NCBI GenBank assembly: GCA_009692065.1
Contig: SHZY01000001.1
Span: 34,610-98,609 of the forward strand
Origin: Gemmataceae bacterium
GTDB taxonomy: Bacteria > Planctomycetota > Planctomycetia > Gemmatales > Gemmataceae
Direction of reading: 5' to 3'
DNA length: 64,000 bases
How positions within the stretch are numbered: the stretch's first letter is position 1; the number at the start of each line of letters is the position of its first letter. Below are positions 1-64,000 of this stretch, piece after piece. Under the pieces are notes generated by a model that was not told the origin of the DNA, did no database searches, and saw only the letters and a program-made list of their open reading frames with translations. The translations under genes and the position numbers were made by a program.

Positions 1-4
1 GTCT

Positions 5-1183
5 GTGCGCATGGGCCAGCGTCTCACCACGATGACCTCCGGCCAGGCGCGTTTCCCGATCGCGCCTTCGAAGTTCCGCTTCGACCGCCACGGCAAGTGC
101 GGCATGACCGTCTCCGAGCTGTTGCCCTACACTTCGCGCATGGTCGATGACATGTGCTTCATCCGCACCATGCACACCGAGGCGATCAACCACGAGCCCG
201 CCATTACCAACATGCAGACCGGCAACCAAGTCACCGGCCGGCCCTGCCTCGGCGCCTGGGCGTCCTATGGCCTCGGCTCGCTCAATCAGAACTTGCCGAC
301 GTTCGTCGTCCTCGTCGCTCGCCCGACCAATCAAGAGCAGGTGCAAGCGATCTCGGCCCGCCTTTGGCAATCCGGCTACCTGCCCGGCGAGCACGCGGGC
401 TGCTCCTTCCGATCCTCAGGCGATCCGATCCTGTACATCAACAACCCGCCCGGCGTCTCCACGGAAGTTCGCCGCCGCACACTCGACGGCCTGCGCCGGC
501 TCAACGAGATGAACCACGAGCTCGTCGGCGATCCCGAAACGCACACGCGCATCCAGCAGTACGAGATGGCCTTCCGCATGCAGCAAAGCGTCCCCGAGCT
601 GACCGACATCGCCAGCGAGCCCGCGTCCACTTTTCGCCTCTACGGTGACCAGGCCCGCAACCCCGGCACCTTTGCAAACACAGTCCTGCAAGCTCGCCGC
701 ATGGTCGAGCGCGGCGTCCGTTTCGTGCAGATCTACCACAACAACTGGGACACGCACGCCAACGTCGCCGGCCGGCTGCCCGATCAGTGCCGTGACGTCG
801 ATCAAGCCTGCTGGGGCCTGGTGCAAGATTTGAAGGCGAAGGGCCTATTCGATTCAACGCTCATCATCTGGGGCGGCGAGTTTGGCCGAACCATCTACTC
901 GCAGGGCGGTCTGACCGCGCAGAACTATGGCCGCGATCACCATCCGCGCTGCTTCACGATGTGGATGGCCGGCGGCGGCACACGCGGCGGGCAAATTTAC
1001 GGCGTGACCGACGACTTCTCGTACAACATCGTCGAGAACCCGGTCCACATTCGCGACTTCCATGCGACGGTGCTGCATTTGCTCGGCATCGATCACACGC
1101 GGTTTTCGTATCGCTTCCAGGGCTTGGACCAGCGACTGACGGGCGTCGAGCAGGCGCATGTCATCAATGAACTGCTCGCCTGA
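5..1183 (+). CDS. DUF1501 domain-containing protein (5' end truncated by window edge)
   Basis: ORF matches the planctomycete DUF1501 pattern (SMDTNAVNH-like 'TMHTEAINHEPA', 'WDTHANV', 'LIIWGGEFGRT', 'GRDHHPRCFTMWMAGGGTRGGQ'). Confidence 0.93.
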   Translation: MRMGQRLTTMTSGQARFPIAPSKFRFDRHGKCGMTVSELLPYTSRMVDDMCFIRTMHTEAINHEPAITNMQTGNQVTGRPCLGAWASYGLGSLNQNLPTFVVLVARPTNQEQVQAISARLWQSGYLPGEHAGCSFRSSGDPILYINNPPGVSTEVRRRTLDGLRRLNEMNHELVGDPETHTRIQQYEMAFRMQQSVPELTDIASEPASTFRLYGDQARNPGTFANTVLQARRMVERGVRFVQIYHNNWDTHANVAGRLPDQCRDVDQACWGLVQDLKAKGLFDSTLIIWGGEFGRTIYSQGGLTAQNYGRDHHPRCFTMWMAGGGTRGGQIYGVTDDFSYNIVENPVHIRDFHATVLHLLGIDHTRFSYRFQGLDQRLTGVEQAHVINELLA

Positions 1184-1205
1184 CGTCTGGCCTCGTATAA
1201 AGACC

Positions 1206-1376
1206 TAACCACAGAGACACAGAGACCCAGAGACCCAGAGAAGAGAAATATCGAAAGCGAATGAGGAAAGAAGAACGAGGAAGTAGGAAACGACTTTCGA
1301 ACTTCTCAATTCCTAATTCCTCGGTCTTCATTCCTCATTGCCTTTCTTCTCTGTGCCCTCTGTGTCTCTGTGGTTA
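1206..1376. repeat. Intergenic inverted repeat ('taaccacagagacacagag ... ctctgtgtctctgtggtta')
   Basis: 19-bp arms at 1206-1224 and 1358-1376, with nested imperfect arms ('aatgaggaaagaag' / 'cttcattcctcatt'). Confidence 0.85.
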
Positions 1377-1395
1377 GTCCATGCGAGGCACGACC

Positions 1396-3921
1396 ATGAC
1401 CACCCCAATGATGCAGCAATACCGCGATGCGAAAGCGAAGCATCCCGACATGCTGCTCCTTTTCCGCATGGGGGACTTCTACGAACTCTTCGAAACCGAT
1501 GCAGAGACAGCCCACAAGGTGCTCGGGCTGACGTTGACGAGCCGCGACAAGGAAATGCCGATGGCCGGCTTTCCGCATCATCAGCTCGAAAGCTATTTGC
1601 ATAAACTCTTGCGCCAGGGCTTTCGCGTCGCGGTGTGCGATCAGGTCGAGGACGCCTCGCAAGCCAAAGGCCTGGTCAAGCGTGAGGTGACGCGCGTCGT
1701 CACGCCCGGGACGATCACCGAGGACGATCTGCTCGATCCGAAGGCGAACAATCACCTCGTCGCTATTCTGCCGACGACGGCTGCCGCGCCGACCGGCCTG
1801 GCGTGGCTCGATGTTTCCACCGGCCAGTTTTACGCGATGGATGTGATGCCGGATCGGCTGCGCGAGGAGCTGGCGCGGCTCGCGCCTGCCGAATGCATCG
1901 GCCCGGAAACGCAAGCGAACGCTCTGAGCGGAATTTTACAGCGGCTCGCAACGGTCCCCGCCCTGTCAGCGCGGCCGGACTGGACGTTTGATCCCAAAAC
2001 CGCGAAAGAGGCACTCGGCAAGCATTTCGCGGTTTCCACGTTTGCTGGGTTCGGATTCGACGATGCGCAAGCCTGCCTGGCCGCCGCCGGGGCGCTCTTG
2101 CTGTATGTCCAAGAGATGCTGAAGACCGACGTGCGGCACATTCGCCGCCTGGTCCCGTATTTCAGCAACCAGGTGCTGCAACTCGACGACGTGACGCGCC
2201 GCAGCCTCGAATTGACGCGCACGCTGCGCGAAGGCGAACGCCACGGCTCTCTGCTCGCCGCCATCGATCGCACCGTGACGACGATGGGCGCAAGGCTTTT
2301 GCAGCAATGGCTACTCGCTCCGCTGGCGCAGCGAGAGCAAATTGAAGCGCGGCTCGATGGCGTCACCGAATTACTGGAACAGGCCCCTCTGCGCGATGAC
2401 TTGCGGCAAGCGCTGAACGAAGTGAACGACCTGCAACGACTCACCTCGCGCGCCAGCACCGGCCGCGCGCTGCCGCGCGATCTTGCCGCCATCGGGCGCA
2501 CCCTGCGTTTTCTGCCGACGATCAAGGCGAAGATCGCCGCGCGCAAGTCGGCCATGCTGCGCGATCTCGAAGCGAATCTCGAGTTATGCCAGGATTTGCG
2601 GGCCACGCTCGATGCGGCGATTGTCGATGATCCGCCGCTCTCGGCCAAGGAAGGCGGCCTGATCAAGCCCGGCTATGCCCGCGACCTCGACGAACTGCGT
2701 GACATCGCCAAAGGGGGCAAGGAGTGGATCACACGCTTCCAGGCCTCCGAGATCACACGCACCGGCATCAATTCGCTCAAAGTCGGCTTCAACCAGGTCT
2801 TCGGCTACTACATCGAAATCACTCACGTTCACACCGCCAAGGTGCCGGCTGATTACCAGCGCAAGCAGACCTTGAAGAATGCCGAGCGCTACATCACGCC
2901 GGAGTTGAAGGAGTACGAGGAGAAAGTCCTCTCCGCGGAGGAGAAAAGCCAGGCACGCGAATACGAGATCTTTCTCGGCCTGCGCGATCAGGTCGCGGCG
3001 CAGACCCATCGGCTTCTGCAAACCGGCGAGGTTCTCGCGCAACTCGATGTGCTGGCGGCGCTCGCCGATCTCGCCGTCTCGCGCCAATACGTGCGGCCAA
3101 GCTTGAGCGATGAGCCGATCCTTTTGATCAAGGAAGGCCGGCATCCGGTGCTCGATCAGACGTTGCCGCCCGGCACGTTTGTGCCCAACGATGCGCTCCT
3201 CGGTAACGACGACGGCATGTTCCTTCTGATCACGGGGCCGAACATGTCAGGCAAAAGCACCTACATCCGGCAGGTCGCTCTCTTGGTGCTGCTGGCCCAG
3301 ATCGGCAGCTATGTGCCTGCCAAGAGCGCCGCGATCGGCATCGTCGATCGCATCTTCACCCGCGTCGGCGCCAGCGATGAACTGAGCCGCGGGCAGAGCA
3401 CCTTCATGGTCGAGATGACCGAGGCGGCCAACATCCTCAACAACGCCTCGCGCATGAGCCTGGTGATTCTCGACGAGATCGGCCGCGGCACCTCCACTTA
3501 TGATGGCGTGTCGCTGGCGTGGGCGATCACCGAGTATCTGCACAATCAGATCGGTTGCCGATCGCTGTTCGCGACCCACTATCACGAGCTGGCCCAGCTC
3601 GCCGAGACGTTGCCAAACTTGCGCAACTGCAACGTGCTGGTGCGCGAATGGCAGGAGGACATCGTCTTTCTGCACAAGATCGCGCCGGGCAGCGCCGACA
3701 AAAGCTACGGCATCCACGTCGCCCGGCTCGCAGGCATTCCAGGCGAGGTGCTCGATCGCGCAAGCCAGGTGTTGCAACAATTGGAATCGCACCATCTCGA
3801 TGAGGAGTTGCCGAAGCCGCGACTAAAGCGAACGAAGAAGGTGATCCGCGAGGTGATGCCGATGTTGTTTGAAATGGAGGAAAATGCGTCCACGAAGGAC
3901 ACGAAGAGCACAAAGGGCTAA
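1396..3921 (+). CDS. mutS: DNA mismatch repair protein MutS
   Basis: Motifs 'MMQQYRDAKAKHPDMLLLFRMGDFYELF', Walker A 'TGPNMSGKSTYIRQVALLVLLAQIGSYVPA', 'DEIGRGTSTYDGVSLAWA', 'FATHYHEL'. M6 of the ORF (1396) preferred, because the 1381 ATG abuts the repeat. Confidence 0.98.
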   Translation: MTTPMMQQYRDAKAKHPDMLLLFRMGDFYELFETDAETAHKVLGLTLTSRDKEMPMAGFPHHQLESYLHKLLRQGFRVAVCDQVEDASQAKGLVKREVTRVVTPGTITEDDLLDPKANNHLVAILPTTAAAPTGLAWLDVSTGQFYAMDVMPDRLREELARLAPAECIGPETQANALSGILQRLATVPALSARPDWTFDPKTAKEALGKHFAVSTFAGFGFDDAQACLAAAGALLLYVQEMLKTDVRHIRRLVPYFSNQVLQLDDVTRRSLELTRTLREGERHGSLLAAIDRTVTTMGARLLQQWLLAPLAQREQIEARLDGVTELLEQAPLRDDLRQALNEVNDLQRLTSRASTGRALPRDLAAIGRTLRFLPTIKAKIAARKSAMLRDLEANLELCQDLRATLDAAIVDDPPLSAKEGGLIKPGYARDLDELRDIAKGGKEWITRFQASEITRTGINSLKVGFNQVFGYYIEITHVHTAKVPADYQRKQTLKNAERYITPELKEYEEKVLSAEEKSQAREYEIFLGLRDQVAAQTHRLLQTGEVLAQLDVLAALADLAVSRQYVRPSLSDEPILLIKEGRHPVLDQTLPPGTFVPNDALLGNDDGMFLLITGPNMSGKSTYIRQVALLVLLAQIGSYVPAKSAAIGIVDRIFTRVGASDELSRGQSTFMVEMTEAANILNNASRMSLVILDEIGRGTSTYDGVSLAWAITEYLHNQIGCRSLFATHYHELAQLAETLPNLRNCNVLVREWQEDIVFLHKIAPGSADKSYGIHVARLAGIPGEVLDRASQVLQQLESHHLDEELPKPRLKRTKKVIREVMPMLFEMEENASTKDTKSTKG

Positions 3922-3993
3922 ACGGACGGAATGTCCGTTAGAGTTTTTTTTTCATTCCGATCCTTCGTGTTCCTTGGTGGCCCTTCGTGGATC
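3889..3993. repeat. Inverted repeat between mutS and the convergent gene ('gtccacgaaggacacgaag...' / '...ccttcgtgttccttggtggcccttcgtggatc')
   Basis: Imperfect complementary arms; the left arm encodes the MutS C-terminal tail 'STKDTKSTKG'. Confidence 0.8.
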
Positions 3994-6388
3994 AATCGAC
4001 TTTCTTCTCTTTTTCCTTGGGCGCCGGCGGATCATCGGGCCGGAACTTGATCAGGTCGGCGCCGGTCTTGGCGGCGGTGGTCCGGCTGAACATGCCGATC
4101 GCGATTACGAGTTGGTTGTGAAAGGGCTGCCCCGGGGCGGCGATCTGGTGGGCCTGGCGCAAATCGTCCTGCAGCTTCTTGCCGACGGTGACGCCGTTCT
4201 TCTGCATGTGCCGATTGAGTTCCTGCAAGGCCGGCTCGCGCAGCTTGATGTCGCGTGCGGGGTCGCCGGCGATGCCCGCCAGTTTGTTTTGAATCGTATT
4301 GACGGAGAGTCTGCTGCTGCCAGGCAGTCGGCCGAGGATCTTGATCGCCGTCGTCGCATTCTTCTCGTTGGATTTCAGTTGTTCGAGAATCACATCAAAA
4401 GCCGGCGCGATGTCGTAGCCCTGGAGATCGCCCTGGCTGATGCTCCAGAAGGTGTCCAGCGCGGTCTTGGCAAAGAGCATTCGCTCGTCCGGCGTCAATT
4501 TCGCCAGCTGAACGTTCTTGACGTGCGTTGCCGCCAAACTTTTGAATTCGTCATCGGCCTTGAATTTGTCCTCGGTGATAACGATGGCATTCGGGTTGGA
4601 CGCAATCATCTGCTTGACGACTTTCTCGCGGGCCTTATCAACTACCACGATCATCGGCAAACCACCGAGATCAAAGTGCTGCCGAAGCTGGCCGTACACG
4701 TGCGGGAAGTCGGCATTGGCCATGCCCTTGTGCAGGATGATCAGATCGAAATCAGCGCTGGCCGTGCCCTTCTTGACGGCCTCTTGCACCTTGCTGGCGA
4801 GAACAGGTTCGAAGCCGAGGGCGCCGACCGTTTTCCGTATCGCCTGCTCGTCGCCGAGTGGGGCGTGGACGACGAGCGATTTTGACGTTGCCTCGCTCGC
4901 CAGGAATCGGCGGGACAGTTCGACGATGCGTTCCGCCTCCACCGCGGGCCTCGTGGTCGGGGGCATTCTTAGCATCGCCTTCATGGCCGCGAACTGCACG
5001 CGGCGATCTGGATAGTAGAGCGCCTTGACGATGCCACGCGGCTGACCGCTCGGATTGAGCCGAGCGGCGCGGAATTCAGCGCGCTCCCCCAGTGCCATAA
5101 TCAACGGCAGAATGACCGGAAGCTGCCGGTCTTCCATGCCGCGCTCCAGGACACGAAGGGCGAGGTCGGCGTCGAGCGAGGTCAGGAGCTGGTGCATCCT
5201 GGGAGAAATCGCTTCGGTCAGAATTTGATCGACCTTGGGCCGATAGTGCCGATCCAGCATCAAGCTCAAGAATACGACCTGAGCGGGTTGATAGGCTGGA
5301 TCGAGATCGAGCGCCTCGCGCGCGTAGCGCATGCCGAAGAACTCCTCGGCACGTGAAGGCGAAAGGCCGGTTGGGGCGAGCGCCAGGGCTTCGCCGTTCC
5401 ACTCCCAGACCAGCACGTCCTTGTCCTCCTTGAACTTCACATTGTGCTGGTAATAGCGCTCAGCCTCGTAGGTAAGCGTCTCCTTGGACGGCGGCAACTC
5501 GTCAATCGGAAGGCGCAGGAGCGACGCCAGCACTTCCTTGGCACGGTCGCGCACGCCGGCAGGATATTGCTTGGCCGCCGACATGTGCCACAGGTACGGG
5601 ATCACCCGCTTGTCGTCCCGCTGGCGGAAGATCTCCAGAAGCGTTAAACGCAATTCGATGTCGCGATAGTCCTTCTCGTTGACGGCCTTGAAGACTTCCA
5701 GGTAAACCGACACCGTCTCCGGACCCATGCGCAGCAAGGTCTCACGCACGCGCCCATGGAGCGGCTTGCCGAAACTCTTCCGCAGCTCCTCGATCAGATA
5801 AGGAACCGCCCGTTCGCGCGAACGCGCAATTTGGACATAGGCATAACCGCGCTCTTCCGGCGTCGGGGCGTCGAGCCGGGCGATGTATTTCTTGATCCGG
5901 TCGGGGTCGCTGAGGTGCTTTTCGACGGCCTTGGTGACGCGGTCGATCAGTCCTTCGACGTTCGCCAACGCTTCGGTTCGAAACGGCGGATGATCCGACC
6001 AATCGATCGGCTTCACGAGCCTGAGCCGCAGAAACGCCGACATGCCCTCGGCCTGTTCGAACTTGACGAGGTCCTTGTCGATCTCGTCGGCCGCATCGGT
6101 CTTGATGGCGGGGTCGTTGCCCAGCATGCGTTTGAGGTGCAGAGCTGCCAGATCGAATTTTCCGAGTTCCATTTCGAACTTGATGGCGGACCAGTACTCG
6201 ATGGTCTTCTCCGGCCTCTTGAAGAAGACGCGGTATTCCTCGTTGGCCTTGTCGAGCAGTTCGATGGTTTTCTTTTTGGTGAGGATGGCCTGCTTGTCTT
6301 TTTCGTCGTCCTGGCCGCGCGCGGGGGCTTGGGCGCGGAACGCGATGACGATCGAGACGAACGCGAAAAACCAGCGAGAAGAATTCAT
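3992..6388 (-). CDS. Exported hypothetical protein, probably HEAT-like/alpha-solenoid repeats
   Basis: Long ORF; M14 gives a signal peptide 'MNSSRWFFAFVSIVIAFRAQAPARG'; repeated helical segments. Confidence 0.75.
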   Translation of the reverse strand: MNSSRWFFAFVSIVIAFRAQAPARGQDDEKDKQAILTKKKTIELLDKANEEYRVFFKRPEKTIEYWSAIKFEMELGKFDLAALHLKRMLGNDPAIKTDAADEIDKDLVKFEQAEGMSAFLRLRLVKPIDWSDHPPFRTEALANVEGLIDRVTKAVEKHLSDPDRIKKYIARLDAPTPEERGYAYVQIARSRERAVPYLIEELRKSFGKPLHGRVRETLLRMGPETVSVYLEVFKAVNEKDYRDIELRLTLLEIFRQRDDKRVIPYLWHMSAAKQYPAGVRDRAKEVLASLLRLPIDELPPSKETLTYEAERYYQHNVKFKEDKDVLVWEWNGEALALAPTGLSPSRAEEFFGMRYAREALDLDPAYQPAQVVFLSLMLDRHYRPKVDQILTEAISPRMHQLLTSLDADLALRVLERGMEDRQLPVILPLIMALGERAEFRAARLNPSGQPRGIVKALYYPDRRVQFAAMKAMLRMPPTTRPAVEAERIVELSRRFLASEATSKSLVVHAPLGDEQAIRKTVGALGFEPVLASKVQEAVKKGTASADFDLIILHKGMANADFPHVYGQLRQHFDLGGLPMIVVVDKAREKVVKQMIASNPNAIVITEDKFKADDEFKSLAATHVKNVQLAKLTPDERMLFAKTALDTFWSISQGDLQGYDIAPAFDVILEQLKSNEKNATTAIKILGRLPGSSRLSVNTIQNKLAGIAGDPARDIKLREPALQELNRHMQKNGVTVGKKLQDDLRQAHQIAAPGQPFHNQLVIAIGMFSRTTAAKTGADLIKFRPDDPPAPKEKEKKVD

Positions 6389-6420
6389 CGGTGTTGTCAC
6401 CTCGGCGAACGGCCAAACGA

Positions 6421-7701
6421 TCAACATTCCAACTCCGGCCGAATCAAATCGTCAAACGTTTCGCGGCGGCGGATCAGGTGATGTTCGCCGCCATCGACCA
6501 GCACCTCGGCGGCGCGGGGCCGGCCGTTGTAGTTCGATGCCATCGCCATGCCGTAGGCGCCGGCGCTGAAGGTCGCCAGTAACTCGCCGCGTGTCATCGG
6601 CGGCAGGTAGCGGTCCTTCGCCAGGAAATCGCCCGATTCACACACCGGGCCGACGACATCGCACTTCTTTGTCCCCGGATTTTCGATCTGAAAATCCTCC
6701 GGCGGCGCAAAGTTCTGTGCAGGCGCGACCGGCCAGATGCGGTGGAACGAATCGTACAAGGTCGGGCGGATCAGATCGTTCATCGCCGCATCCTGGATGA
6801 CGAAATGCTTGCCGCCGGAGTCCTTGGTGTAGATCACGCGACTGACGAGGAGCCCCGCATTGCCGACGATGAAACGGCCCGGTTCCAGAACGATCCGACA
6901 GCCCGATTCCTGGATGGCCGGCACGATCACCTCGGCAAAGGCGCTGGCCGGCAAGGCTTCATTCTTCTTGTAATGGATGCCGAACCCGCCGCCCATATTC
7001 CAGACGGTGATCTGGTGCCCCTGCCGCCGCAACTTGTCGATCAGCACCAGCCCCTTCACCATGCCCTGGCGATACGGCTCGACCGTGATGATCGGCGACC
7101 CCAGGTGCATATGCAATCCTACCACCTTGATGTGCGGATTCTTGAGCACATTTTGGGCGAATTCGAGGACCGTATCGATATCGAGCCCGAACTTGACGCC
7201 TTTGACGCTGGTATCGGTCTTGGCGTGCGTCTTGGGGGGCAAATCGGGGTTCACCCGCAGGGCGACGTTCGCTACCCGGCCCATCGATTTCGCAATCTCG
7301 GCGATGGCCGACAGCTCGCCTTCGCTTTCGACGTTGAAGAGAAAAACGTTGTGCTCAAGGGCGGTGCGAATCTCGGCGTCGGTCTTGCCGGCGCCGGCAA
7401 AAACGATCTTGTCGGCCGAGCAACCTGCCTTGAGCGCGCGAAACAGTTCGCCGCCGCTGGTCACGTCGCAACCCGCGCCCCCCTCGACCATGAGGCGGGC
7501 GATGTGCAAGTTGCCGTTCGTCTTGATGCTGTAGCAGACGAGCGGGTCGACGGCCTTGAACGCCGTCTGAATCGCCTTGAGGTGATGAACGAGCGTCTTG
7601 CGGCTATAGACGTAGAGCGGCGTGCCGTATTTCTCGGCGAGCACCGGCACGGGGACCTCGTCGCAGTGGAGGACGCGGTTGCGGTAGGTGAAGTGGTCCA
7701 T
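6421..7701 (-). CDS. lysA: Diaminopimelate decarboxylase
   Basis: 'YGTPLYVYSRKTL', 'CYSIKTNGNLHIARLM', 'GLHMHLGSPI', 'GGGFGIHY', 'EPGRFIVGNAG', 'CESGDFLAKDR', 'GAYGMAMASNYNGRPRAAEVLV'. Confidence 0.96.
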   Translation of the reverse strand: MDHFTYRNRVLHCDEVPVPVLAEKYGTPLYVYSRKTLVHHLKAIQTAFKAVDPLVCYSIKTNGNLHIARLMVEGGAGCDVTSGGELFRALKAGCSADKIVFAGAGKTDAEIRTALEHNVFLFNVESEGELSAIAEIAKSMGRVANVALRVNPDLPPKTHAKTDTSVKGVKFGLDIDTVLEFAQNVLKNPHIKVVGLHMHLGSPIITVEPYRQGMVKGLVLIDKLRRQGHQITVWNMGGGFGIHYKKNEALPASAFAEVIVPAIQESGCRIVLEPGRFIVGNAGLLVSRVIYTKDSGGKHFVIQDAAMNDLIRPTLYDSFHRIWPVAPAQNFAPPEDFQIENPGTKKCDVVGPVCESGDFLAKDRYLPPMTRGELLATFSAGAYGMAMASNYNGRPRAAEVLVDGGEHHLIRRRETFDDLIRPELEC

Positions 7702-7884
7702 GGAAAAACACCAATGAGAAAAACAGGCTCATTCAAGATATCAACACAAGCGAAATGACAGATGAAGACGTTTGCCTCACCAGTTGAAATACGCGATCCA
7801 GTAATACCGCGCTACGAACGCGATCAGCATCAGAAGCACGGGGGTTGCCAACAAATAAAGCCAGAGTCTATTCATGAGGCGGTT

Positions 7885-8220
7885 CTATGCCACCGCGTAA
7901 TCCGTGAGCGGCCGCACTTCCGGCGGCTGGAAGCCGAGGACGATATCCTTCTTCGGCACGCCCGCCCACTCCAGGTCGTGAGCGACGACGGCATCGGTGT
8001 TGTCGCATTGAAGCCAAATCTTGCCGTCGATAATGTCGAGATGGATAACGACGCCGTACGCGCTGTGCGGACCATCCCAGCCCATTCGGAGCAGAAGGTA
8101 GCGATCATTTGTCTCATCGAAGACGTTCTCGCTGCGCATGTCGCCACGCGAATAACCAATGCTCGCGTATTCGGTCAAGACTTGTCGAATGATGCTGCGA
8201 TAGTTTTTCAGGGAATCCAT
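7885..8220 (-). CDS. xisI: XisI family protein
   Basis: 'YRSIIRQVLTEYA...DRYLLLRMGWDG..R.YGVVIHLDIIDGKIWLQCDNTDAVVAHDLEWAGVPKKDIVLGFQPPEVRPLTDYAVA' is the XisI signature. Confidence 0.88.
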   Translation of the reverse strand: MDSLKNYRSIIRQVLTEYASIGYSRGDMRSENVFDETNDRYLLLRMGWDGPHSAYGVVIHLDIIDGKIWLQCDNTDAVVAHDLEWAGVPKKDIVLGFQPPEVRPLTDYAVA

Positions 8221-8231
8221 TTTTTGATCTC

Positions 8232-8626
8232 CTAGGTCTGCGGATCGAAGACGATGATTCGCAGGCGCTCGCTTCCGATCAAGGCACGGCCTTCAACCGT
8301 TGAGAAAAGCTTGAAGTAGACTCTCTCGGCAACGGCCATGAGCAGTTCTCGCTCTGGCTGGTCCGACGCTTCGAGCGCGGCACGGTAAATAACGAATTGC
8401 CCAAGGGCCTGCTGCAAATCTTGCATTTCCGAGGGCCCGATGAAACTCTTGATCTCAACTGCAATCTTGCGTCCCAGTTTCTCCGCGGCGAGAACCTCTT
8501 CGGCCCTAGATCGATGTGTACGTCCTTCTTCGCCCATTTGAGGGAGAGCGGATCGTCGGTTATTTTCCAGCCATCCTTAATCGACGCCGTCTTGCATTGA
8601 TCGTGGTAGACATCTCTTGCTGGCAT
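8232..8626 (-). pseudogene. xisH: xisH-like gene split over two frames (frameshift at about 8504-8506)
   Basis: N-terminal half 'MPARDVYHDQCKTASIKDGWKITDDPLSLKWAKKDVHIDLG' is in one frame (8279..8626); the rest, 'AEEVLAAEKLGRKIAVEIKSFIGPSEMQDLQQALGQFVIYRAAL...LRIIVFDPQT', is in another (8232..8537). One extra G in the 'GGG' run restores a full XisH. Confidence 0.85.
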
Positions 8627-8724
8627 GGGCCACCATTTGCCGTATCAACAGAAGCGAATCGTCTCAGAAATCATTGTAATGGATGACGGATTCGATTTGC
8701 AAACGAAAATGCCGCGCGAGTGGG

Positions 8725-9858
8725 TCAATTCAACTCTTCAAGCCACAACCGCAGATCATGCTCATACTCGCTCGCCAAATCCCCCTTGATGAGCTGGCGA
8801 TGGAAGTCGGCGGCGCCTTTGCGATCCAGATCCGCGGCCTGTGCGTCGCGGAAACGCTTGGCCGGGTCCGGTGCGATCAGCTTTTGGCACAGGTTGAGGA
8901 GCATGTCGTTGCAGCTCACGTCGACGGGGAGCAATTCCTTCAAACGCTTGTCGAGATCCTGTTTGGCGGCCAAGAGCGAGGGATAATCGTTCAACCCGTC
9001 GAAGGGGCTTTGGCCGGCGAGCATTTCGATCAGGACGTAGCCAAGACTTGCCAGGTCGGATTGCGGCGTGTTCTTGCCGCCTTTGAGAACTTCGGGGGCG
9101 GTGTAGGCGGGCGACCACATGCGGCGCGCGGAGGCCTGGTCGAGGTCCATGGCGGAGCCGATGTCGATGATCTTGGCGGCGCCGGTGCGCTTGACCATGA
9201 TGTTGGCCGGCTTGATGTCGCCGTGGACAATGCCATCGCGATGGAGCGCCGCCAGGCCAGCCAGGCATTCGCGCAAGATCTGGATCGCCACGCCAGGCTT
9301 GTAGCGCGTTTGTTTCGGTCCCTCTGCCAGAATCACCCGTTGTACGGCTGCCCAGCGCTCCGGACGGAGTCGGTCGCGTGACTTCTCGAACGTGTGCGCA
9401 GACATCAATTCGCGCAGGTCATACCCATCCACCCACTCCATCACCATGATGCGGATGCCGGACAGGGCGATGAAATTGTGCAGGTCGACCAGGTTGTCGT
9501 GCTGGATAAGGGCAACTCGCGAGGAGATGTCGGCAATGCGGGCCATGTCGGCGACATAGCTCGGCACGTCGCGATAGCTCTCAGGAGAGAAGATTTTCAG
9601 CGCGACCGGCAGCCGAAAAAGATCGATCCCCTGGCGCTCGCTGAGATAAACCACCCCCTGGCCGCCTTTGCCGAGGATGCGTATCTTGCGGTACTCCGCC
9701 GCCCAGTGCACCACATTGTTGCGGAGCAGCGTTTCGTACTGGGTAAGCAGTTCGGCGCCGCCCGTGTCGAAGCGGTTGGCAGAGAGTGGAAAAGGATCGC
9801 CGTGCGAGACGGTCGTGGAAATCATCTGCAATTGTCCTCGTTCATCTGTTCCCATCAT
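8725..9858 (-). CDS. Serine/threonine protein kinase
   Basis: 'ILGKGGQGVVYLSE', 'VALKIFS', 'GIVHGDIKPANIMV', 'KIIDIGSA' (DIG in place of DFG), 'SPAYTAPEVLKGGKNTPQSDLASLGYVLIEML'. Confidence 0.93.
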   Translation of the reverse strand: MMGTDERGQLQMISTTVSHGDPFPLSANRFDTGGAELLTQYETLLRNNVVHWAAEYRKIRILGKGGQGVVYLSERQGIDLFRLPVALKIFSPESYRDVPSYVADMARIADISSRVALIQHDNLVDLHNFIALSGIRIMVMEWVDGYDLRELMSAHTFEKSRDRLRPERWAAVQRVILAEGPKQTRYKPGVAIQILRECLAGLAALHRDGIVHGDIKPANIMVKRTGAAKIIDIGSAMDLDQASARRMWSPAYTAPEVLKGGKNTPQSDLASLGYVLIEMLAGQSPFDGLNDYPSLLAAKQDLDKRLKELLPVDVSCNDMLLNLCQKLIAPDPAKRFRDAQAADLDRKGAADFHRQLIKGDLASEYEHDLRLWLEELN

Positions 9859-9910
9859 GACATTTTACCAGAGGACACGATTTACACCAAGGCGGCTTCG
9901 GTGAAGTTTG

Positions 9911-9973
9911 CGTTAGCCGGACTCGCAAGCGACGGATTCATGGGGAATCCGTCGCTTGCGAGTCCGGCTAACG
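9911..9973. repeat. Perfect 29-bp inverted repeat with 5-nt loop (family A, 'GTTAGCCGGAC...AGCGACGGA')
   Basis: Arms 9911-9939 and 9945-9973 are exact reverse complements; related copy at 14741-14799. Confidence 0.95.
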
Positions 9974-10075
9974 GCAATTTTCGTTTGACGATGCCCCCGT
10001 GGTTTGCGAGAACAACCCTACCCTGCCGGCTTTCGTGCTTGCCACTTTGGGCGTCACTCTTCCATGGTTGCCCCT

Positions 10076-10975
10076 ATGTCCCAGCTTGAAATACAACATC
10101 AACAGGCCGTACAAATCTTCCGCACGATGCAGGATCGTATCTGCGCAGGCCTGGCCGCAACGGACGGCAAGAGCACTTTCCGCGAAGACTCGTGGCAGCG
10201 CCCGGGCGGCGGTGGGGGACGGAGCCGCGTTCTGACCAATGGCGGCGCCTTCGAGAAAGCGGGCGTCAACTTCTCCGAAGTCTTCGGGCAGATGTCACCC
10301 GAGTTCGCGGCGCAACTCCCCGGCCAAGGCCTCGACTTCACCGCAACTGGCGTTTCGCTCGTTTTGCATCCCCTCAATCCGAAGGTGCCGACGGTACACG
10401 CCAATTTCCGTTATCTAACCAAAGGGGACAAATCCTGGTTCGGCGGCGGCGCCGATTTGACGCCGTACTATCCTTATCGCGAGGATGTGATCCACTTCCA
10501 CAAAACCTGGAAGGCGGTTTGCGCTCGTCATCCTGCCCCGGTCGATTACGCAAAATTCAAGAAATGGTGCGACGAGTACTTCTTCCTGGCCCATCGCCAA
10601 GAGCCACGCGGCGTCGGCGGTATCTTCTTCGATTATCTCGAAGGCGATTTCGCGGCACTCTGCAAATTCGTGAACGACTGCGGCAATTCGTTCCTGGATG
10701 CCTATGTGCCCATCGTGCGCCGGCGCAACGATGAACCGTACACCGAGGCGGAGCGATTCTTCCAGGAGTTCCGCCGCGGCCGCTATGTCGAGTTCAACCT
10801 GATCTACGATCGTGGCACGATCTTCGGCCTGAAAACGGGTGGGCGAACCGAATCGATCCTGATGTCGCTGCCGCCGGTGGTGCGCTGGCTGTACGATTAC
10901 CAGCCGACGCCCGGATCGCGCGAGGCGGAGTTGTATGACGTGTATTTGAAGCCTCGCGATTGGGCAGACGAGTAA
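10076..10975 (+). CDS. hemF: Oxygen-dependent coproporphyrinogen III oxidase
   Basis: '[14 protein letters not shown]', '[22 protein letters not shown]', '[14 protein letters not shown]', '[11 protein letters not shown]', '[34 protein letters not shown]'. Start set at MSQLEIQ (M25 of the ORF). Confidence 0.97.
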
Positions 10976-11047
10976 ACGAGCCCGCAGCGCGAGCAAGGAT
11001 TGCTCATCCGTTGCTAGCGCTGCGGGCTCCTTAAATAAAGGAGACCT

Positions 11048-11788
11048 ATGTCTACGCCACGCAAAGTCGCTCTTGTCACGGGATCCGCCACCGGCATCGG
11101 CCGCGCCGCCGCCATTCGCTTCGCAAAAGAAGGCTTGGCGGTGGCCGTCAATTTTTCGCGATCGGAGAAGGAAGCCCGCGAAACGCTCGCTGCGGTGCAG
11201 AAACTTGGAGTTCCGGCTATACTGTCCAAGGCGAACGTCGCTGACGAAGCCGCCGTCAACGCCATGGTGGCAACGTGCGTCAAGGAACTGGGCGGGTTGG
11301 ACGTGCTGGTCAACAACGCCGGCACGACGCGGTTCATCGAGCACACCAATCTCGATGCGCTGACCAGCGAGGTCTGGGATGAGATCTTTGGCGTCAACCT
11401 CAAGGGAACGTTCTTTTGCAGCCGGGCGGCGCTGCCTCACCTGAAAAAGTCGGGCGGCTCGATCGTCAATGTGACTTCGGTGGCCGGTTTGCAAGGCATC
11501 GGCAGCTCGATCCCGTATGCGGCCAGCAAAGCGGCGATCAACTGCATGACGAAATCGCTGGCCCGCGCCTTCGGCCCATCGGTGCGTGTGAACGCTGTCG
11601 CCCCAGGCCCGGTGCTGACTCGCTGGCTGGCGGATCACATGGAACGCGTCACGGAGTCGTTGTCAGGCACGCCGATGGGACGGGCGGCCACTCCAGAAGA
11701 TATCGCGGACGCCGTGCTTTTCCTGGCGCTCGGAACGAATCTGATGACCGGGCAGATCGTGGTGGTGGATGGCGGGCGGACGATGTGA
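11048..11788 (+). CDS. SDR family oxidoreductase (FabG-like)
   Basis: 'ALVTGSATGIGRAAA', 'LVNNAG', 'YAASKAAIN', C-terminal 'GQIVVVDGGRTM'. Confidence 0.94.
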   Translation: MSTPRKVALVTGSATGIGRAAAIRFAKEGLAVAVNFSRSEKEARETLAAVQKLGVPAILSKANVADEAAVNAMVATCVKELGGLDVLVNNAGTTRFIEHTNLDALTSEVWDEIFGVNLKGTFFCSRAALPHLKKSGGSIVNVTSVAGLQGIGSSIPYAASKAAINCMTKSLARAFGPSVRVNAVAPGPVLTRWLADHMERVTESLSGTPMGRAATPEDIADAVLFLALGTNLMTGQIVVVDGGRTM

Positions 11789-12369
11789 CCCTGGTTCACG
11801 TTTAGCACCTGCCACACGCCGGCGGGCGCTAGACGTAAGCAGCCAGGTTACTTCCGATGCCGAATCTTCGCCCTCATCCGGCGTTTCTTCCGTCCTACCT
11901 TACGTCGTCCGCTACCTCGGCGTCGGCTGCCCATTCGATGTCTCCCAAGAAAGTCTTATCAATAATGCCCTTGTTTCAGCTGTGAAAGGATATCCTACCG
12001 AGTCCAAGCACATTGGCCAGAGTGCAGCTCTACCGGCTGCTGCTTGATCGAACTTGAATGCATTTTCCGAATAATCCGTTTTTTGTGAAAAACGGTAACT
12101 CCTTTCCCAATATCTCCGCCTTTCTCAGTTGTGCCGGATTGCGAAAAGATGGGCAATCGGTAACTATAAAGCGGCCGAAAGGTGCCGGCGCGGGGACTCG
12201 GAGTGCGGCGTTTGGCCGCCAACAGCCAAAAGGAGCGTTAACTTACTTCCTGGATAACGCTTGGGCTTTCGGGGTTGCCGAGCGCCCTTGGCACCGATAT
12301 ACTTCCCCCTTTGGCTAGGTCCAGCGAAAGTCGTATGTTGTACTCGCTATAGGCATTAGGTTCGCGGTC

Positions 12370-12855
12370 ATGCGTTTTCACCTGATTGATCGAATCCTGG
12401 AACTGGACCCAGGCAAACGGATTCGGATGGTGAAAAACCTGACCCTCGCTGAAGAGTATCTGGCGGACCACTTTCCGACGTTCCCGGTCATGCCGGGCGT
12501 CTTGATGCTGCAAACCCTTGTCGAAGGATCGGCGTGGTTGTTACGCGCCACTGAGGACTTTCAGCACAGCGTCATTGTGCTGCGCGACGCGCGTAACGTG
12601 AAGTACGGCAACTTCATGCAGCCGGGCCATAGTATGACCATCACGGTGGAAACGGCCGATTATTCGCCGTCGAATCCCGCCGCGGTGTTCAAAGGCAAGG
12701 CGGAAATGGCGGGAAGCTCCACCGTTTCGGCCAAATTCACGGTGACTCGCTATAATCTCCGTGACCGCAATCCCGCCCTGCGGGAGATCGACGAAAGAAT
12801 TATCGCCCAGCAACGCAGCCATTACCGGATTCTGCGCGGCGAATTGGATCAGTAA
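12370..12855 (+). CDS. Hotdog-fold 3-hydroxyacyl-ACP dehydratase-like protein (FabZ-like; catalytic Glu position is Gln)
   Basis: 'LADHFPTFPVMPGVLMLQTLVEGSAWLL' aligns with FabZ 'GHFPxxPxxPGVLxxEAxAQ'. Confidence 0.85.
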   Translation: MRFHLIDRILELDPGKRIRMVKNLTLAEEYLADHFPTFPVMPGVLMLQTLVEGSAWLLRATEDFQHSVIVLRDARNVKYGNFMQPGHSMTITVETADYSPSNPAAVFKGKAEMAGSSTVSAKFTVTRYNLRDRNPALREIDERIIAQQRSHYRILRGELDQ

Positions 12856-12932
12856 TGACCTGCTTGCGGCTTAGCGCTCACGCAATGCCTTGCGAGCGCT
12901 AAGCCGCAAGCGGCAAACCAGGACCACCCGAT

Positions 12933-13691
12933 ATGCGGCTGAAGGACCAAGTGGCACTCGTAACGGGCGGCAGCCGAGGGATCGGCCGCGGCATCGTCAA
13001 GGCGTTTGCCGCCGAAGGGGCCAAGGTCGCGTTCATCTACAAAGGCAGCCAGCAGGCAGCTGAAAGCCTCGCGGTGGAAATTTCCGCAGCTGGCGGCCTC
13101 GCCAAAGCCTGGCAAGGCGATGTGGCCAACCACGATGAGGCGATGAAAATCGTCGAATTGGTCGAAGCGGAGTGGGGTTCGATCCAGATTCTGGTGAATA
13201 ACGCCGGCGTCATCCGCGACGGACTCTTCGTCGCCATGAAGCCAGAAGAGTGGAACGTCGTGCTCCAGACCAATCTGGGCGGCACGTTTAACTTCTGCCA
13301 CGCACTGGCGATGAAGCTGGCCCGGCAGCGCAAGGGACGGATCATTAATATTTCGAGCGTGGCCGCAGAGCACACGAACCCTGGTCAAACGAATTACGCC
13401 GCCAGCAAAGGGGCCATCAATTCGTTCACGCGAGCCTTGGCTGTCGAATTGGCAGGCCGCGGTGTGACGGTGAACGCCATCGCTCCCGGCTTCATTGAGA
13501 CAGACATGAGCGAGAACGTCCGCAACAAGGCGGGAGACCTGATCAAGAAGATGATCCCGCTCAAACGGCTGGGCCAACCGAACGACATCGCCAAAGCTGC
13601 GGTGTTTCTGGCTAGTGCTGACGCGGCGTACATCACCGGCCAGGTCATCACGGTGGACGGCGGCCTGAGTCTCGGCGCGGTGGCGGTGTAG
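12933..13691 (+). CDS. fabG: 3-oxoacyl-ACP reductase, FabG-like SDR
   Basis: 'VALVTGGSRGIGRGI', 'ILVNNAGVIRDGLF', 'NYAASKGAINSFTRALAVELAGRGVTVNAIAPGFIETDM', 'GQVITVDGGLSL'. Confidence 0.93.
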   Translation: MRLKDQVALVTGGSRGIGRGIVKAFAAEGAKVAFIYKGSQQAAESLAVEISAAGGLAKAWQGDVANHDEAMKIVELVEAEWGSIQILVNNAGVIRDGLFVAMKPEEWNVVLQTNLGGTFNFCHALAMKLARQRKGRIINISSVAAEHTNPGQTNYAASKGAINSFTRALAVELAGRGVTVNAIAPGFIETDMSENVRNKAGDLIKKMIPLKRLGQPNDIAKAAVFLASADAAYITGQVITVDGGLSLGAVAV

Positions 13692-13776
13692 TGCATTAGG
13701 TAAAACCTGCGGCAATGCCCGCTGTTATTCGATAACCCAATGATGTAACCTTTTTCTTAATGTGGAGGTCGTGACC

Positions 13777-14166
13777 ATGCCTAGCCAGGAAGAAATCTAC
13801 CAAAAGGTGTCCGCCACCCTTGTCGAAGCGCTGAACGTCGAACAGGAAGAAATCAGCCCCACCGCGACGCTGCAAGGCGATCTCGGCGCGGAGTCGATCG
13901 ACTTCCTCGATATCGTCTTCCGCCTCGAACGCGAGTTCGCCATCAAGATTCCACGCAACGAGCTATTCCCGGAATCGATCTTCCAGGGCGACCCGGATTT
14001 TGTTCTGAACGGCAAAGTCACCCAGAAGGGCCTCGATGAACTGCGTGAAAAGATGCCGTTCGCCGATCTCAGCAAGTTCGAGCAAAACCCTGAACTGACG
14101 GCCTTGAGCGATTTGTTCACGGTGCAGATGATCGCGAAGTACATCCAGCGCAAGTTGAGCGCGTAG
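13777..14166 (+). CDS. Acyl carrier protein (C-terminally extended, about 129 aa)
   Basis: 'TATLQGDLGAESIDFLDIVFRLEREFAIKIPRNELFPE' with the phosphopantetheine Ser in 'GAESID'. Confidence 0.92.
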   Translation: MPSQEEIYQKVSATLVEALNVEQEEISPTATLQGDLGAESIDFLDIVFRLEREFAIKIPRNELFPESIFQGDPDFVLNGKVTQKGLDELREKMPFADLSKFEQNPELTALSDLFTVQMIAKYIQRKLSA

Positions 14167-14221
14167 TAACGACACGCCCCGAGGCGAGCATAGCGAGCCT
14201 CGGGGATCCCAGGACCTCGAC

Positions 14222-14737
14222 ATGCGTTGGATCTGGATCGACCGGTTCGTGAAGTTCGAGCGCCAAAAGTCGGCGCGAGCGGTCAAGAACCTCAGCCTGG
14301 CCGAAGACTACTTCGAGCAGCATCTGCCTGGCTATCCGATCATGCCGGCCTGCTTCATCCTCGAAGGGCTCGCGCAGACCGGCGGCATCCTTGTCGGCGA
14401 AGCGAACGACTTCAAGGAAAAGGTGGTCCTCGCCAAGATCACGTCCGCACGTTTCGCGCGCGAGGCGGTAGCAGGCGAAACGCTGATCTACGATGTCGAG
14501 ATGGTGACCTATCGTCCCGAAGGGGCCTCAATCGTCGGCAAAGTGTTCGCCCTGCCCTCTGGGACCGTTGCCATGGAGCCCGTAGGGGCGCCGATCGCGG
14601 AGGCGGAAATCTTCTTCGCTCATTTGGATCAAGCGCGATCTCAGCAACTCTTCGGCGACCATAACTTCGTCTTCTCGGGCGAACTGAAGCACTTGCTGGG
14701 GCTGGCCAAGGTTGTGGCCCAAAGCACGGATCGCTAG
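14222..14737 (+). CDS. Hotdog-fold 3-hydroxyacyl-ACP dehydratase (FabZ-like, His and Glu retained)
   Basis: 'FEQHLPGYPIMPACFILEGLAQTGGILVGEANDFKEKVVLAKITSARFAREAVAGETL'. Confidence 0.9.
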   Translation: MRWIWIDRFVKFERQKSARAVKNLSLAEDYFEQHLPGYPIMPACFILEGLAQTGGILVGEANDFKEKVVLAKITSARFAREAVAGETLIYDVEMVTYRPEGASIVGKVFALPSGTVAMEPVGAPIAEAEIFFAHLDQARSQQLFGDHNFVFSGELKHLLGLAKVVAQSTDR

Positions 14738-14740
14738 CAA

Positions 14741-14799
14741 TTAGCCGGACGCGCCAGCGACGGATCCCGCAAGAGACCGTCGCTGGCGCGTCCGGCTAA
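14741..14799. repeat. Inverted repeat, family A
   Basis: Arms 14741-14763 'ttagccggacgcgccagcgacgg' and 14777-14799 'ccgtcgctggcgcgtccggctaa'. Confidence 0.93.
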
Positions 14800-14832
14800 C
14801 CTGCAATCTCGAAACTTGTTGTCGGGTGCGCC

Positions 14833-16104
14833 ATGCCTCTCGCCAATCGTCGCGTCGTATTCACAGGTATCGGCGTCGTCACCTCTATCGGCATGGATGC
14901 GGCGGCGTTCTGGGACGGCCTGGCGCGCGAACAATGCGGCATCAAGACCATTCAAGCCTTCGACCCCGCTCCTCTCAAGACTCGCTTCGCCGGCGAAATC
15001 GTCGGTTTTGATGCCAAGGGTTACCTCTCGAAAGAAGGCCGAAAAAGCCTGCGCGTGATGGCGCGCTCGGTGCAGATGGCCGTGGCCGCCGCTCAGCTGG
15101 CGCTCGATGATGGCAAGGTCGATAAAGCCAAGCTTGACCCGACGCGATTTGGGGTCGAGTTCGGAGCGGGGCTGATCCCGTCGGAGCTCACCGAACTTGG
15201 CCTGGCGTCACACATCTGCACCGAGGAAAACGCCCACGCTGAGGACCTGAAAATCTGGGGCGCAAAGGGTATTCCCAACATCCCCCCGCTGTGGATGCTC
15301 AAGTACCTGCCCAACATGCTCGCCTGCCACGTCTCGATCTTGCACAATGCTCAAGGGCCGAATAACAGCATCACCCAGAGCGAAGTCGGCAGCTTGCTGG
15401 CGCTTGCCGAGGCCAACCGCATCCTCCGCCGCGATCAAAGCGACTTCTTCCTCGTCGGCGGCGCCGACAGCAAGCTCAACCCTCTAAGCATGACACGCCA
15501 GGAGATCTTCGGCCAGCTGTCGAAGGAAAACGACACGCCCTCGCAAGCCCTCAAGCCCTTCGACCTGCGCCGCAACGGGACGGCGATCGGCGAAGGCGGA
15601 GCTGTGCTGGTCGTTGAAGACCTGACGCATGCTCAGAACCGCAGGGCGACGATCTACGGCGAAATGGTCGGGTTCGGCTCGACCTTCGATCGCGGCACGA
15701 CCGGGCGAGGTTTGGCCCGCGCCATCCGTGTCGCCCTGGACCAGGCGCAAATCAAACCGAGCGAGGTGGACCACGTCAATGCTCACGGCCTGAGCTCCGT
15801 AAAGCTCGACGCCTTCGAGGCACGTGGCATCAACGAAGTCTTCGGCACGTCCGTCCCAGTGTGGGCGCTCAAACCGAATATCGGCACGCTCGGCGCCGGC
15901 AGCGGCACCACAGAACTGGCCGCCAGCCTGCTCGCCATGAAGCACGGCGTTTTGCCGCCCACCCTGAACTTCGCCACGCCCGATCCGGCCTGCCCGGTGC
16001 AGATCCTTACCAAGGCGAGCCCGATTACCAAGCCGTACTTCGTGAAGATCGGCTACACCGACATGGGGCAGTGCGCGGCGGTTGTGTGTCGCAAGTGGGA
16101 ATAG
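14833..16104 (+). CDS. Beta-ketoacyl synthase paralogue lacking the active-site Cys (KS-beta/chain-length-factor-like)
   Basis: FabF-like overall ('VVFTGIGVVTSIG', 'FDLRRNGTAIGEGGAVLVVED', 'VNAHGLSS'), but 'GPNNSITQSEVGS' replaces 'GPxxxxxTACASS' (Cys->Glu184) and 'KPNIGTLGAGSG' replaces 'KSMLGHLIAAAG' (His->Thr). Confidence 0.9.
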   Translation: MPLANRRVVFTGIGVVTSIGMDAAAFWDGLAREQCGIKTIQAFDPAPLKTRFAGEIVGFDAKGYLSKEGRKSLRVMARSVQMAVAAAQLALDDGKVDKAKLDPTRFGVEFGAGLIPSELTELGLASHICTEENAHAEDLKIWGAKGIPNIPPLWMLKYLPNMLACHVSILHNAQGPNNSITQSEVGSLLALAEANRILRRDQSDFFLVGGADSKLNPLSMTRQEIFGQLSKENDTPSQALKPFDLRRNGTAIGEGGAVLVVEDLTHAQNRRATIYGEMVGFGSTFDRGTTGRGLARAIRVALDQAQIKPSEVDHVNAHGLSSVKLDAFEARGINEVFGTSVPVWALKPNIGTLGAGSGTTELAASLLAMKHGVLPPTLNFATPDPACPVQILTKASPITKPYFVKIGYTDMGQCAAVVCRKWE

Positions 16105-16105
16105 T

Positions 16106-16145
16106 TCGTTTAGCGCCCGCGCGACACCGGGCGAGCGCTAAACGA
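16106..16145. repeat. Inverted repeat, family B ('TCGTTTAGCGCCCGC...GGGCGAGCGCTAAACGA')
   Basis: Complementary arms between CDSs; copies at 27717 and 44815. Confidence 0.88.
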
Positions 16146-16174
16146 AGAGAAGATTATCCTCGGGGATTCGCGTC

Positions 16175-17467
16175 ATGAGAAGACGTGTCGTCATCACCGG
16201 AATGGGCGCTGTCACGCCACTGGGGCACAGCGTCAAGGAGCTGTACGAGAATCAACTCGCGGGCAAGAGCGGCGTCGATTTCATCAAGAACTTTGATGCC
16301 AGCACGTTCCCAACGAAGTTCGCAGCGGAGCTGAAAGATTTTGACCTGGCCCGTTTTGTGACCGACCCGAGCCGCTGGAAGTATGCCGGCCCGAACGCAC
16401 GCTTCGCCGCCGCGGCCGCCGTCCAGGCACTGCGCGACGGCAACCTGCTCGACGGCGCGAAAGTCGATCGGACACGGTTTGGCGTCTACCTCGGTTCAGG
16501 CGAAGGGGTGCAGGACTTTCCCGGTATGACGCGGCACATCTCCGCCGCCTTCAAAAAAGAAAACTACTCCGTTAACAGCGAGATCTTCATCAAGCTCGGC
16601 ACCGCGCATTATGATCCACTTACCGAATACGAACAAGAGATGCATACCACGCCGGGTCATCTGGCCGAGCATTTCGATCTGGAAGGTCCCAACTACAACT
16701 GCCTGACCGCGTGCGCCGCCAGCAGCCAGGCGATCGGCGAGGCGCTCGAATTGATCCGCGTCGGCGACGCCGATCTCATGGTCTCCGGCGGGTCCCACAG
16801 CATGATCCACCCGTTCGGCGTTACTGGGTTCAACCTGTTGACCGCGCTCTCGACGAATAATTCAGATCCCAAAAAGGCATCGCGGCCGTTCGACGCCACG
16901 CGCGAGGGCTTCGTCATCGGCGAAGGCGCGGGCATGCTGATTCTCGAAGAACTCGAGCACGCCAAGAATCGCGGCGCCCGCATCTACGCGGAGCTGACCG
17001 GCTACGGCTCCACCGCCGACGCGTTCCGCCTGACCGACAGCCACCCCGAAGGCCGCGGCGCCATCGCCTGCATCCAAGGCGCCCTCAAGGACTCCGGATT
17101 GCCGGGCGACGCCATCGGCTACATCAACGCCCACGGCACCAGCACCCAGGTCAACGACCGTGTGGAATCGCTCGCCATTAAGCAGGTGTTTGGCCCACAG
17201 GCTTACAAGATTCCCGTTTCCAGTACAAAAAGCATGCTTGGGCATCTGATCGCCGCCGCCGGAGCCGTGGAGCTGATCACGTCGATCATGACGATTCAGC
17301 GCGGCGTCATCCCGCCCACGATCAACTACGAAAACGCAGACCCCGATTGCGATCTCGATTACGTGCCCAACGTGGCCCGCGAGAAGAAAGTAGATAACGT
17401 CATCAGCAACAGCTTCGGCTTCGGCGGGCAGAACGTTTCGCTGATTGTAAGCCGATATCGCGGGTAA
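16175..17467 (+). CDS. Beta-ketoacyl-ACP synthase II-like ketosynthase (catalytically complete)
   Basis: 'GPNYNCLTACAASSQAIGEA' (Cys), 'INAHGTSTQVND' (His), 'STKSMLGHLIAAAGAVEL' (Lys, His), 'NSFGFGGQNVSLI'. Confidence 0.95.
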   Translation: MRRRVVITGMGAVTPLGHSVKELYENQLAGKSGVDFIKNFDASTFPTKFAAELKDFDLARFVTDPSRWKYAGPNARFAAAAAVQALRDGNLLDGAKVDRTRFGVYLGSGEGVQDFPGMTRHISAAFKKENYSVNSEIFIKLGTAHYDPLTEYEQEMHTTPGHLAEHFDLEGPNYNCLTACAASSQAIGEALELIRVGDADLMVSGGSHSMIHPFGVTGFNLLTALSTNNSDPKKASRPFDATREGFVIGEGAGMLILEELEHAKNRGARIYAELTGYGSTADAFRLTDSHPEGRGAIACIQGALKDSGLPGDAIGYINAHGTSTQVNDRVESLAIKQVFGPQAYKIPVSSTKSMLGHLIAAAGAVELITSIMTIQRGVIPPTINYENADPDCDLDYVPNVAREKKVDNVISNSFGFGGQNVSLIVSRYRG

Positions 17468-17549
17468 GGGCTTGCCGTTTAGCGTTCGCATGGCGCAACT
17501 CGAGCGCGAAGCCGCAAGCGGCGTAACCGACTAGACATGGAGCATCCGA

Positions 17550-18572
17550 GTGGAGTGGTACTGGATCTGCCTGGGCATTCTGATCGCGATTGCGGTAATC
17601 CCGCCGCTCGTGATGCATCTCTACATCAGGCGCACCTACGTGCCGGTCGTGGTGCGTATCTTCCAGGAAAAGCCGCTCTTCATCATGCCGTTTGGGCAGC
17701 CAGTAGCCGATGCGGAAGAAGTCGCCTTGATGACGCCGGACGGGCTGACTCTGCACGGCTGCTATCTGCGAGCGACCCAGCCGCGCAAGGGGGTGCTTCT
17801 CTTCGGCCTGGAGTTCGGCTCCAATCGCTGGGCATGCTTGCCGTATTGCGAATTCTTGCGGGCAGTCGGGTACGACATCTTCACGTTCGAGATGCGTGGC
17901 CAGGGAGAAAGCCCAGCGCAGACGGGCTATGAACCGTTGCAGTGGGTCACCGATTTCGAGGTGATCGATTTTCAGACGGCGGTCGCCTATTTGAAAACGC
18001 GGGCGGATCGCGATCCGCGCGGCATCGGCTTCTTCGGGCTCAGCAAAGGGGGCAGCGCCGGACTGATGGTCGCGGCCCAGGATCCGTATATCCGCTGCTG
18101 CGTTGTCGATGGCATTTTTGCCTCGCTGACGACGACGGTCCCGTACATGCGCAGATTTGTGCAGATCTACTCGCGAGTCCCCTGGCTGGCGAAACATTTC
18201 CCGTACTGGTACCTGCGCATCGTCGGCAACATGGGCCTGCGCAAGATCGAAAAGCTCCGGGATTGCCATTACCCGCTCCTTGAGCGATCCATGCCCAAGC
18301 TGTCGCCCAGGCCACTACTCATGATTCACGGCGGCGGGGATATCTACATCACGCCGGAGATGGCCAAGTCGCTCTTCGCGCTCGCGCAGCAGCCGAAGGA
18401 GCTTTGGCTTGTCGAGAAAGCCAAGCACAATCAGTCGCTTCACCTCGCCGGCGACGAGTACAAGAAACGCGTGCAGGAGTTTTTCGACAAGAATCTTGCG
18501 GGCCTCCCCAGCCCGGCCTCGAATGGCGCGCCGCAGCCTGGAGCAACTCAGACGGAACCGTCCTCGAGGTGA
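17550..18572 (+). CDS. Alpha/beta hydrolase, membrane-anchored
   Basis: N-terminal TM 'WYWICLGILIAIAVIPPLVMHLYI', nucleophile region 'GFFGLSKGGSAGLMVAA', 'PRPLLMIHGGGDIYI', 'KHNQSLH'. Confidence 0.87.
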   Translation: MEWYWICLGILIAIAVIPPLVMHLYIRRTYVPVVVRIFQEKPLFIMPFGQPVADAEEVALMTPDGLTLHGCYLRATQPRKGVLLFGLEFGSNRWACLPYCEFLRAVGYDIFTFEMRGQGESPAQTGYEPLQWVTDFEVIDFQTAVAYLKTRADRDPRGIGFFGLSKGGSAGLMVAAQDPYIRCCVVDGIFASLTTTVPYMRRFVQIYSRVPWLAKHFPYWYLRIVGNMGLRKIEKLRDCHYPLLERSMPKLSPRPLLMIHGGGDIYITPEMAKSLFALAQQPKELWLVEKAKHNQSLHLAGDEYKKRVQEFFDKNLAGLPSPASNGAPQPGATQTEPSSR

Positions 18573-18578
18573 CGTCTC

Positions 18579-20270
18579 ATGCTCCAATGGCTATTGCGCA
18601 ACGTCGTCCTGAAGCTGGTCGCCATTCCCATCCGGCGCCGGCTGCTGGCCTTCGAGGAGGCCACCAAGAACCCGCAGAAATTCCAAGAGGAATTGCTGCG
18701 CCGCATTCTCACTCACCAGGCCCCAACCGCCTTCGGCATCGACCATCACTTCGCGAAGTCGCCAACCCTTGAGGAATTCCGCAAGATCGTTCCCGTGGGC
18801 GGCTACGACTACATCGAGCCCTATATTCAGCGCGTGCTCAAGGGCGAGACCCTCGCGCTCCTGGCCGACCCGAAGATCCACATGTTCGCCATGACCAGCG
18901 GCACCACGGCGACGCGCAAGTACATCCCCGTCACCGACCACTATCTGGCCGACTACAAACGAGGCTGGAACATCTGGGGCCTCAAGGTCTATCGGGATCA
19001 TCCCGGTGTGCGCATGCGGCCGATCTTGCAGATGTCGGGCGACTGGCAAGAATTTCAGACCGAAGCGGGCATCCCGTGCGGCGCCGTCACCGGTTTGACA
19101 GCCCAGATGCAGATGCGCATCGTCCGCTGGCTGTACTGCGTGCCGGCGATCGTCGGCAAGGTCAAGGATCCCGCCGCCAAGTACTATCTCGCGCTCAGGC
19201 TGAGTGTGCCACGCAAAGTGGGGATGATCATTGCCGCCAATCCGAGCACGCTTGTGAACCTGGCCCGCGCGGGCGATCAGGAAAAGGAATCGCTGATCCG
19301 CGACATTCACGATGGGACGCTGTCGAGCCGCTTCGAGTTGCCCGCCGAGGTGCGCGCCGCCGTAGCCGGACGCATCGCCAAGCGCCGCCCCGACCGGGCC
19401 CGCGACCTCGAGAACATCGTCAGCCGGACGGGCACGCTCTACCCCAAGGACTACTGGCCGTCGGAATGCGTCATCGGCAACTGGATGGGGGGCTCGGTCG
19501 GCGCGTATCTCCGCCATTTCCCGAAATACTACGGCGCGACGCCGGTGCGCGACGTCGGCCTGATCGCCAGCGAAGGACGCATGACCATCCCACGCGAAGA
19601 TGGCACCCCCAGCGGTGTGCTTGACATCACCACGCACGTCTTCGAATTTATCCCCGAGGAAGAAGGCGACAGCAAGAACCCGACAGTGCTGGCCGCGCAT
19701 GAATTGAAGGAAGGCCGCACGTATTACATCCTCCTGACGACTTCCTACGGCCTTTACCGCTACAACATTTTCGACGTGGTGCGCTGCACCGGCTTTTTCA
19801 ACAACACGCCGCTCGTGGAGTTCCTGAGCAAGGGTGCCCACTTCGCCAACATCACGGGCGAAAAAGTGTCGGAGCATCAGATCAACGCCGCGATGGCCAG
19901 CGTATTGCGCGATCTCAACCTCAACCTGACAGCGTATAGCGTCGCCCCGGTCTGGGACGACGAGATGCCCTACTATGGCCTGTTCGTCGAACGCACCGAC
20001 CTGGCGAGCCGGGAGCAAGGCGTCCAGCTTGTGCGCCTGCTCGAAGACCGGCTCGGCGGCATCAACATCGAATACGCCGCCAAGCGCGAGAGCCGCCGGC
20101 TTGGCCCGATGCGTTTATGCCTGCTGGCGGCCCATAGCTGGCAGGCATGGGATCGCCAGCGCCTGGCACGCACCGGCGGCACCCTGGAGCAATACAAGCA
20201 CCCGTGCCTGATCGCCGACCCGAAGTTCCGCGACAGCATCACGGTCGAGGAGGAAATCACCCCGATCTAG
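18579..20270 (+). CDS. GH3 auxin-responsive promoter-family protein (acyl-adenylate-forming amide synthetase-like)
   Basis: 'FAMTSGTTATRKYIPVTDHYL', 'ILLTTSYGLYRYNIFDVVRCTGFFNNTPLVEFLSKGAHFANITGEKVSEHQI', 'LARTGGTLEQYKHPCLIADPKF'. Confidence 0.92.
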   Translation: MLQWLLRNVVLKLVAIPIRRRLLAFEEATKNPQKFQEELLRRILTHQAPTAFGIDHHFAKSPTLEEFRKIVPVGGYDYIEPYIQRVLKGETLALLADPKIHMFAMTSGTTATRKYIPVTDHYLADYKRGWNIWGLKVYRDHPGVRMRPILQMSGDWQEFQTEAGIPCGAVTGLTAQMQMRIVRWLYCVPAIVGKVKDPAAKYYLALRLSVPRKVGMIIAANPSTLVNLARAGDQEKESLIRDIHDGTLSSRFELPAEVRAAVAGRIAKRRPDRARDLENIVSRTGTLYPKDYWPSECVIGNWMGGSVGAYLRHFPKYYGATPVRDVGLIASEGRMTIPREDGTPSGVLDITTHVFEFIPEEEGDSKNPTVLAAHELKEGRTYYILLTTSYGLYRYNIFDVVRCTGFFNNTPLVEFLSKGAHFANITGEKVSEHQINAAMASVLRDLNLNLTAYSVAPVWDDEMPYYGLFVERTDLASREQGVQLVRLLEDRLGGINIEYAAKRESRRLGPMRLCLLAAHSWQAWDRQRLARTGGTLEQYKHPCLIADPKFRDSITVEEEITPI

Positions 20271-20513
20271 CCGCTCGCATGTGGCGAGCGACAATGACTT
20301 GCCTTGCGCCTGCGAGTTTCACACACAATAACCCCCCGTGCCAAGTTAATTGGAGCGCGCCGAGCAACCCGCGGAAACCTCCTACAACCCGCATTTCCCC
20401 AACATTCCACTCCTCATCATCGCAAAAACCCTAATTATTCTTGCAAATTGCGTATAATTCCCAGTGTTCGCAGATAGAATTCTCTCGAATTGCCCATCTT
20501 TTCTATTTTTGAG

Positions 20514-20534
20514 CACTCAAACCGGTTTTGAGTG
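20514..20534. promoter_or_regulatory. Palindrome in the AT-rich leader of the Cys-rich gene ('cactcaaaccggttttgagtg')
   Basis: 8-bp perfect arms; a TATAAT box lies upstream at 20453-20458. Function inferred only. Confidence 0.45.
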
Positions 20535-20570
20535 GGTGGGACCAACCTTAACAGACTGAGGAGAAGAGAG

Positions 20571-21413
20571 ATGACGAAGTTCTTGGCGACTGCTTGCTTG
20601 ACCGCCGCGGCTGTGTTCGGCCTGGCCCAAGTCAGCGAGGCGAATGGCTTGTTCCGCCGCTGCCGTGGCTGCGACGCCCCGTGCGCGACGGTCCCCGCAG
20701 CCGCACCGAAGTTCGAGGAACGCAAGGTTACTCGCTACAAGCGGGTCATGGTCGAGAAGGAAATCGACGTGGTCGAGTGCAAGCGCGTCAGCCGCGAAGA
20801 GAAGTACACCTACACGGTGTGCGTGCCGGTGACCAAGGAAGAGAAGCGCAAGATGACCGTGTGTACGCCGACGACGAAGGAAATCGAGTACACCTACATC
20901 GTCATGGTCCCGAAGTGCGTCGAGAAGAAGGTCCAGTGCACGACCTACAAGCTTGAACGCGTGACCATCACCGAGAAGGTCCCGGTTTGCAAGGTCGTCT
21001 GCGTCACCTGCGTCGACGAGTGCGACCGCTGCTTCACGAAGCGTGAACGCGTCACCGTGATCGAAGAGCAGACCCGCTGCTGCCTGAAGCGAGTCCCGGT
21101 CGTCACCGAAAAAACCGTCAAGGTCACGGTGTGCGAACGCGAAGAGCGCAAGGGCAAGAAGACCATCTGCGAGATCGTCAAGACCGAAAAGGAAGTCACG
21201 GTCAAGGTCTGCACCATGGAACAGCAGAAACGCGAAGGCGTCCGCACCGTTTTCGAAATCAAGACCGAGAAGGTCAAGCGCAAAGTCCAGGTGTGCGAGA
21301 TGCAGAAGTACGAAGAGACCATCAAGGTTGCGGTCGGCACGAGCTGCGACAGCGATTGCGGCCGTGGCCATCGCGTCAGCTTCCTCCGCCGTAACAGCGA
21401 TTGCTGCAAGTAA
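20571..21413 (+). CDS. Cys-rich exported protein of the planctomycete YTV type
   Basis: Signal peptide 'MTKFLATACLTAAAVFGLAQVSEA', then repeated 'YTYTVCVPVTKEEKRKMTVC.P', 'YTYIVMVPKCVEKKVQC' units. Purine-rich RBS 'gaggagaagagag' precedes ATG 20571. Confidence 0.9.
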   Translation: MTKFLATACLTAAAVFGLAQVSEANGLFRRCRGCDAPCATVPAAAPKFEERKVTRYKRVMVEKEIDVVECKRVSREEKYTYTVCVPVTKEEKRKMTVCTPTTKEIEYTYIVMVPKCVEKKVQCTTYKLERVTITEKVPVCKVVCVTCVDECDRCFTKRERVTVIEEQTRCCLKRVPVVTEKTVKVTVCEREERKGKKTICEIVKTEKEVTVKVCTMEQQKREGVRTVFEIKTEKVKRKVQVCEMQKYEETIKVAVGTSCDSDCGRGHRVSFLRRNSDCCK

Positions 21414-21450
21414 CCAATAGCCACGGCGCCTTCACGCAGGCGCCGTGACG

Positions 21451-21506
21451 AACGCTCGGCGGTTTCGCGCACGGAGAAGTGCCTGACCGCCGAGCGTTTT
21501 TTTTTT
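21451..21506 (+). terminator. Rho-independent terminator of the Cys-rich protein gene
   Basis: 'aacgctcggcggt ... accgccgagcgtt' stem followed by a T tract; preceded by a second hairpin 'cacggcgcct..aggcgccgtg' (about 21422-21448). Confidence 0.9.
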
Positions 21507-21510
21507 GTAC

Positions 21511-21545
21511 GCGAAAGCCCAGGGACAGCCGTCCCTGGGCTTTCG
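21511..21545. repeat. Hairpin 'cgaaagcccagggac agcc gtccctgggctttcg'
   Basis: Perfect arms between the convergent Cys-rich and DUF1080 genes. Confidence 0.85.
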
Positions 21546-21554
21546 GATTAGAAC

Positions 21555-22202
21555 TTAATCCAACGACTTGATCATCACTTTGCGGAACTCGACGGCGCTC
21601 GAGTGGTTTTGCAAGCCGATGAAGCCCTTCTTGGGGCGTTTTGCGAGCACCGGGTCCTTGCTTGCGTCGGCGTCGATGACTTTTTCGCCGTTGAAGACGA
21701 TGACGATGGAATCGCCCTTGCAGGTGATTTCATAGGCGTTCCACTCCCCTGCCCCCTTGAACATCGCTTTGCTGGGCCCCTGGAAGTGATAGAGGCCGCC
21801 GCAATATTGGTAGGGCTTGAGCTTGCCCTTGTACTGCGGGGCGTTGTCGTCGAGGATCTGGATCTCCATGCCGAGCGCAGACGGTGATTCCTTGCTCTTG
21901 ACGTCGGGCACGCGCAAGAAGACGCCGCTGTTGCCGCCGGCGAAGATGCGCCATTCCAGTTTCAGGATGAAGTCGCCGTACATTTTCTTGGTGCCGATCC
22001 AGCCGCCGCCGGGCTTGGTGACGACGAGCTCGCCCTTGACGGACCACTTGTCCTTGTCGCCGGCGCGCGACTCGCGCACTTCCCAGCCTTCGAGGTCCTT
22101 GCCGTTGAAGAGGGGGACGAAGCCGTCGCGCGTTTGCGCGGAGAGAGCGACGGGAAGAAGCAGAATCAAGGATATCGCGACACGCCGCATGGGGGCCTCC
22201 AA
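21555..22202 (-). CDS. DUF1080 (3-keto-disaccharide hydrolase-like) protein
   Basis: 'DGFVPLFNGKDLEGWEVR', 'YGDFILKLEWRIFAGGNSGVFLR', 'GMEIQILDD', 'GAIYD'-like 'CGGLYHFQGPSK', 'GFIGLQNHSSAVEFRKVMIK'. Confidence 0.95.
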   Translation of the reverse strand: MEAPMRRVAISLILLLPVALSAQTRDGFVPLFNGKDLEGWEVRESRAGDKDKWSVKGELVVTKPGGGWIGTKKMYGDFILKLEWRIFAGGNSGVFLRVPDVKSKESPSALGMEIQILDDNAPQYKGKLKPYQYCGGLYHFQGPSKAMFKGAGEWNAYEITCKGDSIVIVFNGEKVIDADASKDPVLAKRPKKGFIGLQNHSSAVEFRKVMIKSLD

Positions 22203-22311
22203 AAATGGGGTTTATGCTTGTCGGTTCCTGAGTAGATTGACATACTGATCGAACTGTATCCGATGCATGGAGCGGATGCGAGAAGATTCCACTTTTTGAA
22301 GGCCACCGGTC

Positions 22312-22860
22312 ATGTACAACGGCTGGGTCGCCGTCGCTACGTTTCAGGATCCGATTGCCGCGGCAGTCGTCAAGAATTTTCTCGACGCCCAGGGCATCCC
22401 CTCGGAGCTCATCGATGAGGCGACGATCGCCACCGACTGGATGCTCTCGGGCGCCATCGGCGGCATCAAGCTGCAAGTGGCGCCGCTGCACTTGGAGCGA
22501 GCCGAGATGCTGCTCGCGCAAGTCGAGGAAGAGAAAGCCGCTACCGATGACGAGCCGCCTCCGCCGCAAACGGGAATCGCCGCCAGGGAAGTCGCCGAGG
22601 AATTACAGGCCGAGCGTGAGGACAGGGCGCCGATCAACAAGCTGGTCGATCGGATATTTCGCGCCACCGTGTTCGGCCTGATCTTGTGGCCGCTGCAGGC
22701 CTACGCGTTCTGCCTGTTGGTGCAATTGACGAGCGAGGAGGGAGAAGTCAGCCCGAATCGGCGCTGGAAGGTATGGGCGTCGCTGCTCTTGAGCTTGCCG
22801 ATCCTGGGGGTGGCGTTTTGCGTTATCAGCTGGGTCGTCGGCGTGCTATTTCCGAGTTAA
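22312..22860 (+). CDS. DUF2007-like putative signal-transducing membrane protein
   Basis: 'VAVATFQDPIAAAVVKNFLDAQGIPSELID...GGIKLQVAPLHLERAEMLLAQVEEE' followed by C-terminal TM segments. Confidence 0.75.
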   Translation: MYNGWVAVATFQDPIAAAVVKNFLDAQGIPSELIDEATIATDWMLSGAIGGIKLQVAPLHLERAEMLLAQVEEEKAATDDEPPPPQTGIAAREVAEELQAEREDRAPINKLVDRIFRATVFGLILWPLQAYAFCLLVQLTSEEGEVSPNRRWKVWASLLLSLPILGVAFCVISWVVGVLFPS

Positions 22861-22872
22861 GTTTCACTCGTG

Positions 22873-22939
22873 ACGAGCCGCGACCGTGAGGGAGCGGGGA
22901 ACCCGCTTAGGTCAACGCTCCCTGACGGTCGCGGCTCGT
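22873..22939. repeat. Inverted repeat, family D ('ACGAGCCGCGACCGTGAGGGAGCG')
   Basis: Arms 22873-22896 and 22916-22939; same family at 26043-26103. Confidence 0.9.
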
Positions 22940-22970
22940 TTACGATACCGATCGATGCTGGACATGATCG

Positions 22971-24620
22971 TTAGCTCACCGCCTCCTCGCGCATGTCCGC
23001 ATCCGGCACTTCCTGTGCATCCCGCGTCGGATCGGCATTCACCTCGAACCACTCACGGCGGAAGTCGATGCGGGCGCGATTCTTCATTGCCTGGTTGGCG
23101 GTCAACGCGATGATCGCATCGGCCATGGCAGCCCGGCCGTCGCAGCGCGGCTTGAGTTGGTCGCGGTCCGCCTCCATGCCTTCTTCACGCATGCGGATGC
23201 AGTAGGCGAGATGTTCCATTTCCTCGCGGTAGCCCCGGCTCGGCGCATTGTGACCCACGGCATTCTGGCCCGTCAATGCGGCAGCCGACTGGCCGGCGGC
23301 GCTGGCGCGGGCATCCGCCGGCGCAGTCGAAGACGCGTCCACGATGGTCCCGCCGCTGGCCGCCGTCGCCGTCACCTGCGTTGAGCGCCCGGCGAGGCCA
23401 TACAGATAGGCATTCTGCTCGGTTTCGACGATCAAGGTCCCCTTCGAGCCCATGATGCATTCGCCGTACGGCTCGAAGCCATTGGTGCTGATCGAGGAAT
23501 AGGTGACGGTGATGATGTCGTTCTTGCGCGAGCGGGGATCGCGATCATTGTAGTTGAGGCCGGGGAACTCGTAGATGCAGTAGACGTGGTCCTCGACCTC
23601 GCGGTTGTCCTGGTAGAAGTGCGTGCCGCCGACTGCGGTGACGGAGAGCGGCTTCTTCTTGCCGAGGAAGATGCTGCACGCGTCGAGTTGATGGCTGCCG
23701 AGCTCCGCCATGAGCCCGCCGCCGGTGCGCGTGTAGAGTCGCCAGCGCACGAGTTCGTTCAGGTCCTTGAAGCCGGCCGCGCGAATCGTCTCGAGCGAGA
23801 GGTTGCGATCGTCGGCGGGAATGTTCGGCCACCAGCTGTCGAGCATCGGCCGATCGCGATTGGATGCCGTGTCCGGGTTGGGCCGCACGTTGTTGCGATG
23901 CCACAGGGCGCGAATGTGCTTGATGTCGCCGAGCACGCCGGTGTTGACGACCTCGTTGGCGTGGGCGTAGAGCATGCTGTAATGGCGTTGATGGCCAATC
24001 GAGAGCAGCCGGTTGGCGCGGTCGGCAGCGCGGATCATCTGCTTGCACTGCGTGATGTTCCAGGCCATCAGCTTTTCGCACAGCACATGCTTGCCAGCTT
24101 CGAGCGCCTCGATGGTCACTTTCGCGTGCAGATTGAGTGGCAACGCGATGACGACCATCTCGATCTCGGGATCGCGGAGAATCGCGTGGTAGTCTTCTTC
24201 GAGCCGGATGGTCCGTTTGGCGTCGGCGCCGTAGTGGTGGTTGAAGCCGAGGCGCGGCCCGGTCGGTTCACCGGCAAAGATGCGTTTTTGGTTGTAAGGG
24301 CGGATGTCGCTGTAGGCGACGAACTTGACGAAGTTCGGATTGTGCGCGCCGACGAGCACGCCGCCTTCATCACCGCAGCCGATGATGGCCGCCTTGACCG
24401 GGCGCGTCGTCCCGGGAAAGCCGTGCGAGCGGTAACCGAAGTAGGCCGCCGCGGAGACAGGCACGGTGGCGCCGGCGGCGACGAGCCCCTGCATGAAGCG
24501 CCGGCGCGTGATGCCCTGCGGAGCGTGCGCCTGCTGGTCAGCCTCGGCCAGCTTGCCGACTACGCGGGCGAAGTTGCCCTTGCCGGTTTCCTTTTGTTCG
24601 GGGGTCATGTCGAGAGCCAT
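22971..24620 (-). CDS. Gfo/Idh/MocA family oxidoreductase with Tat-like leader
   Basis: 'RRRFMQGLVAAGATVPVSAAAYFGY', 'VKAAIIGCGDEGGVL', 'GKHVLCEKLMAWNITQCKQMIRAADRANRLLSIGHQR'. Confidence 0.94.
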   Translation of the reverse strand: MALDMTPEQKETGKGNFARVVGKLAEADQQAHAPQGITRRRFMQGLVAAGATVPVSAAAYFGYRSHGFPGTTRPVKAAIIGCGDEGGVLVGAHNPNFVKFVAYSDIRPYNQKRIFAGEPTGPRLGFNHHYGADAKRTIRLEEDYHAILRDPEIEMVVIALPLNLHAKVTIEALEAGKHVLCEKLMAWNITQCKQMIRAADRANRLLSIGHQRHYSMLYAHANEVVNTGVLGDIKHIRALWHRNNVRPNPDTASNRDRPMLDSWWPNIPADDRNLSLETIRAAGFKDLNELVRWRLYTRTGGGLMAELGSHQLDACSIFLGKKKPLSVTAVGGTHFYQDNREVEDHVYCIYEFPGLNYNDRDPRSRKNDIITVTYSSISTNGFEPYGECIMGSKGTLIVETEQNAYLYGLAGRSTQVTATAASGGTIVDASSTAPADARASAAGQSAAALTGQNAVGHNAPSRGYREEMEHLAYCIRMREEGMEADRDQLKPRCDGRAAMADAIIALTANQAMKNRARIDFRREWFEVNADPTRDAQEVPDADMREEAVS

Positions 24621-24653
24621 GGGATGCTCCTTGTAAATATCAGGGGTCAGGGG

Positions 24654-25922
24654 TCAGGAATGCGGAACGGCCTTTGGTGATTCCTGACCCCTGGCTCCTG
24701 ACTCCTGGTTCTTGCCGCCACAACAGAACAAACAAATCAACCCGTCCACACCCGCCCAGCGGCCTGTGGGAATGAACGTCAATGCCAACAGGGCGATTGC
24801 CTCGATCAGCGTCTTGTTAACGATCAGGTAGTGGCCTTCGAGCCGCGGGATTTCGGGCCAACCGGGCAGCGGCGGCATGGCGAGGTAGAACGACAGGATC
24901 AGCAGCGCCGTCGCCAGACTGGTCACGCGCGAGAACAGGCCAAGCATCAGGCACGCGCCGAAGATCACCAGGCTGTATTTTACCAGAAAATCGCAGAACT
25001 CAAGCAGACGCCACGAGGTGATCGGCATCCCCTTCGGCTCCGGCATCGGGCCTTTGAGTTTTTGCTCCGACGTAAGCACATCGCTGAGCGGCTCGCGCAG
25101 CTTGGCGGTATTCTCGTCGATAGTCTCCTTCAGCTTGGCGACGGCTACTGCGTCCTTGGTCGTCTTCCACTTGGCGGTGTCGGCTTCGATAGATTTCTTG
25201 AGTTTGGCCCGCTCGGTCTCGTCAATCTTCTTCAGCTTGTCCGTTTCCGCGTCGAGGGTCCGCTTGATGTCGGCCCTAAATTTAGCCAGGTCGGCCTTCG
25301 TGCTCCTCCATTCGGCGTGCGCTTCCTTGTCCATGGTCGGGAACTTGGCCTCGGCGGCACGCACGCGGCTCAGTAGCCGTTCATGCTCTTCGAGCCGTTG
25401 CTTCATGTTCATGTCCAGCTTCAACTCGGGCGGGTACGCCGAAGCCTTCGTGACCGTTTCCGACTTGGAGACAAGATAGGTGAGCGTATCCGACTTGCGT
25501 TGATCGAAGATGCCGCGGGCGCGTTCGAGCTGGTCGGTGGACAGATCATGATGAGCCGCGAAGGCGTTGAGGTAATCGCGCCACTCGCGTTCCAGTTCGG
25601 CCGGGAACGAGCCGTCAGCGCCGACGGTGGCCCTGGCGATCAGACGATCCCCCGGGACCCAACGGTAGACGCCGGCGACAGGGCCCGACGCTTCCCGCAG
25701 GTAGGCCTCGCCGGACCAGGTTGGCGAGGTGATTTTCTCCATGCCCTCGACGAAGCAATGCCAGCCAATCGCGACGCGCAGTCCGATCAGGAAGAACCGC
25801 GTTGCCGAGCAGGAGGTATCCCCCGCCAGCGCCGTGCCGCGCAGCAAGCGCAGCGACAGCATGATCAGGAGCAAGCTGAGGCCGAACAGGGCCAGCAAGA
25901 AACCAGTGAAGATCCAGGTCAT
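24654..25922 (-). CDS. DoxX family membrane protein with long coiled-coil insertion
   Basis: 'FFLIGLRVAIGWHCFVEGMEKITSPTWSGEAYLREASGP', charged K/E-rich middle, 'LVKYSLVIFGACLMLGLFSRVTSLATALLILSFYLAMPP'. Confidence 0.85.
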   Translation of the reverse strand: MTWIFTGFLLALFGLSLLLIMLSLRLLRGTALAGDTSCSATRFFLIGLRVAIGWHCFVEGMEKITSPTWSGEAYLREASGPVAGVYRWVPGDRLIARATVGADGSFPAELEREWRDYLNAFAAHHDLSTDQLERARGIFDQRKSDTLTYLVSKSETVTKASAYPPELKLDMNMKQRLEEHERLLSRVRAAEAKFPTMDKEAHAEWRSTKADLAKFRADIKRTLDAETDKLKKIDETERAKLKKSIEADTAKWKTTKDAVAVAKLKETIDENTAKLREPLSDVLTSEQKLKGPMPEPKGMPITSWRLLEFCDFLVKYSLVIFGACLMLGLFSRVTSLATALLILSFYLAMPPLPGWPEIPRLEGHYLIVNKTLIEAIALLALTFIPTGRWAGVDGLICLFCCGGKNQESGARGQESPKAVPHS

Positions 25923-26042
25923 GAGAGGTCACTTTGAGGAGAATCGGGCGGGCAGTGCAAGCCTTGAGGTTCATCCTTGAGGTTCATCATAAACGGCGGG
26001 GCGAGCTCGGCCAACGAAAAATCGGGTAAAATGCTATTGTCA

Positions 26043-26103
26043 ACGAGCCGCGACCGTAAGGGAGCGGGACGTGCGGCCCCGCTCCCTTACGGTCGCACCT
26101 CGT
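26043..26103. repeat. Inverted repeat, family D
   Basis: 'acgagccgcgaccgtaagggagcggg' with complementary 'ccccgctcccttacggtcgcacctcgt'. Confidence 0.88.
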
Positions 26104-26419
26104 CCGGCACAAACGCTACCGCCGGTATTTTCTACCCAATCCGTAATATTTCCCCCATGCGTACCGTTACGGCGAATTTTATACCAAAAACTCTCAAGTA
26201 GCCTATTGCTGGAACCGGGCAGGTATGCTAAAACTCGAGTTACCGGAATGAGGTCGTGCGCATATCTCAGGACGAGACCCGGATTTCCCCTACGACGTTT
26301 CCATGGATGGCCCGATCGCACTAGCTGAAAGTACCAAGCGCTGGGCTGCGCGGGCGGCTCCGAAAAATCTCTTACCTGGTCCATCCGTACCGTTTCCAAA
26401 CACCCGAGGTTGTGCAACA

Positions 26420-27706
26420 ATGGCGGCAAAGATTCACGTCGAACGCATGATGCACCGCAGCAGCATTGCCGTGGCCGGGGAGTCGGCTGCAAGCTATGCG
26501 CTCATCAAACTCATCCCGTCCGGGCTCGGAGGCGCCTCCAAGTCCATGGGATTGAATCTCGCGCTGGTGCTGGACATGTCCGGTTCCATGTACGAGGAAG
26601 ACGGGACCAGCATCTCACGCCTCAAGCGCGTGCAGGACGCGGCCCTCGCGGCCATCCAAAAACTGAAACCCGATGACACACTGACCATCGTCGCCTTCGC
26701 TCACAACGCGCTGATCGTCCTGCCGCTGACACCGCTTTCCGAAAAAGAAAAAATCGAAGACGCCATTCGCAATATCGAAATGTCCGACGTCGATCCAGGC
26801 GGCACCGCCATGAACGACGGCATGAAGCTGGCGCTCGACGAAATCGAAAAGTCGGCCGGCCCCGGCAAGTTGTCGCAGATCGTCGTCCTCACCGACGGCG
26901 AAACCTCCGGCGAGCAGGATTGCCGCGTGCTTGCCGAACGCGCCCACAAGAGCAAAATCCATCTCACGTTGATGGGCGTCGGCATCGACTGGAAGGCAAA
27001 CCTCATCAAGGACCTCGCCAAGATCAGCGAAGGCAAGTGGTACTACATCGACGTCAACCAGGCCGCCGAGGCCGAACGCATTTTCGTCGAGGAATTCGAG
27101 TCTTTGGCCGCCACCGGCTTCATGAACGTCGAGATGCACATCAAGCCGATGAAGGACATCAAGATCAAACGCATTCGCCAGGTGGTTCCGGAAATCAAGG
27201 AGTTGACGACGACGGAACCCGAGGAACGCCACATCGTCGGGCCGCTCGGAACGCTGCAAAAGGATCAGACCGCCCGCTACGTGCTCGATCTGAGCTTGCC
27301 CAAACGGCCCGACGGCAAGTACGTCATCGCGCAGATGGAAATCACCTACGAAGTCGAGGCCGGCACCCGCGAAAGCACCGGGCCAATCCCGATCGAGATG
27401 ACTTATACCGCCGCGGGCCATGGTTATGTCAACGCCGAGGTTATGAAACACATCGACGAGGTGCAGATCTTCGAGTTGAACAAGAATCTGCAAGTCGCCA
27501 TCGCTTCGGAAAACAAAGAAGAAGTGCAGAGGGTGGCTGAGCAGATCGAGGCCAAGGGCCAGCTGATGGGCCCGCGTGCCGCCAAGAAGACGATGCTTGC
27601 GAGGCAAGTGTTGCAAGAGCTAAACGCCGGCGGCCGCGTGTCGAAGAAGACGCAACTCGCGATGGAAGATTCTGCCCGCATGGCGGAAGAGATGCCGTCG
27701 GGCTGA
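26420..27706 (+). CDS. VWA domain-containing protein
   Basis: MIDAS 'LALVLDMSGSMYEEDGTSISRLKRVQDAALAAIQKL', 'IVVLTDGETSGEQDC'. Start chosen at 'MAAKIHVERMMHRSSIAVAG'. Confidence 0.93.
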   Translation: MAAKIHVERMMHRSSIAVAGESAASYALIKLIPSGLGGASKSMGLNLALVLDMSGSMYEEDGTSISRLKRVQDAALAAIQKLKPDDTLTIVAFAHNALIVLPLTPLSEKEKIEDAIRNIEMSDVDPGGTAMNDGMKLALDEIEKSAGPGKLSQIVVLTDGETSGEQDCRVLAERAHKSKIHLTLMGVGIDWKANLIKDLAKISEGKWYYIDVNQAAEAERIFVEEFESLAATGFMNVEMHIKPMKDIKIKRIRQVVPEIKELTTTEPEERHIVGPLGTLQKDQTARYVLDLSLPKRPDGKYVIAQMEITYEVEAGTRESTGPIPIEMTYTAAGHGYVNAEVMKHIDEVQIFELNKNLQVAIASENKEEVQRVAEQIEAKGQLMGPRAAKKTMLARQVLQELNAGGRVSKKTQLAMEDSARMAEEMPSG

Positions 27707-27716
27707 TAATCAGTCC

Positions 27717-27777
27717 TCGTTTAGCGCCCGCCGATTGGCCGACGTGAACGTAAGCCAATGGGCGGGCGCTAAACGAA
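27717..27777. repeat. Inverted repeat, family B
   Basis: 'tcgtttagcgcccgccgattggc ... gccaatgggcgggcgctaaacga'. Confidence 0.9.
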
Positions 27778-27891
27778 GACAAGAATCATACGGGGAACTC
27801 AATAACGGCGATGCGCGTCGCCTGGGAAACTGACGCTTTGACGGCCAACCTGGCGCCGCCATAGCTCAATGATGCGGAGGTTACTGTAGCC

Positions 27892-28611
27892 ATGGTGAAA
27901 TGTTTGTTTTGTGGTTTTTCCAACGAAGACGGCGCATTGTTTTGCGAACAGTGCAAGTCGGATATCAGCAACGTGCAGCCGGCGCCAGCGCCGCCGCCCT
28001 TGCCGCCCCCGATGCCGGAATCCATCCCGCCCGCGCCGATGATGGCAGAGGAAGCGCCGGTCATGGCAGCAATCGTGGAGGAAGCGCCGGCAGCCGTAGT
28101 GGTAGTGGCCGGGGCGCCTGCCGCCGAGGTCGTGGCCGAAGCGCCGCCAGCCGAGGTCGTTCCCGAAGCGCCAGCTGCCGAGGTCGTTGTTGAAACGCCG
28201 CCGGCTCCGCCTGCACCGGCCGCTTCGGAAGCCGAAGCCCCCGCCAAACCTGCCGCCGCAACCGGGACTCCGATTCCCGCCGGCGCAACTGTCAAGCTCG
28301 TCGTGCAGCGCGGCCTCAAGATCGGCGAAGAGTACACCCTCTTCGCGGGTGAAAACTTTGTCGGCCGAGCCGACGAAAAACCGGTTGACGTCGATCTGAC
28401 CTTCCAGGAACCCGAGGACCGCGTGTGGTGCTCCCGCCAGCACGCCCTCCTGGTGTACGATGACGCCGCCGGCACGCTCACGGTCGAAGATCTCAACAGC
28501 TCCAACGGGACCTTCGTCAACCGTGAACGCGTTTACCCCGGTCAGCCGCGTCAATTGTTCGTCGGCAACACCGTCCAGATCGGCACCGTGCATATGCGTG
28601 TCAAGGTGTAA
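27892..28611 (+). CDS. Zinc-ribbon plus FHA domain protein with Ala/Pro-rich linker
   Basis: 'CLFCGFSNEDGALFCEQCKSDI' (CxxC...CxxC); FHA 'NFVGRADE..DVDLTFQEPEDRVWCSRQHALLVYDDAAGTLTVEDLNSSNGTFVN'. Confidence 0.92.
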   Translation: MVKCLFCGFSNEDGALFCEQCKSDISNVQPAPAPPPLPPPMPESIPPAPMMAEEAPVMAAIVEEAPAAVVVVAGAPAAEVVAEAPPAEVVPEAPAAEVVVETPPAPPAPAASEAEAPAKPAAATGTPIPAGATVKLVVQRGLKIGEEYTLFAGENFVGRADEKPVDVDLTFQEPEDRVWCSRQHALLVYDDAAGTLTVEDLNSSNGTFVNRERVYPGQPRQLFVGNTVQIGTVHMRVKV

Positions 28612-28738
28612 CCGCTCAAGATAGTGCGCAGTGGGCAGTAGCCAGTGGGCTGTACCGAATCGGCAGAACTCTGCCACCCATTCGGGAGACTGTCCACTGC
28701 ACACTGCCCACTTTCGCTTTATGGCAAGGATCATGCCT

Positions 28739-31447
28739 ATGAGCTTGGTGTGTGGGCAATGTTCACGCGTCAATCCGCCCGAGGCGGCGTATTGCTACCA
28801 TGACGGCGCCGCGCTGGCGGGCCGGGCCGGCGGGCCGATCAACGCGGGCGCCGCCCCGTTCCCCAATCAGTTCGTCTTCCCCAATGGCCAGGCGTGCCGA
28901 AACTTCGACCAGCTCGCCATGGCCTGCCAGCAAAACTGGCCCGCCGCCATTGACCTGTTGCAAAAGGGCTTTCTCGGCTCGTTCTTCGGCGGCATGGGGC
29001 GCGTCGATCTCGCCTCGGCTGCCCAGGACGCCGCCAAGTTCCCCGACATCGATCGCGGTCTCGATCAACTGCTCGCCAAGCTCCCCAGCCAGGTCGTCCA
29101 GGAGCCTAAGCTGCAGGCCGAGCCCAGCACGATCAACCTTGGCCAAATCAAGATCAACGAAAACCGCGCGACCGAGCTGCACTTGAGCAACCTCGGCATG
29201 CGGCTCCTCTACGGCACCGTCACCTCCGACTGCAAATGGCTCACGCTAGGCGACGCGCCGGGACACCCGGAGAAGCTGTTCCAGTTCGGCGCCGATTCGG
29301 TCATTCCGGTGCAAGTGCGCGGCCAGCATCTCCGCGCTGGCACGAAGCCGGTCGAAGGGCAATTGATCGTCGATTCCAACGGCGGCACCGTGAGCGTGAC
29401 GGTGAGGGCCGATGTGCCGATCACCCCCTACCCGGGCGGCCTGTTCGCCGGCGCCGTCACCCCCCGGCAGATTGCCGAGAAGGCCAAGGCCAACCCCAAG
29501 GCCGCCGGCCCGTGCTTCGAGAACGGCGACGTCGCCAGGTGGTATGCCGCCAACGGCTGGGCCTATCCCGTGCAAGGACCAACCATGTCCGGCATGGGAG
29601 GCATCCAGCAATTCTTCGAGGCGCTCGGCGTTGCCAAGGCGCCCAAGGTCACGTTCTCGCCCCAATCGCTCGATCTACAAGGCGCCGTCGGCAAGACCCT
29701 CTCGGCGACCGTCGAAGTCAGCACCGCCGACAAGAAGGTCGTCTACGGCTGGGCCACCTGCGATCAGCCGTGGGTGGAAGTCGGCAAGACCAAGGTGACC
29801 GGCAAGACGGCGATCATCCCCATCACCATTCACGTTCCTTCCCCCTGCCCGCCCACCCTGCAAGCCACGCTAAACGTGGTCGGCAACGGCAACCAAAAAC
29901 GCGCGTTGCGTCTTAAAGTCGCCGTGTCCGGCGGCAAGGCCGGCGTGGTCCTGAAGGAGCAGGAAAAGGTCTACCAATCACTGGAGATCCTGGACGACGA
30001 TGTTCCCGCCGCCGCGATTCTGGAGGCATCGACCCCCGCGGGGATTAGCGCGCCCGCTCCGGCTCCATTCGCCTTCCAGGAAGCGAACACCAGCGCGCCG
30101 CCATCGGCCCCGCGGCCTCAAGAAGCGTCCCCCTTCGCCATCACCGCAGATGCGCCCGGCGTCCGGTCCGTACCCCTGGCGCCGGGCACCAGGTCGGCAG
30201 CCGGCGGCTCAATGGTCATGCGCCTCGCGATGCACGCCCTCCCCGTCGGCGTGCTCGGCTTCTTTCTGTTGCTTCTGCTCGCGCACGACGTCTATATCTT
30301 CTTCGCGGGCGCGCCCAACCTCGTCGATGGCGGCGACATCGATCTGCGCCCGTTCGTCAAGATCGTCTTCGACGAGGGCCGCGGCGTCGATGGCTACACC
30401 GACAGCATGAACTTCGCCGTCCACAAGATTGACCCCGAGGACAAGGATTATGACGTCAAGCTGAACTGGTATGTAAACGGCTTCGGCAACAGCACCGTCA
30501 TCAATGTGGACGGTAAAGACAACATGTTTGGCGACGTGCCCACCGGCGGGACTTGGGCGGGAGACTCCAAGAAGGGAGGCAAGGTGCTCGACAAACTCGG
30601 CGGAAAAAAACGCACTTGGGACATCAAGGGGGTCTTGGTCACACAGACCGTCACGATCGTCCCCAGCGATCCCGTCGAGGTGAAGAACGGCGAGTACAAA
30701 CGCTTGCTCAACACTTGCCTGGTCAAGTACAAGATCGAGAACAAGGGGGTGAAAAAGTACACCATTGGCCTGCGCGTCCTCATGGACACGTGTATTGGCG
30801 AGAAAGACGACGTGCCGTTCATGCTTCCAGGCATCAATGAGCCGGTCTCGACCAGGAAAGAGTTCAAAGGGAATAAGGTGCCCGACTTCGTGCAGATAAT
30901 CGAGAAAATAAGCGTCCGCGATCCTGGCATTGTCGTTCATCTTGGCCTGCGCATCAGCGACAAGCTGGAAGCGCCAAGTCGGTTCAAACTCACACGATAT
31001 AACAAAGTATTCCTGAAGAAATGGGAAGTGCAGCTCGAGGACCAGCGCGACGATTCCTCGGTAGTTTTGTACTGGGACCCGATCGAAATCGAGCTCGGGA
31101 AATCGCGGACCCTGGCCTTCACTTTCGGGCTCGGCAGCATAACGGCGGACGACAAGCTCGGCGTCACCGTCGGCGGCTCGCCGTATAAAGGGGGCGAGTT
31201 GACAGTCGTCGCCCTCGTCTCGGATAAGGACGCCAAGACGGCAACCCTGAAACTGCCTGCGGGTCTGACGCACCTGGAACCCAGCAAGGAAACCCAGGAA
31301 GTGACTCCGGTTCGCGGCCGGCCCAGCCCTGTAACCTGGCGCGTCCGCGCCGACCAGGAGGGCAAACATGACCTCAGAGTGATCCTCAACAGCGGGCCGC
31401 AGCGCGTGCACCGCGTCACGATCACGGCGAAATCGTTGTTCAATTGA
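28739..31447 (+). CDS. Zinc-ribbon, single-pass membrane protein of unknown function (large)
   Basis: 'LVCGQCSRVNPPEAAYCYHDGAAL', Ig-like 'PSTINLGQI..NENRATELHLSNLGMRLL', TM 'LPVGVLGFFLLLLLAHDVYIFF'. The upstream part of the ORF overlaps a repeat, so start is set at 28739. Confidence 0.8.
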   Translation: MSLVCGQCSRVNPPEAAYCYHDGAALAGRAGGPINAGAAPFPNQFVFPNGQACRNFDQLAMACQQNWPAAIDLLQKGFLGSFFGGMGRVDLASAAQDAAKFPDIDRGLDQLLAKLPSQVVQEPKLQAEPSTINLGQIKINENRATELHLSNLGMRLLYGTVTSDCKWLTLGDAPGHPEKLFQFGADSVIPVQVRGQHLRAGTKPVEGQLIVDSNGGTVSVTVRADVPITPYPGGLFAGAVTPRQIAEKAKANPKAAGPCFENGDVARWYAANGWAYPVQGPTMSGMGGIQQFFEALGVAKAPKVTFSPQSLDLQGAVGKTLSATVEVSTADKKVVYGWATCDQPWVEVGKTKVTGKTAIIPITIHVPSPCPPTLQATLNVVGNGNQKRALRLKVAVSGGKAGVVLKEQEKVYQSLEILDDDVPAAAILEASTPAGISAPAPAPFAFQEANTSAPPSAPRPQEASPFAITADAPGVRSVPLAPGTRSAAGGSMVMRLAMHALPVGVLGFFLLLLLAHDVYIFFAGAPNLVDGGDIDLRPFVKIVFDEGRGVDGYTDSMNFAVHKIDPEDKDYDVKLNWYVNGFGNSTVINVDGKDNMFGDVPTGGTWAGDSKKGGKVLDKLGGKKRTWDIKGVLVTQTVTIVPSDPVEVKNGEYKRLLNTCLVKYKIENKGVKKYTIGLRVLMDTCIGEKDDVPFMLPGINEPVSTRKEFKGNKVPDFVQIIEKISVRDPGIVVHLGLRISDKLEAPSRFKLTRYNKVFLKKWEVQLEDQRDDSSVVLYWDPIEIELGKSRTLAFTFGLGSITADDKLGVTVGGSPYKGGELTVVALVSDKDAKTATLKLPAGLTHLEPSKETQEVTPVRGRPSPVTWRVRADQEGKHDLRVILNSGPQRVHRVTITAKSLFN

Positions 31448-31488
31448 GCCGCTTTCGGCGTAGTATGCTACGCCGCGAGTGACTAAAC

Positions 31489-32121
31489 TCACTCCACCAC
31501 CACCTCATCCGGCTTCGGCTTCTCGATGAACTTCTTGAAGCAAAAAATGCCCGCCCCCCAGATTACTCCGAGCAGGATAATCGTCGACCACATGCGCAAC
31601 GCCTCGGTGTCGAACATGACAATCCAGGTGTCGCCAGCCACCCAGTAAGGAACGTAGATGGCATTGATGAGCATGCCGATCAGGAACACAAAACTGAAGA
31701 AGGCCGAGCCGAGCGCCGGCCCAAGATACTTGAGATGCTGCTGGAGGCTGATGCCGATGGTCTTTTCCGTCTTGCCCCATTGCCGCGTCAGCGTGTTGTA
31801 ACCGCACTCCAGACAGATAATGGCGTGCTCGTTTTCCATCTCGTGGGTGCAGTTGGGGCAGCGCGGCACCAATTCGACATTCTTGACGCCGTAGGGATCC
31901 GGATCGGCGTCGTATTCGCTGCGTACAGGCTGGGGCTGCGGGTCAACCTTGGCGTCGGCGGCCTTGACGCTGGTGGACTTGGTATCTTTCGCCTCCGCCG
32001 CCGCTGGCACGACGAACGGCTTCGTGCAGAACGGGCACTTGATCTTCTTGCCCTGCACATCAGTTTTCGGCTTGAATTTCTTCTCGCACTCAGGACAGGT
32101 CACCACCGCGCTGGCAGCCAT
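31489..32121 (-). CDS. Zinc-ribbon membrane protein
   Basis: 'VTCPECEKKFKPKTDVQGKKIKCPFCTKPF', 'RCPNCTHEMENEHAIICLECGYNTLTRQWG', two C-terminal TM segments. Confidence 0.85.
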   Translation of the reverse strand: MAASAVVTCPECEKKFKPKTDVQGKKIKCPFCTKPFVVPAAAEAKDTKSTSVKAADAKVDPQPQPVRSEYDADPDPYGVKNVELVPRCPNCTHEMENEHAIICLECGYNTLTRQWGKTEKTIGISLQQHLKYLGPALGSAFFSFVFLIGMLINAIYVPYWVAGDTWIVMFDTEALRMWSTIILLGVIWGAGIFCFKKFIEKPKPDEVVVE

Positions 32122-32197
32122 GATAATAGACCTCCAAAGCCCAGGGGCGAACGAAGTGAGCCCCTGGGATCAAGGTTATCCCTGCCGAGTTGCCTTG

Positions 32198-34603
32198 TCA
32201 ACGCTTTCGCGGCCGAACCAGGCCGACGGCAATGAAGTCGTCGTCGTTGCCGAGAAACTCGATCTCGAGATGTTCAGGCAACGCCGCCAGAAGCTCGTGC
32301 AGCGATCTTTCGCGACGCACGAAGATCAGGGCTTTGCCATGCTTGGCCAAATCGTGCATGAGCTGCGTAAGTTCCGCCGGCGTGTAGCTTTCGACGTCGC
32401 TGCGCTGCGAGTAGAAGGCGACCGAGTCCCAGCGCTTGGGATAGCTGAGGATCGGCAGTTCCTCTTCTTGTTCGTAGGCCGAGGATATCTCGACCTGCCG
32501 GCGCAAACCGAAGCGGTGATGATAGTCCGGCAGCCACAAGGTTTGGCTGATGCCGAGAAAGAGACAGACGACGCTGCCGCACGCCGTCCAGGGAGCCCAC
32601 GCAGGCATGCACGCCGGCGCACACAGGGCGGCGCCGCCCACAGCGACGAAGAGTGCGGCCACGAGGCCGGCCCCAGGCCAGGCCCACAACCCGCTGAGCC
32701 CGGACGCAAGGCTGACCGTCACTCCCATCAGCACGGTCGCGAGGTGGAGCCGTAGCGCCCAACGTTGACCGTGCCCATGGCCAACCACGGATCGTTCGCG
32801 AACCGCTTGCAACCAGCGCAGCCAGGGGAGCCCGTGCGTGACGAACGTGCCGAGCACCAATGCCAGCAGGGGAAACGCCGGCAGGATGTAACCCGGACGC
32901 TTGCAGCCGGATGCCGAAAAAAACAAGACGCACCAAAGGAAAGCGAGGACGAAAACGCCCAGCGCCGCCGGCCGACGCTTCCCCATGCGCTGCGATCGGC
33001 GCGCCAGATACGGCAACAACGGCACCAAGAGCAATGTCCAAGGCAACATGCCCAGGAGCAGGCTCGGCACGTAGAACCAGGCCGGCTTCTCGTGATCCAA
33101 GGGCGCGAGATAGCGTGTGAGGTTGTGCAGCCAGAAGAACGTCCCGGCCGCGCCGGGCGCCTGCCAGGCCATCACCACGAACCACGGCCCGGCCACCAGC
33201 AGCACGATGCCCAGATAGATGCAGCATTCAACTTTCGACAATAATCGGCAACGTCGATCCAGAAACGCCAGCGCCAAGAGCGGCACGGCAATCAACAGCA
33301 GCGCCACCGGGCCTTTCGTCAGAATTCCCAGCGCGCAGGCATGCGCAGCCAGGATGAGCCAGCGCAGGCGCCCCTCGGTAAGCGCGAGGTGCCCGCATGC
33401 CAGGCCGGCGAGAACGCACACACACAGCAATCCGTCCATCGTCAACATGCCGGAAAGGTAAAGAAACCGGGCCGACAGCGTGAGGATCGAGCCGCTGACC
33501 ATCCCCGGCCAAAAGCCAAGCGTGCGCCATCCCCATCCGAACGTGATCGCCACGCAGCCGATGCCGGCAAGACAAGGGATGAGCCGCGCCGCCCAATCGT
33601 GGACGCCGAAGATCTGATAGCTCGCCATGACGAGCCAGTACAAGAGCGGCGGCTTCTGCCAGTAGTCCTCGCCGTGCAAGACAGGCGTCAGCAGGCGCCC
33701 CTCCAGCAACATCTGCCGCGGAATCTCGGCATAGCGTGCCTCCTCCGGCTCCAGGAGCGCGTGGTCGAGCCGGGCGAAAAAGAGAACGCTCGTGACGAGT
33801 AACAGTCCGAGCGTCAACAGCATCTTCATCGGCATGCCCTGATCCCGCAGCGCAAGCAAGGAGGCACCCGCTTGCCTTGCTTGCGCTGCGGGATCAGAAG
33901 TCCCCGGGAACATCACCTTCATCCACCAGAACGGCAAGAGCGCGTTGAGCGTGCGCGGGATATCGCCGAGCGACACTTTGCTTTCGCCGCGTTGCCTCGG
34001 CCGATGACGCACCGCGACCTCCGCAACGGCAAGATGGTGTGCGCGGGCCTTGGTCAGCATCTCCGTGTTGACGAAGAAGCCGGCCGTGTCCGGAAGGATT
34101 TTCGCCAGGGCGTCGCGGCGAAATACTTTCAGGGCGCAGTCGATGTCGCGGACCCTTGTGCCGAGCAGACAGCGTGCGAGCAAGTTGTAGCCGCGCGAGT
34201 AGAACTTGCGTAACCACGAGTCCTGCCGATCCACGCGGTAACCGACGGCGATCGGATTCTGTTCGGTCAAGGGGAGCAAGAGAGCCAGATCGTCGAGATG
34301 AAATTGGCAATCAGCGTCGGTGAAGGCGATGCGCTGGCCTCGCGCGGCCGCGAAACCGGTGCGCAAGGCGGCGCCGTAGCCTCGATTGACGTCGTGGCGC
34401 ACCAGGCGCACACAGCCCTGGGTGCAAGTCGCCTCTTCGACCAGAGCCGACGTCCGGTCGCTGCTGCCGTCATCGACGACGATAATCTCGTAGGTAACGC
34501 CAAGACGGCGCAGCGCCTCATCAGCCTCGGCAACCGCCTGAGCGATGCCGGCTTCTTCATTGTAGGCGGGCAGAATCAGCGACAGATCGCAGACGTCATC
34601 CAT
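32198..34603 (-). CDS. GT2 (dolichyl-phosphate-mannose synthase-like) plus ArnT/PMT-like GT39 fusion; the junction is a translated palindromic repeat
   Basis: GT2: 'LSLILPAYNEEAGIAQAV..YEIIVVDDGSSDRT..FTDADCQF'; GT39: 'LLEPEEARYAEIPRQMLLEGRLLTPVLHGEDYWQKPPLLYWL'. Linker 'SDPAAQARQAGASLLALRDQG' is encoded by the repeat at 33840-33896. Confidence 0.88.
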   Translation of the reverse strand: MDDVCDLSLILPAYNEEAGIAQAVAEADEALRRLGVTYEIIVVDDGSSDRTSALVEEATCTQGCVRLVRHDVNRGYGAALRTGFAAARGQRIAFTDADCQFHLDDLALLLPLTEQNPIAVGYRVDRQDSWLRKFYSRGYNLLARCLLGTRVRDIDCALKVFRRDALAKILPDTAGFFVNTEMLTKARAHHLAVAEVAVRHRPRQRGESKVSLGDIPRTLNALLPFWWMKVMFPGTSDPAAQARQAGASLLALRDQGMPMKMLLTLGLLLVTSVLFFARLDHALLEPEEARYAEIPRQMLLEGRLLTPVLHGEDYWQKPPLLYWLVMASYQIFGVHDWAARLIPCLAGIGCVAITFGWGWRTLGFWPGMVSGSILTLSARFLYLSGMLTMDGLLCVCVLAGLACGHLALTEGRLRWLILAAHACALGILTKGPVALLLIAVPLLALAFLDRRCRLLSKVECCIYLGIVLLVAGPWFVVMAWQAPGAAGTFFWLHNLTRYLAPLDHEKPAWFYVPSLLLGMLPWTLLLVPLLPYLARRSQRMGKRRPAALGVFVLAFLWCVLFFSASGCKRPGYILPAFPLLALVLGTFVTHGLPWLRWLQAVRERSVVGHGHGQRWALRLHLATVLMGVTVSLASGLSGLWAWPGAGLVAALFVAVGGAALCAPACMPAWAPWTACGSVVCLFLGISQTLWLPDYHHRFGLRRQVEISSAYEQEEELPILSYPKRWDSVAFYSQRSDVESYTPAELTQLMHDLAKHGKALIFVRRERSLHELLAALPEHLEIEFLGNDDDFIAVGLVRPRKR
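33840..33896. repeat. Palindromic repeat inside the GT2-ArnT fusion ORF
   Basis: Arms 33840-33860 'tgatcccgcagcgcaagcaag' and 33876-33896 'cttgcttgcgctgcgggatca'. Confidence 0.92.
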
Positions 34604-34721
34604 GACAGGGACTCCTCTTTAGCGTCCGCTATCATGCGTTGAAATGGAGGGGGAAGTCAAGAGGGAGTGGGGTCGCGACCCCCAGGAATCGCTTCGCTCA
34701 TCCTGGGGCTTGGCGCGGTTT

Positions 34722-35693
34722 TTACAACGCCTGCCTGATCGCATCGAGCACCCGTTTTTGTGCGTCCGCCATGGTCCCCTGCAAGGTAGCGCCGGAGGCA
34801 AGGGCATGGCCGCCGCCGTCAAACTGTTGGGCGATCCTGGCGACATCGACGCGGCGCGAGCGAAAGCTGACCTTGATGCCGCCGGCCGGTTGTTCGAGGA
34901 AGAGCACGCCGACCTCGACCCCCATAACGCTGCGCGTGTAGCCGACGGCGTCTTCGGTGTCCTGCGGAATCGCGCCGGTTTTCTCGTAGTCGTCCCTGAA
35001 CACCTCGGCGTACGCGATTTTTCCGTCCTCGATCACGCGCATGCGCTGCAGCACCAGGCCAAGCAGATTGAGGCGTGCGGCGGTATTCTGCTCGTAGATG
35101 GCGTCATAGAGGTACGTTGGGTCGGCCCCCGCACGCGTCAGCTTCTCGGCGAGCACAAACGTGGCCGACGTCGTGTTCTTGTGACGGAACCAGCCGGTGT
35201 CGGTAGCGAGGGCCGCAAAGAGACACGATGCCGCCTTGCGCGACAGTTGCTGTCCGAGCGCCTGTACCAATTCATAGACGAGCCGGCCGGTCGCTTCCGA
35301 GGAGGTGTCCTTGAGGAGGATGCCGCCGAGATCGTCCTGCGTCACATGATGATCGACGCAGACCTTCTTCGCCGTCGACTTCTTCATCCAGTCACCGAAG
35401 TCGCCGAGCTGGTTCCACGTGCCCGTGTCGAGAACGACGATCACCTCGACATCGCGATGCGCTTCACCTGGCGGCGTGAAGTGGCCGATGCGCCGCTCCG
35501 GATCGAGAAACGTATAGCGCGGCGGCCAGCTGCTGGCGATCACCATCTGCACCTGCCGGCCCATGCCTTCGAGCGCATCCGCGAGCGCAAGCTGCGAGCC
35601 GAGGCCGTCGGGATCCGGACGAACGTGCGTGGTGATGAGGAATCGCTGGTGCTTGCGAACGAGATCGACGAAGGGGGACCAATCGATAGGCAT
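34722..35693 (-). CDS. nrnA: DHH family phosphoesterase (NrnA-like oligoribonuclease/pAp phosphatase)
   Basis: 'FLITTHVRPDPDGLGSQLALADAL', 'VIVVLDTGTWNQLGDF', 'KKVCVDHHVTQDDLG', 'ALATDTGWFRHKNT', 'VSFRSR..DVARIAQQFDGGGHALASGATL'. Start set at MPIDWS; the upstream extension is repeat-derived. Confidence 0.88.
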   Translation of the reverse strand: MPIDWSPFVDLVRKHQRFLITTHVRPDPDGLGSQLALADALEGMGRQVQMVIASSWPPRYTFLDPERRIGHFTPPGEAHRDVEVIVVLDTGTWNQLGDFGDWMKKSTAKKVCVDHHVTQDDLGGILLKDTSSEATGRLVYELVQALGQQLSRKAASCLFAALATDTGWFRHKNTTSATFVLAEKLTRAGADPTYLYDAIYEQNTAARLNLLGLVLQRMRVIEDGKIAYAEVFRDDYEKTGAIPQDTEDAVGYTRSVMGVEVGVLFLEQPAGGIKVSFRSRRVDVARIAQQFDGGGHALASGATLQGTMADAQKRVLDAIRQAL

Positions 35694-35827
35694 TTCGTTT
35701 TCCAAGCCGCAGGATGAGCGCAGCGATCCCTGGGGGGTGCGAGGCACAATACCCCGGCGAATCGCTGCGCTCATCGCGGGGCTTGCATTTATTCTACACA
35801 ATCCAAACACGCCGATGATCGCCAGCC

Positions 35828-35900
35828 CCCCCCGGAAGCACCGGATTCGCCCGGCGCTTGGGATCGTATGCCGTGATCTCCGTGTCGATGCCGAGCGGGA
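35828..35900 (-). pseudogene. DUF1501 C-terminal remnant
   Basis: Minus-strand frame reads 'LGIDTEITAYDPKRRANPVLPGG', matching the intact DUF1501 C-terminus 'LGIDPEATLYDHQRRPNPVLPAG'. Confidence 0.7.
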
Positions 35901-35908
35901 GTACACGA

Positions 35909-37123
35909 TTACTCCAGGTAAGCCGCGTACCCCTTCTTGCCACCGTAATGCACGGCTGCGGGGGGCGTGCGCTTTTGCGCGTCGCTGTCAGAATCGGTGC
36001 TCAGGCGAAAGCCGATGGCGAGCGGGTACGGCACACCGATGGTGCCGTGTGTTTCGATGCCAGGCCCCGAACCTGCCACGCGCAAAGCCGGGCCCAAGGC
36101 GACAACGTCGAAACGCGTCAATTTGCCGGCTTTGACTTCGACGAATCCTAGCAGGTGGACGCCAAGGCGGCTGTGATCGTTTCGCGCCGGCCCCTTCACC
36201 CAGCCTTCCAGGTCCACCGCGCCGGTCAGCCGACCGTCGGCAAGGATCATGTCGAGCTTCTTGACGTGATCTGCCTTCCACATCGCGCCTGAGGTGAGAT
36301 GGCCGCCTGTGGTATTGATTAAGTGGAAGCGGGTGATGCGTTTCTTGAGGCTGTCAGGCAATTGGCCCTTGGCCATCGCCGCCACCTCGTCCGCGCGGAT
36401 CCACATGTTGTCGCGGCCCCACCTTTGCGGACCGGGCCAGTCTTTGCCGACCTTGACCATGCGCGAGGTCACGTGAACAACCACCGCACCCTCGGGGACG
36501 GGATAGAAGTTGTCGTCCCGATCGGCGCCGGCCGGCACTTTCCGCACATCCGCCTTGGCGGGTTGATAGTCCGCGATCACTGCCGCCAGCGCGGGGTTAT
36601 ACTTCTGGTAGATTTCACCACCGAGGCGCTGGAACAATAACTTGCCGCTCGGGTCGAAAGCAAACACGCTGTTCGACACGGCCTTGCCCGCCACCTTGCG
36701 GTAGAGTTCCCCCTCGGCGTCCTTGCGCCGTTCGATTTCGTGGTCCACAGCCACCGGGATAAATTGAGTGGAGATGAGCTTGACCAGATCCAGATCGCTA
36801 TTCAGCTTCGCACGGAAGCCCAGCACATTGGCTCAGCCACAGCCGAGCGGCCAACCGTCCGCTTGCCACATGAAAATTGGTTTACCTTCTTTTTCCGCCT
36901 GCGGAGCGGCTTCCACGATCGAGATGTGCCAGGGGATCGACTTCCACGGCTCGACCTTCGGTGGCTGCAGCGTGTGGAAGAGGGACGGAAAATTGGCGTC
37001 GGTCAGGCGGTCGAGGTCCGGCGTTTTTTGCTTCTCACCGGCAACCGCCGAGTTCGTGAGCCAGAGGCTGCTCATGGCAACTGCAATGATGAACGCGGCC
37101 GATCGGAATCTGATTGACGACAT
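35909..37123 (-). CDS. Exported thioredoxin-like protein with in-frame TGA (candidate selenocysteine; otherwise interrupted gene)
   Basis: ORFs 36833..37210 and 35909..36826 are in one frame separated by TGA at 36835-36833: 'GKPIFMWQADGWPLGCG*ANVLGFRAKLNSDLDLVKLISTQFIPVAVDHE'. Signal peptide from 'MSSIRFRSAAFIIAVAMSSLWLTNSAVAG'. Confidence 0.7.
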
Positions 37124-37147
37124 AGTTTTAAACTCCTGCAGTCCAAG

Positions 37148-37200
37148 CCCTGGGGTGAGGTACTGCGAACCCAGGGGTTCGCAGTACCTCACCCCGGGAC
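37148..37200. repeat. Inverted repeat, family H ('CCTGGGGTGAGGTACTGCGAACC...GGTTCGCAGTACCTCACCCC')
   Basis: Complementary arms; related copy at about 40577-40635. Confidence 0.88.
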
Positions 37201-37219
37201 TTCCCGACAATTAGGTACA

Positions 37220-37340
37220 TCACGCAAACACCCCCTGAATCAGCCGCCCCGCCGGCAACACCGGGTTCGGCCGGCGCTGGCGGTCGTAGAGCGTCGTCTC
37301 CGGGTCGATGCCGAGGGCGTGATAGCGCCGCACGCCTCGT
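37220..37340 (-). pseudogene. DUF1501 C-terminal remnant
   Basis: 'RRYHALGIDPETTLYDRQRRPNPVLPAGRLIQGVFA', near-identical to the end of the intact DUF1501 gene at 37906. Confidence 0.82.
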
Positions 37341-37347
37341 TTGCCCG

Positions 37348-37617
37348 TTACAACTGCTTCAAGAGCTTGTCGTAGTCCCCGTGCGACCCGATCCAGAACC
37401 AGGTCACGGTGTCGCCGTCCAATACGCCCACGGCCCGGTAGCCAATGCCCACGCGAGCCGAATAAGTCGGCGGGTCGGGATGGACCTTTTTGAAGTGCAA
37501 TCCCGGATGCGACGGGTTTTCGCGGAATAGCTTGTAAGCGTCCCGTGCTTGTGCGCGCACATGAGTCGGGAGTGCCGCCAACAGATCGCGGAACCGCCGC
37601 ACCGTGCGCGAATTCAT
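37348..37617 (-). CDS. RelE/ParE-like toxin
   Basis: 'RTVRRFRDLLAALPTHVRAQARDAYKLFRENPSHPGLHFKKVH...YSARVGIGYRAVGVLDGDTVTWFWIGSHGDYDKLL'. Confidence 0.85.
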   Translation of the reverse strand: MNSRTVRRFRDLLAALPTHVRAQARDAYKLFRENPSHPGLHFKKVHPDPPTYSARVGIGYRAVGVLDGDTVTWFWIGSHGDYDKLLKQL

Positions 37618-37832
37618 AGCCGCTCCGGATCCAGGGCTTCCGTTTGCCCGGCGCGGTGCTCGGCAAGCGCCTCCCGCGCCAGGGCTGCGAGTTTATCCGA
37701 CGTACGTGCGATGTCACGGTCAAAATCGTCTTCGGCGGCGAGTTCAGCCAGCAAGCGGGAAGCCAGCACCTCCTGCTCCGAGTCGGAAAGCTTGGCGGCT
37801 TCGGTAAACGCCGTTTGGAGTAAGGTGGTCAT
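37614..37832 (-). CDS. Cognate antitoxin
   Basis: 'LSDSEQEVLASRLLAELAAEDDFDRDIARTSDKLAALAREALAEHRAGQTEALDPERL'; 4-bp overlap with the toxin. Confidence 0.78.
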   Translation of the reverse strand: MTTLLQTAFTEAAKLSDSEQEVLASRLLAELAAEDDFDRDIARTSDKLAALAREALAEHRAGQTEALDPERL

Positions 37833-37905
37833 GGCAAAAACTCCTTGTTCTACATTGTATCGCGTCCGGCAACCGGCCGCTTACGCGGCTCGGCTCACCA
37901 AACAA

Positions 37906-39294
37906 TCACGAAAACACCCCCGCAATCACCCGCCCCGCCGGCAACACCGGGTTTGGCCGGCGCTGGTGATCGTACAGCGTCGCCTCCGGGTCGATGCCGA
38001 GGGCGTGATAGATGCTCGCTGCAACATCGCCGGGGCCCCAGGGGGGGGTGACGGGAGCGGCCGCCTGGCGATCAGTCGCGCCGATGACCTGGCCGCCGCG
38101 CACGCCGCCGCCGGCGAAGAATAGCGAGCCCGCGGCGCCCCAGTGGTCGCGGCCGCCTTCACGGTTGATCCGCGGCGTGCGGCCAAACTCGGTCAGGAAC
38201 ACGACAAGCGTGCGGCCCAGCAAGCCGCGTTGATGCAGATCGTCGAGCAGGGCCGAGAAGGCGCGATCGACGCCGGCGAGGTGATAGGGATATTTGACGA
38301 AGTCGCAGATCTTCGGATGATTCTGCACCGGCGCGTTGTGATTGTCCCACAGGTTGCCGTATTCGGGATCGTAGCCGTAATCGACCATCACGAATCGTGC
38401 GCCAGCTTCGACCAGCCGGCGCGCCAGCAAGCAGCGCTGGCCGATCTTGGTTCGGCCATAGCCGTCGCGCGCGCCGGCCGATTCCTGATGCAGATCGAAT
38501 GCCCGGCGCACGCCTGGTCGGGTCAGCATGTCAAACGCCGAGCGATACTGTGAGGCAAGTGCGTCCTCGTTTTGCATCATCGACGATTCGACTCGTTCCC
38601 GCAATGTCTGCCGACTCGATAGCCGCGACACACTGAGGCCCGCCGGAAGTTGCAAGCCCTGCTGGTTGAACTCGTCCTCCGACGCCTCGGCAACTCTCGC
38701 CGTGAAGTCCTCGTTGCGAGGTGTGCCGCCGGTGGAGAATGGATCATACTGCCGACCCAGCCAGCCGCCGGTGAAGAGAGCATACGGCGGCGGCCCAGGC
38801 CGGGTCGTGCCGGGGATCGCGATGTAGCCCGGGAAGCCGGCGCGCGGCCCCTGGAGATGCGCGACGATCGAGCCGATGTTCGGCTCCGTCATCAGCTGGG
38901 CCATCGTCACCTTGCGGCCCGAGAGTGCGTACACCTGGCTGAGGAGATGATCGTTCGAGTCATGCGAGAAACTTCGCAGCAAGCAGAAATGCTGCGTCGA
39001 GGCCGCCATGCGCGGCATCACTTCGCCGAAGCGCACGCCGGGAATCGCTGTCTGCACGGAGCCGAGCGAGCCGCGGATTTCCTCGGATGCACCTGGCTTC
39101 GGATCGAATGAATCGATGTGCGTAACGCCGCCCATCAGGTTCAAGAGAATGACCGAATCGGCGCTGGCGCGATGCGTCGCATCGGCCTTCAACGTGTCCG
39201 GCAAAAGCGAGCCGGCGAGGCCTAGCGCGCCGATCTTGAGCATGTCGCGGCGGCGAAGCAGACTATTCCAGGAGTTTGGAAAATCCATCGACAA
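37906..39294 (-). CDS. DUF1501 domain-containing protein
   Basis: 'LLRRRDMLKIGALGLAGSLLP', 'VILLNLMGGVTHIDSFDPKPGASEEIRG', 'LVVFLTEFGRTPRINREGGRDHWG'. Confidence 0.96.
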   Translation of the reverse strand: MSMDFPNSWNSLLRRRDMLKIGALGLAGSLLPDTLKADATHRASADSVILLNLMGGVTHIDSFDPKPGASEEIRGSLGSVQTAIPGVRFGEVMPRMAASTQHFCLLRSFSHDSNDHLLSQVYALSGRKVTMAQLMTEPNIGSIVAHLQGPRAGFPGYIAIPGTTRPGPPPYALFTGGWLGRQYDPFSTGGTPRNEDFTARVAEASEDEFNQQGLQLPAGLSVSRLSSRQTLRERVESSMMQNEDALASQYRSAFDMLTRPGVRRAFDLHQESAGARDGYGRTKIGQRCLLARRLVEAGARFVMVDYGYDPEYGNLWDNHNAPVQNHPKICDFVKYPYHLAGVDRAFSALLDDLHQRGLLGRTLVVFLTEFGRTPRINREGGRDHWGAAGSLFFAGGGVRGGQVIGATDRQAAAPVTPPWGPGDVAASIYHALGIDPEATLYDHQRRPNPVLPAGRVIAGVFS

Positions 39295-39433
39295 TCCCCC
39301 AATTCACAATGTCCTCATCCTATCGGCGATTTCAGAGCACGCAAAGCAATTCTGAACTGCCCCCTTGACTCTGTAATAGCATAGCGATATCATATAAATA
39401 TCAAAAAGATCTCACACCTGAAGGGAGCCTGCG

Positions 39434-40324
39434 ATGAGCAAAGAAAGACCTGCGCACCTGGCTAACGGTTACTTCATGCTGTTGATAGTGATCCTGATGT
39501 TCCTGGTCACCATCGGCCTATTCATTGGCGGCATCTTTGCCCAGGAAGCCCGGCAAACCGTTGCCGGCGGTTCGGGCATGGCGGCGGCCGTCCTCCTGTT
39601 CATCAGTACCATCGTCACCTGCAACGGCTTCCTCGTTCTACTCCCCAACGAAGCCGGGTTGCTCACGCTGTTCGGTTCCTACTCCGGAACGGCGAGGGAG
39701 AGTGGCTTCTGGTGGGCCAACCCGTTCATGATGAAACGCAAACTCTCGCTCCGCTCGCGCAACCTCGAAGGTGGCAAGCTCAAGGTCAACGACAAGCAGG
39801 GCAACCCCATCGAGATCGCCGTCGTCGTCGTCTGGCGCATCGAGGATACTGCCCAGGCAGCATTCGACGTCGAGAATTTTGAGACCTACGTCCGCATCCA
39901 GAGCGAAACGGCGGTCCGACATCTCGCCAATTCCTACGCCTACGATCACGGCGAGGCCAACGAGATCACGCTCCGCAGCGGCGTCGATGAAGTGTCGGCA
40001 GCGTTGCGGGACGAGTTGCAGGAACGTCTATCGAAAGCCGGCGTCTATGCCGAGGAGGCGCGCTTGACGCACCTGGCCTACGCCCCGGAAATCGCCCAGG
40101 CTATGTTGCGCCGCCAGCAAGCAGAAGCCGTCATCGCCGCCCGCAAGATGATCGTACATGGGGCCGTCAGCATGGTGCAGATGGCGCTGCAAGAACTGGT
40201 TGACAAGAATATCGTGGTCTTCGACGAAGAACGTAAGGCAGCGATGGTCAGCAACCTCTTGGTCGTCCTGTGCGGCGAAGCCGAGGTGCATCCGGTGATC
40301 AACACGGGGACGTTGTACAACTAG
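39434..40324 (+). CDS. SPFH/band 7 domain protein
   Basis: N-terminal TMs; 'GFWWANPFMMKRKLSLRSRNLEGGKLKVNDKQGNPIEIAVVVVWRIEDTAQAAFDVENFETYVRIQSETAVRHLA'. Confidence 0.94.
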   Translation: MSKERPAHLANGYFMLLIVILMFLVTIGLFIGGIFAQEARQTVAGGSGMAAAVLLFISTIVTCNGFLVLLPNEAGLLTLFGSYSGTARESGFWWANPFMMKRKLSLRSRNLEGGKLKVNDKQGNPIEIAVVVVWRIEDTAQAAFDVENFETYVRIQSETAVRHLANSYAYDHGEANEITLRSGVDEVSAALRDELQERLSKAGVYAEEARLTHLAYAPEIAQAMLRRQQAEAVIAARKMIVHGAVSMVQMALQELVDKNIVVFDEERKAAMVSNLLVVLCGEAEVHPVINTGTLYN

Positions 40325-40404
40325 TCCGTAGTCCGTGGTCCGTAGTCCGTAGCACAGAATGACGGACCACGGACTACGGACCACGGACCACGGACCACGG
40401 ACCA
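40324..40404. repeat. Composite direct/inverted repeat of 'GTCCGTGGTCCGTAGTCCGTA'
   Basis: Plus-orientation 'gtccgtagtccgtggtccgtagtccgtag' followed by complementary 'ggaccacggactacggaccacggaccacggaccacggaccat'; related copy at 50646. Confidence 0.9.
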
Positions 40405-40589
40405 TGAAAGAACGCAAACCCTTCCTGCTGCGGATCGATCCGATCTTGCACCTGGCCCTCGAAGCGTGGGCCCACCAGGAGTTACGCAGCCTGAACGGGC
40501 AGATCGAATATCTGTTGAAGGAGGCGGTGGCGAAACTCCGGAAAGCAATCGCGGAGGTTGAATCGGAGAATCGGGAAGCCCCGGGGTGA
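40404..40589 (+). CDS. Arc-like ribbon-helix-helix protein
   Basis: '[43 protein letters not shown]'; follows the SPFH gene. Confidence 0.83.
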
Positions 40590-40637
40590 GGTACGCCGAA
40601 CCCCGGGGTTCGGGGTACCTCACCCCCGGGGCTTGCA

Positions 40638-41912
40638 TCACTTCAGATAATCATCCGTCAACTCCCAGGTCCCCTCCGTTGGTTGCGACAGCGGCCGGCC
40701 ATTCGCGGCCCAGGGATCGCGGCGGTCACGCAAGACGAGGATCAAATCCGATAGCGTGGCCGGGTGGGTGAAAGCATAGTTGTGGCTCATCCAGAAGCCC
40801 GAGACCTTGCATTCGATGAACTGCACGTTGGGCAACCTCGCCAGACCGTGGCGGATCCTGAGGTTGATGTCCTTGCCCGCCAGCATGCCGAGCCGGCGCC
40901 GGCTGGCAAAGATCAAGTCGGCCGCCTCGATTGTCTTGTCGTGCTGCGAGGCGTAGATGGTGGTCCGCCGGGCCGCCTGCAGCAGGTTCTCGCCGACGAA
41001 GCGCTGTATGAACACCTCCTCGTCCACATCGGGGGCGGCCAGGACGAGGTTTTCGAGCTTCAATTCGTGCTGCGTCGATTTACCCTGGGCGCGGTAGGCG
41101 AGATTGAGTTCACGCAAGGCCGTGATGGTCACGTCGCAGCCGCGGCTATGAGCGACAAGGTGGACGCGCTCGACGCCGGGACACTCCGCCACCGTCTTGA
41201 GGAAGCGGCGCAGGTGCGTGACGGTGAACTCGCCTGATTCGCGATCGTAGGCATATCCTCGTATGCCACCCAATCCCGCGGGCCACGAGTACGCGACCGG
41301 CACACCGACGCGGCCCATGAAATGCCAGACCTCCGCGGTACGGAAGACGGCATCGTCAAAGCTGTTGTTGACGCCGCGGATGAAGATGTAGACGTCTTTG
41401 TGCGCCGTCTGCGCCAGGCGCTGGCTCAACAGTTCGTGGAGTCGTTGGCGCTGCTCATCGCGCTCCTGCAACATGACCCGCGTGATCTCCAGGCCACTTT
41501 CGCTGAGCTGGGCCTGCTCCAACAGCGGCTTCAGCCGGCCGACCTCCTTGGTGCCGGCCAGCTTCAGTTGATACTCGCGGCTACGATTCTCCGTGGTACT
41601 ATCCTGGACCAGTTCCTTCCAGCTCGAATGCGGCGTCAGGCTGACAATGGCGACGCCGAACGCCAGACTGGTCGAGCGCCCGTGGCCATAGACCGGCCTC
41701 TTGCCGGCGACGCCGACTAGCTCAACGGTCCGATCCGTCGCATACAAGACTTCCGCCTCCGTTTTTCGACAGTCCGCCGGACACGCCGCGTAAACTTCTC
41801 GCCCGTCCGCATGGCGCAGCAGATTCGGCGTCGCCACCAGATAGCGATGGCACCCCGCCGCCGGCAGCAGCAGGATTACGAGCAACCAGCTTGTTATTCG
41901 CGAGATTCCCAT
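40638..41912 (-). CDS. Alpha/beta hydrolase of DUF900 type, lipoprotein
   Basis: Lipobox 'LLLPAAGCHR', 'DVYIFIRGVNNSFDDAVFRTAEVWHFMGRVGVPVAYSWPAG', 'VHLVAHSRGCDVTITALREL'. Confidence 0.88.
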   Translation of the reverse strand: MGISRITSWLLVILLLPAAGCHRYLVATPNLLRHADGREVYAACPADCRKTEAEVLYATDRTVELVGVAGKRPVYGHGRSTSLAFGVAIVSLTPHSSWKELVQDSTTENRSREYQLKLAGTKEVGRLKPLLEQAQLSESGLEITRVMLQERDEQRQRLHELLSQRLAQTAHKDVYIFIRGVNNSFDDAVFRTAEVWHFMGRVGVPVAYSWPAGLGGIRGYAYDRESGEFTVTHLRRFLKTVAECPGVERVHLVAHSRGCDVTITALRELNLAYRAQGKSTQHELKLENLVLAAPDVDEEVFIQRFVGENLLQAARRTTIYASQHDKTIEAADLIFASRRRLGMLAGKDINLRIRHGLARLPNVQFIECKVSGFWMSHNYAFTHPATLSDLILVLRDRRDPWAANGRPLSQPTEGTWELTDDYLK

Positions 41913-42048
41913 AGCGAGACACGCAATTTCTCTATTGTCCGCAACGTAACAGGCACGGGTGATAGCCGAGCCGCACGTTTCAATCAAGAGCGATTTTTCG
42001 TGGGACAGAATTCCGGGGGCCCGGCGCGGTTTGCAGAAAACGAACTAC

Positions 42049-42132
42049 AACCACGGATTTCACGGATAACACGGATGGGAAATACCTCGTTGGCATTTTT
42101 CCCCATCCGTGTTATCCGTGAAATCCGTGGTT
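42049..42132. repeat. 31-bp perfect inverted repeat ('AACCACGGATTTCACGGATAACACGGATGGG')
   Basis: Arms 42049-42079 and 42102-42132 are exact reverse complements. Confidence 0.95.
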
Positions 42133-42160
42133 TATTCTTTCAAACCGTGTCGTGCACCCC

Positions 42161-42211
42161 AGGATTCCAATCCTGTCCGCTCCCAAGGGGAAAAGACAGG
42201 ATTGGAATCCT
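42161..42211. repeat. Inverted repeat 'AGGATTCCAATCCTGTC...GACAGGATTGGAATCCT'
   Basis: 17-bp perfect arms, stacked directly after the previous repeat. Confidence 0.93.
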
Positions 42212-42315
42212 GTCCCACGGGAATCGCTCCGGCAGAACATTGCACCGGTGCGATCCTTTGGATAACCTAAGAAGAGTATTTCCACACACCGTGTTCCTCC
42301 ATCCAGCAATCCGCC

Positions 42316-44805
<2,490 letters not shown>

Positions 44806-44814
44806 AATCCCATC

Positions 44815-44857
44815 CTCGTTTAGCGCCCGCGTGGCGCCGCGCGGGCGCTAAACGAAG
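44815..44857. repeat. Inverted repeat, family B
   Basis: 'ctcgtttagcgcccgc...gcgggcgctaaacgaag'. Confidence 0.9.
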
Positions 44858-44868
44858 ACCCGGCTCTC

Positions 44869-47800
44869 CTATTTCACCGAGATCGTCCTTACAATCCGCG
44901 TCACATTCCCGCCGCGATCGCGCACCGACACCGTCACAACGCCGCGATCCAGCGTCGAAATTGGTTCCGCCAACCGGTATTCCCACACCCCCTGGCTTGT
45001 CGTCTTGAACCTGGACGCCAGGTTGTCGCCGGCCTTGAAGCCATCAATCGCGAAGTCGGCGGTAACGTTGAACGACTTCAGATCCAGCCCCGTGTCGTAG
45101 TCGTGCATGCCGATGAGGATGCGGTTGAGCGACTTGTTGGCGTCCGGCGTCGGCTCGGTGACGGTCAGCGTCGGGCGGTTGTCGTCGAGCATCCACCCGT
45201 AGCCACGCACTTGCGGGTTGGCGGGATCGTAGTCGAGATCGATCGGGCAGCCGAGGTCGATCCAGCGGACGAAGGTGCGTTTCTCCTCATCGGAAAGTGG
45301 CGGGACCTTGCCATCGGGCGGGGGGCATTGCGGCGGCAGGTAATCGAGGTCGGCCAGGTTGCGATTCCCGTGGGTGTTGGCGAACGGCTTGCCCTTCCAC
45401 ATCAGCGTGTCGGCGTCGCCGAGGACCTTCTCCGTCGGGAAGTCGTCGTTGGTCCAGCCATCCGTGCGCTGGCCGTAGATCTTCCAGATGAGCAGGCTGC
45501 GGCGAGCCTGCAACTCGCGGATGTAGCGTGAGGCGTTGGTCTGCCGCCATTGGCCATTGTGGATCACCGGCTTGTAGCCGAACTTGGCTTCGCGGTCCAT
45601 CGCGAGGCGGTAATAGGTGCCGGGGACGGTAATGCCGCGGTTGGGCGGGCTGATCCTCGTTTCGTCGTCGAGTACCAATTTGCCAGCGGGCTCACGCCCG
45701 CTGTTCGCCGAGTGGCACGCAACGCAACTGCGATCGAGCAGCGGCTTGATGTCGCGATGGTACTCCACATTGACGACGTGCCCCCTCCCCTCTCCCGCGG
45801 AGGGGTGAGGGGAGGAATTGGCGTAACGCAGGCCGGTCTCGTTCTTGGCGTCCCACTGCCGCTTCGATTCGTCCTTCGCTTTCGCGGTCAACAGCGGCGT
45901 CTTCGTGGTGAGGTCGAAGACCTTGTAATCCTTGTCGGCGGCCGCGGTCTTTTCAAACGCCGTGGGCCGCTGGCTGTGAGCGTGGCAGCCGCCGCAATCG
46001 TTGCGGACTTCGCCGGGGCGCACCTGATGCCAGGTCTGAGCCATATTCAAGACCATGCCGTGCTTGTCGAGCGTCTGGAAGGTGAAGGCGACGTCGGCCG
46101 GGATCTTGGCAAGGAAGCTGGTATCGGGGTTGTTGTCGGGGTCGAGCGGTTGCTTGTTGTCGGTGAAATGGCGCAGCGGGATTTCACCCAGGATGCGAAG
46201 CCGTTCCTGCGCGTGGCTGAAGAATCGCCGGCCTGATTTGAAGCCCTGGTGGCGATCGGTGGTCGGCTCCATCGCGATGATGCGGACGGCGTGGATGTCG
46301 TCGTTCGAATATCTGCCGGCGTCGGAGCCCTGGTTGACCCAGTTCATTGACGCGCCGTTCTCCGACGTGTTGAACGGATCGAGCCCCTCATAGCCCACCT
46401 TGTTCTTTCCGGCGTAACTCGCCGTCACGCTGCCCGCCGGAACCGCGCCGCCCGGATAGCTCTCGCGCTTGTAGAAGCTCGAGGTGCCGATCAGGCCATA
46501 GGGCGTCCCTTCCGGCAACTGCGGCGACAGCTTGCCGTCGTTTGCGAGCGGCGTCAGATTCTTCGGCTCATTGACGCCGAAGATGCGCTTGTAGGGCACC
46601 ACGGCGCGTGGCCATTGCTCGTTGTAGTTGGGGTCGTTCTTGATAAGGCGCATTTGCGCGGGCTCGTCGATCGGTTTGCCATCCTTGATGAGATAGATGC
46701 CGCCGTCGGGCATCGGGTAGTGAGCGTACTGATGGTTCGCTGGGCCGGGGGTGTAGCAGGTTAGTAGGTGATTATACGGAGCGCCCGACGGATGCGTGAA
46801 CTTGCCGACGGCGGGCGAATCCTTTTGATCGCGGATCGACGGATTCGCCGGGCCTTCGCCGAAGTTGGCGAAACGGGTGAACGACTCGATGCCGCGCGGG
46901 CTGAACGGCAGCCGGCTATACTGCCCGCGGCCATTGGAGTGGCGGCCATTTCGCAGCGGCGGATTGCGCGGATCGCCGGTGTAGGCGGGACCGAACGCCG
47001 GCGGGATTTGCCCCTGAATGCGATAGATATCGTAACTCTTGTAGCCATCCTCGCCTGGCGGCAGGAGCTTGTAGTAGCCGCCGAAGCCGCTGTTATTCTG
47101 GTTGTAATACTCCTCGGCGATGATCGACTCGTCGGAAATCTGCGACTGGAAGTGAAACGCATTCGGCGCCCCTTCGCCAGGCAATAGCGCGCTCAACACG
47201 GGATTCCAGTTGGTGCCGTCCGGATTGATGATCCACAACCCCCACAGAATGCTGGAGCGTAGGCCTTGCGATTCAAGCGTGCTGAAGATCACCCGGCCAT
47301 CCTTCAGGATAACGGGGTGCAGCGCCATGCCGATGTTGAGGTGGCCGATCATTTCGATGTTCTTGCCGTCGTCGTCCATGACGAAGAGCTGCAACGTCGG
47401 CGACGGATGCTTGGGTGGCTTGAAGGCATTGCGATTGGAGGTGAAGATCAGCCGGCCGCCGGGCAGCGGGCACGGGCCCATGTTGAGAACGCCGTAGTTG
47501 AGCCAGGTCGTGTCCTTCTCGCCCTTGCGCATGGTGGCCGACCACTTCGCGGCCCCGGTGTTCGGCGTCCACTCTTGATGTGTGAGCTGGACGATCTTCT
47601 TCGTCTTGACGTTGATCTTGTAGATGTCGGCGCCCTGGTACGGCGGCTGGCCGTGCTGGCTGGTGCCCTTGAGTCCCTTGAGGTGCGAGTAGAAAACCCA
47701 TTGGCCATCAAGGGAGACGTACGGGTCGGTGACCGAACCATCGGCGCCGCCTTCGACGAGGCGTTCTTCGGTGCCGTCGGGATGCAGCAGCATCAAGTCG

Positions 47801-48051
47801 CCCTGCGCGTCCATGATCGCCGGATGGGCGATTTCGGTCCAGGAGCTACGCGATTTATCCCCCTTGCGCGGCGTGCGAACGTAGACGATGTCGTAATCGT
47901 ATTTCACTTTCTTATCGGTCGAGATGTGCGGCACCTTGACATCGATCGGATCGAGGAACAACTCCTCTTTCTTCTGCTGACCGACAACCGGCAGCCCGGC
48001 CAAACTGGCAAGCAAGAGCGCGACAACGAGATAGCGGATGCGAGATTGCAT
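44869..48051 (-). CDS. Exported PD40/beta-propeller-like protein with haem-binding CxxCH motifs (hydrazine synthase alpha-like domain family)
   Basis: Signal peptide 'MQSRIRYLVVALLLASLAGLPVVG', 'DGQWVFYSHLKG', CxxCH in 'NDCGGCHAHS' and 'DRSCVACHSA'. Family name from recall only. Confidence 0.75.
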   Translation of the reverse strand: MQSRIRYLVVALLLASLAGLPVVGQQKKEELFLDPIDVKVPHISTDKKVKYDYDIVYVRTPRKGDKSRSSWTEIAHPAIMDAQGDLMLLHPDGTEERLVEGGADGSVTDPYVSLDGQWVFYSHLKGLKGTSQHGQPPYQGADIYKINVKTKKIVQLTHQEWTPNTGAAKWSATMRKGEKDTTWLNYGVLNMGPCPLPGGRLIFTSNRNAFKPPKHPSPTLQLFVMDDDGKNIEMIGHLNIGMALHPVILKDGRVIFSTLESQGLRSSILWGLWIINPDGTNWNPVLSALLPGEGAPNAFHFQSQISDESIIAEEYYNQNNSGFGGYYKLLPPGEDGYKSYDIYRIQGQIPPAFGPAYTGDPRNPPLRNGRHSNGRGQYSRLPFSPRGIESFTRFANFGEGPANPSIRDQKDSPAVGKFTHPSGAPYNHLLTCYTPGPANHQYAHYPMPDGGIYLIKDGKPIDEPAQMRLIKNDPNYNEQWPRAVVPYKRIFGVNEPKNLTPLANDGKLSPQLPEGTPYGLIGTSSFYKRESYPGGAVPAGSVTASYAGKNKVGYEGLDPFNTSENGASMNWVNQGSDAGRYSNDDIHAVRIIAMEPTTDRHQGFKSGRRFFSHAQERLRILGEIPLRHFTDNKQPLDPDNNPDTSFLAKIPADVAFTFQTLDKHGMVLNMAQTWHQVRPGEVRNDCGGCHAHSQRPTAFEKTAAADKDYKVFDLTTKTPLLTAKAKDESKRQWDAKNETGLRYANSSPHPSAGEGRGHVVNVEYHRDIKPLLDRSCVACHSANSGREPAGKLVLDDETRISPPNRGITVPGTYYRLAMDREAKFGYKPVIHNGQWRQTNASRYIRELQARRSLLIWKIYGQRTDGWTNDDFPTEKVLGDADTLMWKGKPFANTHGNRNLADLDYLPPQCPPPDGKVPPLSDEEKRTFVRWIDLGCPIDLDYDPANPQVRGYGWMLDDNRPTLTVTEPTPDANKSLNRILIGMHDYDTGLDLKSFNVTADFAIDGFKAGDNLASRFKTTSQGVWEYRLAEPISTLDRGVVTVSVRDRGGNVTRIVRTISVK

Positions 48052-48154
48052 GAGTCCTTCCCCCCGGATGGAATACACGGCGATTCATTGAGTGTACGCT
48101 GGCGCGGCGGGTACACGCAAGGCTTTTCTACCCCGCTGAAACCGATCCCATTAT

Positions 48155-48289
48155 CTCACGCAAAGTCGCAAAGGCGCAAAGGCGCAAAGAGGATGGAGGA
48201 GGAGAGAAAACGACTTGTACCGCCTGAAGATCCACACATCCATTTCGAGTTTTCTTCGCCTGTTTGCGCCTTTGCGCCTTTGCGTGAGC
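48155..48289. repeat. Inverted repeat 'CTCACGCAAAGTCGCAAAGGCGCAAAGGCGCAAA...TTTGCGCCTTTGCGCCTTTGCGTGAG'
   Basis: Complementary arms in the intergenic region. Confidence 0.88.
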
Positions 48290-48300
48290 TTCTTTCGTGA

Positions 48301-49089
48301 TCACGGCGCCGACAAAGCGACGCGGAACCCGCAGAACTCGTTGCGATTGTCGGGATCGCCGAAGTTGCGATTGGCCGACCGGCAAAAGATCGGATGGCTC
48401 CCCCACGAGCCACCGCGCAGCACGCGGTTCTTGCCCGTCTTCGGCCCCTTTGGATCGGTGACTTCCTTCCCCGAATAGCCGCCATGCCAATCCTGGCACC
48501 ACTGCCAAATGTTGCCGTGCATGTCGTGAAGACCCCAGGCATTGCCGGGGAAGCTGCCGACCGGCATCGGTTTCTCTCGATTCACCCCGGTCTTGCCGGT
48601 GCCGTAAATGAAGTTGCCATTGTAGTTGGCCTCGTCGGTGGCAATCGTCTCGCCGAAGTGGTATGCGGTGGCCGTGCCCGCGCGACAAGCGTATTCAAAC
48701 TCGGCCTCCGTCGGCAACCGATAGGCCTTCTTCTCCTTGGCCGACAGCTTCTTGCAAAACGCCTGACAATCATGCCAGGAAACGTGCTCGACCGGGTAGG
48801 TCTTCTTGCCCTTGAAGTGGCTCGGATTGTCGCCCATGACGGCCATCCACTGCTCTTGCGTCACGGCATGGACGCCGAGGTAGAAGCCCTTGGCGAAGGA
48901 TACCTTGCGCTGGATTTCGTCGTCCCCCCTGCCCTTTTCCTTGTTCGAGCTGCCCATCGTGAAGGTGCCGGCGGGAAGCCAGACAAACTTCATGGCGAGG
49001 CTGTTGGTGAACGGCTCAGCCTTTTGTGGCTGCGCGTGGAGGTTGGTGACGATCAGAGCACAGACGATAAATGATAGTGAGTGGCGCAT
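48301..49089 (-). CDS. Formylglycine-generating enzyme (FGE-sulfatase) domain protein, exported
   Basis: 'FVWLPAGTFTMGSS', 'YPVEHVSWHDCQAFCKKLS', 'YRLPTEAEFEYACRAGT', 'WGLHDMHGNIWQWCQDW', 'RVLRGGSWGSHPIFCRSANRN'. Confidence 0.93.
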   Translation of the reverse strand: MRHSLSFIVCALIVTNLHAQPQKAEPFTNSLAMKFVWLPAGTFTMGSSNKEKGRGDDEIQRKVSFAKGFYLGVHAVTQEQWMAVMGDNPSHFKGKKTYPVEHVSWHDCQAFCKKLSAKEKKAYRLPTEAEFEYACRAGTATAYHFGETIATDEANYNGNFIYGTGKTGVNREKPMPVGSFPGNAWGLHDMHGNIWQWCQDWHGGYSGKEVTDPKGPKTGKNRVLRGGSWGSHPIFCRSANRNFGDPDNRNEFCGFRVALSAP

Positions 49090-49218
49090 GCTGGCATTGT
49101 ACCGGTCGATGGATGAACATCCAACCCGCCGTAAACAGCGGGCTATATGCCGAACCTCAGGGCAGCCGGCCATATCATAAGGATTGCGGGCTGGCCGTAG
49201 CGCGCAAGGAGAAACCGC

Positions 49219-50658
49219 GTGGACAGCATTGAAGCGATCGAACCCGCCGTCGCCCTGCCTGAACCGCTGCCCGCTGCCACCGCGCCGATGGATGTGCCGG
49301 GCGGCAGTCGCGAACTCTTGAAGCTGGCCGCGCCGCTCATCGTCAGCCAGAGCTTCATGACGGTACAATTCTTTCTCGATACGATCCTCTTGTCGTGGCA
49401 CCAAATAGACGAGATGGCCGCCTCGTTCCCGGCGATGATGTGGTACTGGCTGCTGTTCGGGTTCCTGCAAGTAACCGCGGGCTACACCTCGACGTTCGTC
49501 GCGCAATACACCGGCGCCGGTCGGCACGCGCGCGTGGGGCCGGCGGTTTGGCAAGGCATCCACTTCGCCGTGCTGGCGGGCCTCGCTTTCCTTCTGATCA
49601 TACCGCTCGCTCCATTCCTAATCAGCCTGGGCGATCACAGTCCACGTTTGCAAGTCCTGGAAGTCACCTACCTGCAATGTCTCGCCTGTGCCGCCATGCC
49701 GATGCTGGTGATGGGGGCCGTCAACGGTTTCTTCTCCGGCCGGGGCCAAACGTGGACCGTGCTCGGCATTGAGGTGTTCGGGACCGGAACCAATGCGGCG
49801 CTGGCGCTGGTGTTGATCTTCGGCCGGCTGGGCTTCCCGGAACTGGGCATCGCCGGCGCCGGCTGGGCGACCGTCGCGGGATCCTGGGCCTCAGCGCTGC
49901 TAGCCGTCGGACTGCTCATGCGGCCATGCTACCGCGCGCAATTCAACACGGCGGCTGGCTGGCGACCCGATTGGGAACTGTTCAAACGGCTGATGCGCTA
50001 CGGCGGGCCGGCCGGGATGCAGATGTTTCTCGATGTGCTCGCCTTCCATCTCTTCACGCAATTGGTCGGCCGACTCGGCGACGCGGCCATGGGGGCGACC
50101 ACGTTGACCGTGCGTCTCAACATGGTCGCGTTCTTGCCGATGATCGGGCTGGCACAGGCGGTCAGCATCCTCGTCGGCCAACGTCTCGGCGAGAACCGGC
50201 CCGACCTGGCCGAGAAGAGCACCTACACCGGACTCTACTGGACCTTCGGCTACATGTGCGTCATCGCCGCCATCTATTTGGCGATACCCGGCCTGCTGGT
50301 GTCGGTGTTCGAAGGAGACGGCGACGCCGCGAAATTCAAGGCGGTCGCCGACATGGTGCCGAGCCTGCTGGTATGCGTGGCGATCTACTCGCTGGCGGAT
50401 GCGGTGACTTTTACCTTCGGGTTCGCCCTGCGCGGCGCCGGCGATACGTGGTTCGTGTCACTGTTGACGTTCTGCCTGGCCTGGCCGGTCATGGTGCTGC
50501 CGACGTACCTCGTGGTCATGCTGGGAGCCAGCGTCCACTGGGCCTGGGCCGCGGTGACGGTGCACGTCTGCGTGATGGCGATCTGTTTCTACATTCGCTT
50601 CCGCAGCGGCAAATGGAAAACGATGCGCGTGATCGAGTCCGTCGTCAGTAGTCCGTAG
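49219..50658 (+). CDS. MATE family efflux transporter
   Basis: 12-TM-like pattern, 'ELLKLAAPLIVSQSFMTVQFFLDTILLSW', 'YTSTFVAQYTGAGR', 'VSILVGQRLGENRPDLAEKSTY'; GTG start. Confidence 0.92.
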   Translation: MDSIEAIEPAVALPEPLPAATAPMDVPGGSRELLKLAAPLIVSQSFMTVQFFLDTILLSWHQIDEMAASFPAMMWYWLLFGFLQVTAGYTSTFVAQYTGAGRHARVGPAVWQGIHFAVLAGLAFLLIIPLAPFLISLGDHSPRLQVLEVTYLQCLACAAMPMLVMGAVNGFFSGRGQTWTVLGIEVFGTGTNAALALVLIFGRLGFPELGIAGAGWATVAGSWASALLAVGLLMRPCYRAQFNTAAGWRPDWELFKRLMRYGGPAGMQMFLDVLAFHLFTQLVGRLGDAAMGATTLTVRLNMVAFLPMIGLAQAVSILVGQRLGENRPDLAEKSTYTGLYWTFGYMCVIAAIYLAIPGLLVSVFEGDGDAAKFKAVADMVPSLLVCVAIYSLADAVTFTFGFALRGAGDTWFVSLLTFCLAWPVMVLPTYLVVMLGASVHWAWAAVTVHVCVMAICFYIRFRSGKWKTMRVIESVVSSP

Positions 50659-50708
50659 TCCGTGGCCATTCACAGATGCTATGGACGACGGACTACGGAC
50701 CACTGACT
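50646..50708. repeat. Inverted repeat related to the 40324 element ('CAGTAGTCCGTAGTCCGTGG...GACGGACTACGGACCACTG')
   Basis: Shared units with 40324-40404. Confidence 0.82.
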
Positions 50709-50712
50709 CCTC

Positions 50713-51435
50713 ATGTTTCACGCCAACGGACCGACCTTCTGGGAACTCGCGGTGCAAGCCCTTTCTTCGACGGAGCGGGGCTACGATCTCCTCGCGCCCA
50801 AGTTTGACTACACGCCCTTTCGCACGCCTGATGCCGTTCTTGATCGGGTCGGCGAACATCTCAAGACGCTCGGCGTCCTTGGAGCCGGGCTGGATATCTG
50901 CTGCGGCACCGGGGCGGCGATGCGCATGCTGCGCCCCCTGTGCCGGGATCGCGTGATCGGCATCGATGTCAGCGCGGGGATGCTGGCCGAGGCGCAACAG
51001 CGCACCGCCGATGCGCCGGGAACGGCGGAGTTGCAATTCGTCCGCGGCGACGCGTTGGCGATGCCATTCCATGCGGAGTTCGACATCGCCGTTTGTTTCG
51101 GTGCGTTTGGCCACATTCTGACGAAGGACGAGCCGAAATTCGTCGCCGAGGTCGCTCGCGTGCTGAAGCCGGGCGGGCGCTTCGTCTTTGTCACCGCGCA
51201 CATGCCGCCGCTCTGGTCGCCGGGCTACTGGCTGGCACGCGGGTTCAATGGGGCGATGCGCGTGCGCAATTCCCTGGTGTCGCCGCCTTTCATCATGTAT
51301 TATCTGACATTCCTCTTGCCCGAAGCGCAGAAGCTGCTCGAAGCACACGGCTTCGATGTGGACGTGTGCGACGCGGGCTTCGAGGGACCGTGGTCTGGAC
51401 TGCGCCTGGTCACGGCAACGCGGCGTTGCCGCTAA
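50713..51435 (+). CDS. Class I SAM-dependent methyltransferase
   Basis: 'GAGLDICCGTGAAMRMLRPLCRDRVIGIDVSAGMLAEAQ', 'VLKPGGRFVFVTAHMP'. Confidence 0.92.
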   Translation: MFHANGPTFWELAVQALSSTERGYDLLAPKFDYTPFRTPDAVLDRVGEHLKTLGVLGAGLDICCGTGAAMRMLRPLCRDRVIGIDVSAGMLAEAQQRTADAPGTAELQFVRGDALAMPFHAEFDIAVCFGAFGHILTKDEPKFVAEVARVLKPGGRFVFVTAHMPPLWSPGYWLARGFNGAMRVRNSLVSPPFIMYYLTFLLPEAQKLLEAHGFDVDVCDAGFEGPWSGLRLVTATRRCR

Positions 51436-51457
51436 GCGAAAACGAGAGCACGCACCC

Positions 51458-51700
51458 ATGACACGTTTCTATTCCATCGCGTTGCTATTATTGGTCGGCG
51501 CCATTGCCTCCGCCCAAGAACCAGTCGGCGCCGACGGCAAGGCGCTAAATCTCGACTTCCAGACCGGTACGCTCAAGGACTGGCCTGCCAAATGCAAGGC
51601 GTTCGAAGACCCGTCGATCAACGGAGACACCGTTGTCAAACGCCACGCCGACACCAAAAGCCAGCACCAGGGAGACTACTGGATCGGCGGCTTCGAAAAG
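51458..51700 (+). pseudogene. 5' fragment of a DUF1549/DUF1553 (PSD1/PSCyt) family gene
   Basis: Reads 'MTRFYSIALLLLVGAIASAQEPVGADGKALNLDFQTGTLKDWPAKCKAFEDPSINGDTVVKRHADTKSQHQGDYWIGGFEK', then similarity stops. Confidence 0.78.
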
Positions 51701-52018
51701 CTCTCGCTTCGCGTCGCGACTGAGCACTCGTTCCTTGCCTTTGAGGTTGTTCCATTTGGTCCTCGCCTGCTTTTCGTCGCCGGCCGATCGCACATAGTCC
51801 ATGACGTAGGCCTTGCCACCGGCGACCGCGGAGCCGGCAAAGCCGACATTGATCGGCTTTCGCCGCAGCAACTTCAACCCGCCCTCGGGAAACTTCGAGA
51901 GGATGCGTGTTTCAGCCCAAACGTCATCGCAATTCGGGCCCATCGATTGCGGCCAATCAGCGGCGGAGGCGAGCGACGTCGTGCGAATCATGGCGAAGAG
52001 AGTAAGGCTGCGTGCCAT
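51701..52018 (-). pseudogene. 5' fragment of a PQQ-like beta-propeller gene
   Basis: Reads 'MARSLTLFAMIRTTSLASAADWPQSMGPNCDDVWAETRILSKFPEGGLKLLRRKPINVGFAGSAVAGGKAYVMDYV...KGKERVLSRDAK', then stops at the fusion point. Confidence 0.75.
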
Positions 52019-52207
52019 CGGTGCCCCGCGATAAGTAACATTCGAAGCATAACACGTCGATTTTGTTTGCCGCTTGCGGCTCTGCTTCCGCCTGGCGAAC
52101 GCGAAGCCGCTACTCGTCGATCAGAACGTCTGAGTTAGAGGCCACCGCGATGGTAGGTGAAGCGATTCCCTGAACCAATGTACGTCTTCTGAAAATGAGC
52201 ACGCGAA

Positions 52208-53188
52208 ATGAACATCCGGCAACTTGTATCGCTTGTCTGCCTGCTGGCCCTTGCCATTTCCATTACGGACGCTGGCGATGCGCCGAAACCGAAGCCCGTC
52301 AAGGTCTTCATCCTGGCAGGCCAGTCGAATATGGAAGGGCAAGCGGTCGCGGATCTCGATGGCAAGGACTACAACCATGGCAAAGGCACGCTCAAGGCTC
52401 TGATGAACGACCCGGCCAAGCGTCAGCTCTTCAAACATCTCAAGAACGAAAAGGGGCAATGGACGGTGCGCGACGATGTCTGGGTTCGCTATCAACGCGA
52501 GAAGCAACCTTTGCTCGCAGGCCCGTTGACCATCGGCTTCAGCATCTACGGAGGCAAGCACCACTTCGGCCCCGAACTGCAGTTCGGCCATGTCGTGGGC
52601 GATCGCGTGCGCAGCCAGATTCTGCTCATCAAAACAGCGTGGGGCGGGAAGAGCTTGTACAAGGATTTCCGTCCCCCCAGCTCCGGCGGTGAGGTTGGGC
52701 CCTATTTCAAAAAGATGCTGGCGGAAGTTCGCCTGGCGCTCGACAACCTCAAGACCGATTTCCCGAAGTATGAGGGCCAAGGCTATGAACTGGCAGGCTT
52801 CGTCTGGTATCACGGCTGGAACGATGGCGTCGATCCGAAGAATGCGGTGCCGGAGTATGAACAGAATTTGGTGAACCTGATCAAGGATGTACGCCAGGAT
52901 CTGCAGACTCCGCAACTGCCGGTCGTGATCGGCGAGTTGACGGGGCCGTGGGTCAAAGCCCCCGGCGCCTGGGCGACACTTCGGCAAGCCCAGGCCAACG
53001 CAGTCAGCCGGCCGGAGTTCAAGGGCAACGCGATCTTCGTCGAAACGCACGATTTCGTTCGCCGCGCCGAGGACTCACCCAATCCAGGCCACGGTCACCA
53101 CGAGTTCGGCAACGCGGAAACCTATTTCTTGGTCGGCGATACCTTGGGCAAGGGCATGGTCAAGCTCCTCGCTCCAGCGACGAAGTAA
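52208..53188 (+). CDS. Sialate O-acetylesterase (SASA) domain protein
   Basis: 'PVKVFILAGQSNMEGQAVA', 'ILLIKTAWGGKSLYKDFRPPSSGG', 'FVWYHGWNDG'. Confidence 0.93.
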   Translation: MNIRQLVSLVCLLALAISITDAGDAPKPKPVKVFILAGQSNMEGQAVADLDGKDYNHGKGTLKALMNDPAKRQLFKHLKNEKGQWTVRDDVWVRYQREKQPLLAGPLTIGFSIYGGKHHFGPELQFGHVVGDRVRSQILLIKTAWGGKSLYKDFRPPSSGGEVGPYFKKMLAEVRLALDNLKTDFPKYEGQGYELAGFVWYHGWNDGVDPKNAVPEYEQNLVNLIKDVRQDLQTPQLPVVIGELTGPWVKAPGAWATLRQAQANAVSRPEFKGNAIFVETHDFVRRAEDSPNPGHGHHEFGNAETYFLVGDTLGKGMVKLLAPATK

Positions 53189-53230
53189 TCACCCACCAGG
53201 GCCTTGTCATGCCTTGGTTCTCGGGTGGTT

Positions 53231-53301
53231 GGGAGGGCGAGGCTCCTGCCGAGCCTTGCGGTTGCTGCGGCGTCACGGCTCGGCAGGAGCCTCGCCCTCC
53301 C
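53231..53301. repeat. Inverted repeat, family C ('GGGAGGGCGAGGCTCCTGCCGAGCC')
   Basis: 25-bp perfect arms 53231-53255 and 53277-53301; same element at 61642-61723. Confidence 0.95.
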
Positions 53302-53372
53302 GATACTCAAGCTGTGGCAAAGCACTGGCACCGGTAAATCAGAAGCCCGCTGGTTCTTGAAAAGGGGACAAA

Positions 53373-54977
53373 ATGCGACCGCATCCGATCTTGTTCGTCC
53401 TGGCTGCCATCCCGCTTCTGAGCGGGAATCTCCAGGGGCAGGAGAAGCAGAAGCCGAACATCATCGTCATTCTCGCCGACGATATGGGCTATTCGGATCT
53501 GGGCTGCTACGGCTCGGAGATCAAGACGCCCAACCTCGATCGCCTGGCGAGCAAGGGGTTGCGGTTTACCAACTTCTACAACACGGCCCGCTGCTGCCCC
53601 TCGCGCGCTGCCCTCCTGACCGGGCTTTACTCGCATCAAGCAGGCATGGGCGGGATGAACAACGATCAGAAAAAGCCCGGCTATCGCGGCGAACTCAATC
53701 GACAATCGGTCACCATAGCCGAGGTGCTGCGAAGCTTCGGGTACTGGTGCGGCATGATCGGCAAATGGCATCTCACCAAGGCGCCCAACATGGACGGTCC
53801 CACCGACACCTGGCCCAGGCAGCGCGGATTTGATCGCTACTTCGGCACGCTCCAAGGCGCCGGCAGCTTTTTCCAGCCGCCGACCTTGACGCGAGACAAC
53901 ACCCGCATCAAGGCGGAGCCTGGTTTCTACTACACCGATGCGATCAGCGACAACGCGGCGTCCTTCATCCACGATCAGCACCAGGCGAAACCCGCCCAGC
54001 CGATATTCCTCTACGTCGCCTATACCGCGCCGCATTGGCCGTTGCACGCCATCGACAAGGACATTGCCAAATACGAGGCGACGTATCTCAAGGGATGGGA
54101 TGCGCTCTACCAGGAGCGGTACGCGCGCCTGAAGGCGCTCGGCATCGTCGACACGAAGTGGCCCGTGCCGCCGCGTGACAAGCAGGTGCCGGCCTGGGCA
54201 TCCCTCGATGACGCAAAGAAAAAAGAGATGGCCCACAAGATGGCGGTCTACGCGGCTCAGATCGATCGCCTCGATCAGGGGGTGGGCCGAATTGTGGACG
54301 CTCTAAAAAAGACGAAACGCATCGACGACACGCTCATTCTTTTCATGGCCGACAATGGCGGCTGCGAGGAAGGCGGCATCTGGGGCTTTGAACGCAAGAA
54401 GGGGGGCGTGGTCGGCGCGGACAGTTCCTTCGCCAGCTATGGCCGAGGCTGGGCCTGGCTGTCCAACTGCATCTTTCGCTTGTTCAAACACTGGGTGCAT
54501 GGCGGCGGCGTACGCACGCCGCTGATCGCCCATTGGCCCAATGGGATTGCCGACCAGAATCAGTTGTGCAAGCAGCCCGCCCATCTCATCGACGTGATGG
54601 CGACCTGCGTCGAGCTGGCCGGCGCGCAATATCCCAGCGACTATCAGGGCCAAAAGATCACGCCGCTGGAGGGCAAGAGTCTCGTTCCCGCCTTCGCCAA
54701 CAAGCCTATCGAGCGGGAGGCAATCTACTGGGAACATGAAGGCAACCGGGCGGTCCTAGTCAAGAACTGGAAGCTCGTCGCCGCCGGCGCCAAGGGTCCG
54801 TGGGAACTGTACGACCTCGACAAGGATGGCGCCGAAACCAAAAACCTCGCCAATGAGCATCCCGAAATGGCGAAAGACCTCGCCGCCCGATGGCAAGCGT
54901 GGGCCGTCCGCGCTCATGTCGTGGCCCCGCCGCAACCGAAAGGCAAAAACGAAAAGAAGGCAGCGCCAGCCCGGTAG
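53373..54977 (+). CDS. Arylsulfatase (Cys-type)
   Basis: 'KPNIIVILADDMGYSDLGCYGSEIKTPNLDRLA', active-site CxPSR 'ARCCPSRAALLTGLYSHQAGMG', 'IGKWHL'. Confidence 0.96.
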   Translation: MRPHPILFVLAAIPLLSGNLQGQEKQKPNIIVILADDMGYSDLGCYGSEIKTPNLDRLASKGLRFTNFYNTARCCPSRAALLTGLYSHQAGMGGMNNDQKKPGYRGELNRQSVTIAEVLRSFGYWCGMIGKWHLTKAPNMDGPTDTWPRQRGFDRYFGTLQGAGSFFQPPTLTRDNTRIKAEPGFYYTDAISDNAASFIHDQHQAKPAQPIFLYVAYTAPHWPLHAIDKDIAKYEATYLKGWDALYQERYARLKALGIVDTKWPVPPRDKQVPAWASLDDAKKKEMAHKMAVYAAQIDRLDQGVGRIVDALKKTKRIDDTLILFMADNGGCEEGGIWGFERKKGGVVGADSSFASYGRGWAWLSNCIFRLFKHWVHGGGVRTPLIAHWPNGIADQNQLCKQPAHLIDVMATCVELAGAQYPSDYQGQKITPLEGKSLVPAFANKPIEREAIYWEHEGNRAVLVKNWKLVAAGAKGPWELYDLDKDGAETKNLANEHPEMAKDLAARWQAWAVRAHVVAPPQPKGKNEKKAAPAR

Positions 54978-55111
54978 AAGCTAGCCCGGATCATTGACAG
55001 TATTCCCCGCCTTTTCGATGGCGGTGCAAGCGAGGAGCAAGCTACGATGGCCTCTTTTCGCCTCAGGGCGATCACCGTCATTTCGTCGGCCGCCTCTCTG
55101 AAGGGAGAACT

Positions 55112-56773
55112 CTAACGCCTTTTTTCTTTTGGGAGGTCAGCTTTTTCGAGCCAATTATCTACCACCAAGCCTTCGTTCTTGGGCAACGTCAGACCCGGAT
55201 TGCCGGCCTTGCTCCAGAAGGTATTGCCGATTGCCGTGACCGGCGAAGTCGGTCGATTGACGCGGATGGCCGTTTCCCAGTAGCCGGCCAATTCGTTGTA
55301 GGCCGCCATCACGCTGGCCTCGTCGGCTTGGAGAGCATGACGCCAGCCGGTAACTCTGTTTTCGAGGAACACGATGTCCGAGCCGGGCAGGCCCCAGACC
55401 GCGAACTGAGGTGGGCCGCCGCCCTTGCGCAAGGTCGGACATTCGAATTTGTTGTTGATGACGCGAATCGTCCCCTCGACGCGAATGCCGGCAACGCCGC
55501 TCCCCTTGATGGTGTTCTCGACGAAGTCGGCCTCGGCGCCTTTGAAAACCATGACGATGGGAGGCATGCCGCCGTCGCGCGAGAGGACGTTGTCCGCGAC
55601 GCGCACCTTCCAGCCCGCATGGATGCCGATCGCCACCAGTTCGTTGTCAATGATGCGGTTGTGAATGACGAGCGACTTGCCAGCCTTGCAATCGTCGAAG
55701 CCGATCCCGGCTTTCTTGTTGTGGTGCACGTAGTTGCCGCCGATGGTGGTGTCGGCGTCCGAGCGTTGGCCGATGCCGGCCTTCTCGTTTCCGTAGCATT
55801 CGTTGTGGGCGATGAACGCCTTGGCGCCGAGCTGGGTGCCGATGCCCGCCTCTTTGTTGCGATAGCACTTGTTGCCAAAGATCTTCGCGGTGGCGCCGTC
55901 GCGGGCGCCGATGCCGGCCATGGCGTTTTCATAGCAGTCGTTGTCCTCGATGACGGGAGCGGTGCCTTCCATACGGACGCCGATGCCGGCGCGGCGATTC
56001 TTGTAGCACTTGTTGCCCTTGACGATCGGCTTGGCCCCCTCGCGGATGCCGATGCCGGCGCGCACGTTGTCATAGCATTCGTTCTTGAGGATCAGCCCGG
56101 CGGAGTTGCGATTGCCGATGCCGCCACGGAGGTTGTTGAAGCACTTGTTGAGTTCGACGGTGGGGACCGCGCCGTCGGCGACGCCGATGCCCCCGCCCAT
56201 GTTGCGATAGACGATGTTCTTTACGATGTGCGACTTGTTGTGCTTGTCCTTGGCGCCGACGCAGCCGATGCCGGCGTGCCCATTGTCGTGGACGATGCAA
56301 TGCCGAACCGTAGCGGTCACGCCGGGAATGCCGACCGCGGGGAAATCCTTGCCGGCGCCGACGGCGCCGCGATCGTCCGGCAAGTTCTCGCCCTGGGTGG
56401 CATAGTGCTTGTCGTAATCTTTCTGATCGAAGAGGCCGACGCGGGTGATCGTGAAACCATCGAGCACCGCCCCTTCGTCCATGACAACGGCCGGCCCCTT
56501 GGCCGTTTCGCCGCCGTCGATGATGGTGGCTTCGGCCCGCTGCAGGCCGAGCTTTCCCTTGGCGTCAGCGCCTGCGCTTTGCAGGATAACGCCGGCCTTG
56601 AGCCGAACGCTTTCACGGTAGGTTCCGGGCTCGACGATCACCTTGGCGCCCGGCTTGGCGGCCTCAATGGCGGCCTGGATCGTCTTGTGATCCTTCGGCA
56701 CGCGAAGGGTTTCGGCCTAGAGCGGATAGGCAACGAGCAAAAGAGCGACCATCGAGAGAGTGCGACATTTCAT
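55112..56773 (-). pseudogene. Right-handed parallel beta-helix repeat protein; signal peptide interrupted by an amber codon (56719-56717)
   Basis: Main ORF 55112..56701 has repeated 'CYxN.RAGIGxRxGAxPxVxxNxCYxN' units. Upstream in frame: 'MKCRTLSMVALLLVAYPL*AETLRVPKDHKTIQAAIEAA'. Confidence 0.8.
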
Positions 56774-56804
56774 GATCGTGTCTCCGTGTTGAAAAAAGAG
56801 CATA

Positions 56805-57278
56805 TCATGTGTGGGCGGCCAGCATTTTGTTGAGCAGACGCGTCAACTCCTTCTGTTCGGGCGCAGTCAAGCCCGCCATGACGCGGTCGAGCTGCCGCTG
56901 ATGAACGCGCCAGACGTGTTTGAGCAAGGCCTGGCCGCGCCGGCTGAGACGCACGAATTTCTCGCGCCGATCCTCGGTGTTGGCGCGGCGTTCGATCAGG
57001 CCCGCCTTTTCCAAACGGGCCAGCATGATCGTGACGTTTGGAAACGAAACATAAAGCTCACCGGCTAGACGCCGCTGGGTGAGCGTGTTACGGCGCAGGC
57101 GGTTGGCTACGGTCAGTAATTGAAACTGGGGCGGCGTCAGGGCAAACTGCGCAAAATAGGGCTCCATCAGTTTCTGCACGATGCCGTAACCACGCACCAC
57201 GGCCACCACAGCGCTGCGTGCTGGCGACGACGGGAAGTCATCGTGAGGATCGACGCTCTCTGCCACTCGCATTTTCAT
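56805..57278 (-). CDS. MarR family transcriptional regulator
   Basis: 'LTPPQFQLLTVANRLRRNTLTQRRLAGELYVSFPNVTIMLARLEKAGLIERRANTEDRREKFVRLSRRG'. Confidence 0.93.
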   Translation of the reverse strand: MKMRVAESVDPHDDFPSSPARSAVVAVVRGYGIVQKLMEPYFAQFALTPPQFQLLTVANRLRRNTLTQRRLAGELYVSFPNVTIMLARLEKAGLIERRANTEDRREKFVRLSRRGQALLKHVWRVHQRQLDRVMAGLTAPEQKELTRLLNKMLAAHT

Positions 57279-57356
57279 CGGACCACGTGCCTTGCAAATA
57301 AGTTAATTATTTAACTATTATCTGATGCGATTGTCAAGTCGCAGCACGGCCCGTCG

Positions 57357-57626
57357 ATGGACCGTAAGAATTACTACGGGTCTGGAGCGGAGTGGAGCTG
57401 GCACTTGGCGATGATGCTGTTTTCGGTGTTCGCCACGTTGCAGAAATGGAACCTCAACCCACGCACTTGGCTGCGTTGGTACCTGGATGCTTGTGCCACG
57501 GCCGGCGCGCAGGCTCCGAGCGACATTCAACCGTTTTTGCCGTGGAATCTGACCGAAGAACAACGCCGAACGATGGCCCAGTCGATCTCAGCGCAAGATT
57601 CAGCGGAACCTTCGAATAGTTCATGA
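57357..57626 (+). mobile_element. IS66-family transposase C-terminal remnant
   Basis: 'DRKNYYGSGAEWSWHLAMMLFSVFATLQKWNLNPRTWLRWYLDACATAGAQAPSDIQPFLPWNLTEE' resembles the IS66 C-terminal segment; no upstream transposase in frame. Confidence 0.75.
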
Positions 57627-57854
57627 TCCGCGTTGGTCCCAGACTTCATCTCGCGGCCCGAAACTCCCTGATCGATTGATCGAGTCCCAGTCTGCTGCGC
57701 GCCAAACGGAATGGGCGGAGGTTTACGAGTAGTTCGTTCACGAGGGAAAGGCACCAATACCTTCGACGCGGCTTGGTGTCGGCCGCCGGGGATTTGAGTA
57801 CAAAGGCATTGCCCGTCAGCCGACACGACTCATTCTGACTCGCAGTTCACCCTT

Positions 57855-59984
57855 ATGACATTGCTCCATCTGGAACCCTTGCCGCCGCGCACGACGAAGG
57901 GGGAAATCCTTCGCCTGCTATGCACGGCCGGCGGGCTGCGGCGCGAGCAGGTCGGGCGCATCGATTTGCAGGGAGCGACCGTCGTCATCGAGGTGCCGGA
58001 TGGATCCGAAGCCCGCGTGGTCAAGGCTCTTGATGGGACGGGTTTCAAGGAGCGGCGTCTGCGTGCCTGGTGTACCGGGAGCAGCGCTTCGCCTGCCGAC
58101 GCCAACGATCACTTTCAGCGTCTCGCTCGGCTCTTGCACCTGGAGTCGCAAGCGGAGGCCCAGCAGATTCTGGAAAACGCGGGATCTGCGGCAGAACGCA
58201 CCGGCGATTGCCTCGTTGGGCTCGTCGTGGTCGAGGAAACGTCGGGACTGGGCGGACGCTTCATCTTGACGCTCGCCCGCCGCAATCGCACGTTGCAGTT
58301 GCCATGGAATCGGCTGGAACCAGGGGCGCCGATCCTGCTGTCGGCCATGGGTGCCAAGACGGGAGAGGGGTGGCGCGGCGTCGTCTGCGAGTGCAACCGC
58401 ATGGAGTTGCGGGTGGCCTTGAATGAGCCGCCCGGCGATGAGGAGCGCCCGGCAAGCTATCGGCTCGATCTATCCACCGATGAGACAGCCAGGCAAAGAC
58501 AGATAGCCACGCTCGAGCGTGTCCGAACAGCGACGCGCGATCGTCTCGCCGAGTTGCGCCGCATCCTGCTCGGCGAAACGGCGCCTGCCTTCAAGCCTGA
58601 AACTCCGCTCTTGCCTCTCGATGGTTCCTTGAACACCTCACAGCAAGACGCTATCCGGTTTGCGCTGTCCGCCAGCGACGTGGCCATCCTGCACGGTCCG
58701 CCGGGCACGGGCAAGACGACGGCGGTGATCGAGCTGATTCGCCAGGCCGTGCGGCGTGGGCAGAAGGTGCTGGCATGCGCCCCCAGCAACCTGGCCGTGG
58801 ACAACCTGCTCGAACGCCTCCTGGCAAGCGGCGAGCACGCGGTGCGGCTCGGCCATCCCGCTCGTGTCTTGCCCGCCCTGCGCGAGCATACCCTCGACCT
58901 GATGGTCGAAGACCATGACGACACGCGCCAGGCACGCAAGCTGGCCAAGAAGGCGTTCGGCCTATTTCGCCAGGCGGGCAAGTGGACGCGTGGCAAACCT
59001 GAGCCCGGCCTGCGCCAGCAGCTTCGCCAGGAGGGCCGCGCGCTCTTGGACGACTCGCGTCGCCTCGAATCGCTGGCGGTAGACCGCATCCTGAACGGCG
59101 CGACAGTTCTGTGTGCGACCTTGACCGGGCTGGATAGCGAGATCCTGGGGCAGCGGCAGTTCGACCTGGTCGTCATCGACGAGGCCGCCCAGTGTACGGA
59201 GCCGGTCTGCTGGCTGCCTCTGGTGCGCAGCGGATGCTTGGTGCTGGCGGGCGATCACTGTCAGTTGCCGCCGACGATTCTGTCGCAAGAGGCGGCCGCG
59301 GAAGGCTTCGGCATCAGCCTGATGGAGCGGCTCGTTGGACGATGCGGCCCGCTGGTGACGCGCCGGCTGAATGTGCAGTACCGCATGCACGAAGCAATCA
59401 TGGACTTCTCGTCGCAACAGTTCTATGATGCCGACCTGGAAGCCCACGCTTCCGTGCGCAGCCACCTCCTGTGCGAACTGCCCGGCGTGACCGCCAATCC
59501 GCTGACGCAATCGCCGGTCCAGTTCATCGACACGGCCGGCGCGGGCTACGACGAGCAGCCGGAGCCGACTGGCAAGAGCCGGCTCAACCACCAGGAAGCT
59601 GCGCTGGTTGCTCGTCAAGTGCAGGCTTTGCTGGCTGCCGGCGTCGCGGCCGAGGCGATTGCGGTCATCGCTCCCTACGCCGCGCAAGTTCGGCTCCTGC
59701 GCGAAATGCTGCCGATCGCCGGTCTGGAAATTGACAGCGTGGACGGCTTCCAGGGCCGTGAAAAGGAAGTAGTGGTGCTGTCGCTGGTTCGTTCCAATGC
59801 CGCGGGAGAGGTTGGCTTCCTCGCCGATGTCCGGCGCATGAATGTCGCCATGACCCGCGCCCGCCGCAAGTTGCTGGTGATCGGCGATAGTGCGACGCTA
59901 TCGTGCCATCCGTTTTACCAGAGCATGGTTGCCTACTTCGAATCGATCGGAGCTTACCGTTCGGTCTGGGAAGAGGCAAGTTAG
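57855..59984 (+). CDS. SF1 UPF1-like/IGHMBP2-type AAA DNA/RNA helicase
   Basis: Walker A 'LHGPPGTGKTTAVIELI', 'LACAPSNLAVDNLLERL', 'LVVIDEAAQCTEP', 'LAGDHCQLPPTI', 'LNVQYRMHEAIMDFSS', 'SVDGFQGREKEVVVLSLVRSN', 'RRMNVAMTRARRKLLVIGD'. Confidence 0.95.
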   Translation: MTLLHLEPLPPRTTKGEILRLLCTAGGLRREQVGRIDLQGATVVIEVPDGSEARVVKALDGTGFKERRLRAWCTGSSASPADANDHFQRLARLLHLESQAEAQQILENAGSAAERTGDCLVGLVVVEETSGLGGRFILTLARRNRTLQLPWNRLEPGAPILLSAMGAKTGEGWRGVVCECNRMELRVALNEPPGDEERPASYRLDLSTDETARQRQIATLERVRTATRDRLAELRRILLGETAPAFKPETPLLPLDGSLNTSQQDAIRFALSASDVAILHGPPGTGKTTAVIELIRQAVRRGQKVLACAPSNLAVDNLLERLLASGEHAVRLGHPARVLPALREHTLDLMVEDHDDTRQARKLAKKAFGLFRQAGKWTRGKPEPGLRQQLRQEGRALLDDSRRLESLAVDRILNGATVLCATLTGLDSEILGQRQFDLVVIDEAAQCTEPVCWLPLVRSGCLVLAGDHCQLPPTILSQEAAAEGFGISLMERLVGRCGPLVTRRLNVQYRMHEAIMDFSSQQFYDADLEAHASVRSHLLCELPGVTANPLTQSPVQFIDTAGAGYDEQPEPTGKSRLNHQEAALVARQVQALLAAGVAAEAIAVIAPYAAQVRLLREMLPIAGLEIDSVDGFQGREKEVVVLSLVRSNAAGEVGFLADVRRMNVAMTRARRKLLVIGDSATLSCHPFYQSMVAYFESIGAYRSVWEEAS

Positions 59985-60205
59985 CCCTTGCCACCAACCG
60001 GGGACGAATAGATACGTAGTCCGGTTAGCTCGCCAAGCACCGGCCTGCCATCTTGCGAACGCCAGGCCTCAAAATGTCTCGGTAGGCCGAATCCCCTAGG
60101 AAGGGCAGAAATCAGCTTGATGCTAACGGATTACTTGCTAAAGTCACTGAAGTTACGCGCCCTCCTGGAGCCGCCTTGCCACACACATGCAAAAGGATTC
60201 TTGCG

Positions 60206-61600
60206 ATGCCTCAGCAAGAACTCGCTCATCGCCACACGATTGGCATGTCGCGCCGCGAACTCTTGCAAGTCGGCTACTCCGGGCTGATCGGCATGGGCCT
60301 GCCCGCGCTGCTTGCCAACCAGGCGCGGACGGCTGAAAGCACTGCGCCCCGAGCTCGCAGCGTCATCCTCATTTTTCTCACTGGCGCGCCCAGCCACCTC
60401 GACATGTTCGACCTGAAGCCCGACGCCCCGGAATCGGTGCGAGGCTCCTTTCAGCCAATCGCCACCCGCGCGGTGGGAGTGCAGATTTGCGAACACCTGC
60501 CAAGGCTCGCCGCTCGGGCCGACAAGTTCGCCATCGTCCGCTCCATGACCCATGGCTTGCCCAGCCATGAGCATGCCACCCACATGGTGCTGACGGGCAT
60601 CGACAAGATGCCGCTCGGGTCCACCCACATGGCCTCACGCCACGATTGGCCCTGCTATGCGTCCGGGCTGAACTACGTTCGCCCGCGCCGCGACGGCTTT
60701 CCGAGCGGCGTCATGATGCCGACCTATTTGAACAACGGCTACGGCTTCTCCGGTCAAAATGCCGGCTTCCTCGGCGCGAGGCATGACCCCTGGCAGGTGC
60801 GCGAGGATCCGAACAGTCCGAATTTCCGCGTCGAGAACCTGAATCTTCCCGTGGGTCTGTCGATCCGCGATCTCGACGATCGTCGTCGGCTCTTGGTGCA
60901 GGTGGACCAGCAGCGTTCAGGCCTCGATCGCGCCCGAGCCGTGGGCGATTACACCAGCCAGCAGCAACAGGCGTTTTCCATGCTCACCACGAGCGAGATC
61001 GGCCGGGCCTTCGCTATCGATCGTGAACCTACCGCGGTGCGTGACCGTTACGGCCGACATATGTTTGGGCAGTCGCTGTTGCTCGCGCGCCGGCTGGTCG
61101 AGGCGGGCGTGCCGATCGTCCAGGCCAACATGGGGACCATGAACAACTGGGATACGCACAACGCCAACTGCGCTCAACTCAAGGATCGCCTGCTGCCCCC
61201 ACTCGATCAGGGTGTGGCCGCGCTGCTCGATGATCTGGACACCCGCGGCCTGCTCGACGAAACGCTCATCGTGATGGTAGGAGAGTTTGGCCGCACGCCT
61301 CAGCTCGGCGGCAATGTCGGCACGCCCAGCTATGTCCCGGATGGCCGCGACCACTGGGCCGGCGTCTTCTTCGCCGTGTTCGCCGGCGCCGGCGTGCGCG
61401 GCGGCCAGGTGATCGGCAGCTCGGACCGCATCGCCGCCTACCCTGCCGCCAATCCCTACTACCCCTCCAACCTCGGCGCCACCATCTACCGCACGCTCGG
61501 CGTCGATCCACGCACGACAATTGCCGACCGCTTGAATCGGCCCATGCACTTGAATGAGGGGGAGATTATTGCGCCGCTTTTCAGCGGGGCGATCAATTGA
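60206..61600 (+). CDS. DUF1501 domain-containing protein
   Basis: 'MSRRELLQVGYSGLIGMGLPALLA', 'VILIFLTGAPSHLDMFDLKPDAPESVRG', 'WDTHNANC', 'LIVMVGEFGRTPQLGG'. Confidence 0.95.
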   Translation: MPQQELAHRHTIGMSRRELLQVGYSGLIGMGLPALLANQARTAESTAPRARSVILIFLTGAPSHLDMFDLKPDAPESVRGSFQPIATRAVGVQICEHLPRLAARADKFAIVRSMTHGLPSHEHATHMVLTGIDKMPLGSTHMASRHDWPCYASGLNYVRPRRDGFPSGVMMPTYLNNGYGFSGQNAGFLGARHDPWQVREDPNSPNFRVENLNLPVGLSIRDLDDRRRLLVQVDQQRSGLDRARAVGDYTSQQQQAFSMLTTSEIGRAFAIDREPTAVRDRYGRHMFGQSLLLARRLVEAGVPIVQANMGTMNNWDTHNANCAQLKDRLLPPLDQGVAALLDDLDTRGLLDETLIVMVGEFGRTPQLGGNVGTPSYVPDGRDHWAGVFFAVFAGAGVRGGQVIGSSDRIAAYPAANPYYPSNLGATIYRTLGVDPRTTIADRLNRPMHLNEGEIIAPLFSGAIN

Positions 61601-61612
61601 AGGTGGAAATCA

Positions 61613-61757
61613 AGTTAGAGTCTATCCAGGAAGTCTTGGATCGGGAGGGCGAGGCTCCTGCCGAGCCGTTTGGACGTTGAGTTTTCCGCGGCTTCACGGC
61701 TCGGCAGGAGCCTCGCCCTCCCGAAAAACAGCCTTTCCGGATAGACTCTTAATTCGA
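61613..61757. repeat. MITE-like element: outer inverted repeat ('TAGAGTCTATCCAGGAA' / 'TTCCGGATAGACTCTTA') enclosing a family C palindrome (61642-61723)
   Basis: Nested complementary arms between the convergent DUF1501 genes; inner arms 27 bp and perfect. Confidence 0.88.
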
Positions 61758-61763
61758 CCTTGG

Positions 61764-63220
61764 TCATGCAATGACCAAGCCGGCAACCGGTTCGCCATCG
61801 TAAATGTGGTGCGGGCGGTCCAGCTCGTCCTTCCAGGCTGCGGTGGCAGGAATGCCCAGGGCATGATAGATGGTGGCGGCCAGGTTCTCCGGCCTCTGCG
61901 GATTGTCGGCCGGATACGCGCCGTTGCGATCCGACGCACCGACGACGACACCCTGCCTGATCCCACCGCCGGCCAGGAACACCGTCTGCACCGCACCCCA
62001 GTGGTCTCGGCCAGGAACTCTGGCCTCGCCCGTGCCGGCGTTGACGCGCGGCGTACGTCCCATTTCGCCGCACATCACGATGAGCGTTTCGTCGAGCAAG
62101 CCGCGTGCATCGAGATCGTCGATCAGGGCAGACAGGCCGCGGTCGGTCGGCGGCAGCAGGCAATTGCGGAGCAGCGGGAAATTGTTCTCGTGCGTATCCC
62201 ATGTCTCATTGTTGCCCAGGTTCACCTGGACCAGCGTCACTCCCGCTTCGATGAGTTGCCTGGCCATCAGCAGCGACCAGCCAAAGGCATTGCGTCCGTA
62301 ACGATCGAGGACGCGAGGATCGGCGCTCTCCACGTCAAACGCCCGCTGGACGTGAGAATCGGTGAGGAGCGAAAGCGCGGCCTGGCGATAGCGATCGAAC
62401 GATTCCACGGACGCGGCACGATGCATCTCACGCCGTTGCTGGTCCAACATCCTTCGCAGCCCATCGCGATTCGTTAGCTGCGAACGCGTCAGGCCCTGCG
62501 GCAAACTGAGATTCGGCGTCTGGAAACGGAGATTCGGGTTTCGCTCCCGCCCGCGGACAAAGTGGAACTCGAATTCCGGGTAGGCGCCATAGGACCTTGG
62601 GTTGAAGGGGGACGCTTCAATAAACCACGGATCGCGCCGGCTCCCCATCATGCCGCCGAACTGGCCGGGAATCACGCGTCCGGTTTGATGAATCAGCCGC
62701 TCGGGGAGGACAATCGCCGGGGGTAGATTGTTGGTACGCGGCGCCAGGGCGGCGCCCACCACCGACGCAATGGACGGCCAGTCGCCCGGTTCCGGCCGGC
62801 TCGAGTTAAACCCTTGAGGCATCGGCGTGCGGCCCGACAGGATGGCCATGTGCCCCTGGGAGTGTTCGTTGTACGGCGTGGTCAGCGAACGAATCAGGCT
62901 CCACTTGTTGCTGCGTTCGGCAAGCATCGGCAAATGTTCGCAGATGCGTATTCCAGGCGTCCGCGTGGCAATCGGCGCGAACTCCCCGCGGATGCCGTCG
63001 GGAGTGTCCGGTTTGGGATCGAAGCTATCATGCTGAGTCAGACCGCCGGAGAGGAACACGAAGATGACCGATTTCGCACGCCCTGCGCCAGGCCTGGTCG
63101 ATACCCGGTCCGCAGCACGTAGCGCCGACGCGTGATTCATACCCAGACCGAGCAAGCCAATAGCTCCCGCCTGAAGCGCCGCGCGACATCTGCGGATGGT
63201 GACAGTCGTTCGACAGGAAC
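61764..63220 (-). pseudogene. DUF1501 domain-containing gene with possible N-terminal frameshift
   Basis: Main ORF 61764..63155. In frame upstream it reads 'CSCRTTVTIRRCRAALQAGAIGLLGLGMNHASALRAAD', but the RBS-associated ATG (63220) is in another frame. Confidence 0.65.
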
Positions 63221-63359
63221 ATGCGAATCTCTCCTGCGGGCCTTTTCACGGCTAGTGGCGCGACAGTGCAGCTATTCTATCTTTTCGACCGACTTAGCGT
63301 CCATTGTGGATGCTACTCGGCCAGCTTGAAGCTGTCCATCACGATGGACTGATCGCCGA

Positions 63360-63423
63360 GAAAAGGGGGTGGGAGTCGAATAATACGTTCTTATATTTCG
63401 TAATATACGACTCCCGACCCCTT
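63360..63423. repeat. Imperfect inverted repeat 'AAAAGGGGGTGGGAGTCG...CGACTCCCGACCCCTTTT'
   Basis: Complementary arms; AT-rich centre. Confidence 0.82.
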
Positions 63424-63721
63424 TTCTGCCCCGTTATTCACCGCAGAGGCACAGAGAAAACCAAGTGTAAGGAGTTGCGGCGAATTCTTGGCTTGATAAA
63501 CGGTGACAAAGTGTATTCTGCCTGCAAATTCTGTAGCTATTCACGGGCAGCAGGCTTTGGCTTGTCCTGTTTTGGGCCAGTGAGCCTCCTATTGCAGACG
63601 ACGTTCTGGAGCAGATTCAGACTTCGAGGTGAGGGGTTCTTGAGGTTTTTTTGCGGGCCTGATTTTGGCAGGCCCGCCGTTTTTGACGCAACTTGCTGTT
63701 CTTTCGCGACTTGAGAAAAGA

Positions 63722-63767
63722 GGCCCCTCCCGGATTCGAACCGGGGATGGCGGATTTGCAATCCACG
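63722..63767 (-). tRNA. Truncated tRNA-Cys (3' half only, GCA anticodon)
   Basis: Minus strand 'GTGGATTGCAAATCCGCCATCCCCGGTTCGAATCCGGGAGGGGCC' contains anticodon and T arms; no matching acceptor/D-arm 5' half upstream. Confidence 0.65.
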
Positions 63768-64000
63768 GGACGATTCCGTAAGTCCCGATTCCAGCCTACC
63801 TTGCGATGACGACCACGCAAAAGCCCGCAGTAGAGACCGCAGTAGAACCAAAATCGACCCCAATCTGCAACGCTTACTCGACGCCTGGCCGACGCTGCCT
63901 GATCCGATCAAAGTGGGTATCATAGCAATGGTACGCTTTGCCACGCCGAACGCGGACGGTACGTCATGATCGGCGCGGAGATGCCCTGCCCGTTGCCTAC

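Follow-up and report, generated by a model that had tools for sequence, protein, structure and literature searches.

On balance, eight genes of a Gemmataceae bacterium appear to encode a dedicated second FAS-II-like system together with a release and amidation module. They lie at 12370-20270 of the window (the whole 64,000-nucleotide stretch analysed), are co-directional on the plus strand, and are separated by intergenic gaps of 7-96 bp. A wider proposal is put forward more tentatively: the locus may make an undescribed core lipid class of the Gemmataceae and Isosphaeraceae, namely an N-acyl (amide) envelope lipid. Its chain would be built by two heterodimers, one of a KS with an acidic KSb and one of dehydratase subunits with a split active site; a membrane hydrolase would release the chain, and a new GH3 subfamily would amidate it. 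The chain-building core would date from early Planctomycetota. The individual parts are already known, including the Cys-less planctomycete FabF proteins (2009) and OlsH/OlsI (2025); no description of their assembly as a pathway was found in the literature searched. Nothing decisive emerged from the literature on long-chain hydroxy acids of planctomycetes or on KS clusters with a GH3 enzyme.

The gene order is DH1, FabG, ACP, DH2, KSb, KSa, alpha/beta hydrolase, and GH3. The profile search found the expected Pfam families in each of the eight genes. The original prediction had described seven consecutive plus-strand genes; its families, coordinates, and strand were right, but the genes number eight. 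It had also placed an SDR upstream of the cluster, which is present on the plus strand (11048..11788; PF13561). A counterpart lies upstream in only some relatives' loci (L048, L050, L052, L072, and L078), and the link of this SDR to the acyl-chain/GH3 pathway is uncertain.

The FabG-type 3-oxoacyl-ACP reductase (12933..13691; PF13561/PF00106; TIGR01830, 286.6 bits) has conserved S142, Y155, and K159, and would carry out the reduction step on the extended ACP. Two hotdog dehydratase subunits are encoded: the FabZ/FabA-like DH1 (12370..12855; PF07977, 50.3 bits) and DH2 (14222..14737; PF07977, 55.3 bits). DH1 of the window retains the catalytic His34, and has Gln48 where Glu is expected. Among its relatives the His is present in 85/85 sequences; the Glu is missing in 29/85. 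DH2 of the window contains both His34 and Glu48; its relatives keep the Glu (94/94), and some have lost the His. This complementary decay, with the His always in DH1 and the Glu always in DH2, leads to the prediction of a single shared active site. A putative DH1/DH2 heterodimer would then dehydrate the chain, with one essential site formed by the DH1 His and the DH2 Glu. Both catalytic residues are present in most DH1 sequences, and so DH1 may also act alone. No enoyl reductase was found within the 8-gene operon; therefore the chain might be unsaturated or 3-hydroxylated, or might be reduced by a housekeeping enzyme.

The dedicated ACP (13762..14166; PF00550) is extended, with 129-134 residues versus about 78, and the insertion precedes the last helix. 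The phosphopantetheine Ser42 is conserved in 44/44 sequences. Translation probably starts at ATG 13777 rather than GTG 13762, because the aligned relatives begin with MPT..EIY. The AlphaFold model (pLDDT 88) was assigned to the ACP fold by Foldseek. In a different reading, the GH3 enzyme acts first. It would adenylate a free fatty acid for loading onto the dedicated ACP, where the acid would serve as primer. The KS pair would extend this primer into a very long acyl chain destined for lipid A or a different envelope lipid, as in acpXL systems, and the hydrolase would transfer the finished chain. Likewise, the rhizobial acpXL-fabZXL-fabF2XL-fabF1XL genes encode a FabZ and a tandem pair of KSs along with a dedicated ACP, and make a very long lipid A chain (PMC11901934). 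RPA2022, a specialised ACP, is also among the Foldseek neighbours of the ACP of the window. However, known GH3 enzymes produce amides or acyl-adenylates, and we know of no GH3 enzyme shown to load an ACP. Moreover, the ACP has a better match than AcpXL (PRK06508; 42.5 bits, cut-off 83), and no LpxXL-type acyltransferase was found among the eight genes. This reading is considered unlikely.

In our preferred pathway the last two genes release and amidate the chain. The hydrolase (17550..18572; PF00561) has a conserved Ser165/Asp264/His293 triad and a predicted N-terminal helix (residues 2-38; model pLDDT 92), by which it would be membrane-anchored. Its Foldseek neighbours are generic esterases, lipases, and thioesterases. 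It is probably an acyl-ACP thioesterase or an O-acyltransferase; in the former role it would free the chain from the ACP as a free acid. The GH3-family acyl-acid amido synthetase (18579..20270) contains PF03321 (242 bits), PF23571, and PF23572, and its three nucleotide-binding motifs (TSGTT, ASEGR, and GLYRY) are invariant in 27 sequences, as expected of this family. Its PDB matches include JAR1 and other plant GH3 enzymes. Using ATP, it would adenylate the acid and transfer it to an amine, to give an N-acyl compound.

The sole NCBIfam match of the GH3 enzyme is the OlsH equivalog (NF052613). OlsH is itself a GH3 enzyme, with free fatty acid, ATP, and ornithine as substrates; a GH3 enzyme and an alpha/beta hydrolase were described as ornithine-lipid makers in the planctomycete Singulisphaera acidiphila (J Biol Chem 2025; PMC12493201). 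An ornithine-lipid pathway of the OlsH/OlsI type with its own fatty-acid supply might thus be considered, in which the GH3 enzyme would form the lyso-ornithine lipid and the hydrolase would add the second acyl chain. The two enzyme folds are adjacent, as in olsH-olsI; trimethylornithine lipids are made by Gemmataceae and Isosphaeraceae (PMC7828035); and no OlsH above the cut-off was found in the window's own genome. Nevertheless, the GH3 enzyme scores only 93.8 bits against the cut-off of 620, and aligns with OlsH in fragments only. True OlsH above the cut-off occurs at a separate locus in 50/95 genomes of Gemmataceae and 35/41 of Isosphaeraceae, and almost all of these genomes have the cluster GH3 as well. 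Similarity between the hydrolase and a putative Isosphaeraceae OlsI was not detectable (BLASTP best 18 bits, E=0.44), and the cluster hydrolase HMM found no match across eight OlsH loci. Identity with OlsH/OlsI was rejected on the GH3 score, the coexisting loci, and the unrelated hydrolase, and an ornithine-lipid role is regarded as quite unlikely. A second GH3 of the window's genome (C148, L085) was also rejected as OlsH (38.6 bits; GNAT-like proteins on its flanks). The distance from OlsH means that for the cluster enzyme the amine, and even amidation, is not assured. The original prediction supposed that this GH3 arrangement may be undescribed. A planctomycete GH3 with a hydrolase had already been published (PMC12493201), but the present GH3 is another paralogue, and its link to a KS/KS-beta pair was not found in the literature searched.

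KSa (16175..17467; PF00109/PF02801; TIGR03150, 487 bits) is a catalytic KS with a C180/H320/H357 active site in the alignment, and the Cys is kept in 120/120 relatives. In KSb (14833..16104; PF00109/PF02801) of the window, the active-site columns showed that Glu replaces the catalytic Cys; the second His is also gone. Asp or Glu occupies the Cys position in 156/162 KSb sequences, and Gln in 1. A Cys-His-His KS beside a Cys-less paralogue is the arrangement of type II PKS KS/CLF pairs; chain-length factors (CLF) have Gln in place of the Cys. KSa and KSb would form a KS/CLF-like heterodimer that sets the chain length. In the phylogenetic tree, KSa and KSb form distinct sister clades apart from FabF. 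They also fall outside the aryl-polyene KSs of E. coli CFT073, whose branches are long. Gene content and conserved order bear out a dedicated locus in which a KS/KS-beta pair is served by an ACP, a KR, and dehydratases of its own. Neither the KS phylogeny nor the acidic residue of KSb supported the suggested kinship with classical type II PKS or aryl polyene systems. A pigment pathway of the aryl-polyene or another type II PKS kind would fit the KS/CLF-like pair, two dehydratases, KR, and ACP, and the lack of an enoyl reductase. It is improbable, since the accessory set of the E. coli CFT073 locus (MMPL transporter, LolA, methyltransferase, acyl-CoA synthetase, and glycosyl/acyltransferases) is absent here, and the universality of the locus across the family is unlike that of a pigment cluster.

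The 8-gene order is conserved throughout the Gemmataceae and in a second Gemmatales family, as the original prediction required. About 29 further loci have the identical order, with single proteins as low as 38-50% identity; the locus is far beyond chance, and the 8-gene set is old. The Isosphaeraceae version has seven genes and lacks FabG. The core quintet DH1-ACP-DH2-KSb-KSa also occurs in other Planctomycetota classes. In the Phycisphaerae-type and some other Planctomycetota, the hydrolase and GH3 are not near the quintet, and so the chain module can do without these two genes. Pirellulaceae-type genomes have a GH3 of 42-49% identity standing alone. The solitary quintets and solitary GH3 genes might suggest that the chain module and the GH3/hydrolase pair are mere neighbours without a common product. 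This is decidedly improbable, as KSb, hydrolase, and GH3 are all retained in 66/66 good-quality Gemmataceae genomes and are adjacent across orders. In split operons, the hydrolase and GH3 were relocated together (G094) or the hydrolase was left beside the KS core (G071 and G052), as expected if the hydrolase links the KS core and the GH3. No generally conserved flanking gene family, a possible clue to the amine or an exporter, was found in the relatives' loci. DUF1571 and a response regulator are recurrent in the flanks, mainly in Isosphaeraceae. A direct ladderane link through the 'Kuenenia' label of two contigs (L183 and L244) was rejected; their clusters are Isosphaeraceae-like, and the labels (MAG names) look mis-assigned.

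That the locus is the primary fatty acid synthase is hardly tenable despite its family-wide universality and FAS-II enzyme set: elsewhere, the window's genome has a separate fabZ (C47) and a canonical fabF that adjoins acpP (C66) and groups with E. coli FabF, and the operon contains no fabD, fabH, or accABCD. Neither condition that the original prediction named as refuting it holds: these are not the genome's sole fabF, fabZ, and acpP genes, and their order is kept in relatives. The expectation of a dedicated locus for a specialised acyl chain holds as to the locus. However, its presence in every good Gemmataceae genome favours a core envelope lipid as the probable product over a specialised metabolite. 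Planctomycete envelopes are unusual and their lipids partly known, and the cluster points to a major lipid that was missed or lacked a gene link. It also widens the bacterial GH3 enzymes beyond ornithine lipids. Singulisphaera, of the same planctomycete group, is genetically tractable (PMC12493201).

The OlsH/OlsI system of Singulisphaera acidiphila (PMC12493201) also has a GH3 and an alpha/beta hydrolase in one planctomycete operon, with conserved adenylation motifs. The cluster differs by its GH3 paralogue, its unrelated hydrolase sequence, the lack of olsG, and the attached KS/KSb-ACP-DH-KR module; the two loci coexist in many genomes. The rhizobial acpXL-fabZXL-fabF2XL-fabF1XL-adh-lpxXL cluster shares a dedicated ACP, a dehydratase, and two tandem KSs outside the primary FAS, and serves an envelope lipid; it has one dehydratase, and a lipid A acyltransferase instead of the hydrolase and GH3. 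The present ACP belongs outside the AcpXL family. The type II PKS KS/CLF and aryl-polyene systems also pair a KS with a catalytically dead paralogue, and have ACP, KR, and DH. In the cluster, Asp/Glu stands where the CLF has Gln, the KSs form clades of their own, PKS tailoring genes are missing, and the distribution is that of a core-genome locus. Cys-less FabF paralogues were noted as ladderane candidates in Kuenenia (kuste3606, kuste3348, and kuste2805) and in Rhodopirellula baltica (RB3714 and RB4527), the latter two having Asp or Glu for Cys, like KSb (PMC2649909, PMC4790861). In Kuenenia kuste3603-3606, the Cys-less KS lies beside an ACP, a FabZ, and a normal FabF, as in the present cluster (PMC2649909, PMC4790861). 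Compared by description, the Kuenenia cluster has a phytoene desaturase and a radical SAM enzyme, neither of which was found among the eight genes; the present cluster has two dehydratases, the hydrolase, and the GH3 enzyme. The cluster is also a test case for the acidic residue at the KS nucleophile position, a question posed for the ladderane candidates in 2009.

The eight genes lie on the plus strand of the window at 12370-20270, in the order DH1-FabG-ACP-DH2-KSb-KSa-alpha/beta hydrolase-GH3 with gaps of 7-96 bp, and the gene-by-gene description in the original prediction was correct throughout. Upstream of the operon lies hemF (coproporphyrinogen oxidase; 10004-10975), as also in the related loci L048, L055, L056, and L078 from several genera. 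The source assembly of the window is that of a planctomycete (5.97 Mb, 255 contigs), placed in Gemmataceae after the labels of its named relatives, and this genome has seven PF00109 matches. A FabF on contig C66 adjoins an ACP and clusters with E. coli FabF; a third PF07977 protein is encoded on contig C47. Since a housekeeping FabF-ACP pair and a PF07977 protein are found elsewhere in the genome, the locus duplicates the housekeeping set and does not constitute it. It is therefore not the primary FAS, and its fabF/fabZ genes are not the only ones.

The gene order proved to be conserved in relatives. The complete eight-gene order was found in 23 further loci from Gemmataceae, in four from a second family of the order, and in two belonging to other families, among which the identity of single proteins drops to about 38-60%. 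The Isosphaeraceae version, such as that of Paludisphaera soli (L178), has seven genes and lacks FabG; the families Isosphaeraceae, Pirellulaceae-type, and Phycisphaerae-type were assigned by inference or by the names of matches. A genome from a different class (L156) has all the genes except the hydrolase. The quintet DH1-ACP-DH2-KSb-KSa was found by itself in further classes. Relatives of KSb, the hydrolase, and GH3 were each found in all 66 good Gemmataceae genomes (at least 90% complete, at most 5% contaminated), and retention this widespread favours a core envelope lipid as the product. Six Gemmataceae loci (L073, L077, L079, L080, L083, and L084) contain a KSb-KSa pair with 46-50% identity to KSb and no adjacent dehydratases or ACP; such pairs often occur in addition to the full cluster in several Gemmataceae genomes. 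In Isosphaeraceae, and in a small number of Gemmatales, a gene for a DUF1571 protein comes after GH3 (L134, 15033-16274; relatives in about 20 loci); that it might be a periplasmic lipid carrier is only a guess.

The GH3 protein contains all three GH3 domains, its PDB matches include plant GH3 enzymes, and its adenylation motifs are invariant in 27 sequences. The sole NCBIfam match is OlsH, far under the cut-off. OlsH is the GH3 enzyme that makes lyso-ornithine lipid in Singulisphaera; its substrates are ATP, an amine, and fatty acid in free form (PMC12493201). True OlsH above the cut-off forms a second locus alongside the locus GH3 in 50 of 95 Gemmataceae and 35 of 41 Isosphaeraceae genomes, so the two are distinct paralogues; none above the cut-off was found in the window's own genome. 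A second, distant GH3 of this genome (contig C148; L085, 7043-8716, minus strand) scores 38.6 bits to OlsH and lies beside GNAT-like proteins. No description of a GH3 with a KS/KSb module was found in the open-access literature searched; Planctomycetes are included in a KS-CLF catalogue (PMC10132072).

In the proposed mechanism, the acyl chain would be assembled on the ACP by KSa/KSb, FabG, and DH1/DH2, the hydrolase would release it at the membrane, and GH3 would adenylate and then amidate the freed chain. Type II enzymes yield acyl-ACP and OlsH takes the free acid; therefore, a thioesterase step is needed if the locus GH3 behaves alike. The hydrolase is the only thioesterase candidate within the operon. 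Its Ser/Asp/His are conserved, and its predicted N-terminal helix resembles a membrane anchor. The nearest folds belong to esterases, lipases, and enzymes related to polyketides, with GrgF and the thioesterase DcsB as examples; no similarity was found to OlsI, recognised in Isosphaeraceae by its position beside OlsH and OlsG. Alternatively, the hydrolase might act as an O-acyltransferase, GH3 might load the ACP, or the chain module might work stand-alone. Where the operon is split, the hydrolase and GH3 lie together on contig C3 and the KS core on C5 (genome G094), or the hydrolase stays beside the KS core with GH3 elsewhere (G071 and G052). These patterns are circumstantial evidence, as expected if the hydrolase acts between the KS core and GH3. 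No enoyl reductase is evident among the operon genes, so chain saturation is not predictable from the operon.

The ACP has 129-134 residues, with Ser42 in 44 of 44 sequences; about 45 residues are inserted ahead of the last helix, and the core was modelled by AlphaFold as a normal ACP. In FabZ/FabA, the active site spans the dimer interface: one subunit supplies His and its partner Glu/Asp. DH1 retains His in all 85 distinct sequences, and Glu is substituted in 29. DH2 retains Glu in all 94, and His is substituted in six and unaligned in five. Neither the DH1 His nor the DH2 Glu is lost in any of the 57 loci with both dehydratases read; the losses share descent, and independent events are fewer than the sequence counts. 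The simplest reading of these residues is that DH1 and DH2 form an obligate heterodimer with one essential site (DH1 His and DH2 Glu).

In a maximum-likelihood tree of 66 KS sequences, KSa (support 100/99) and KSb (100/98) form sister clades (100/98), apart from E. coli FabF, the FabF of the window's genome, and two E. coli aryl-polyene KSs, whose branches are long. KSa has Cys in 120 of 120 sequences and each His in 119. At the Cys position of 162 distinct KSb sequences, Asp (86), Glu (70), Cys (4), Asn (1), and Gln (1) were found. Cys-less FabF paralogues were reported in 2009 in Rhodopirellula baltica and Kuenenia, with Asp or Glu in R. baltica (PMC2649909), so the change itself is not new. 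A lone Asp/Glu-type KSb, with no KSa, DH, or ACP adjacent, was observed in L138, L140, and similar Pirellulaceae-type loci. Related clusters in MAGs labelled Omnitrophota and Auribacterota (L207, L210) retain Cys in KSb. Short contig C115 of the window's genome (L087) encodes a further KS together with a PLP-dependent AONS/serine-palmitoyltransferase-like enzyme (the two genes at 1543-3075, minus strand, and 5596-6951, plus strand), perhaps as a sphingolipid-type locus. In one other family (f34; L311, L321), the KSb of the quintet still has Cys/His/His and is basal in the KSb clade, where it is joined by a different intact KS (C7) from the window's genome. The retained residues and the basal position suggest that KSb is derived from an active KS inside such a locus. 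Classical CLFs have Gln in place of the Cys, whereas KSb has Asp or Glu in 156 of the 162 sequences.
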